This document shows, piece by piece, positions 1 to 34,367 of a stretch of DNA of 34,367 nt. A program made the translations under genes and the position numbers. The DNA lies in contig JAKFVC010000121.1 in NCBI GenBank assembly GCA_021732415.1, positions 1 through 34,367 on the forward strand, written 5' to 3'. The notes under the pieces are model-generated. The model saw only the letters and a list, made by a program, of their open reading frames with translations. It was not told where the DNA came from and did no database searches. The stretch is from Planctomycetaceae bacterium. GTDB lineage: Bacteria; Planctomycetota; Planctomycetia; Planctomycetales; Planctomycetaceae. Every line of letters begins with the position of its first letter. Positions within the stretch are counted from its first letter, which is position 1.

Positions 1-1
1 C

Positions 2-352
2 CTTCGACTTCAAGTCAATATCATCCATTCGATATCAGGACTGAAGTTAGACATCATCCAGCGCAAGGAGACACAGTTCAGTCAGCTTGATATTACGAAC
101 GGCAGGCGACTCATAAGTCCCGGCCTCTATGATGCCTGGTTTGGAACTCCCGAGAACGTGATTCTCATGAAACTCCGGTACTACCAGGAAGGGGGATCGG
201 AAAAACATCTGCGGGATATCGCCAGCATGCTTTCGATTCAAGGCCCAAAAATCGATCGCGAATACATCGCAGACTGGGCCGGCAAATTAGGAGTAACGGC
301 TGAGTGGCAGATTGTGCTTGATGGCATGGACCGTAAGACGACTTACGTGTAG
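2..352 (+). CDS. Partial AbiEii-like nucleotidyltransferase-type protein (3' end)
   Basis: The reading frame is open from the window edge to TAG at 352, so this is the last 116 residues of a gene that begins outside the window. The visible part contains a beta-strand segment resembling a 'G-K-x-D-I/V' core (SGLKLDII), then the block PENVILMKLRYYQEGG, then an H-L-R-DI-ML stretch, and ends with a YIADWAGKLGV-type segment. This order (E-x-V-I-L-x-K-L, Y-x-x-G-G, R-D-I, W-A-x-x-L-G-V) is what I know from a widespread group of small bacterial proteins related to the AbiEii nucleotidyltransferase fold, often annotated as hypothetical. The catalytic N-terminal part is not in view, so activity cannot be judged. 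It converges with the BtaA-like gene, with a strong palindrome between them. The family call is from memory of the motif pattern. Confidence 0.6.
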   Translation, partial: LRLQVNIIHSISGLKLDIIQRKETQFSQLDITNGRRLISPGLYDAWFGTPENVILMKLRYYQEGGSEKHLRDIASMLSIQGPKIDREYIADWAGKLGVTAEWQIVLDGMDRKTTYV

Positions 353-408
353 CTTCCGGCGCCTCGGCCGCCATTGAAGCAATGTCGTGAAGTGCTTGTC
401 GACATCAC

Positions 409-490
409 GGGAAGGTGAGGCTCCCGCCGAACCGCAAGCATCTTTCGGTCCTCGCCAGACTATGCGGCTCGGCGGGAGCCTCGCCCTCCC
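409..490. repeat. Inverted repeat with 28-bp arms between convergent genes
   Basis: Left arm 409-436 and right arm 463-490 are nearly complementary (GGGAAGGTGAGGCTCCCGCC on the left against GGCGGGAGCCTCGCCCTCCC on the right), with a loop of about 26 nt. It fills the space between two convergent stop codons at 352 and 498, so it could form a terminator-like stem for both transcripts, although no T tract follows it. The core resembles dispersed GC-rich palindromes that I associate with planctomycete intergenic DNA. Confidence 0.8.
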
Positions 491-497
491 ATCAGCC

Positions 498-1700
498 CTA
501 CTTCAAATTCAAATCGGCCACAAAGAAACTGCCATAGGTATGCACGCGGTCCTTCGGGTGCAGTTCATCCACCAGTGGCTGGTTGTACTTCAAGATCTCG
601 CCAACTTCTCGCGGCTTGCCATCCACGGTGACCCGGACGCGGTTCACGTAGTCGGTCTGCAGGCCGCCGCTCCGCCAGAGGATCCGCGTTTGCGGCGCTG
701 ACTGATCGATGATGGCCTGCCATTCGGCTTCCAGAATCGGGAAGCGGTGTGAGCTCAGCCAATCCATGTGATCGAGCAGCACGAAGCGCGAAATCGTCAG
801 TTGCTCGGTCTTCAGGCAGTCCAGAACGGATGCCGTGTAGACATGCAGGCGGTCAACCAGGCCACCCTTGAGCTTCTCGAAATTCTCTTTCTTGACGTAC
901 TCGGGACAGCACTCGGGGGTGTATTCACCCGTCAAATAGACGCGCCAGAAATAGTTATCCTGCAGCGGCAGCCTGGTGAAGACCGTCTCAATACAGTCCT
1001 CAATGAACTGCGTAATGCCGCCCTTGTAGGTGCGATCGAGGTGCTCGCGCTGGGCCTGTGGGACCCCCAGAAACGACAGCGTCGTATCTCGGCCCACCGC
1101 CCACCGCACAAACTTGTTCCAGAACTTACGGTCGAGCGACCGTTCGTAGATTTCCTTCTGCTCGGCAACCGTCTTCGCAGCCAGGATTTGATTGATCGCC
1201 GGGCGAACCTTGGCGACTCGATCGATGTAAAAATTGACCACGCGAGCCAGCGTGCCTGACGTTCCGTGGAAGTAGAACGAACGCCGCCAGCCAGTCCCGG
1301 CGAAGAAGCGGATATACCGATCCCAATAATCACGAGACGTCGGCGTCAGTTCAGGACGCAATGCATCCCAATACACCGATTGGTAATCGGGCAAGCGACC
1401 GCGGCCGAACATCGAAAAGAATTGCGAGTAGCTCAACCGGCGAATGGCCGCAATCTTCAATTCCAGCAGGGCGTTCTGCCGGGGATTCATATCGACTGCG
1501 TGCACCGCTTTGGGGCTGCACAGCGTGTAATCCAATGCATTGCAGCCCGCTGACGTGATCACCATCACTTCGTCTTGCGGGCCCAGATCCAATGCCACGC
1601 GATCCAGACGCGGGTCTTCCCAGCAGGTGTTATAGACCAGGTTCTTGCCGTGGACGAGTCCGAACCACTTGTTATTGAACCATTCTCTGACGGTGGGCAT
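498..1700 (-). CDS. btaA: DUF3419/BtaA-like S-adenosylmethionine:diacylglycerol 3-amino-3-carboxypropyl transferase
   Basis: A 400-residue member of the DUF3419/BtaA family. BtaA moves the 3-amino-3-carboxypropyl group of S-adenosylmethionine to diacylglycerol, the first step of betaine lipid (DGTS) synthesis at the cytoplasmic membrane. Visible signatures are the N-terminal [11 protein letters not shown] block, the SAM-binding SAGCNALDY loop and [14 protein letters not shown] strand, and the C-terminal [10 protein letters not shown] block. I chose ATG at 1700 because GAGG lies 6 nt upstream; the frame could extend to TTG at 1727, but that codon has no good ribosome site. No BtaB-type methyltransferase is adjacent: the next gene in transcription order is convergent. 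The gene lies downstream of tadC after a palindromic gap. The family call is strong; the exact lipid product is inferred. Confidence 0.85.
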
Positions 1701-1793
1701 CTTGTTCCTCAACTGAGACAACGACAAAACAGCCCATCATCATCGCCGGGTTGCCTTGGTTTTTCAATGAGGTGCGGTGTGTGACGTAAAGAA

Positions 1794-1835
1794 TGGGACT
1801 TATAGGACTTATGGGACGGATGGGACTTATGGGAG
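1794..1835. repeat. Short tandem repeat, 9-bp unit TGGGACTTA
   Basis: About four and a half copies of TGGGACTTA or near variants (TAGGACTTA, TGGGACGGA) run head to tail just upstream of the BtaA-like gene. The unit length is a multiple of three, but the tract is not in a coding frame. Copy number may vary between strains. Confidence 0.8.
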
Positions 1836-1843
1836 GAGATCAA

Positions 1844-1949
1844 GTGTGTGAGAGTATCAGAGTGTGAGTGTATGAGGGTCAAGACCGGTCTCATTCACTT
1901 CGGACCGCACTGTCACCCAATTACTCTCACACCCTCTCACTCTCACACC
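1844..1949. repeat. GAGAGT/ACTCTC palindromic repeat, copy 1 (after tadC)
   Basis: A GT/GA-rich left arm (1844-1879, with GTGTGAGAGT and ATGAGGGT elements) is mirrored by a right arm (1923-1949, ACTCTCACACCCTCTCAC...). The arms pair imperfectly around a loop of about 43 nt. Two more copies of the same design lie at 5880-5981 and 8637-8733. This one separates the tadC stop from the BtaA-like gene and could end or slow transcription of the tad operon. Confidence 0.75.
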
Positions 1950-1981
1950 TTTTCGATCGGCCAGATATCAAGCGAATCTCG

Positions 1982-3223
1982 CTAATTCGCCCGCCGTTGG
2001 GGAACACCGGGGTTCGCACCGGCATTCACGCGTTCGAAGTTCTCAACGGCCTGCTGCGACGCGTTCGTCGTTTTCCCGGCGAAGAAGTCGGTCAGCTTGA
2101 TGATCGACGGGCCCAGCAGGAAGATGTACACCGCGGGCATCAGGAACAACACCGTGGGGAACAACAACTGGAAGGTCGCCTTGTTCGCCTTTTCATCCGC
2201 TCGTTGACGCAGGCTTTCACGCATGTTTTCCGCGTAATCACCCAGGGCAACCGACACGCTGGTACCCATACGCTCGGTTTGAATCAGCAAGCTCGTGAAC
2301 GAGTGCACGTCAGGTGCATCGACGCGTCGCGAGAAGTTCGTCAACGCTTGCTCGAGAGTTCCCAATTCGGCCTGCTCGGCAACAATCTGCAATTCCTGCG
2401 ACAAGGCCGGGAACACGGTCCGCAATTCGCTGGTCACGCGTTTCAAAGCCGTGATCAGGGTCATACCCTGGCTGACGCACATGTTGAGCATGTCCAGCAC
2501 GTCGGGCAGCGACCGTTCGATTTCACTGCGCCGATCGGCCGCCTGGCTGGCAATATACAGCTTGGGCAAGGCCCAGCCGAGCACCGCCACCGCGAGCATC
2601 GTACCGATCGCCCACAGCTCTAATCGCTGCGGCAGCACGTTCACCATCACGCACAGCAACAGCAACGGCACGGTCAAGAAGATCCAGCGAATGGCCTGGA
2701 TGTTGTCGAACGCATGCGGCTGATAGTACCCAGCGCGAATCAGGTCCTGTTTCAGTTCGAGCTTACGTTCTTTCGAATCGGGCAAAGCCCCCGCCAGGAA
2801 CGGCGTCAATCCTGGACCGAATGCATAGTCCGATCCATCGGCCAGCGGAGTGTCCGCGGGATCAATCACTTCCTGCTGATCACCGAACGCGATCTTGTCC
2901 TGAAGTTGCGACACTCCAAACATCGTCGTCGCCGACTTCGGTGCCAAGTAGGGCACGTGTGGCGCAGGTACCGTGGAGTCGGTAACGGGAGTCGTCTTGA
3001 CCTGAGTCCGCGGAGGTTCCGGCGGCTTGACCGGAGCCACCTGGCCGACGCGCATCAACGTCTTAGACTGTTTGGGCTCACGACGAAAGAATTGAGGCCA
3101 GCGAAACTGGGGGAAGCGAAACCCAGGAAGCCGGGCGCGCAGAAAATTCACCGCGCGATAAACCAGCAACGCACCGAGCGCGATCACCGAGATCAAGATG
3201 GCCAGCAGGATTGTATTGTTCAT
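1982..3223 (-). CDS. tadC: TadC-like type II secretion F-domain protein (Tad pilus inner-membrane platform)
   Basis: A 413-residue inner-membrane protein. The N-terminus (residues 2-22) is a membrane segment; a basic, proline-rich hydrophilic linker of roughly 120 residues follows, then two membrane segments and a C-terminal T2SSF (GspF) domain with the four-helix pattern beginning ERSLPDVLDMLNMCVSQG and a final pair of hydrophobic segments. TadC and TadB together form the platform that the CpaF ATPase acts on. I start it at ATG 3223, preceded by GGAAG about 6 nt upstream; the open frame runs back to 3313 without a better site. It is longer than the roughly 300 residues usual for TadC, because of the linker. 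It follows tadB by 135 nt, with an inverted repeat in the gap. Confidence 0.85.
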   Translation of the reverse strand: MNNTILLAILISVIALGALLVYRAVNFLRARLPGFRFPQFRWPQFFRREPKQSKTLMRVGQVAPVKPPEPPRTQVKTTPVTDSTVPAPHVPYLAPKSATTMFGVSQLQDKIAFGDQQEVIDPADTPLADGSDYAFGPGLTPFLAGALPDSKERKLELKQDLIRAGYYQPHAFDNIQAIRWIFLTVPLLLLCVMVNVLPQRLELWAIGTMLAVAVLGWALPKLYIASQAADRRSEIERSLPDVLDMLNMCVSQGMTLITALKRVTSELRTVFPALSQELQIVAEQAELGTLEQALTNFSRRVDAPDVHSFTSLLIQTERMGTSVSVALGDYAENMRESLRQRADEKANKATFQLLFPTVLFLMPAVYIFLLGPSIIKLTDFFAGKTTNASQQAVENFERVNAGANPGVPQRRAN

Positions 3224-3247
3224 AGCGCGCTTCCACTTCAGATCGAC

Positions 3248-3351
3248 CTGGGGTCGGGTGTACGATTTTTCGAAATTTGCCGACTTCACGGCTCGTTTGC
3301 AAATAAAACTCACACTCGGCCAATTTCCAAAAATCGTGGCCCAGACCCCTG
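3248..3351. repeat. Inverted repeat between tadB and tadC
   Basis: Left arm 3248-3279 (CTGGGGTCGGGTGTACGATT then TTTCGAAATTTG) pairs with right arm 3320-3351 (CCAATTTCCAAAAATCGTGG then CCCAGACCCCTG), with a few mismatches. It lies wholly within the 135-nt gap and ends just before the ribosome site of tadC. The GGGGTCGGG...AAATTTG design resembles the palindrome at 18498-18593. Confidence 0.75.
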
Positions 3352-3358
3352 ATTGACC

Positions 3359-4222
3359 CTACGACCTAGACGTATTCTTCAGAATTCGCAGCACAATCGC
3401 AGCCCCGATCACCTGCAAACCAATCGCCGTGAGGGTCAGCGTGCGACCCCACGGTGAATCAAACAGATCGCGGAAATAGTTCGGATCGCGCCAGGCAAAG
3501 AACATCACAACTGCCGGTGGCAAACCAATCATCAACAACGACGCCGCGCGACTGGCGGCAGTCGCTGAACGCAATCGCCCCAGGAACGAAATACGGTCAC
3601 GAATCGTCCGCGACAACCGGTCCATAACCGTGACCAGATCACCACCTGTCTGCTGGTGTACCGTCAAGGCCATCGTAAACACGTTCATGCTGACGATGCC
3701 CGTCCGTGCGGGCAAATCCGCGAGGGCACTTGCCAGACCAACACCCATCGCCTGCCGGCGGGTACAGATACGTAACTCATCCCCGAGAGGGCTCGGCGTA
3801 TCATGCGCGACCATCTCCAAACACTGTTCCAAGCTGCGGCCCGTTTTAGCAGCACGCGACAATTCGTCGACCATGGGAGGCATCTGCTCCATGATCAACT
3901 TCTGCCGTCGGCTTCGAATGATCGCCGTAAAAATGATCGGCAAGGCTCCGCCCAAACCGGCCGCGACAGCCGACAGCAGCAGATTGTCCGTCATCACGAA
4001 CACCGAGCCAGCCATCACCAGCGAGCTCGAAAAGCAGAGGGCCGTCAGCAACGTCGCGGACATTTCCACGCCCGACTGCAGCACCAGCTTGTCGAACGCG
4101 GAGTTCATGTCACCCGTCAAACCGGAGTCCTCGGGAGACGAGAACTTATCCTGTTCGCGCAAGATACTCGCAAACGAGACTTCTCGCTCAACGGGAGGCA
4201 TTTCGGTCGTCATGGCAATCAC
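3359..4222 (-). CDS. tadB: TadB-like type II secretion F-domain protein (Tad pilus inner-membrane platform)
   Basis: A 287-residue membrane protein with two hydrophobic segments at about residues 55-100, a central T2SSF domain (MPPMVDELSRAAKTGRSLEQCLEMV, then a TGIVSMN...QQTGGDL block), and two C-terminal membrane segments. It lies directly after the CpaF ATPase gene and before tadC, the usual tadA-tadB-tadC order. With TadC it should form the platform that couples ATP hydrolysis to pilin insertion. Start choice is uncertain: GTG at 4222 has GAGG only 4 nt upstream, while ATG at 4213 has the same GAGG about 13 nt upstream; the two differ by three residues. The 253-nt gap from cpaF is long for a tad operon and carries several hairpins. 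Confidence 0.83.
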   Translation of the reverse strand: MIAMTTEMPPVEREVSFASILREQDKFSSPEDSGLTGDMNSAFDKLVLQSGVEMSATLLTALCFSSSLVMAGSVFVMTDNLLLSAVAAGLGGALPIIFTAIIRSRRQKLIMEQMPPMVDELSRAAKTGRSLEQCLEMVAHDTPSPLGDELRICTRRQAMGVGLASALADLPARTGIVSMNVFTMALTVHQQTGGDLVTVMDRLSRTIRDRISFLGRLRSATAASRAASLLMIGLPPAVVMFFAWRDPNYFRDLFDSPWGRTLTLTAIGLQVIGAAIVLRILKNTSRS

Positions 4223-4240
4223 TTTTCCTCGGCCCCTGTA

Positions 4241-4423
4241 GCCTGACTCTCCAGAGTCGGGCGAGCCTCTGTACTCACTAGATACTTCGTAAAAACTTAC
4301 AGATTACAAATTAGGTCCAGGGTCTTACCGCACCTGGGACCACTTAATCCCCGGCCTCTGTTGTTTTCTCCGTGTTCTCCGTGGTGCAATCAATCAGTTT
4401 TTTCACCACAGAGACACGGAGAA
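4241..4423. repeat. Cluster of three hairpins between cpaF and tadB
   Basis: The gap 4223-4475 holds no gene. It contains GCCTGACTCT-CC-AGAGTCGGGC (4241-4262), a GGTCCAGG/CCTGGGACC stem (4314-4341), and a longer imperfect inverted repeat with arms TTCTCCGTGTTCTCCGTGGTG (4366-4386) and CACCACAGAGACACGGAGAA (4404-4423). The last is built on the CACCACAGAGACAC motif that I recognise as a dispersed intergenic sequence in planctomycetes and relatives. All would be present in a cpaF-tadB transcript. Confidence 0.7.
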
Positions 4424-4475
4424 CACAGAGAGGACATTCTGAGGATGGTATTTTGTTAGGAATGCAAATCTTCGA

Positions 4476-5828
4476 TTACTGATAACGGCTCACGTAATTA
4501 CCACCCGTCGTCAATTCACGGGCCGTAAACAGCTCAGTCGGCAGGTGATATCCATATGCCGACAAACGCTTCAACACTTCCGGTTCATATCCTGTCGAAT
4601 AGAACGTACCGCTCAACATACCCTTGGAGTCCGTCCCGCCGAGCCGATACACAAACACGTCTTCCAGGTGATATGTTCCCTGTTGGCAATCGACCAGTTC
4701 AGTAATACGCATGACCTTACGTTCGCCGGACGCCAGACGCGACACGTGGACCAGAATGTGAATGGCTGACGCGATATATTGCCGCGACAACATAACGGGG
4801 AGTTCCGTTCCCGACAGAGCGATCATCAACTCCAGACGATCCAGAGCGTCACGCGTATCGTTGGCGTGGATGGTACTCATGGAACCATCGTGGCCGGTAT
4901 TCATAGCTTGCAGCATGTCCAAAACTTCGCCACCGCGAGCCTCACCGACGATGATGCGGTCAGGCCGCATTCGGAGGCTGTTCTTCAACAGGTCACGTTG
5001 CGAGATTTCCCCCTTACCTTCGATGTTCGGCGGACGCATTTCCAGCGACACAACGTCATTCTGTTGGAGCTGCAATTCAGCCGTCTGTTCGATGGTGATA
5101 ATGCGTTCGGTCGCTGGAATAAATCGACTCAAATTATTGAGCAACGTCGTCTTACCACCGCCTGTACCACCGCTGACGACGATATTCAAACGGGCCTTCA
5201 CGGCCATCATCAGGAAGTCGGCCATTTCGGGAGCCAGGCTGCCCAGGCGAACCATGTCTTCGAACTTGAACTCGCGCGTCTTAAAACGACGAATGGACAA
5301 CGTCGGACCACGCAACGCCAGCGGCGGAATAACGGCATTCAAACGCGAGCCGTCGGGCAGCTTGGCGTCGACCATCGGCGACACTTCGTCGATACGTCGA
5401 CCAGCTTTACCAACCAGACGTTGAATCACGCGCAGCAAGTGCTCATCGTTGGCGAACTTCACGTCGGTCTGCAACAGGCGGCCGTCACGTTCGATGTAAA
5501 CGCTGTTCGCTCCGTTCACTAACACGTCGCTGATGTTTTCATCGTGCATCAGGACTTCCAACGGACCATAGCCGTAGATTTCGTCCATCAGCTCGTTGAC
5601 CATGACGTCCCGGTCATGACCTTCCAGCACAACTGATTGCCGCGAGCACAAGTGAGCCGCCAGGGCCCGCAACTGCGCACGCAGGGTCTCATCCGACTGT
5701 TGCCCCGCCTTGGACAAGTCGATGGCGTCGACCATCTGGCGATGCAGGCGCGTCTTCAGTTCCTGAAATGCCTGACGATTCTTTTCACCCGCGGGGGGAG
5801 GTGCGGTCGCTGTAGCTGCCATAATCAT
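4476..5828 (-). CDS. cpaF: CpaF/TadA-like secretion ATPase of the Tad pilus
   Basis: A roughly 450-residue cytoplasmic hexameric ATPase of the VirB11/CpaF family that powers Flp pilus assembly. Counting from GTG 5831, the Walker A loop GGTGGGKT is at 221-228, the Asp-box region TIEQTAEL begins near 246, and the Walker B/catalytic region IIVGEARGGE is near 293-302, followed by the His box (STIHAND). The N-terminal half has the family's GPLEVLM and SDVLVNG blocks. The Asp box reads TIEQ rather than the usual TIED. The start is unclear: GTG 5831, ATG 5828 and ATG 5822 are clustered and none has a strong ribosome site; I list 5828. It is followed by tadB and tadC, and preceded by a tadG-like gene with a GAGAGT palindrome in between. 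Confidence 0.92.
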   Translation of the reverse strand: MIMAATATAPPPAGEKNRQAFQELKTRLHRQMVDAIDLSKAGQQSDETLRAQLRALAAHLCSRQSVVLEGHDRDVMVNELMDEIYGYGPLEVLMHDENISDVLVNGANSVYIERDGRLLQTDVKFANDEHLLRVIQRLVGKAGRRIDEVSPMVDAKLPDGSRLNAVIPPLALRGPTLSIRRFKTREFKFEDMVRLGSLAPEMADFLMMAVKARLNIVVSGGTGGGKTTLLNNLSRFIPATERIITIEQTAELQLQQNDVVSLEMRPPNIEGKGEISQRDLLKNSLRMRPDRIIVGEARGGEVLDMLQAMNTGHDGSMSTIHANDTRDALDRLELMIALSGTELPVMLSRQYIASAIHILVHVSRLASGERKVMRITELVDCQQGTYHLEDVFVYRLGGTDSKGMLSGTFYSTGYEPEVLKRLSAYGYHLPTELFTARELTTGGNYVSRYQ

Positions 5829-5879
5829 CACATTCTTACTAGAGCGGTTTCACTTAATGTTTGCGCAATCGAAAGCGTT

Positions 5880-5981
5880 TGAGAGTTTGAGGGTGCGAGA
5901 GTAACGGAGTAAGAGGGGGTCGGGATTCGAGTGGAATATCTCTTTACTCTCATACCCTCACACACTGTCACTCTCACACCT
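5880..5981. repeat. GAGAGT/ACTCTC palindromic repeat, copy 2 (between tadG-like gene and cpaF)
   Basis: Left arm 5880-5916 (TGAGAGTTTGAGGGTGCGAG...) and right arm 5944-5981 (TTACTCTCATACCCTCACAC...) pair imperfectly around a loop of about 27 nt. The element occupies most of the 195-nt gap upstream of cpaF. The left arm shares GAGGGTGCGAGAGT (with one change) with the copy at 8637-8733. Confidence 0.8.
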
Positions 5982-6027
5982 TCTGTCTGCGTAAACCTTT
6001 TGCTGAAACGCAATAAGTCAACTATTC

Positions 6028-7320
6028 TTAATCGGTCATCTTCAGTTGATAAACATATTTGCTGGCTTGAGCCGTCACCCCCACCATCCCTAAATCGGAC
6101 GGCAGGACTGCGCTGTGCGTCGCCAGCACACCCGGCTGAAAAACGAGCCGGTAATTCATTCCACCTGATTCTTGAACGGCCATCACCCGACCCGCCACCA
6201 GCCCGGACGACTGAATCGTTCCCGAACCGTTCTGATCGGTCTGCGTAAAATTCTCGTACAACATGACAGCCCGGCATTCACCGACAATTGTTTTCAAAGC
6301 TTCGGCGGCCGGCTTGGACATCGTCGCTTTGGCCGAGAACAGCTCAGGGCCACGGGTCATCAGAAAGCGCCCATCGCGTCGTTCCAGATCATCCAGGCTC
6401 CAGCCCAATCGAATCTGTTCTTCCAATGGAAAATGTCCCACTTGGCCATGCACGTCAAAAAAGGCCATATTCGCGGTACCGGGATCAGCGCCCGGAGGAG
6501 CAGGGTTCAAGATGATCTCGGGGATCCCATCGCTGCCGGCCACCGCTTCATGAGTGGAAGGATCGTAGCGAAACTTGTCTTCACCCCGTCGATTTTCAAT
6601 CTGGATCTGCCACGTATCCTGGCGTTGCCCAAGCGGATCCTTGGCCAGGATTGACAGGGGCAGCATCGGCACGCGAGCTCCACCAACCGACTGGAATCCC
6701 ACGACATGATTGTCGATGGAGGCCTCGGCTTGAGCTCGAACTTCACCGGCAGCGACATGCGTTAAACCACGGACAAACAATGCCACAGGATTCCCCCGGG
6801 CATGCAGCCGCTGGGCGACCATGCGGACCGAACGCGGGTCATGATTCGTCTCGACGAATTTGACTTCGCCCGTGTCTTCCACTTCGACCTTGACGCCAAT
6901 TGTGATGTCACCCGAATCAGAATTGAGCGTATACGGCTGGCCGGCAATGTGATTCATCGAGGCCACATTCTCAGCAGCCAGTTTCGCGGCGGCAATCCGT
7001 CCATCAGGGGCCGGTTCGGGAACGCGCAGAGCATCGTCGCTCGCCAGTTCACGACACGCAGCCACGGCCGCAGCTTCCGCGACACCCTGGGCTTCTTCCG
7101 TGGCCATATCGAGCCACAAGCGATCAATCACCAGGGCGACGGCGCTCATGACCACGACCAGAGCCAGGGCGACAATCGGCGCCAGCCAGCCCCGACGGTT
7201 CGGGCGTTCTCGCAGGTGATTTCGTCGAAGCTTCACAGTAAGGGGTCTCGGGCCACAGGTGGGAACCTGCAATTCATCAAACCACAGTCGCAGCAAAATC
7301 GCCGCGGCTGTGGTTTGCAT
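6028..7320 (-). CDS. tadG: TadG-like putative pilus assembly protein
   Basis: A 430-residue protein with a single membrane segment at about residues 45-67 (GWLAPIVALALVVVM...), preceded by RRG, and followed by a helical stretch rich in Ala and Glu (DMATEEAQGVAEAAAVAACREL). This is the N-terminal design of TadG and Tad-domain pseudopilin-like proteins (RRG, hydrophobic helix, D...AADAAALAA-type helix). The rest is a large extracytoplasmic domain that I do not recognise. The 44 residues before the helix are long for this family; a GTG at 7236 (residue 29) would give a more typical N-terminus but has only a weak GAGA upstream, so I keep ATG 7320. It lies 32 nt after cpaB and before cpaF. Confidence 0.72.
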   Translation of the reverse strand: MQTTAAAILLRLWFDELQVPTCGPRPLTVKLRRNHLRERPNRRGWLAPIVALALVVVMSAVALVIDRLWLDMATEEAQGVAEAAAVAACRELASDDALRVPEPAPDGRIAAAKLAAENVASMNHIAGQPYTLNSDSGDITIGVKVEVEDTGEVKFVETNHDPRSVRMVAQRLHARGNPVALFVRGLTHVAAGEVRAQAEASIDNHVVGFQSVGGARVPMLPLSILAKDPLGQRQDTWQIQIENRRGEDKFRYDPSTHEAVAGSDGIPEIILNPAPPGADPGTANMAFFDVHGQVGHFPLEEQIRLGWSLDDLERRDGRFLMTRGPELFSAKATMSKPAAEALKTIVGECRAVMLYENFTQTDQNGSGTIQSSGLVAGRVMAVQESGGMNYRLVFQPGVLATHSAVLPSDLGMVGVTAQASKYVYQLKMTD

Positions 7321-7352
7321 TATTCGTTAGATTCTTCGTTTCACAGCCATTC

Positions 7353-8540
7353 CTATCGCGGTCCGAAGTTCCGGTTCTGCCCATTGAACGCCGTCGGAGC
7401 CGTAGGATTGATCGGCAGGCCCGGCGCATTGTTCACCGACGGACCAGGAACAGGCGGAGCCGGCGTCACTGGCGGAGATCCTGCCGGTTGATTCGGATCG
7501 GCATACGGCGTCGGCGGTGCAACAGGGGTGGCCCCCGGCGCTGTGGGGTCGTTCAAGGGCAAGTTTGGAGCTCCAATCCCACCTGGACCGTAGCCACCCG
7601 GAGCTCCGTAACCGCCAGCTCCAGCGCCGAAGTCACTCTGAGTCCCGCGTGCGGTCGCTCCGATGCCATAGATGCCCAGATAGTTCCAGTTCTCAACGAT
7701 ACGCCCGTTGGGCATGAACCCGATCGGTGATCGAGTCTTCAAGCGGTATTGCTCAACCAGATAGGGCTCGGGCGGTTTGGGTTGCGGTGCGTCAGGTTGC
7801 TTCGGAGGCAACTGCAATAACTTTTCGAGGGTCAACCGATCCCCATCATCGTCCGAGACAATGACGCCACCGGGACTGGGGATTGGGGTGTAAGTCAAGT
7901 TCAACACGCCATTGCCCATGGCCAGCAACAATCCATTCGCTTGCCCGGGACGCACCTCCAAGACAATGGTGTTACCATTGGCTTCAGGGGCAGATTGAGT
8001 CACACTGCGGTTGATCGCGAGGACTTTAATTCCCTTGAACAGGGTCAACTGATAACCGTACGGAATACGATTATCCAAACGTGCCCAGGACGTATTGACG
8101 GTAAATTGAATGTCGCAATAGTCGCCAGGTCGGATCAAACCGTCGACAATCGCGGTGTTCGCTCCGATCGGCAGAGCAATGGCCTTCATCCCCTTCGCCA
8201 ATTTCAGCGGCGGACGCTCACCGGGAGCGTACAACTGATTGGCCTTGATCGGCACCGCCTTTTTCAGCGGTTCACGAGCCACGCGGCCAATGATGATCTT
8301 GTTATTGGCGAGCATATCCGGGGTCAGCGTGCTGACCAGCGTCGGGGCCGTACCGAGGTGCTTCTCGGTAATCTCCGTACCGACCGCAATATCCGCCACA
8401 GGCGTGGGCATGTTACGTGTCGCGACTTCGGGAGCTTTCTGCTCACGAGCCATCAGTGTGCGAACCACATACGCAGCCACTAACAGGCCCATGATGGCCA
8501 TCACTCCAAACGTGAGCGCGGCAGGTGTGAGACGTTTCAC
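7353..8540 (-). CDS. cpaB: CpaB/RcpC-like Flp pilus assembly protein with Pro/Gly-rich tail
   Basis: A 395-residue periplasmic protein anchored by an N-terminal membrane segment (about residues 10-28). A SAF-like domain follows (VADIAVGTEITEKHLG, then GRVAREPLKKAVPIKANQL, about residues 45-107) and then the RcpC domain with MKAIALPIGANTAIVDGLIRPGDYCDI. These are typical of CpaB, which works with the outer-membrane secretin in Tad systems. The last ~90 residues are a low-complexity Gly/Pro/Ala/Asn tail that is not usual for CpaB. GTG at 8540 is the start, with GAGGA 8 nt upstream. It is followed 32 nt later by the tadG-like gene; no secretin gene lies beside it, which is the common arrangement elsewhere. 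Confidence 0.88.
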   Translation of the reverse strand: MKRLTPAALTFGVMAIMGLLVAAYVVRTLMAREQKAPEVATRNMPTPVADIAVGTEITEKHLGTAPTLVSTLTPDMLANNKIIIGRVAREPLKKAVPIKANQLYAPGERPPLKLAKGMKAIALPIGANTAIVDGLIRPGDYCDIQFTVNTSWARLDNRIPYGYQLTLFKGIKVLAINRSVTQSAPEANGNTIVLEVRPGQANGLLLAMGNGVLNLTYTPIPSPGGVIVSDDDGDRLTLEKLLQLPPKQPDAPQPKPPEPYLVEQYRLKTRSPIGFMPNGRIVENWNYLGIYGIGATARGTQSDFGAGAGGYGAPGGYGPGGIGAPNLPLNDPTAPGATPVAPPTPYADPNQPAGSPPVTPAPPVPGPSVNNAPGLPINPTAPTAFNGQNRNFGPR

Positions 8541-8636
8541 GGTGCAATTCCTCTATCAACTCGCCTATTTGTAGGTCGGATGGTCCGCCTGCGATCGGGC
8601 TACTGAATCTCGTTAATTGGATGCCTGGATCAAATA

Positions 8637-8733
8637 GTGTGAGAGTAAGAGGGTGCGAGAGTGTCGGAGTAAGAACCAAACGAGGTGGTATTCCCACCCC
8701 ACTCGCTCACACTCTCATACACTCACACTCTCA
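8637..8733. repeat. GAGAGT/ACTCTC palindromic repeat, copy 3 (between tadE and cpaB)
   Basis: Left arm 8637-8674 (GTGTGAGAGTAAGAGGGTGC...) and right arm 8702-8733 (CTCGCTCACACTCTCATACA...) pair imperfectly. A small extra stem, GGTGG/CCACC, sits in the loop near 8684-8698. The gap 8541-8796 contains nothing else that I can name. Confidence 0.8.
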
Positions 8734-8796
8734 TATAATTTTGATTTCAGCAGGACGACTCGAAACTGAAGCCTTCATCCCTGATTCCCTGGCGAC

Positions 8797-9234
8797 TCAC
8801 TCCCTCACGACACTCGTTTCCTCAATCAGAAACCGTCCCTGTAAACTAAAACCGACTGGCCACAACAAATCGGGCGCAGCGGTCGACATCGGAACGGTTA
8901 AGCCCACCGTGGTGATTTCACCCGCCCGTTCGGCCGGGATGTAATAAACCGTGTGGTTGTATTGCAGATTCGGACTCAAGACGCGGTTCACAACAGCTTC
9001 AATTTCGGACTGATCAGTGACTCCCATAGAGGCCCGCCGCGCTGCCGCTCGACAGGCCTGCACCACCGACGATCGGGCAAAAAACAACATGCTGAATTCG
9101 AAGACTGCCATCAGTACGGTGAACAGAATTGGCAAAACCAGGATCATCTCCATGGTCAGCAAACCACCGCGCCGCACTGGTTGGCGACGACCGGCGACTG
9201 ACTTCGAGATGGACGCGTTCCGAATCTTCAACAT
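8797..9234 (-). CDS. tadE: TadE-like pseudopilin
   Basis: A 145-residue TadE-family minor pseudopilin. A basic N-terminus ends in RRGG, followed by LLTME and the hydrophobic helix ILVLPILFTVLMAVFEFSMLFF. If the peptidase cuts after the second Gly, Glu falls at position +5 of the mature protein, as in type IV pilins. The downstream ARSSVVQACRAAARRAS helix is also typical of TadE. The mature part would be embedded in or sit on the inner membrane as a scaffold for pilus assembly. ATG at 9234 is the start; its ribosome site is weak. It follows the prepilin peptidase gene by 66 nt, which suggests co-transcription and shared processing. Confidence 0.85.
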   Translation of the reverse strand: MLKIRNASISKSVAGRRQPVRRGGLLTMEMILVLPILFTVLMAVFEFSMLFFARSSVVQACRAAARRASMGVTDQSEIEAVVNRVLSPNLQYNHTVYYIPAERAGEITTVGLTVPMSTAAPDLLWPVGFSLQGRFLIEETSVVRE

Positions 9235-9300
9235 GCAACACCACTCATCACAAGCACGGCCTCAAATCACTCTCCAGTGCCCAGCTGAGCAACCGGATGA

Positions 9301-9987
9301 TCAAGTATTCTTTTCGTTCGGCTTGGGCTCAGCGTTCAAATTCACGGCATCTTTCGGGACGACGACTTTCGGCGGAGCCGATTTCTTAGCCGCCTCTTCC
9401 AGCTTGCGCTGTTTAGCCAGTTGGGCCTGATGTTGTTTATAAGTCTGCCGGGGCACGTCATAGGCGGTGACCAGCACCGTTCCCAAAGCCACTGACAGAC
9501 CGAAGCTCATACCCATACGGCCCCGGTTGATCTTCAACATCTCCAGACGCTTCTTACTCTTGCCCGAAGTATCGCTACCCGGCAGCATCTGATTCTTAGT
9601 CTTATAGACTCCCTTAGTCAGCATGCCCCAGAGCATGACGAATCCCGTCCCCAGCACCACAAACACGGTACTGGCGATGATCATGCCGATCGTTCGATTA
9701 AATCCCAACCAGACTGACACGGCCCCAGCCAGCTTGGCATCGCCTCCGCCACCGCTACCAATCAACCACAGGATGAAATACATCCCGAAGCCAATCGCAA
9801 AACCCGCCAGGCCATTTAATAACCCGGAGAATCCATAAAACGCGAACTGATAGACCCACCCGAGAAAGAACGCGGGCAGTGTCAGGTAATTCGGAATTTT
9901 TTGGATCCGATAGTCAATGACGGCGGCGACCAGCGTAAAGGCGCTCGCACAGACAATCAGAACCCAACCAGCAACATCAGGATACAT
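9301..9987 (-). CDS. cpaA: CpaA/TadV-like prepilin peptidase (A24 aspartic protease) with basic tail
   Basis: A 228-residue polytopic membrane protease that cleaves and may methylate Flp-type prepilins. The two active-site aspartates are visible: DYRIQKIPN near residue 24, and the GxGD motif in GSGGGGDAKL near residue 80. Hydrophobic segments surround both. The C-terminus adds about 70 residues, including a Lys/Ala/Pro-rich stretch (KQRKLEEAAKKSAPPK...), making it longer than the usual 150-170 residue TadV proteins. I start at ATG 9987; a GTG directly before it (9990) has GTGGA 8 nt upstream and is an alternative that adds one residue. The longer frame to TTG 10044 has no support. As the first gene of the - strand cluster, its promoter should lie in 9991-10459. 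Confidence 0.88.
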   Translation of the reverse strand: MYPDVAGWVLIVCASAFTLVAAVIDYRIQKIPNYLTLPAFFLGWVYQFAFYGFSGLLNGLAGFAIGFGMYFILWLIGSGGGGDAKLAGAVSVWLGFNRTIGMIIASTVFVVLGTGFVMLWGMLTKGVYKTKNQMLPGSDTSGKSKKRLEMLKINRGRMGMSFGLSVALGTVLVTAYDVPRQTYKQHQAQLAKQRKLEEAAKKSAPPKVVVPKDAVNLNAEPKPNEKNT

Positions 9988-9990
9988 CAC

Positions 9991-10459
9991 AGGACAGTTC
10001 CACCTACGAAGTGAGACACTTAAGAGACCATTTCCCGTGCTCAATCATCACAAGGCGATTCATCGCAAATGTGACACTGCGCAACCGTCAAACCTGGCGG
10101 TGTTGGAAACAATCCTTCGTGTTGAAAACATACGACACGTTTATGCAACAGCGCATCAAACGTCGCCCAATTGACGAATTCTCCCATAGGACCATAACCG
10201 GATTGGAGCGTAAAACCGGTCCTGACGGCCTATTTTTTTAGTTAAAGTGCCGGCAGAATCGCGACCATCATCACAACCCGAACGACAGCTCAAACCGGCA
10301 ACAGGGTTACGCGGAAGAAACGCGATTTAGCGATTAACCCCCAAGACCGCGATCCTTGAGGCAGATGGAGACGTGCCTCGATGCGATTCGTGCTCTAGCG
10401 CTTGTCAATTTGCAGCGAATGGCCAAATTCCGGCGATCGTAGACGGCCTCGGGCATGGG
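9991..10459. other. Gap upstream of the tad cluster; no gene seen
   Basis: About 470 nt between the prepilin peptidase start and the stop of the serpin-like gene. I searched both strands by eye for a short Flp pilin (a 50-70 residue frame with a hydrophobic helix) and saw none. A TTGACA hexamer on the - strand (complement of 10403-10408) resembles a -35 box, but no convincing -10 follows. The tad promoter probably lies here, without a firm position. Confidence 0.5.
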
Positions 10460-12307
10460 TCAGCGACCGGGCATCATCCATTCGCTGTTCGCTACCCACG
10501 CAACGAGATAGGGCGCGGACGCGTCACGTTCCTGCATCCACAGCAAAAATGGCCGGTCGAATGTCAGTTTCCGAGCTTTTTTCGGATCGTACTCTGACGG
10601 TCCAAAATCACCGATGATGACGGCTTCGGATTCCACGATCGACCCGGTCTCATCCAGGCGGAACTGGATTGTCTGGGTTGCCTGAATGATCTGTCCCGGC
10701 TGTTGTTGAGCATCGTGAAATTGCAGGCCATTCAATTGGTCGAAGTCTTTGACGATCGAGAGTTCCAGCACAGGGATGAGTAGTCTGTCACCTCCGCCAA
10801 TCGTCGTACGAAACCCGTTGGTCGCCGGTTTGGCGATTTGCGTTTGTGCGGCCTGCAATGTGGTGGCCAGAGTCTGGCCGGGGGCAATTTTCGCCAGGTA
10901 GATTTCATCTTTCCCCAGTCGCGTATGGAGCCGCACGATGAAGTCGGCGTCACTGACATGATTCAGGACGTCCACTTGGCGTACCAACTGCCCAATACGT
11001 CCGTCCTCAGCCGGGTCACCGAGAATTCCGAAACTTTCCACCCGATCGGATGCCTGGCGGGCCTGGAAAGTCAGCTGATCTTCGAAGCGATCAAACTTGA
11101 CCGCAAACGGCAACTGCTTCGAGAGCGCCGCATACAGAAAGAACCCCAGGTCCGGAACCGATTGCAAATCCTCCGAAAGTGGCCCCTCAATGTTACGAGC
11201 CTTCAGTCGTTCCAGCAGTTTCGGAACATCCGCCCGCGATCCCGAACCAACAAGATAACTGTCGGCCGCCAGATTGCGCCGATCAAATCGACTTTGGTTG
11301 AGCTGATTAACAAGATCAGAAACTGTATCACTGTGCAACTTGGTCTGGTTCTCATCCTGCCATTGGTCCCACGCGATCTGGAACGTGACACAGGAAATCA
11401 CATTCTTATCCCCCGCGAGCGGGGTATCCAGAACTGGTGAAACCTCCGTGCGACGAAACTCGGTGGCGGGGCGGACAGGTTGAAGTGCTTGCGGCTCCTC
11501 CATCGGGGCGGGAGGCCACTTCACTCCAGGCAGGGGAATTCCGCCGTTGATGCTGGTCAATGCTCGCAGTATCTTCCGGTCAATACTCTTGTTGATCAGG
11601 CGAACGTGCGCATCGACGAACGCCACCAGAACCCCACTCCAAGCCTGCGTTGCCGGATTGACTGGGGCAACGACCTTTTCGACAACATCCGCACTCGTCA
11701 CATCACGCGGCTCCATCCAATGAATGTCGGCTTCGAAATAGCCGACCAATTGCAACGAGTTTGATGGCCCGTCGACGACGTCTGCGATTTTCGCGGAGTA
11801 GCGTCCTGGCCAGACCGTTTCCGGCCCGACGATTGCCAGGACATGCGTCTCCCCAGTCAGACTATCCGTAAACCAGGGATTACCGAAGACCTCGGGCCGC
11901 AGACGGTGAAACTGAGAGTTGTGCGGGCTGTTCCACGGCTCATTGAGCCGCAACTTCTGGTAGAGATCTTGCTGCCCCAACTGCGGCAGCAGCAATACGC
12001 GCCACGAATGGAGGAGTTGGCCATCGCTCCCCACAGTATACGCGGGCGGAAAGACCCCATATTGCTGCTCATACTGATGGAGGCCTAAAGTCACTCGCCC
12101 CAGTTGAGCCTTAAAATTACCTCTAGCAATATTGGACCGAGCACCTTGAATCCCTTGGATGAAGTATTTCGCCACTAAGAATACGACCAGGGCGAGCACC
12201 AACCATTTCAACCAGTTTCCCCAGGCACCAGAGTCTGTGGAAGTGTCATCCGCCGCAGTGGTCGTAGCGGCAATGTCTGGCGTTACTGAGATCTGGTCTT
12301 GAGACAT
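10460..12307 (-). CDS. Membrane-anchored protein with DUF1559-like domain and serpin-like C-terminal region
   Basis: A 615-residue protein. Residues 31-50 form one membrane segment. Residues ~60-270 resemble the globular part of DUF1559 proteins (GLHQYEQQYGVFPPAY, HSWRVLLLPQLGQQDLYQ, EPWNSPHN, and a late FVDAHVRLI strand), but there is no prepilin FTLIE signature. Residues ~310-615 look serpin-like: an opening KNVISCVTFQIAW block, a hinge-like FRLDETGSIVESEAV near 550-563, and the C-terminal FDRPFLLWMQ strand at 583-592, which matches the serpin DRPFLF motif. The hinge lacks the short-side-chain run of inhibitory serpins, so inhibition is doubtful. I chose ATG 12307 because AAGGA lies 7 nt upstream; the frame opens at 12370. 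It diverges from a DUF1501 gene. The DUF1559 part is fairly sure; the serpin part is inference from motifs. Confidence 0.62.
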   Translation of the reverse strand: MSQDQISVTPDIAATTTAADDTSTDSGAWGNWLKWLVLALVVFLVAKYFIQGIQGARSNIARGNFKAQLGRVTLGLHQYEQQYGVFPPAYTVGSDGQLLHSWRVLLLPQLGQQDLYQKLRLNEPWNSPHNSQFHRLRPEVFGNPWFTDSLTGETHVLAIVGPETVWPGRYSAKIADVVDGPSNSLQLVGYFEADIHWMEPRDVTSADVVEKVVAPVNPATQAWSGVLVAFVDAHVRLINKSIDRKILRALTSINGGIPLPGVKWPPAPMEEPQALQPVRPATEFRRTEVSPVLDTPLAGDKNVISCVTFQIAWDQWQDENQTKLHSDTVSDLVNQLNQSRFDRRNLAADSYLVGSGSRADVPKLLERLKARNIEGPLSEDLQSVPDLGFFLYAALSKQLPFAVKFDRFEDQLTFQARQASDRVESFGILGDPAEDGRIGQLVRQVDVLNHVSDADFIVRLHTRLGKDEIYLAKIAPGQTLATTLQAAQTQIAKPATNGFRTTIGGGDRLLIPVLELSIVKDFDQLNGLQFHDAQQQPGQIIQATQTIQFRLDETGSIVESEAVIIGDFGPSEYDPKKARKLTFDRPFLLWMQERDASAPYLVAWVANSEWMMPGR

Positions 12308-12616
12308 CGTTTCATCCTTAAGCCTAATTGTACCGTGACGTGATTCGCCGTAGAGAGGGTGAAACATCATTTCGCTATTTTTTCAACGAGGTCGATTTCT
12401 CGACCCGATCGGCGTGATGGAAATTCCGTCTCGGATACAGACAGACAGAATTGCATCGACACTATTTGATGCGTACTATGAACGACCAGTCAGGTCCAAA
12501 CTGCGCATCACCGCGATCCGATAACCTCACGCGTTGCTTCGAATCTCGATGAGACATCGCGAGACGGCCAAGGAGTACTCAGTGAGTCATCGCCCGGGAA
12601 CCATGAGGCTGTCACC
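12308..12616. promoter_or_regulatory. Divergent intergenic region, probable promoters for both flanking genes
   Basis: About 310 nt separate the - strand serpin-like gene from the + strand DUF1501 gene, so both promoters should lie here. A small stem GGTCGA-TTTC-TCGACC sits near 12390-12405. I could not assign -35/-10 boxes with confidence. Confidence 0.4.
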
Positions 12617-14026
12617 ATGCTGACAATCCCGGGACATCCCAGTCGCACGTGCGAAGGCGTTTCTCGCCGGGAATGGCTGCGCCTGGGGGGCTTGGGGACA
12701 TTCGGTCTCAGCCTGACCGACCTGTCTGCTGGTCACTCTCTCGCGAACACCGGAGTTTCCACGTCATCTGTCTCATCGTTCGGCCGCGCCAAGTCGTGCA
12801 TCGTCCTGTTTATGTTCGGGGCGCCAGCACATCAGGATACCTGGGATTTGAAACCCGACGCGCCCGCCGAAGTGCGTGGTGAGTTTCAGCCGATCGCTAC
12901 GAACGTGCCCGGGACTTACGTCAGCGAGCACATCCCGCTGCTGGCTGCGATGGCCGATCGCTATGCCTTGATCCGGTCGGTCACGCATCCTGACAACACC
13001 CATACCGTCGCCATGCATTACATGCTAACGGGCGTCCGGCACCTGAGACCCTCGACGAATCCCCAGAACGCGGCCGACGATTTTCCGTGCTTCGGAGCGG
13101 TAATGAATTATGCCCGCGCGCAGCAATGGGGAAGGGCGAAAGACGTCGCAGTGCCAGGACTTCCGGCAGCCGTGAGTTTGAACTCGCCGGCGAATCAGAT
13201 TTCGGCGAACAATCATATTTTCCCAGGCTTCTTTGCCGGGTTTCTCGGCCAGGCTGCGGATCCGTTCTACGTGCCGCAGGATCCTTGTGATCCGAAGTTT
13301 TCGATCTTCCCCGCGGCCGTGAACGACCAGCGGCTCCTCGACCGTAAACGCCTGCTGTCTGAACTGGCAGTGCCAGGGGGACAGGTGAATGTCGCGGCCG
13401 CCGAACGCTCATTCGGGTCCTTCTACGATCAGGCATTTCAGCTCGTGACGTCCGCCGCGGCCCGGCAAGCCTTCGCCATCGGACAGGAGCCGGAACCGAT
13501 TCGCGCCCGCTACGGATCGACACCGTTCGGACAGGGCTGCCTGCTGGCTCGGAGACTGGTCGAAGCGAGAGTGCCGCTGGTCACTGTGAATTGGCAACGC
13601 GACGATGCCTATTGGGATACTCACTCGGACAATTTCAACCTGCACAAGCAAAAGCTCCTGCCGAACATGGATCGTGGAGTCTCCGCGTTGTTGTCCGATC
13701 TGGAACAACGCGGGCTGCTGTCGGAAACGCTGGTCGTCGTGCTCGGCGAATTTGGACGCACACCGAAGATCAACGGCAACGCGGGTCGCGATCACTGGGC
13801 ACCGTGCAGCACGGTGATGCTGGCGGGTGCCGGAATTTCCGGCGGGAAGGTCCACGGCGCGTCTGACAAGACTGCGGCCTATCCCGCACGTGACCCGGTG
13901 CTCCCCGAAGACCTGGCAGCGACGATCTATCACCTGCTGGGCATCCCGCCAGAGTTCACACTGAAGAACGCCGAGGGACGGCCAATTGCGCTGTCGACGG
14001 GCGACCCGGTGTGGGCTCTTTTGTAA
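12617..14026 (+). CDS. DUF1501 family protein, Tat-exported (first copy)
   Basis: A 469-residue DUF1501 protein, a family within the alkaline phosphatase/sulfatase superfamily that is very common in planctomycetes and whose substrate is not established. A twin-arginine signal SRREWL is at residues 16-21, followed by a hydrophobic stretch, so export by Tat is likely. Family blocks seen are GRAKSCIVLFMFGAPAHQDTWD, PLLAAMADRYALIRSV, FGQGCLLARRLVEA, WDTHSDNF, and the C-terminal VVVLGEFGRTPKIN and GRDHW motifs that carry likely metal-binding residues. ATG 12617 has GAGG 8 nt upstream. DUF1501 genes often pair with DUF1549/DUF1553 cytochrome-like genes; none is next to this one. The second copy at 27113-28585 is clearly related but diverged. 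Confidence 0.88.
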   Translation: MLTIPGHPSRTCEGVSRREWLRLGGLGTFGLSLTDLSAGHSLANTGVSTSSVSSFGRAKSCIVLFMFGAPAHQDTWDLKPDAPAEVRGEFQPIATNVPGTYVSEHIPLLAAMADRYALIRSVTHPDNTHTVAMHYMLTGVRHLRPSTNPQNAADDFPCFGAVMNYARAQQWGRAKDVAVPGLPAAVSLNSPANQISANNHIFPGFFAGFLGQAADPFYVPQDPCDPKFSIFPAAVNDQRLLDRKRLLSELAVPGGQVNVAAAERSFGSFYDQAFQLVTSAAARQAFAIGQEPEPIRARYGSTPFGQGCLLARRLVEARVPLVTVNWQRDDAYWDTHSDNFNLHKQKLLPNMDRGVSALLSDLEQRGLLSETLVVVLGEFGRTPKINGNAGRDHWAPCSTVMLAGAGISGGKVHGASDKTAAYPARDPVLPEDLAATIYHLLGIPPEFTLKNAEGRPIALSTGDPVWALL

Positions 14027-14212
14027 AACTTCGTAACCTGCGAGACTTTCGTTTCCAACTATTTTGAACAGAAGGTCACAAAGGTCGCGAAGAAGTCTTT
14101 CCAGAAGCAGCCGCCCAAAAGTTGAACCCGGCTCGCCTGATCCATGTTTATGGGACGATAACTAATGATGCGGAAGCTCGTTCTCAAACTGTTGTTCGAA
14201 ATCCCAACTCGG

Positions 14213-14641
14213 ATGAGAATTGCCATGAGAAACTCCCCACTGGTGCTCGCCCTTACGTCCGCGATCGTCTTCAGTCATTCGACTTACACAACCGCCGATG
14301 ACGCGGTGATCAACACACCAACGGTCCTGGCGAACTTGAAAGGTGAATGGGAACTGCAACCCAAGGTCAAAGACGGCTATCGCCAACGACTGTCGCTGAA
14401 CGGATCGGCCTGCGGCGACTGGCAGCAAAGTCAACGGACGCTGCCGGTCTCGATTACGTTCTACGTTGAGGGCAATGAATTGCTGATCCAGCACTACTAT
14501 GAACCGAAGGGAGCTTTCAACTACCGCCTGAAGCAACTGCGATACGATTACAAGCTCGACGGGGACACTCTGACTCTGAAACGGGATGGAGTTACAGAGA
14601 CCTGGAAACGTGGTAAGCGGCCTGAGGCGAAGTCCAATTGA
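14213..14641 (+). CDS. Small exported protein, unknown function (lipocalin/TIGR03067-like feel)
   Basis: About 142 residues with an N-terminal signal peptide (RNSPLVLALTSAIVFSHS, probable cut near TTA-DD) and a mature part of short beta strands: LANLKGEWEL, LSLNG, ITFYVEGNELLIQHYY, YKLDGDTLTLKRDG, TETWKRG. The L-x-G-x-W opening and DTLTL strand recall the small lipocalin-like/TIGR03067 proteins common in planctomycetes, but the match is loose. Start choice is open among 14165, 14213 and 14225; the two later ATGs give a normal-length signal peptide. It lies about 190 nt after the DUF1501 gene on the same strand, and converges with the next gene. Confidence 0.6.
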   Translation: MRIAMRNSPLVLALTSAIVFSHSTYTTADDAVINTPTVLANLKGEWELQPKVKDGYRQRLSLNGSACGDWQQSQRTLPVSITFYVEGNELLIQHYYEPKGAFNYRLKQLRYDYKLDGDTLTLKRDGVTETWKRGKRPEAKSN

Positions 14642-14719
14642 GCCGCCGAGACGGTTGTCGGGGAAGTGAAAACTCACGGGCCTGGCTGTCTAGCCGCTCA
14701 GCCTGCCCGGCGTTGTCCA

Positions 14720-15184
14720 TCACGGCAACTCAAGCAAGGGAACGCCATCAGAACGGGACTGCGGCTTAGGACGATCGAACAGTTCGGTGATTGGAGGCCA
14801 GCAGTAAGCGACTGCCCAAGCCGCGCCTTCCAGGAGGCAGGCAAATCTGTCAATGGCTGACTCCCAACCGAACGACACTTGCGGCCCCAATGTACCGGCC
14901 AGGATATAACCGAGAACGACGAGACCTAACCAAATCTCGCGAGAAGGTCGCCAAAACAGCAGCAGGGCCACGGTGTTCCCAGTCAAGGCCAGCAAATACG
15001 CCAAAACGAGTGCTGCAGTCACGATATTGGCGGTCGTCGGTTCATCGCCCCATTCTCCCTGCTGCTGCCAGCTTCGCAGGGGAGCCGGCAACAAATCCTC
15101 GAAGACAAGTGCGACGATTCCATTTCCCAGCCCAAGAAGCATGGACGAAAGTACCAATAGTCGAAACACGCCCTTCGGACTCAT
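14720..15184 (-). CDS. Four-helix membrane protein, unknown function
   Basis: About 154 residues with four hydrophobic segments (LLVLSSMLLGLGNGIVALV; IVTAALVLAYLLALTGNTVALLLF; IWLGLVVLGYILAGTL; and a weaker CLLEGAAWAVAYCW), consistent with a small integral membrane protein with short loops. I do not recognise a family. ATG 15184 is listed; GTG at 15205 is an alternative adding seven residues, and neither has a strong ribosome site. It is convergent with the small exported protein gene at its 3' side and faces the DUF1559 gene across a 410-nt gap. Confidence 0.6.
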   Translation of the reverse strand: MSPKGVFRLLVLSSMLLGLGNGIVALVFEDLLPAPLRSWQQQGEWGDEPTTANIVTAALVLAYLLALTGNTVALLLFWRPSREIWLGLVVLGYILAGTLGPQVSFGWESAIDRFACLLEGAAWAVAYCWPPITELFDRPKPQSRSDGVPLLELP

Positions 15185-15594
15185 CGTAACCCCATTTCTT
15201 GCCACCCGAGCTCACGTGATCTGAGTACAATTTCAGATCCGTTCACCGCAAACATCGGACAGAGAAGCTCGCGGATCAATCGACTTTGTCATACAAACAT
15301 GTGCAGTATCAGATTCGCGAGGCACAGTCATGACCATGGGCTGGATTAGCTGACCGTGCAGTTCGTGTACACTGAATCTCTTTGCCGCACTCGGCTCGAT
15401 GATATTGGCCAGCATGCCGTAGCATTTGCCCCAGCGGACATGGTACAACATGCCTACGGAACTGCGACTCGCCTATTATTCCATGTACTCAAGACTCACT
15501 GTCAATAGCTTCGCGACATCCGCTACGTGCCGCCTCAGCACGCTGGCGCTTGAATGAACATTTTCATTTCAGTTCTACCATAATCGAGGATTCT
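15185..15594. other. Gap with a 7-bp dyad; no convincing gene
   Basis: This divergent gap probably holds promoters for the membrane protein (leftward) and the DUF1559 gene (rightward). A dyad GATCTGA-N8-TCAGATC (15218-15239) lies close upstream of the leftward start and could be an operator. A 72-codon - strand frame (15233-15451) is open here but lacks a ribosome site and any family features. Confidence 0.4.
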
Positions 15595-16578
15595 ATGTTG
15601 CGGCGAAACCTGTCTGCCCCGGCGTTGCGAGTTCGCTTCTCTCGACCGGCATTTCTCAGCCGTTCACGAACCGGTTTTACACTGATCGAACTCCTGGTGG
15701 TGATTGCCATCATCGCCGTGTTGATTGCCCTCCTGTTGCCGGCTGTGCAACAAGCTCGTGCAGCGGCGCGACGGACGCAGTGCAAAAACAACATGAAACA
15801 GCTCGGGCTCGCTGCGCACAACATTCACGACACCTATAAGTATCTCCCGCCACTCGTCGCCCCGGCCTCAGGGAGTCTCACGACGGTCAAAGGCCCGTAT
15901 ACAGGCGCAACAGGCTATACGGTGTTCGACTGGCTGCTGCCGTACGTGGAACAGCAAAGTCTGTATAACGCGGCGAATCTGAATGTGAACACCACCGTCG
16001 GTGGCCAACCGGTCTATCGCAATGTGATTGTGTCCTATCTCTGTCCTTCTGACGTCAGCTCCCCGGGCAACATGGGCGCGACCACCAATGGCAGTGCCAA
16101 TCTGTGGGCTACAAGCAATTATGCGGCGAACTATATGGCCTTCGGTGACCCCTCGAAGGCTACCGACGTCGAATGTCTGGAAGGCAAGAACAACCTGGCC
16201 ACGTTCGTCGATGGGACCTCCAACATGATTGTGTTTGCCGAACGCTACGGCACGTGCGGCACAAGTGGGGTCGCCAATTCGGCCTCGACCTATGGCAACC
16301 TGTGGTCCGATTCCAACTCCGTGTGGCGACCTGTGTTTTGCCTCAACAACTATTCGCAGGTCTCGACGCCCGGCACCTACTCGCCATGTCTGACGTTCCA
16401 GGTCCAGCCGAACTGGGTCTCTGCATGTGAGTCGCGCCGAGCTCAGTCGCCCCATGAACAAGGCATGAATATCTGCCTGGGCGACGGCAGCGTCCGCTTT
16501 GTCAGCGGCAATATCAACGCGACCGTCTGGGCCAACCTCTGCGATCCGCGCGATGGGGCGGTGGTCGGCGAGTGGTAA
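15595..16578 (+). CDS. DUF1559 prepilin-like protein
   Basis: A 327-residue DUF1559 protein, the large planctomycete family with a type IV pilin-like N-terminus. The processing site is visible at residues 27-32 (G-FTLIE, Glu at +5), followed by the hydrophobic helix [25 protein letters not shown]-like region. The family blocks [32 protein letters not shown] and YLCPSD follow, with the C-terminal H-x9-DG motif in [16 protein letters not shown]. Probably anchored in the membrane or assembled into a pseudopilus; the family's role is unproven. ATG 15595 has GAGG 5 nt upstream, which rules out the longer TTG frame from 15550. The lipoprotein gene 46 nt downstream is its usual partner. Confidence 0.93.
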
Positions 16579-16623
16579 TACAATCTTCCTCACCTGGAAT
16601 CTTATCGAAAGCGAATTGCATCG

Positions 16624-17073
16624 ATGATGCGGGCATTCATGAGTCACGTACCTGTTGGCCGAGTCGGATTCTTTCCAGTTGCCGTGACCATGCTGCTGAG
16701 CGCGGTCTGCCTTTTGGGGGCAGGATGCGCGGGCCAAAAGCCGTCCGCGCCGGCACCGAAGACATTTCCCGTCACGGGCAAGGTGGTGACGAAAGACGGA
16801 AAACCGGTCCCCGGCGGGATGGTTGAATTTCAGTCGAAGGCCGGCAATCAGCTCTCGGTGACCTCTGAGATCAAACCCGACGGCACATTCTCGTTGATCT
16901 CTCGCAGGGATGGTGAACAATTCCCCGGAGCGACCGAGGGTGAATACCAGGTGACTCTATTCCCCCCGATGTCGGCCTCGCAGTCGGAAGCTCCTAAGAC
17001 TCTCAAGGAAACGTATAAAGTTGAGCCCAAGGAAAACGCCATCACGCTGACGGCGCCGGACGCCAAGCCTTGA
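16624..17073 (+). CDS. Transthyretin/carboxypeptidase-regulatory-like lipoprotein
   Basis: A 149-residue lipoprotein. The signal peptide ends in a lipobox LLGAGC with Cys35 as the lipid-anchored residue. The mature protein has a Pro/Ala/Lys linker, then a small beta-sandwich of the transthyretin-like type: FPVTGKVVTKDGKPVPGGMVEF, then DGTFSLIS and EGEYQVTLFPP strands. Proteins of this design commonly follow DUF1559 genes in planctomycetes, as here, and probably sit in the envelope. The start at ATG 16624 has a weak ribosome site; ATG 16627 or 16639 are possible. A second protein of this class is at 33822-34253. Confidence 0.85.
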   Translation: MMRAFMSHVPVGRVGFFPVAVTMLLSAVCLLGAGCAGQKPSAPAPKTFPVTGKVVTKDGKPVPGGMVEFQSKAGNQLSVTSEIKPDGTFSLISRRDGEQFPGATEGEYQVTLFPPMSASQSEAPKTLKETYKVEPKENAITLTAPDAKP

Positions 17074-17108
17074 AGCGACGCTCAGTGGTGGCGCAGAATA
17101 AATTCAGC

Positions 17109-17253
17109 AGGTGAGCCCGGCGGCGTTAGCCCCGGGGTAGGGTAGCGAGTTGAGTTCTATTGCGGTCCCTGAAGTTCGCTATGCCAATAGGAACGCCGGT
17201 TCGGCAGCGTGAGTCGTTTCCCTACCCCCGGCCTCACGGCACGGGGCTCACCT
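17109..17253. repeat. Inverted repeat with ~34-bp arms (AGGTGAGCCCGGCGGC type)
   Basis: Left arm 17109-17142 (AGGTGAGCCCGGCGGCGTTA then GCCCCGGGGTAGGG) and right arm 17220-17253 (CCCTACCCCCGGCCTCACGG then CACGGGGCTCACCT) are complementary with a few mismatches, around a spacer of about 77 nt. It fills much of the gap 17074-17364. The GTGAGCCCGGCGGCGT core looks like a dispersed planctomycete intergenic element. Confidence 0.8.
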
Positions 17254-17364
17254 ACTCATTTTGGGCCCAAGCACTTCCACTCGGTTTCTTAAACAGAATG
17301 AGGGGTAGTGCCACTCGGTGCCCCCACCTCTACCTCGAACCTTCATCAGCGGAGCGTGTCTGTC

Positions 17365-17781
17365 ATGAGCGTCGAAGAGATCAGCATCGACTTGAACCGG
17401 ATCGAACCGCCAGATGAATTCGAAGCCGTCATGGCGCGAGTGAAGAAACGGGCAACCGTGGCCGGTGTGATCGGTGGCGCCATCGGGCTTTGCATTGCCC
17501 TTGTTGCCTGGTTGGTCAGCGGCAGGGTTCTGGGAAGGAGCCATGTTTTCCTGCCCATTATCTGTGGATTCGGAATGAGCGCCATGGTCACGGGAATTGG
17601 ATTGCTGTATGCACCAGACAGCTTTTTCCAGAGCGCAACGGGACGAGAATATATGAAAGCGATTGGGACGCGCAATGTGAAAAGTGCGAAGATTGTGATT
17701 TGCATCGCGCTGCTGGTTGGCTGCGCTGTGTGGATTCTTCTGGGTGTAGGGGCAGTACAGTTAATCACCAAGACTTCATAG
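17365..17781 (+). CDS. Small membrane protein, unknown function
   Basis: A 138-residue protein with an acidic N-terminus (MSVEEISIDLNRIEPPDEFE), three hydrophobic segments (GVIGGAIGLCIALVAWLVSG; VFLPIICGFGMSAMVTGIGLLYA; IVICIALLVGCAVWILLGVGAV) and loops of ordinary composition. No family is recognised. ATG 17365 is the preferred start, with GGAG about 10 nt upstream; the frame is open to 17308. It is followed after 79 nt by the SGNH hydrolase gene on the same strand. Confidence 0.6.
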   Translation: MSVEEISIDLNRIEPPDEFEAVMARVKKRATVAGVIGGAIGLCIALVAWLVSGRVLGRSHVFLPIICGFGMSAMVTGIGLLYAPDSFFQSATGREYMKAIGTRNVKSAKIVICIALLVGCAVWILLGVGAVQLITKTS

Positions 17782-17860
17782 TCAATGCCACACACGTTTA
17801 ATAAGCGGGGTTGCGACAAAGTTGGAGCTGGCCGCTGCGGGATCGGTCCGGGAAGTGATC

Positions 17861-18487
17861 ATGGGACATGTCGTTCTACTTGGCGACTCGATATTGGATA
17901 ACGCGTCGTACGTTCCCGGCGGATCGCCGGTGGTGGAACAACTTCGCTCACGCCTGCATGACTGGCGAGTGACGCTGTTGGCGCGCGATGGTGCCATTTC
18001 GAACGGAGTCCACCGGCAGTTGTTACAGATGCCGACCGACGCGACGCATCTTGTCATTAGTGCGGGCGGGAACGACGCTCTGCAAGCCTCGCCGATTCTC
18101 AATTCGCCGGTAGCCGATCCCAGGGACATGCTGGCCGAATTGGTCTCCGCTCAAAACGACTTCCGCGACGACTACCGCGAGATGCTGAGTGCCATTCGAG
18201 CCAGCCGGCTGCCGACGATCGGTTGTACCATCTACGATGCCATTCCGCGCTTACATCCCATCGAGCGGATGGCCTTGTCGATATTCAACGATACCATCCT
18301 GCGTGAGTTATTCGCCGCCAACATGCCGGTCCTCGATCTGAGGTTTGTCTGCAACGAGTCTCGCGACTATTCGTCACTGTCTCCGATCGAACCATCCGAG
18401 ATCGGCGGTGCCAAGATTGTTAGACGGCTGCAGCAGATCCTGCTCGACCATGATTTCTCTCGGCAGGAAACTGTTGTGTATACTTAG
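17861..18487 (+). CDS. SGNH/GDSL-type hydrolase without canonical block V His
   Basis: A 208-residue SGNH-fold hydrolase. Block I GDSILD has the nucleophile Ser10, block II is the DG at 43-44, and block III is GGND at 69-72. At the C-terminal end, where most SGNH enzymes have D-x-x-H, this protein reads S-P-I-E-P-S-E-I-G-G (175-183). A subgroup of bacterial SGNH proteins that I remember ends in a similar P-I-E-P-S-x-x-G-G segment, so this may be a subgroup feature rather than decay. No signal peptide is visible, so it is probably cytoplasmic. The substrate (ester or lipid) cannot be told. ATG 17861 has GGAAG 5 nt upstream, which excludes the longer TTG frame from 17822. Confidence 0.82.
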   Translation: MGHVVLLGDSILDNASYVPGGSPVVEQLRSRLHDWRVTLLARDGAISNGVHRQLLQMPTDATHLVISAGGNDALQASPILNSPVADPRDMLAELVSAQNDFRDDYREMLSAIRASRLPTIGCTIYDAIPRLHPIERMALSIFNDTILRELFAANMPVLDLRFVCNESRDYSSLSPIEPSEIGGAKIVRRLQQILLDHDFSRQETVVYT

Positions 18488-18497
18488 ATGACTTTGC

Positions 18498-18593
18498 GGG
18501 GTCGGGCGTTCAAACTTCAAAATTGGCCGCTCAACGAATGACGCTCTGACAATCGAGCGGCCGGCCAATTTTGAAATTTGAAGGCTCGACCCC
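18498..18593. repeat. Inverted repeat with ~35-bp arms after the SGNH gene
   Basis: Left arm 18498-18532 (GGGGTCGGGCGTTCAAACTT then CAAAATTGGCCGCTC) and right arm 18555-18593 (GAGCGGCCGGCCAATTTTGA then AATTTGAAGGCTCGACCCC) are complementary except for a 4-nt bulge and a few mismatches. The loop is about 22 nt. It starts 11 nt after the SGNH stop codon and could form a stable 3' stem. The GGGGTCGGG...AAATT design resembles the element at 3248-3351. Confidence 0.85.
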
Positions 18594-18639
18594 AATCTCT
18601 AGCGTTTCACTTTTCCTTGATGTCGAATTTCATATCGAA

Positions 18640-19107
18640 ATGGTCAAACCGAGCTTCCTAAACCTCGACGCAGAACTCTGGCTATATCCGCACAGACTCG
18701 GCCGGTCGCAGCTTTCGCTTTGCCTGTACCACTCTGCGAAAGAGATCGGACTTCCGATTCTGGAAGCCCTTGATGAGCTGCAGTCGGAAGGGAGTCTCTC
18801 AAAACGTACATTGACTTTTAAGGCGACGCCTCGCGCCGGGTGCATCACGACTCTAAGACTGCTGCGGGTCACGGATGACGAAGACTTGCACGTCCTGAAT
18901 GTTGCATCAGAAAACGATACCGCAACCATTCAAATGACCGACATCGGACTTCCGCTCTTCCGAGATGCGGTCCGGGGTTGGCTCGAGGGCGGAGAAGACT
19001 TTGGTGTTTCAGCTCAGCATTCTGATTTGAAGCCGCGTCAGTTGGGTACACTCGACCGCGCGTCGGGTGAGCTGTGGTTTTGGGGACCAACTTATGTCAG
19101 TCCCTAG
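18640..19107 (+). CDS. Hypothetical protein
   Basis: About 155 residues, soluble, with no signal peptide or membrane segment. The composition is ordinary and the frame is uninterrupted up to TAG at 19105-19107. The C-terminus has GELWFWGPTYV. I recognise no family. ATG 18640 is listed because the upstream frame runs into the palindrome at 18555-18593; no good ribosome site is seen at any start, so the boundary is uncertain. It lies between the SGNH gene and a small exported protein on the same strand. Confidence 0.5.
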   Translation: MVKPSFLNLDAELWLYPHRLGRSQLSLCLYHSAKEIGLPILEALDELQSEGSLSKRTLTFKATPRAGCITTLRLLRVTDDEDLHVLNVASENDTATIQMTDIGLPLFRDAVRGWLEGGEDFGVSAQHSDLKPRQLGTLDRASGELWFWGPTYVSP

Positions 19108-19297
19108 GCCATCCACTGAATTAATGATTGTCTTGCCGATTTCTCGCGACGAATTGGCGGTAGAAATGGCAAATACAATAAAAGTGGTCCCATTGGGAAG
19201 ACGAGGAGAACTCCGGATGTACTACGATTGATCTCGGCGTACAATCTGCAGTGAACCTCGTAGTCGTTTCAAGCCGGTACTCCAACAAGAAGTCACC

Positions 19298-19774
19298 ATG
19301 ATGAAGACGTCTCTCCGTTCGACTTTATTTTTGCTGCTGGCTGCAGGCTTGATTGTGACCACGGCCGCTTCCGACGATGGCCTTCTGGCCAGATCAGATA
19401 TCAGCCCCGGCGGCGCGATCTCCGACGACTCGGTCGATGCGCAGCCGAAATTGGTGCGGATTTCCGGGGACATTGATGGCAGCGGGCGAATTGTCTGCGC
19501 ACGCGACAAGCTTACTTACGTGCATATGCATTGGGGGCGGCCCAACAGCATGATGTTTGACGGCGAGGCGTGGACCAATCTGGATCTGACGCCGCCGGCC
19601 TGGAGCGACTATAGCCACCGCTTGGATTTGACCAAAGCCTGGATCGTCAAACGGGTCGGACGAGATACCATCGCTCTGGAAAACACGGCAGACGGCTTCA
19701 ATCTTTATCTGAATGACTCGCCCAACGGATCACAAGTCTACGAGATCACTATCGCTATCCCACGGCGGAAGTGA
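19298..19774 (+). CDS. Small exported protein, unknown function
   Basis: A 158-residue protein with a clear signal peptide (KTSLRSTLFLLLAAGLIVTTAAS, probable cut after the ALA/AAS region). The mature part reads as a single beta-rich domain: LVRISGDIDGSGRIV, KLTYVHMHWG, WTNLDLTPP, DTIALENTADGFNLYLND, YEITIAI. No catalytic motif is visible. The DIDGSGR segment could bind metal, but this is a guess. ATG 19298 is followed directly by a second ATG; an AAGAAG about 6 nt upstream may act as ribosome site. It ends 22 nt before an inverted repeat. Confidence 0.65.
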   Translation: MMKTSLRSTLFLLLAAGLIVTTAASDDGLLARSDISPGGAISDDSVDAQPKLVRISGDIDGSGRIVCARDKLTYVHMHWGRPNSMMFDGEAWTNLDLTPPAWSDYSHRLDLTKAWIVKRVGRDTIALENTADGFNLYLNDSPNGSQVYEITIAIPRRK

Positions 19775-19795
19775 TCTGGTCAATGGATCGTTGTG

Positions 19796-19871
19796 AGCGG
19801 CACGGCGCTTGCCACCGGTTCATTCGGGTTGGACGTTGCACCGAAGAACCGGTGGCTAGCGCCAGGCCGCT
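19796..19871. repeat. Inverted repeat with 26-bp arms (CCACCGGTTC type)
   Basis: Left arm 19796-19821 (AGCGGCACGGCGCTTGCCAC then CGGTTC) and right arm 19846-19871 (GAACCGGTGGCTAGCGCCAG then GCCGCT) are complementary with about four mismatches around a 24-nt loop. It lies in the gap 19775-20054, which holds no gene. The ACCGGTGGC core is shared in part with the palindrome at 22317-22474. Confidence 0.85.
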
Positions 19872-20054
19872 CGCAGACGGAGTCGCCGACAGGGGTTGCT
19901 GACATCGCGTCTGCGTCAAAACATTGGCGACTCTACGAAACGTTGCGTTCCAAGCCCGATTGCTGGGCTGGACAGTCTGGCATAAACTCGTCTAAGTTGA
20001 GGGAGATAAAGACCGCCCCGTTCCGGGATTAGCGCCGATCTTCAGGAATTCGTC

Positions 20055-22214
20055 ATGACCAGCGATTTTGATCCTTACCACAAATGGTTAGGGATCTCCC
20101 CATCCGATCAGCCGCCGTGCCATTATCGGCTCTTGGGGATTTCTGAATTCGAAAGTGATCCGCAGGTCATTGACGCCGCCGCCGATCGCCAGTTGACCTT
20201 TCTCCGCAAGCAGCAACTGGGTCAGCATCAACGCGAAGCGAATGATTTGCTCAACGAGGTCGCACGGGCTCGTCGGGTCTTGTTGAAACCCGAAAGTAAG
20301 AGCGAGTACGACGCAACTCTGGCCGGTGGGACCGCCACAGCGAGGCAGTCCGTAATCGGCAAGTTACTGAGTTTACCCCCAGTCGCCCTGTGGGCCGGGG
20401 GCGGCGCCGCGGTTCTGGTAGTGCTGATTGGAATCATCTCCTTCGCACTCTCCGGGCGGACTCCGGTCGCACCTCCAACTGTCGCCACGACAAATCCCTC
20501 GGCGGAACCCGTCAAATCGCCTGGTAGCGAAGACGAACCGACTGTCGTCGCGAAACCCAAGCCCGATCAGTCGCCTCAGGGACCGGTCGTCGCCCGTCTG
20601 GATCCCAAACCGTTATCGATTCCGAAACCGGAAAAAAGGTCCCAGCCCGTACGACTTCCTGTCACTGGCGAGATGCCGGAATCTCCCAAGCCGAGCGAAG
20701 CCGTCCCCAAGCCGCCTGCCAAGGTCCGGACCAGGACTCGCCCTACGCCACCGCCTGAGAAACCCACCCCCGTGCCCGTCGAGGCCCTCACCAAGGGAGC
20801 TGTTCCTGAGCAGGCGACCCAAAACGAAGCGAAGAAGGCAATCAAGGCGGATCTTAAAGACGAGTACGCCAAAGCCAAGAAGCCCGCTACGAAAGTGGAA
20901 TTCGCGACCGCCTTAATCGAGAAGTCAAAAGAGCAGCGGGAAGCGGACGCTCGGACGTTTGTGATGCTGACCGAAGCGCTGGACCTGGCTGCGGATGGAA
21001 ATGATACCGCCGTGGCTCAGCAGGCCATTAGCGAACTCGAACGGCGATTTAGTGTTCGTCCGTTTGAATTGAAGTTGCGGCTCTTGTCGGCCACCATTTC
21101 GACGCCTAAGTCACCCCAAGAGGCGACCCTGCTGCTCACCAAGTATTCGGATCTGGCCGAAGAGTCCGCCAAGGGTCAGGACTATGCGACGGCGATCAAG
21201 GCGATGACGACAGCCACCAGTTCGCTCATCAAGCCGATCTTTAAGCCGCTGAAGGAATACGCTCGCCAGGAATCCAAACGGTACACCGCGTATCAGGAAG
21301 CGTATCTCGTCGCGAAGACGGCTGAGGAGAAGTTGGCCTCGGAACCCACCGATCCGGATGCCAGCCTGACGTGGGGGCGTTTCCTGTGCTGCTATCAGGA
21401 GAACTGGGAAACGGGCTTACCGCTGCTGGCTCAATCCGATGAAAAGGTCTGGAAATCGCTCGCCGAGCGAGAACTGAAAAAGCACATGGAAACGGCGGCC
21501 TTGCTGCAGTTGGGCGATGACTGGATGAAAGCGGGCGACAAGGAAAAGGATCCGGTTCACTTTCAGACGCGGGAACGTGCCAATCTGGCGTGGGAAGCGG
21601 CAGTGGAGAACGCGAGCAGTGAAGAAGAGACGAAGGTCTCGCAGCAAGTCGATCAGCGAATTTCGCGATTTTTTGACAAGTCGCTGGCCACTGCCAAAGG
21701 GGACATCACAGGAGTCCCCTTAATCGGCACCGAGCCCTTAAACCCGGGAAGCGAATTTACGATCGAATTCTGGGTGGCTACAACTTCGGTCGAAGGCATA
21801 CTGATCACCAAGCGGTTCTCCAATACGGAATCCTCGGTGCAACTCCGTCTCAGCCTGCGTGGTGCAGGAGCGGATCCCCGGCTGCATCTCGAGACCATCC
21901 GCGACACTGGAGGGGGTGGTGGCGGCGAGACCAGCAATACGATTTCTGATGGTCACTGGCACCATCTCGCGTTAGTGGTCACCGATTCATCATTGAACTT
22001 ATTCGTCGACGGCAGATCGGTTGCCAAAACACCTCTACTATCGGGTAACGGATTGCAATCGTTATCGCCGTGGAGGCTTGGCTCCGGACGAACATCCCCC
22101 TATCTCTCGGGCCAGTTCGGTCGCATCCGCATTTCAAATGTGGTCCGCTACACGGAATCATTCACACCGCAAAAACAGTTCAGGCGCGACCTGTCGACAC
22201 TTTATTTACGCTGA
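20055..22214 (+). CDS. J-like domain, membrane segment and LamG domain fusion protein
   Basis: A 719-residue protein. Residues 1-92 form a planctomycete-type J-like domain (DPYHKWLGISP, HYRLLGI, VIDAAADRQ, then LLNEVARARRVLL and KSEYDATL); the HPD tripeptide of true DnaJ proteins is absent. A membrane segment follows at about 112-132, then a Pro/Lys-rich linker to about 250. A long, partly helical middle region (about 260-550) is followed by a C-terminal LamG/concanavalin-type jellyroll (EFTIEFWVAT, DGHWHHLALVVTDSSLNLFVDG, FGRIRISNVVRY). The topology implies a cytoplasmic J-like part and an extracytoplasmic ligand-binding jellyroll. AGGA lies 7 nt before ATG 20055. Function is unknown; the architecture suggests a sensor or envelope scaffold. 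Confidence 0.82.
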   Translation: MTSDFDPYHKWLGISPSDQPPCHYRLLGISEFESDPQVIDAAADRQLTFLRKQQLGQHQREANDLLNEVARARRVLLKPESKSEYDATLAGGTATARQSVIGKLLSLPPVALWAGGGAAVLVVLIGIISFALSGRTPVAPPTVATTNPSAEPVKSPGSEDEPTVVAKPKPDQSPQGPVVARLDPKPLSIPKPEKRSQPVRLPVTGEMPESPKPSEAVPKPPAKVRTRTRPTPPPEKPTPVPVEALTKGAVPEQATQNEAKKAIKADLKDEYAKAKKPATKVEFATALIEKSKEQREADARTFVMLTEALDLAADGNDTAVAQQAISELERRFSVRPFELKLRLLSATISTPKSPQEATLLLTKYSDLAEESAKGQDYATAIKAMTTATSSLIKPIFKPLKEYARQESKRYTAYQEAYLVAKTAEEKLASEPTDPDASLTWGRFLCCYQENWETGLPLLAQSDEKVWKSLAERELKKHMETAALLQLGDDWMKAGDKEKDPVHFQTRERANLAWEAAVENASSEEETKVSQQVDQRISRFFDKSLATAKGDITGVPLIGTEPLNPGSEFTIEFWVATTSVEGILITKRFSNTESSVQLRLSLRGAGADPRLHLETIRDTGGGGGGETSNTISDGHWHHLALVVTDSSLNLFVDGRSVAKTPLLSGNGLQSLSPWRLGSGRTSPYLSGQFGRIRISNVVRYTESFTPQKQFRRDLSTLYLR

Positions 22215-22295
22215 TGTCGGGGAAACGACGCCGGCCAAATTAGAGCGTGCATAGCGCAGCATGCGAAATTGGTATGAGTCTACGTTTTCGCATTT

Positions 22296-22500
22296 ATCCC
22301 GGAGGGATTACAGAAGGTAGCCGGTGGTTGAGCGCAGCGACACCACCGGTTCCAGGCTAAAAGATATTGCTCGACCCTGGAGGGGTCGCACCGATGGACT
22401 CTGCGACCCCTCCAGGGTCGGAATTCAATGTGAGATCGGTTCCGGTGGTGTCGCTGCGCTCAACCACCGGCTACTCTCTGTGACCCCATCCGGGGTCAAA
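22296..22500. repeat. Large nested palindrome (two complementary arm pairs plus flanks)
   Basis: Outer arms 22317-22349 (GTAGCCGGTGGTTGAGCGCA then GCGACACCACCGG) and 22442-22474 are essentially perfect complements over 33 bp. Inner arms 22371-22390 (TCGACCCTGGAGGGGTCGCA) and 22402-22420 are perfect complements over 19 bp. The flanks (ATCCCGGAGGGATTACAGA on the left, CTGTGACCCCATCCGGGGTC on the right) also pair imperfectly. The result is a cruciform-like element of about 205 bp filling the gap between the convergent J-like/LamG and TlpA-like genes. No open frame is inside. Confidence 0.92.
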
Positions 22501-22558
22501 GTATGTGTACAACACGCAAACCAACGAAAGCTCTCTAATTGGGAATATGAACGCTCCG

Positions 22559-23902
22559 CTATTCCTTAGATTCTTTGGACTTCTTTTCAGTCCCCTTCGG
22601 CTCGTCTTCGTCTTCCGAGTTGGCTTTTTTCTCGCGGGCTTTTTCTTCAGCCTCAAAAGCTGCAACGGCTGCCTTATCCGGTTCGCCCAGCAGTTTCTCC
22701 AGGGCTTCGCCCAAGGCCTCGCCCTGGGCAGGCATCTTGATCACGTTGCCATCTTTACCGACCAGGATCGTGACGGGGATGCCCATCACACCGTACTTGG
22801 TCGCCAGCGGGTGATCCAGGCCAGCGGCCTTTTCATCAGTGCTGAACATGATTGCCCAGGGGACCTGATGCACGGCAATGAATCTCTCCAGATCTCGCTT
22901 GCTGTCATCCAGGCTGACGCCGACCACATCAAAGCCTTTGGAATGATACCCGGCATAGTTCTTTTTGATGTTGGGCAGTTCAGCCACACACGGTCCGCAC
23001 CATGTGGCCCAGAAGTCGATCAGGACGACTTTGCCTTTATAGGCGGCCCAATCAATCGGTTTGCCGTCGACCAGATCGCCTTCAATTTCCAGCGGTTTAC
23101 CGACCAGCTTAAACCGTTCGGCCATCGCGGTGAATTTCTTGCCGACAAGCTCACCCTGTTCGTCCCCCGCATGAGCAAACACCATCGCAAACTGTTCGTA
23201 CGCTTTGGCCGCCAGGGATTCACGGCCCGTGGATTCGATCATCCGGCCAATAATCTGGGCCATCTGGATCGACCTTCGACTGAATTTGCCGCTCGATTTG
23301 ACAAACGCCACGGCATCGTCAACCAGGGCTTCCTGTTCGTTCTCCTTCAGCTCTTTGATTTTTTGCAAGTTGGCAAACAGCAATTTTTCCTGGGCCATTT
23401 TGGCCAGTTTCTTGCGCGGATCAGTGCTGTATTTCTTAGCCAACTCCAGCGAGACTTTTTCAGCCCCCTCGTCGCCCAACTGCCCCTTCACATCGAGCGC
23501 TTCGAAACGGATCGCGAGAGCTTTCAGTGCAACTTCGTCATCCGCCTTCTTGTTGGAGAGAATCGAGTCGGTCACTTCCAGCATGACAGGAACGAGTTTC
23601 GTGATATAGGTGACTCGCCCTTCCTGAGTCGGAATCGTCTCGATTTTTTCCATCAGACCTTCGAGAACGCTCATCAGCTCGTCCGGCAGGGCACCAGCCG
23701 GAATGGTAAACGCATCCTTCTTCGCGACGGGTTTTTTGGGGTCAGCTTCCGTTTTCGCTTCGGCTTTGGATTCCGCTTTGGCCGGCTGTTCTTTGACGGC
23801 AGCAGCCTTCTTCGGCTTCTCGTCTTCCGCAGTCAACACGCCCGCGCATTGAACCAACAATAAGCCGACGAGACCGAGTATCCACCTGGCATTCAAACTC
23901 AT
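22559..23902 (-). CDS. TlpA-like thioredoxin-fold protein with long N-terminal region
   Basis: A 447-residue exported protein. A signal peptide (RWILGLVGLLLVQCAGVLTA) is followed by a Lys/Ala/Glu-rich linker, a helical region of about 200 residues without a family name, and a C-terminal TlpA/AhpC-TSA domain: GKVVLIDFWATWCGPC with the redox pair Cys302 and Cys305, then VVGVSLDD, and the cis-Pro loop GIPVTILVGKDG. The tail is a charged Glu/Lys/Ser stretch. It should act as a thiol-disulfide oxidoreductase in the periplasm or its planctomycete equivalent. ATG 23902 is chosen because it starts the signal peptide and has AGGGA 5 nt upstream; the frame opens at 24004. A long antisense frame over the gene is a shadow. 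Confidence 0.87.
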   Translation of the reverse strand: MSLNARWILGLVGLLLVQCAGVLTAEDEKPKKAAAVKEQPAKAESKAEAKTEADPKKPVAKKDAFTIPAGALPDELMSVLEGLMEKIETIPTQEGRVTYITKLVPVMLEVTDSILSNKKADDEVALKALAIRFEALDVKGQLGDEGAEKVSLELAKKYSTDPRKKLAKMAQEKLLFANLQKIKELKENEQEALVDDAVAFVKSSGKFSRRSIQMAQIIGRMIESTGRESLAAKAYEQFAMVFAHAGDEQGELVGKKFTAMAERFKLVGKPLEIEGDLVDGKPIDWAAYKGKVVLIDFWATWCGPCVAELPNIKKNYAGYHSKGFDVVGVSLDDSKRDLERFIAVHQVPWAIMFSTDEKAAGLDHPLATKYGVMGIPVTILVGKDGNVIKMPAQGEALGEALEKLLGEPDKAAVAAFEAEEKAREKKANSEDEDEPKGTEKKSKESKE

Positions 23903-24313
23903 GACATTCCCTTTTTTGCTGTCGGTGAAATACCTGGCTTCCACCTGATTGATGACGGATCCCTGGAGAGGGCATCTCCCGAACCCTGATGGAGACGAAG
24001 CCAACCGACTCTGATTTTACAGCGGCATCCGTCACACATTCGCACGGGAGTGACTGTTATCGTCCGCTGGCGCTTGAGAAAATTCAAGCACAGCACGGAT
24101 TCGCCTGGTCGTTCCGAGAGCAAGCTAGCCTGATTTCGCAGCCACAGCAATCACGTTCTCAACTGGTCGGCTCGCGGCTGGTTCATCGAGGCGGACCAGA
24201 ATGGGAAGCATGTTGGGCATGGAAGACTCGCGCCGCGTCACGACCAGCGACTCACTCTTGGAATTGCTATCGGCTCAAGTTGCGTCGCGCACAAAATGGC
24301 TTTTCTCGCCACC
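23903..24313. other. Gap between TPR-like and TlpA-like genes; no gene seen
   Basis: A 411-nt stretch on the upstream side of the TlpA-like gene. It likely holds that gene's promoter, but I see no convincing -35/-10 pair and no palindrome. A + strand frame through it continues antisense into the neighbouring gene and has no family features. Confidence 0.4.
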
Positions 24314-25582
24314 CTATTCTTTACTTTGATTCGTCCGCGTGGCAGCCCACTTGCGATATTGATCTGACTTCACGAACTCTGCGAATACGGGAACATTGCG
24401 TAGATCGGGCCACACCACTTCGAACTTCGTCTCGAGGATCGTCAGATATTTGACCGTCTCATCGAAGTTCTTTTCCGCGAGGGACACATCGGCACCTGTG
24501 GTATAGGCGTCGTAATAGTCTGGCTCGGCAGCAATGGCATCTTCAACGGCCTGGCGTGCTTCCGGAACCCGCTTTAACAGCAACAGAACCGCCGCCCGTT
24601 TGACCAGCATGGCGGCGTCGCCACCGACGCTTTTGTCCACACTGTCGACGCATTTTAATGCCAAGTCATATTGTTTCAGCATGACGTAGCCATCGATCAG
24701 AATGAAGTCGAGGGCGACGTCATTGGGATGGAACTTGCGAAAGTCCGCAATGCCCTTCGCGTATTCTTCTTCAGAGATCGCCTGCGCCGCTCGCAGTCGG
24801 ATAATCAGCAGCGATTTGTCCTGACGAACGACTGCGGGCAACTCGTTATAGGCTTTCAGGGCCTCGGGAAATCTCTCCAGCCTGACCAGCCCAGTCACTT
24901 TCTGAATGTTTTCGCTGTTCGCCAGAAATGGATCAGGTCCCAGTGCAGCCTTTTCGGCGTTCGTCTTGAGCATTTGATTGGCGACGGTCCGCCACGCGCG
25001 TTGCAGGGTTCCAGACATCAGTTCAGCGCTGATGAAAACATACAAATCGTCAACCACCACATGTCCCTCGGTGTTCCGGGCCAGCAGCAGCTTGTGATAA
25101 TTGAGCCCCGCTTGTTTCCCCAGGGCCAGCCGGAACATCACGTAGGGTGTCTTGTCGGTCACATTAATGCGCACGCATTTGTAAGTTCCACCCTGCCTGA
25201 TCGCCGTACTGATGCTGGCCGCCAGGCCGCTTCGTGTGGCTCGATCTAGGGCGGACTTTCTGAATTCAGACCGACTTTTATCAATCGCCTGAGACTCAGG
25301 GAGCGCAGTCGCTCTGTCAATGATCGCTTTCCAGTCGATCAAATTGCTAAAGGCTTTAACATTTCCCTCCAGCGCCGCGGCCTCCAGAGAATCGGCCAGC
25401 GCCCGGGCTTCAGTTTCCGTAATTGCCTGGACCTTCGCCTTGCGAGCAGTCGCATCAGTCTGAGCAGACAGTCGCGGCAAATGGATCGCAGTCCCTGTGG
25501 CGACGACCGCGATCACGATCCACAACTTCGTTGACGTCGTAACCGCAGTGGCCATTTGAGACAGGACAAAAAACGGGTTCAC
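24314..25582 (-). CDS. Exported TPR-like protein, unknown role
   Basis: A 422-residue protein with an N-terminal hydrophobic segment (STKLWIVIAVVATGTAIHL) that is a signal anchor or signal peptide, then a domain with LADSLEAAALEGNVKAFSNLIDW and a beta-rich part (YKCVRINVTDKTPYVMFRLAL, EGHVVVDDLYVFIS), and a C-terminal half of repeated helical pairs typical of tetratricopeptide repeats (RFPEALKAYNELP, QYDLALKCVDSV, RVPEARQAVEDAIAAEPDYYDAY, NFDETVKYL). It probably mediates protein contacts outside the cytoplasm. GTG 25582 is chosen because GAGG lies 5 nt upstream; ATG 25555 lacks a ribosome site, and the much longer open frame to 25834 runs over the gap and the next gene's 3' end. It follows the sialidase-like gene by 101 nt. 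Confidence 0.7.
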   Translation of the reverse strand: MNPFFVLSQMATAVTTSTKLWIVIAVVATGTAIHLPRLSAQTDATARKAKVQAITETEARALADSLEAAALEGNVKAFSNLIDWKAIIDRATALPESQAIDKSRSEFRKSALDRATRSGLAASISTAIRQGGTYKCVRINVTDKTPYVMFRLALGKQAGLNYHKLLLARNTEGHVVVDDLYVFISAELMSGTLQRAWRTVANQMLKTNAEKAALGPDPFLANSENIQKVTGLVRLERFPEALKAYNELPAVVRQDKSLLIIRLRAAQAISEEEYAKGIADFRKFHPNDVALDFILIDGYVMLKQYDLALKCVDSVDKSVGGDAAMLVKRAAVLLLLKRVPEARQAVEDAIAAEPDYYDAYTTGADVSLAEKNFDETVKYLTILETKFEVVWPDLRNVPVFAEFVKSDQYRKWAATRTNQSKE

Positions 25583-25683
25583 ACAGGCCTCACCTTCGAA
25601 TGAGAATAGGGAATGAAAGCAGGCAGATTGATCTGCCGCCAGACGAACGCGCAAATCATCCCGTTGGATCAACGATTGCAAGC

Positions 25684-26703
25684 TTATTTTGCCAGTGGCA
25701 CCGTCGCCAGGTAAATGTTCGTCTGCGTCGTAGGATTGGCAGTCTCGTGGCCGGAATAATAGCTGACCAGCATGTCTGAACCATGTTCGACGGCTTCGGC
25801 ATACGCACAGTCTCCGCCCGCCGGCAACACGCAATACAGTTTCAGTGAGCCATCCGGCTCGTAGGTGTAGATCGCTTGCCCGGCCTGGTTCTTCTGCGAG
25901 TCCATGGTCCTCGTCAGCAGGTAGGTGACTCCTCGGAACGTATGACAGCTATGGCCTGAAAAGTGATTGATCGGCGCGGGCCGAGGCTTCCATTCGGCAT
26001 ACGGTGCGTCGGCTTCCAGGATCTGGGCCTGCGGCTTGCCATACTTGGAACGCAGGAAGGCAATCGCTCGGTCGCCTTGGAAATGGAGCGTCGTCTCGCT
26101 CTCCCAGTTTCCACTGCGAATCGACGAAACCTTCTCCCATTTCAGGCCGTCAGCCGATGTGATCAGATGCACGTCGCGGCCTTTACCCCCCGCCTTGGAA
26201 TCATCCTTCTTATGAGCCGCCGACCAATACTTCCCCGCATGTTCGACGGGCTTCCAGAGGATGTAACGTGGTTCATAAACCGGCTGTGGCGGACTCCAGT
26301 TTTTACCATCCTCGGTGTACAGGACGAAAGTCGTCAGCTCGCTGCCCTTAAGGGCGGGATCGTAAAGAAACAGACGCTTCTCCGTGGCCAGAAATTGCGG
26401 ATCGCGATCATCCGGAAGCACATTGATCCTGGCCGCCTCTTTCCAGTCGAGCGTATCTTCAGACCGCAACACAATCAGATCGGCTTCACCATAGCCATGT
26501 GAATCCGCATGGCGAAAGGCGATCCAGTAGGCGCCGTTCCATTTGCGGAAGGCGGTGAAGGCATTGTGCTTGCCATCACCGTAAATCTTGCGGATTTCCG
26601 TCGGCTTCACGGGGCCCTCGGTTGGTAATGGCTGAGCCCACAACAGACCTGGCAGACCGAATACCGTAACGCAGCAGTTCAGCAAAATGAGCGCTCTGAG
26701 CAT
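25684..26703 (-). CDS. Exported sialidase-like beta-propeller protein
   Basis: A 339-residue protein with a signal peptide (LRALILLNCCVTVFGLPGLLWA) and three Asp-box-like repeats: SEDTLDW (81-87), TEDGKNW (130-136) and SADGLKW (183-189). These mark the blades of sialidase-type propellers, and a WNGAYWIAFRHADSHGYGEADL segment and late SYYSGHE segment fit the family. The active-site Arg triad was not assigned, so a glycosidase activity is likely but unproven. It should act outside the cytoplasm on sugars. ATG 26703 has GGAG 9 nt upstream. It lies in a - strand run between a small membrane protein and the TPR-like protein. Confidence 0.8.
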   Translation of the reverse strand: MLRALILLNCCVTVFGLPGLLWAQPLPTEGPVKPTEIRKIYGDGKHNAFTAFRKWNGAYWIAFRHADSHGYGEADLIVLRSEDTLDWKEAARINVLPDDRDPQFLATEKRLFLYDPALKGSELTTFVLYTEDGKNWSPPQPVYEPRYILWKPVEHAGKYWSAAHKKDDSKAGGKGRDVHLITSADGLKWEKVSSIRSGNWESETTLHFQGDRAIAFLRSKYGKPQAQILEADAPYAEWKPRPAPINHFSGHSCHTFRGVTYLLTRTMDSQKNQAGQAIYTYEPDGSLKLYCVLPAGGDCAYAEAVEHGSDMLVSYYSGHETANPTTQTNIYLATVPLAK

Positions 26704-26793
26704 CGCAAGTTTCTCCCTGAAGTCACATGGGAAGACCGAGACTATGCCGTATCGTAAACTGGTCGCAGCTGGAAGTCGTGCGCGACACTTCGG

Positions 26794-27111
26794 TCAAGAT
26801 GGTCTTCGATATGGATGACGCCAGAACGCAGGTAGTTGGACGGCGACTGAGAGTATTCCCATCGCAATAACGACGGCCAGGAACCCCAGAGCAGCACCGA
26901 CCCAGCAATACGCTTCGAGGATCATCCCGTGTGCCTCGACTGCATCCAATTGGTTGGATCCGGATGAATCAAACTGGGTCGATTCACTGCTGACGTACAC
27001 TCCATAACAATGTCCGCAGTACAATCCGATCAGACTGCCCGGCACGGTACACAGCATCCCGACCGCGGTTATGCGCTTCGAGCTGCGCGTGGTTGATTCT
27101 GCCTGGCTCAT
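26794..27111 (-). CDS. Small membrane protein, coupled to the DUF1501 gene
   Basis: A 105-residue protein with two hydrophobic segments (AVGMLCTVPGSLIGLYCGHCYGVYV and ILEAYCWVGAALGFLAVVIAMGILSVAV), joined by a polar loop rich in Ser and Asp. No family is recognised. The ATG at 27111 begins one nucleotide after the TAA stop (27115-27113) of the DUF1501 gene, so translational coupling is likely and the two proteins are probably made together. The longer frame to 27147 would overlap the upstream gene and has no independent support. Confidence 0.65.
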   Translation of the reverse strand: MSQAESTTRSSKRITAVGMLCTVPGSLIGLYCGHCYGVYVSSESTQFDSSGSNQLDAVEAHGMILEAYCWVGAALGFLAVVIAMGILSVAVQLPAFWRHPYRRPS

Positions 27112-27112
27112 G

Positions 27113-28585
27113 TTAATACAGTCCGAGCACCGGTTCGCCGTGATCAACCAGCCGGCGCGGGCGGTTCAGGTTATCGCGATACTCGGTATCGGGATCGATG
27201 CCGACCGCGTGGAAGACGGTGCTCAACAGATCGAAGGGATGCACCGGGTTCAACTTGGGATAGGCTCCAAAGCGATCTGATTCCCCATAGACACGGCCCG
27301 GTTGGACACCCGCTCCAGCGATGACCGCACTATAACATTCCGGCCAGTGATCTCGTCCGCCGGGTCCGACATTATTCGTCGTCGACGCACCAATCTTAGG
27401 AGATCGGCCAAACTCGCCGACGGCGACCACCAGCGTCGAGTCGAGCAGCCCGCGATCGTGCAGGTCCGATATCAAGGCGGAAAATGAGTGGTCAAATACC
27501 GGACAACGATGATCGCGCAACATTGGGAAGTTATTGCGATGGGTATCCCAGCCGCCATCGGGTCCGGGCACAGGCTCATCATCCGAACGAGCGGGCCAGG
27601 TCACTTGAACAAATCGCGTCCCCGCTTCCACCAGCCGCCGAGCCAGCAGGCAGCTCTGCCCGAAGCGCGTCATGCCATACCGTTCACGAAGTGTCGCGGC
27701 TTCTTGTTCCAACCGAAAGGCTCGCACCGCATCGTGCGACTGCACCAGAGACAGCGCCTTCTGATAGTACGCGTCGAAACTGGCCAGTTCGGTTGGCTTG
27801 GACCGTAAAGACGTGGGCTTGCCGGACGGTTTCTCCTGCAACTTCTGGTCGATGTAGCCGCGCAGATCGACGCGATTCTTCAAGCGATCTAACGAGACAT
27901 CACCCGGCAGCGAAAACGTTTCCAGCTTCAACGGCTGGGTCGGATCTTCGTACATCGTGAAGGGATCGTAGGAGGCCCCCAACAATCCCGCACCTTGTCC
28001 GACACCGACAATCACGTTTTCCTTGACGGGAGATCCCACCGCCACGTAATTGAATCGATCGGTCCCGTGCGGACTGTTGTACGCAATCACCGAGCCCACT
28101 GACGGCAAGTCGTCCCGAGTCGGCGGCACCGACAATCCGGTCGGCGAGAAATTGCTCGATTCATGCCCCGTCATCAGCAAGTAGATCGCCGAACCATGAT
28201 TCGGCAACCCCTTCGGCTTACAGCCGACAGTCCGCATGATCGTAAACTTATCCGCCTGCTGAGCCAGCTTGGGCAGCACTTCACCAATGTAAACGCCAGG
28301 CGCGGTGGTCGCGATGGGGGAGAACTCACCGCGGATCTCAGCGGGAGCCTGCGGCTTCGGATCCCACAAATCAATGTGACTGGGTGACCCCTGCAGATAG
28401 ACGAAGATCACCGACTTCGCCCGCCCGAATCCGACCGGCCGATCGTTGCTCTCCCCGGCCGCGGCCTGCGTCCGCAAGACATCCGGCAACGCCAACCCGA
28501 TCATCGGCAGACTGCCGATCGTCAGCAATTCCCGCCGAGACAGGGAATCACACAATCGACCACGCGGACCGAGAATGTTCCACAT
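27113..28585 (-). CDS. DUF1501 family protein, Tat-exported (second copy)
   Basis: A 490-residue DUF1501 protein. A twin-arginine signal SRRELL is at residues 16-21, then LTIGSLPMIGLALP, so Tat export is expected. Family blocks present are FGRAKSVIFVYLQGSPSHIDLWD, PKLAQQADKFTIMRTVG, FGQSCLLARRLVEAG, WDTHRNNF, VVAVGEFGRSPKIG, GPGGRDHW and a C-terminal FHAVGIDP. ATG 28585 is chosen because it places the Tat motif at the usual distance and has AGG 8 nt upstream; the open frame runs back to 28681 without support. It is transcribed just before the small membrane protein and upstream of a sialidase-like gene. As with the first copy, the usual DUF1549/DUF1553 partner is absent. Confidence 0.9.
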   Translation of the reverse strand: MWNILGPRGRLCDSLSRRELLTIGSLPMIGLALPDVLRTQAAAGESNDRPVGFGRAKSVIFVYLQGSPSHIDLWDPKPQAPAEIRGEFSPIATTAPGVYIGEVLPKLAQQADKFTIMRTVGCKPKGLPNHGSAIYLLMTGHESSNFSPTGLSVPPTRDDLPSVGSVIAYNSPHGTDRFNYVAVGSPVKENVIVGVGQGAGLLGASYDPFTMYEDPTQPLKLETFSLPGDVSLDRLKNRVDLRGYIDQKLQEKPSGKPTSLRSKPTELASFDAYYQKALSLVQSHDAVRAFRLEQEAATLRERYGMTRFGQSCLLARRLVEAGTRFVQVTWPARSDDEPVPGPDGGWDTHRNNFPMLRDHRCPVFDHSFSALISDLHDRGLLDSTLVVAVGEFGRSPKIGASTTNNVGPGGRDHWPECYSAVIAGAGVQPGRVYGESDRFGAYPKLNPVHPFDLLSTVFHAVGIDPDTEYRDNLNRPRRLVDHGEPVLGLY

Positions 28586-28779
28586 TGCCTGTGCCTGTGT
28601 GATTTCAAGAGAATGAGAGATAACTCCAGTTTGTCTTCCTGGATCACTCAAGTCGCGCACTAAACAAATCCAAGTATGCACATAATCATAACAGCGCGAG
28701 TCAACTCACGTCGAGTACGCTCTGTACGCCACACAGCTCATCACGAACTCCGGAGTCGGATACTTGCTTCGGTATCGGA

Positions 28780-30021
28780 TCACAATTTGGAGATATCACG
28801 CCCAAAAGCGAAAGCCCGGAATCGATCCAGCGGCACCAGGACTTTGCTGCGGACGCTGACCAGTTGCGTCCAGATGGCAGCTCGCCATTGTTGATAGGCC
28901 CAATAGCCCGACAGCTTGGCGTGCGTGTGCGCCGTATCGGCAACCGCGGCGGCGCCGCCGATGAAGGAACTGGTCCCCCAATGTTTCCATCGAAAGGGGA
29001 CTGCTGGAAGTCTCTGACCGCGGGCGTTCAGGCTCTTCGCCAGATAGCGACCTTGCTGTTCGGCCACCTGTGCCAGTTGCGGAAGAGTTTGACCAGTCGG
29101 GCACGCACAGTCCCCCAGGGCATAGACGTCTGATTGACCAAGGACCTGCAAAGTATCGTCTGTCAGCAACCGTCCTGAGCGGTCCTTCTCGTTTTCCAGG
29201 GCAGCGATGACCGGATTTCGAGCAAATCCGGCAGACCACAGGACCATTCCACACGGCAGGAACTCGTGGTTCGGCAGGTAGAGACCGCGGTCGGTGACCT
29301 CCTGGACTCGAGTCCCTGTATGAATTGTGACTCCCCGGTGGAGGAACTCCTGCCGCACATAGTCCCGCAGGGCTTCGTCGTAGGCATTCAGCACCGATTG
29401 GCTGGAGTCCAGCAACGTGACGCGCACTTTGGAGGCCAGATGCGGGTAACTGCGCGGAAGATCCTGCCGGAGCAAGTCAAATAACTCACCGGCAAACCGC
29501 ACTCCGGTCGGCCCCGCACCGACAGACACGAAGTGCAGCAATCGGGCTTGTTCCTCCTCCGACGTTCCCGGCAATGAGGCCCGCTCCAGATTGACCACTA
29601 AGGTGTGCCGGATCTTCCGGGCATCTTCAATCTCCTTCAGGAAGTGAGCATGCTGTTCGACACCCGGCACTCCGAACGTGTTGGTAACACATCCGACCGC
29701 CACGGCGAGAACATCGTACGGTTGCTCCCACACGGCATCGGTCACGACGCTCTGGCAATGAACGGTCCGCGCCGCCAGATCGATCTGAACGGCTTTCGCG
29801 AGGAGAAACTGCGCCCCAGGACAGCGTCGCCGTACTGGTTCGATGATCGTCCGATACTCGATGGTCCCGACGGTGGTACTCGGCAGCAGCGGAGTAAACA
29901 GGAAATGGTTCCGAGGGCTGACAACAGTCACGTCATAAGCCCGCTGGTCGATGCCGCGCAGCAGGGCAAACGCACCGAATCCGGTCCCCAGGATCAGCAG
30001 TCGCTTCCGTTCCACGGTCAC
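28780..30021 (-). CDS. Type II NADH dehydrogenase-like (NDH-2) flavoprotein with Arg at a conserved Glu
   Basis: A 413-residue FAD-dependent oxidoreductase of the NDH-2 type, which passes electrons from NADH to quinone at the membrane without pumping. The FAD-binding GTGFGA is at 12-17, the second Rossmann loop GAGPTG at 168-173, the second FAD contact ALGDCA at 301-306, and the quinone-site AQVAEQQG at 317-324. The C-terminus (SGYWAYQQWRAAIW, then FAFGRDIS) is the membrane-binding end of NDH-2. Residue 175, expected to be Glu after GPTGV, is Arg (codon CGG, complement of 29497-29499). GTG 30021 is the start, with AAGGG 6 nt upstream. It could instead be a related pyridine nucleotide-disulfide oxidoreductase with another acceptor. 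Confidence 0.85.
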   Translation of the reverse strand: MTVERKRLLILGTGFGAFALLRGIDQRAYDVTVVSPRNHFLFTPLLPSTTVGTIEYRTIIEPVRRRCPGAQFLLAKAVQIDLAARTVHCQSVVTDAVWEQPYDVLAVAVGCVTNTFGVPGVEQHAHFLKEIEDARKIRHTLVVNLERASLPGTSEEEQARLLHFVSVGAGPTGVRFAGELFDLLRQDLPRSYPHLASKVRVTLLDSSQSVLNAYDEALRDYVRQEFLHRGVTIHTGTRVQEVTDRGLYLPNHEFLPCGMVLWSAGFARNPVIAALENEKDRSGRLLTDDTLQVLGQSDVYALGDCACPTGQTLPQLAQVAEQQGRYLAKSLNARGQRLPAVPFRWKHWGTSSFIGGAAAVADTAHTHAKLSGYWAYQQWRAAIWTQLVSVRSKVLVPLDRFRAFAFGRDISKL

Positions 30022-30106
30022 CTGAGTCCCTTGCCGAGCAGTTCAAATGGGCGGAATCACTCGGATCAGTTTACCCGGGTTGGAGCGACTGACATAGCCA
30101 AAGATC

Positions 30107-30137
30107 ACCCGGGGTATCGCTTGCGCTCAACCCCGGG
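30107..30137. repeat. Short palindrome between helicase and NDH-2-like genes
   Basis: ACCCGGGGT (30107-30115) and ACCCCGGG (30130-30137) form a stem of about 8 bp with a 14-nt loop in the gap 30022-30184. It lies between the helicase stop and the NDH-2-like start, both on the - strand, and could end the helicase transcript. No T tract is present. Confidence 0.6.
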
Positions 30138-30184
30138 CTCATAGCTTTCACCCCTGCCGAAGTGGAGACGAGAGCATCGCTCCA

Positions 30185-33100
30185 TTACGACAACAACAAC
30201 TCCAGGTCCTCTGCGGTCAGATCCCGAATCAAATTGTTGTCGGCTTGCAGGATGGCTTCGGCCAGATCTTTCTTCTGTGATTGCAGGTTGAGGATTTTTT
30301 CCTCGACCGTGTCACGGCAGATGAGACGATAGGCGAAGACCTGCCGTGTTTGGCCGATACGGTGGGCGCGGTCGATGGCCTGAGCTTCGACGGCGGGATT
30401 CCACCACGGGTCGAGGATGAACACGTAGTCGGCTGCGGTCAGGTTTAAACCCAAACCGCCCGCCTTCAGACTGATCAGGAAGACGCCGCAATCGGGATCC
30501 GTTTGGAATCGCTCGACGTGCTCTTTCCGGCGACGCGTCTGGCCGTCGAGGTACTCGTAGACGATGTTCCGTTTTTCGAGGGCCGGCTTGACGATCGCCA
30601 GCATGCTGGTGAACTGCGAGAAGACCAGCACCTTGTGGCCTTCGGACAAGAGTTCTTCCAGATGCCAGATCAACGCGTCCAGCTTGGCACTGCCGTCTTC
30701 TAACAACTCGGGCTTCAGCAGACCGGGATGGCAGGCAGCTTGTCGCAGGCGGAGCAGGGCCTCCAGGACGTGAATCTTGGATTTGGCCAGGCCTTCGCGC
30801 TGGACTAACCCGAGCAGAGAAACCCGGTAGTGCTCGCGCAGTTCCTGGTACATCTGCGTCTGTGCCTCGCCCATCTTGCAGTAGATGGTTTGTTCCAGAC
30901 GATCGGGCAGTTCCTTGGCCACTTCCTTCTTCGTACGCCGCAGGATGAACGGTTTTAGCGCTCGCGACAGAAGTTGACGCGATTCGGCGTCGGCAGCTTC
31001 GGTCGTTTCGGGCTTGAAGACGGTGGCTCGGCCCAGCATACCGGGATTCAGGAATTCGAAGATCGACCACAGGTCGCCCAAGTGATTTTCGATCGGCGTA
31101 CCGCTCAGGGCGAGACGGTGCTGAGCGTGTAACAGGCGCGACGCCTTCGCCACTTGCGAACGGTTGTTCTTGATGGCCTGGGCTTCGTCCAGCACGACAT
31201 AATCGAAGTGGACGTCCTTCAGGTGCAGGATGTCACGGCGCAGTGTGCCGTAGGTCGTCAAAATCAAATCGTACTGCGTGAAATCAGCACGCAACTTGGA
31301 TCGTTCCAGACCCGTGTATTCGAGAATCTTCAAATGGGGCACGAAGCTCTTGCACTCGTTGTGCCAGTTGAAAATCAGTGATTTCGGGACCACGACCAAT
31401 GACGGCTTGTGCTCACCCCGTTGCGCCACGCGTTCGTGGATCAACGCCAGCAACTGGACCGTCTTACCGAGACCCATATCGTCCGCGAGACAGCCGCCGA
31501 AGCTGAATTCCTGCAGGAATCGCAACCAGCCCACACCGTCTCGTTGATAGTCGCGCAACTTCCCGACGAAGCCTTCGGGTTCATCGACAATGTTGATGCC
31601 CTGGAAGCCATGCAATCGCTCACGCAGCTTTTCGAACGGCTCGTCGTAGGTCACCGATTCCTGGGCCGCGAGTAGTGCGTCCAAGATACCGACCTGATTC
31701 TTCCCGAAGCGGACGTAGTCATCTTGAGACACGCCCAAGCCAGCCAGCAGACTGTATTGCTGGAACCATTCTTCCGGCAAGATTCCCAGCGAACCGTCGT
31801 CCAACCGGACGGTGGTATCACCACGGGACAAGGCCGAGAGGAGTTCAGGGAAGGGGATCGTGCGGCCGTCGAAATCAACTCGGGCGTGCAATTCGAACCA
31901 GTCGATATTCGACTTCACCTGGAACTGCATGTGGCCCGCTTGACGAACCTGCTTGCCTTCGGCGCGAACCTGCCAACCGAGATCGACCAACCGGCGCACG
32001 GCCGGCCCGAGGAATTTGGCGGGAATTTCGACATCGGTCCGCGGACGTTGCGGATCGACGACGCGTTTGAATCCCAGTTCGGTCAACGCGTCCCAAGCCT
32101 GATCTTCGATGTCGCGGTTACGAGGTACGCAACGGCCGATCGTCCGCTGGACTATCGCGCCTTGGGGACTGGTCCCGCGCACCATCAGACCGTCGTAGTC
32201 AAAGTTGATCTCGCCCTGCAGACGTTCCTTCTGCCAGCGGAAGCTCTTGGGAGATTGAATCGACAGGTTGGGAACCGGGTCGCAAATATGCTCAGCCAAC
32301 TGCAATTGCGGGGGCAATTCCAGCTTGGGCAGGGCGGGCATATCCAGCAACCGGTCGACGAATTCCTCTTCTTCACCAGGAGGAATCGTGAGGGGTTCGG
32401 CACGCCGCAGCAATTTCACCCAGTCGAAGGCCCCGTTGTCACGGAGCGGATCGATGGCATCTTCGGTGATGACGAATCCACCTGGCACCAGCAGCAGGGT
32501 GTCGTTCATCCCCAGCAACTCTTCGTCACGGCGCAAGCGCCCCTCGAGAGTCCACTTCTGCTCTTCGGATGAGAACACAACCGCGAGCGTCAAATCCCAC
32601 GGCGTGCCGCCGTTCCACTTGAGCGGCGTGCCGAGGTTGCCTTCTTCCGCACTGACCAATTGCACGCGCCCCGTTTCGCACATCAAGGGGAGCACGAATT
32701 CGGCGAGGACCTGCGGCAGCTGGAAGCGAAAGACGCTCCCTTGCTGCTCGGCCTGTTGCGCGTACCAGCTTGTCCGCTCCGGAGTTCCCCCGCACAGATA
32801 CGCGATGATCTGGCGGTCGATCCCTTCAAATTCAGACAACTGCCCGGGTTTCAGTCGCAAGGTTTTCAGCTTGCCCCATTCTCCCGAGCCGCGACGTTCG
32901 CGCTGCGAGGTCTGGATGACAATCTGACCTTGTTCGCGGCTTTGAGCCACATCGATTTCGTAGTAGATCTCGCGATCGCGGGACGAAATGGGCTTCACGA
33001 CGTCCCGCGACTGCATCGTCTCGCGCAGCTTCAGAAGCTGAACGTCCCATTCGCGCAGCTTCGCCGGGGCGACTGCCACCTGCCGACTGGCTGCGACGCG

Positions 33101-33496
33101 TTCGGGCGTCGGCATGTAGACATCACGGTCATCGCCATCGTCCCAAATATCGAGGCTGAGGTCGCCCATCGATTCGGGTTCTGACGCAAACGGCGGGACG
33201 TGCCCCGTCTTGATCGTACCGGTAATCAAACCGGCTTGATCGACGAGCAAAATCGTGGCCCAGAGATGTTTGCACGCGGGCTCGGTCGGCCGACCCTGGT
33301 TACAGGTGCAGAACATCTTGACTGAAGTCTCATCACGCTTCAGTTGCGTCTGGTACTCAGTTCCATCCCGCACTACGGCAAAGATATCTTCCGGCGTAAC
33401 CCGCGTCAGGCTGACGCGTTCGGCCTTGAGGTATGCGGCCCCTCGGAAGCGAATATCTCCGCGAAAGCGATTCTCCAACAATTGCGCCAACGTCAT
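30185..33496 (-). CDS. SWIM zinc finger SNF2-family helicase
   Basis: A 1103-residue helicase-like ATPase. An N-terminal SWIM zinc finger (C63-x-C65-x9-C75-x-H77) is followed by a long region of the bacterial SNF2-associated type. The SNF2 motor starts near residue 630: motif I DDMGLGKT (near 670-677), motif II DEAQ (near 770), SGTPIENHLGDLWSIFEF (motif III/IIIa), then the C-terminal lobe with VFSQFTSML, GGLGLNL, DPWWNPAVEAQAIDRAHRIGQ (motifs V-VI). Bacterial relatives (RapA/HepA-like and SWIM-SNF2 proteins) act on DNA or DNA-bound complexes; the target here is unknown. ATG 33496 is chosen because GGAG lies 6 nt upstream; the frame is open to 33637. It follows a 325-nt gap on its upstream side. 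Confidence 0.92.
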   Translation of the reverse strand: MTLAQLLENRFRGDIRFRGAAYLKAERVSLTRVTPEDIFAVVRDGTEYQTQLKRDETSVKMFCTCNQGRPTEPACKHLWATILLVDQAGLITGTIKTGHVPPFASEPESMGDLSLDIWDDGDDRDVYMPTPERVAASRQVAVAPAKLREWDVQLLKLRETMQSRDVVKPISSRDREIYYEIDVAQSREQGQIVIQTSQRERRGSGEWGKLKTLRLKPGQLSEFEGIDRQIIAYLCGGTPERTSWYAQQAEQQGSVFRFQLPQVLAEFVLPLMCETGRVQLVSAEEGNLGTPLKWNGGTPWDLTLAVVFSSEEQKWTLEGRLRRDEELLGMNDTLLLVPGGFVITEDAIDPLRDNGAFDWVKLLRRAEPLTIPPGEEEEFVDRLLDMPALPKLELPPQLQLAEHICDPVPNLSIQSPKSFRWQKERLQGEINFDYDGLMVRGTSPQGAIVQRTIGRCVPRNRDIEDQAWDALTELGFKRVVDPQRPRTDVEIPAKFLGPAVRRLVDLGWQVRAEGKQVRQAGHMQFQVKSNIDWFELHARVDFDGRTIPFPELLSALSRGDTTVRLDDGSLGILPEEWFQQYSLLAGLGVSQDDYVRFGKNQVGILDALLAAQESVTYDEPFEKLRERLHGFQGINIVDEPEGFVGKLRDYQRDGVGWLRFLQEFSFGGCLADDMGLGKTVQLLALIHERVAQRGEHKPSLVVVPKSLIFNWHNECKSFVPHLKILEYTGLERSKLRADFTQYDLILTTYGTLRRDILHLKDVHFDYVVLDEAQAIKNNRSQVAKASRLLHAQHRLALSGTPIENHLGDLWSIFEFLNPGMLGRATVFKPETTEAADAESRQLLSRALKPFILRRTKKEVAKELPDRLEQTIYCKMGEAQTQMYQELREHYRVSLLGLVQREGLAKSKIHVLEALLRLRQAACHPGLLKPELLEDGSAKLDALIWHLEELLSEGHKVLVFSQFTSMLAIVKPALEKRNIVYEYLDGQTRRRKEHVERFQTDPDCGVFLISLKAGGLGLNLTAADYVFILDPWWNPAVEAQAIDRAHRIGQTRQVFAYRLICRDTVEEKILNLQSQKKDLAEAILQADNNLIRDLTAEDLELLLS

Positions 33497-33821
33497 CGAC
33501 GGCTCCGTGCCTGACCGTATCTTTTCGCGGGGACTCGAACTGGCTCGATCGCGATTTTGATTGCGTCTAGGAAACAATGGATCCAGACGTACGCGAGGTT
33601 GCGCACGTCCAGATTCGCAAAATGGGCGAACTCGCAATTTTACGAGATGCCAGACGATTCGTGAATACCAGCGACCGAGTTTCTCAGAATGAGTTGGAAG
33701 TGTTGCGAAAAGCTTGGTCAGAATGACATCGAATCGAGATGTTCGATGCGTATTTCTGAACGACAGCTGGCGGAGACACCGGAGACGAACGAAAATTCCC
33801 TCCGGCAGAATCGTTCGCGAC
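33497..33821. other. Gap upstream of the helicase; no gene seen
   Basis: A 325-nt stretch between the helicase start and the lipoprotein stop, both on the - strand. It probably holds the helicase promoter and the lipoprotein transcript end. No clear promoter boxes or palindromes were found by eye. Confidence 0.4.
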
Positions 33822-34253
33822 TCATTTTGTGGTCAACGTGAAGTCGGCCACATCGCTGCCATCGTCCGGCACGGTGAATCGCAACGCCGTCTGCTTGGGA
33901 TCGCTGTACTTCAGGGGCAGTTCGACCGGAACCGGCTCGGGTTTATCGCCAGACGGTGCGGCCATGGGGCGCGTCATCCCGGCGTTGCCAGGAGGGTCAC
34001 CAATGGCGACACGGTATTCTCCGGGCAGGGCTCCCAACGCCAGCTTGTAACTGCCGTCAGTCGATGTGATGCCGACTGCTGGACGCTGGTCGCTGTCGAA
34101 CGTGACGCGAGCTCCCTGTAGCGGCTTGCCATCGAGAGTAATCGTCCCGGAAACAGGCACCGGCTTGGGATCTGACGAACCACCGGAACACCCGCAACTG
34201 ACCGTGAGACACAACAGACTGACACTGGCGATGAGAGAAACTTGGGCACTCAC
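33822..34253 (-). CDS. Transthyretin-like lipoprotein (second copy of this class)
   Basis: A 143-residue lipoprotein with a hydrophobic signal (VSLIASVSLLCLTVSC) and candidate lipid-anchored Cys20 (LTVSC) or Cys22 (SCGC). A Ser/Pro linker follows, then a transthyretin-like beta-sandwich: VPVSGTITLDGKPLQGARVTF, DGSYKLALG, PGEYRVAIGDPPG and a C-terminal RFTVPDDGSDVADFTL. Similar proteins follow DUF1559 genes in planctomycetes (compare 16624-17073), so a DUF1559 gene may lie just beyond the right edge on the - strand. GTG 34253 is the start, with GGAG about 9 nt upstream. Probably anchored in the envelope; function unknown. Confidence 0.82.
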   Translation of the reverse strand: MSAQVSLIASVSLLCLTVSCGCSGGSSDPKPVPVSGTITLDGKPLQGARVTFDSDQRPAVGITSTDGSYKLALGALPGEYRVAIGDPPGNAGMTRPMAAPSGDKPEPVPVELPLKYSDPKQTALRFTVPDDGSDVADFTLTTK

Positions 34254-34367
34254 GAATCAATTCTCCAAACGCTGAAACAATTGTGATGACATACAAGTGC
34301 CGATAATGGCTTTGAGACTACGCCTCAAACAAATTCGTGCCCCGTAATAGCCCCCCTCGCCCTGGTA

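Follow-up and report, generated by a model that had tools for sequence, protein, structure and literature searches.

Does the C-terminal part of a DUF1559-type membrane protein from a planctomycete carry a serpin fold, and if so, could such a domain work as a protease inhibitor? This question was raised by one gene of the window (by which we mean the whole stretch of DNA analysed, 34,367 nucleotides), for which a first-pass annotation had proposed a DUF1559-like membrane protein fused to a serpin-like region. The open frame runs on the minus strand from an ATG at 12307 to a stop at 10460 and encodes 615 amino acids. An earlier ATG at 12370 would extend the product to 636 residues in a frame that is also open; AAGGA stands just 5' of 12307, and nothing similar was seen ahead of 12370. 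Both motifs on which the proposal had been built are present in the protein, with the hinge-like segment DETGSIVESEAV at residues 552-563 (10654-10619) and FDRPFLLWM at residues 583-591. The features of the gene and of the loci compared with it are collected in Table 1.

Table 1. Location of the features discussed (window positions unless a locus is named)
Feature	Position	Strand	Basis
Whole gene: hydrophobic pilin-like helix, DUF1559 region and serpin-like domain, 615 aa	10460..12307	-	open frame
Long predicted helix with hydrophobic stretch, likely membrane anchor, residues 28-83	12059..12226	-	full-length model and hydropathy
DUF1559-like region, residues 36-260 (Pfam match proper 68-132)	11528..12202	-	PF07596, E 2.2e-16
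Diverged serpin-fold domain, residues about 290-615	10463..11440	-	profile and structure comparisons
Hinge/proximal reactive loop, residues 555-566, predicted strand directly after s5A (537-552)	10610..10645	-	models and alternating conservation
Low-confidence loop of variable length, residues 567-582, equivalent of the distal reactive loop	10562..10609	-	stretches with pLDDT <50, alignment
FDRPFLLWM, residues 583-591, terminal-strand motif common to serpins	10535..10561	-	profile alignments
Tad/Flp pilus genes (A24 peptidase, TadE, CpaB, TadA, two T2SSF), downstream, neighbours only	1982..10044	-	annotation of neighbours
Recurrent cluster: transglutaminase-core, serpin-like, Peptidase_M23	L084:3447-9509, L082:4431-9605		
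Same Geotalea-type transglutaminase-core/serpin-like/M23 cluster	L187:4798-9682	-	
Geotalea-type serpin-like and M23 locus; caspase-like-tailed protein not found in the available stretch	L083:2708-4679		
Geotalea-type serpin-like and M23 locus; caspase-like-tailed protein not found in the available stretch	L188:5207-7962	-	

The N-terminal helix and the DUF1559 region

In Pfam, the N-terminal region matched DUF1559/SBP_bac_10 (PF07596) with 61.1 bits (cut-off 23.3), and open reading frames of about 270 amino acids resembled residues ~36-260 at 30-36% identity (30-33% for those of the same genome) without having a serpin part. A prepilin-type N-terminal motif and an H-X9-DG motif are usual in the DUF1559 family. 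Another DUF1559 protein of the window (15550-16578, plus strand) has both N_methyl and H-X9-DG, whereas the protein studied here shows neither and, unlike this neighbour, adds a serpin domain. It had no prepilin cleavage motif, no N_methyl match in Pfam and no match in NCBIfam, and a prepilin-like motif was retained in 1 of the 21 fused members with a readable N-terminus. The full-length AlphaFold2 model placed residues 28-83 in a single continuous helix. All fused rows with a readable N-terminus (21/21) contained a hydrophobic 19-residue window with a mean hydropathy of 1.62-2.88, as judged by this hydropathy window and not by a membrane predictor, which supports the earlier description of the protein as membrane-bound. 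As for the size of the family, 74 DUF1559-type genes are given for Rhodopirellula baltica (PMC2754498) and a group of 68 DUF1559 paralogues for Planctopirus limnophila (PMC10632474).

Since tad genes lie directly downstream on the same strand and the helix is pilin-like in shape, the protein could belong to the adjacent Tad pilus as a minor pilin-like component, with the serpin domain displayed at the tip or base. We rejected this role and consider it very improbable, because Tad linkage was seen in only one of the 41 related loci described below, that of the 77%-identical nearest relative (L061; L002 is the same place). The other 40 loci had no Tad genes, though several of them are short, and with linkage solely in the nearest relative it is best seen as local. 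The missing prepilin cleavage motif, and the single fused member that has a prepilin-like one, also speak against a pilus part. The Tad cluster itself includes a 430-aa open frame (6028-7320, minus strand) that has no Pfam or NCBIfam match and contains a hydrophobic stretch close to the N-terminus.

A very diverged serpin domain at the C-terminus

When the whole protein was searched as a single sequence against Pfam, NCBIfam and the PDB sequences, no serpin match was obtained. Its own genome contained 0 PF00079 matches, and the domain alone reached PF00079 at E 0.14 with 11.8 bits, below the gathering score of 27 bits. Single-sequence searches would thus have led us wrongly to dismiss the serpin proposal, and profiles were therefore required. 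Within the same family, 22 of 170 genomes (own genome counted) had relatives of residues 290-615, and a pattern-based scan of GTDB contigs returned the 41 related loci. One of these, L101 from a Bacteroidaceae record, is a classical serpin that was reached through 70 residues; it was omitted on purpose from the 35-row profile so that the AlphaFold2 model would not be led by it. The seven omitted loci also include L093, L095, L096, L097, L098 and L100, which are fragments or contain masked stretches or unclean frames.

Against the PDB sequences, a 25-row profile gave 47 matches at E<=10, of which 46 were serpins (best E 0.0016), and the 35-row profile gave 33 matches, 29 of them serpins and four viral fibers at E >0.5. 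The latter profile matched PAI-1 at E 1.2e-6, in register through the hinge and the PFL motif, and Serpin-12 (6cj7) at E 3.1e-4 (profile 69-316, chain 134-380); the s5A-hinge-loop-PFL order of the serpin superfamily is thus in register with the family. Across the 35 rows, which are 19-76% identical to the window protein, the Gly at P15 was invariant or nearly so, as were the Arg, Asp, Pro and Phe of an RxFxFDxPF motif.

A match to the Pfam serpin profile, which the first-pass annotation had expected of a true serpin, held for the relatives and failed for the window domain by itself. At E<=10, PF00079 was matched by 22 of 25 members (best 1.4e-5) and by 32 of 35 members (best 1.5e-6), mostly weakly. 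The eight members for which a bit score was given lay between 11.8 and 23.0, under the cut-off of 27, and five further members had no match at E<=0.1. One genome with two family members (G255) had a PF00079 match of 3.4e-6, and some relatives may pass the cut-off. Conversely, the family profile picked up 19 of 36 classical serpin ORFs at E<=0.01 (E-values computed for 36 sequences), with 0.8 as the best value among their reversed copies. The best of these matches was L101 at 2.6e-11, which had been retrieved by similarity, followed by one of 7.5e-7. Sequence search from L101 also reached one family member (L054/L072) at 8.9e-6, and local hhalign of the family with classical serpins covered 81 columns at E 2.5e-6 for one pair. 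A global hhalign over 286 columns was discarded, as its N-terminal half looked arbitrary.

Structure comparison, which had been suggested as a check and which we ran on residues 290-615, showed a serpin fold. AlphaFold2 modelled this domain on the 35-row alignment with a pLDDT of 87.9 and a pTM of 0.88 (80.1 and 0.57 for the full-length protein). The best VIA-align match of the domain model was RCL-cleaved vaspin, with Z 18.4 and an rmsd of 4.0 over 273 of 326 residues; the full-length model gave Z 18.7 over 277 residues. Sequence identity to the matched serpins was 8-16%, and the 50 listed VIA-align rows are, as we take them, all serpins by title or by protein identity. Of the 346 PDB chains that Foldseek matched at E<=0.001, the best 50 were all serpins by protein, with a probability of 1.00, a TM-score of merely 0.43-0.55 and an rmsd of 6.7-13.3. 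The domain therefore shares a common fold over 273-277 residues with the PF00079 superfamily (PAI-1, vaspin and antithrombin, as well as thermopin, tengpin and miropin). It is compact, with six predicted helices of at least four residues in 326 residues as compared with the 370 positions of the PF00079 model, and the element list of the model suggests that hA, hD and s1A have likely been lost. Among predicted viral proteins there were 24 structural matches at E<=0.001, and many of these carry the name serpin; a scan of viral sequences found no relative, and plasmids gave no match.

The empty single-sequence searches would also be expected if the resemblance were due to chance, without a common fold. 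This is hardly credible and refuted in practice, since the profile, decoy and structure tests were concordant. Fold and profile thus agree on the serpin-like nature of the region, and these computations show that the C-terminal domain is a very diverged member of the serpin superfamily.

Hinge and reactive loop

The consensus published for inhibitory hinges is ExGTEAAAA (PMC8233489). It is matched neither by the window hinge, which reads ETGSIVESE from P17 to P9, nor by the family pattern AxLxSxA, which contrasts with TEAAAAT in classical serpins. Parsing by pattern returned hinges for 60 of 73 family rows, at least three of them wrong (L033, L047 and L050), and family counts were therefore taken from a 67-row alignment with 65-66 letters a column. 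In this alignment P17 was Glu in 50/65 rows and P15 Gly in 65/66, while P14 was Ala in 49/66, P10 Ser in 58/66 and P8 Ala in 43/66. P12 was Leu, Val, Phe or Ile in 65 of 66 rows (47, 14, 3 and 1, respectively) and Ala in the remaining one, as against Ala in all 37 readable hinges of classical serpins. The classical set comprised 39 ORFs (planctomycete serpins and L101), of which 27 hinges were counted, 10 read by eye and 2 left unread. The first-pass annotation had seen in the hinge an argument against classical inhibition, and the P12 counts support this view. The inhibitory hinge consensus has been lost, and classical suicide inhibition of proteases is probably not what the domain does.

What the hinge does instead is suggested by its conservation and by the models. 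Column entropies at P14, P12, P10 and P8 were 1.27, 1.21, 0.60 and 1.79, compared with 3.02, 2.84, 2.92 and 3.56 at P13, P11, P9 and P7 and a domain median of 2.80. With even positions kept and odd ones variable, the hinge shows the pattern expected of a beta strand that buries one of its faces. Such a strand directly follows s5A in both models (residues 555-562 in the domain model, 555-566 in the full-length model), and in VIA-align the serpins closest to the domain model were mostly of the loop-inserted kind: among ranks 1-19, 14 titles described cleaved, loop-inserted or loop-peptide-bound structures, five were silent and none was native. The first title with "native" appeared at rank 20 (Z 16.6 vs 18.4), and at rank 46 for the full-length model (Z 15.4 vs 18.7). 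These comparisons should be read with the provision that both models come from one predictor, which may favour the inserted state. Foldseek speaks against a loop-inserted state, since its top matches by E-value were native antitrypsin structures (from 3.0e-9 on; TM 0.50-0.52), with a slightly higher TM of 0.55 for cleaved CBG.

How far do these data leave room for a working suicide inhibitor, tethered to the envelope and trapping intruding or self proteases with a core adapted to Leu at P12? Conservation of Glu at P17, Gly at P15 and small residues at P14, P10 and P8 means that insertion-competence may persist. The serpin fold over the whole domain and the Foldseek ranking of native antitrypsin would also suit an inhibitor, as would the distal loop, which varies in length and sequence among relatives. 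Serpins are moreover at home in this phylum, with PF00079 above its cut-off in 100 of 294 Planctomycetota genomes. We nevertheless consider a suicide inhibitor unlikely, if still a serious contender, given the departure from the published consensus, the near absence of Ala at P12 and a hinge that is already a strand in both models.

A nearly invariant Phe of the family pairs with a Trp of the classical serpin L101 in a weak local alignment of 4.2 bits, and the profile alignment places a Gln where PAI-1 also has Gln. We take these positions to be canonical breach/shutter residues; for the N-terminal shutter positions the alignment was unreliable. Streptomyces Group U serpins deviate in the breach and shutter and are likewise bacterial serpins suspected of being non-inhibitory (PMC8233489). 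They can be found as serpins by BLAST and many have an inhibitory hinge, a description that sets them apart from the window protein, which was missed by single-sequence search and lacks such a hinge.

Relatives, gene neighbourhoods and proposed role

The fusion of DUF1559 and serpin is conserved. A profile of the DUF1559 region matched 23 of the 67 domain rows, and these form one side of a single branch (support 98/92) in a tree whose deep forks are weak and whose bootstrap is unsettled, so that its deep order was not read. L065 counts as unfused merely because its N-terminus is missing at a contig end. Elsewhere in the tree, L090 has a sub-threshold DUF1559 match, so that a similar fusion may have arisen a second time. 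Other unfused relatives start with different leaders: N-termini read by eye as lipoprotein-like (L069, L074, L076, L082, L084), T2SSG (L087), an ECF sigma factor (L092), CarboxypepD_reg (L080, L086), WG repeats (L068) or a zinc-ribbon match below cut-off (L083). They are labelled as Geobacter relatives, Spirochaetales, Cloacimonadota, Lentisphaerae and others, mostly from MAGs with fallible labels. Family members were present in at least 25 of 392 genomes, with at most five candidates scored per genome. In a searched literature short of most subscription papers, no paper was found that pairs a serpin with DUF1559, and papers naming both serpins and planctomycetes deal with other subjects, to go by their titles and abstract openings.

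Several relatives are of interest in their own right. The genome of the window holds a remnant of a second serpin-like paralogue (L060; contig C131:9316-9522), the last 72 residues of which match the paralogue of a related genome at 76% identity, with nothing upstream in the 3.2-kb locus matching it at E<=0.01. L092 (7317-8927) joins the ECF sigma factor, a hydrophobic stretch and a serpin-like domain in one frame, perhaps to tether the sigma factor to a sensor domain. Two serpin-like domains stand in successive frames at L093:6569-8768, likely after a tandem duplication. Classical Planctomycetota serpins occur within open frames of 734-760 aa (L139, L140, L150, L160), and other serpin fusions may thus exist in this phylum.

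The neighbours of some unfused relatives hint at a link with peptidases. The order of Geotalea has a family member in 5 of 141 genomes, and in all five loci a Peptidase_M23 gene (identified with Pfam or tblastn) adjoins the serpin-like gene. Three of the five also have, upstream, a Transglut_core protein whose tail is caspase-like (YYSGH(G/S)...C). Its gene directly precedes the serpin-like gene in L082 and L187, with its stop codon in L187 immediately followed by the serpin-like frame, and is separated from it by one gene in L084. In another lineage (L069:7833-10339), a serpin-like lipoprotein is followed without a gap by a Peptidase_C14 protein (E 2.1e-12) with a signal-like N-terminus, and the first possible start of the latter overlaps the serpin-like stop codon. 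Among 2104 open frames (L061-L161 and the window), the caspase-like motif pair, chosen after the first cases had been observed, occurred only in L069, L082 and L084; it was also present in L187, among 12 loci added later.

These arrangements would fit a role in which the serpin-like protein reversibly regulates or chaperones a dedicated envelope peptidase, caspase-like or cell-wall, with the serpin fold serving as a binding scaffold. For the window protein we regard this as rather unlikely. The scanned fused planctomycete loci had no caspase-like motif, including L078, which does have a Transglut_core neighbour, and when 112 neighbour ORFs were picked mechanically from 34 loci, none of their Pfam families turned up in more than three at E<=1e-5. 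The post hoc choice of the motif counts against it as well, and a CHAT match was found in one of the three Transglut_core tails at 0.0088 and in neither of the other two. Searches with PF00656 gave 0 matches in the genome of L084 and, in that of L082, one on another contig. The genome of L069 has 10 C14 matches, so the adjacency there could be due to chance. We therefore treat the peptidase neighbours as a lead and not as proof, and a regulatory role as an open one.

The explanation that we propose is a membrane-anchored fusion in which a serpin-fold domain with a built-in loop acts as an envelope-tethered display or binding module and not as a suicide inhibitor; we judge it about evenly balanced between right and wrong. 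The pilin-like helix and the DUF1559 region would hold the C-terminal domain outside the cytoplasm. The hinge and proximal reactive loop would form a permanent strand s4A of sheet A, and the domain would fold straight into a relaxed-like state. With the hinge as a built-in strand, the stressed-to-relaxed trap is unlikely and would be out of the domain's reach. In such a state the domain could be a stable module for the display or binding of an envelope protein, and in some lineages this partner may be a peptidase, as the gene neighbours suggest.

A wider version of this explanation extends to a whole bacterial serpin subfamily of Planctomycetota, Geobacter relatives and several candidate phyla. 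Its members would fold directly into the loop-inserted form, be tethered to the envelope repeatedly (by DUF1559, a T2SSG-like pseudopilin or a lipoprotein anchor) and control partner peptidases, caspase-like ones included, reversibly and without suicide trapping. As a whole, this version is decidedly unlikely. We have filed the domain as a variant of the serpin fold and not as an inhibitory serpin, in a subfamily for which no description was found in the searched literature.

Taken together, the data add to the serpin fold a deep branch from free-living bacteria, one that lies largely below current detection thresholds and has a changed hinge. This bears on the role of serpins in bacteria, and on whether a serpin can give up its metastable trap and still retain the fold. 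DUF1559 is abundant in planctomycetes and of unknown function, and through the fusion this family gains a partner domain that can be recognised. Where unfused relatives adjoin caspase-like and M23 genes, they offer cultured systems (Geomonas, Geotalea) in which a function can be approached.
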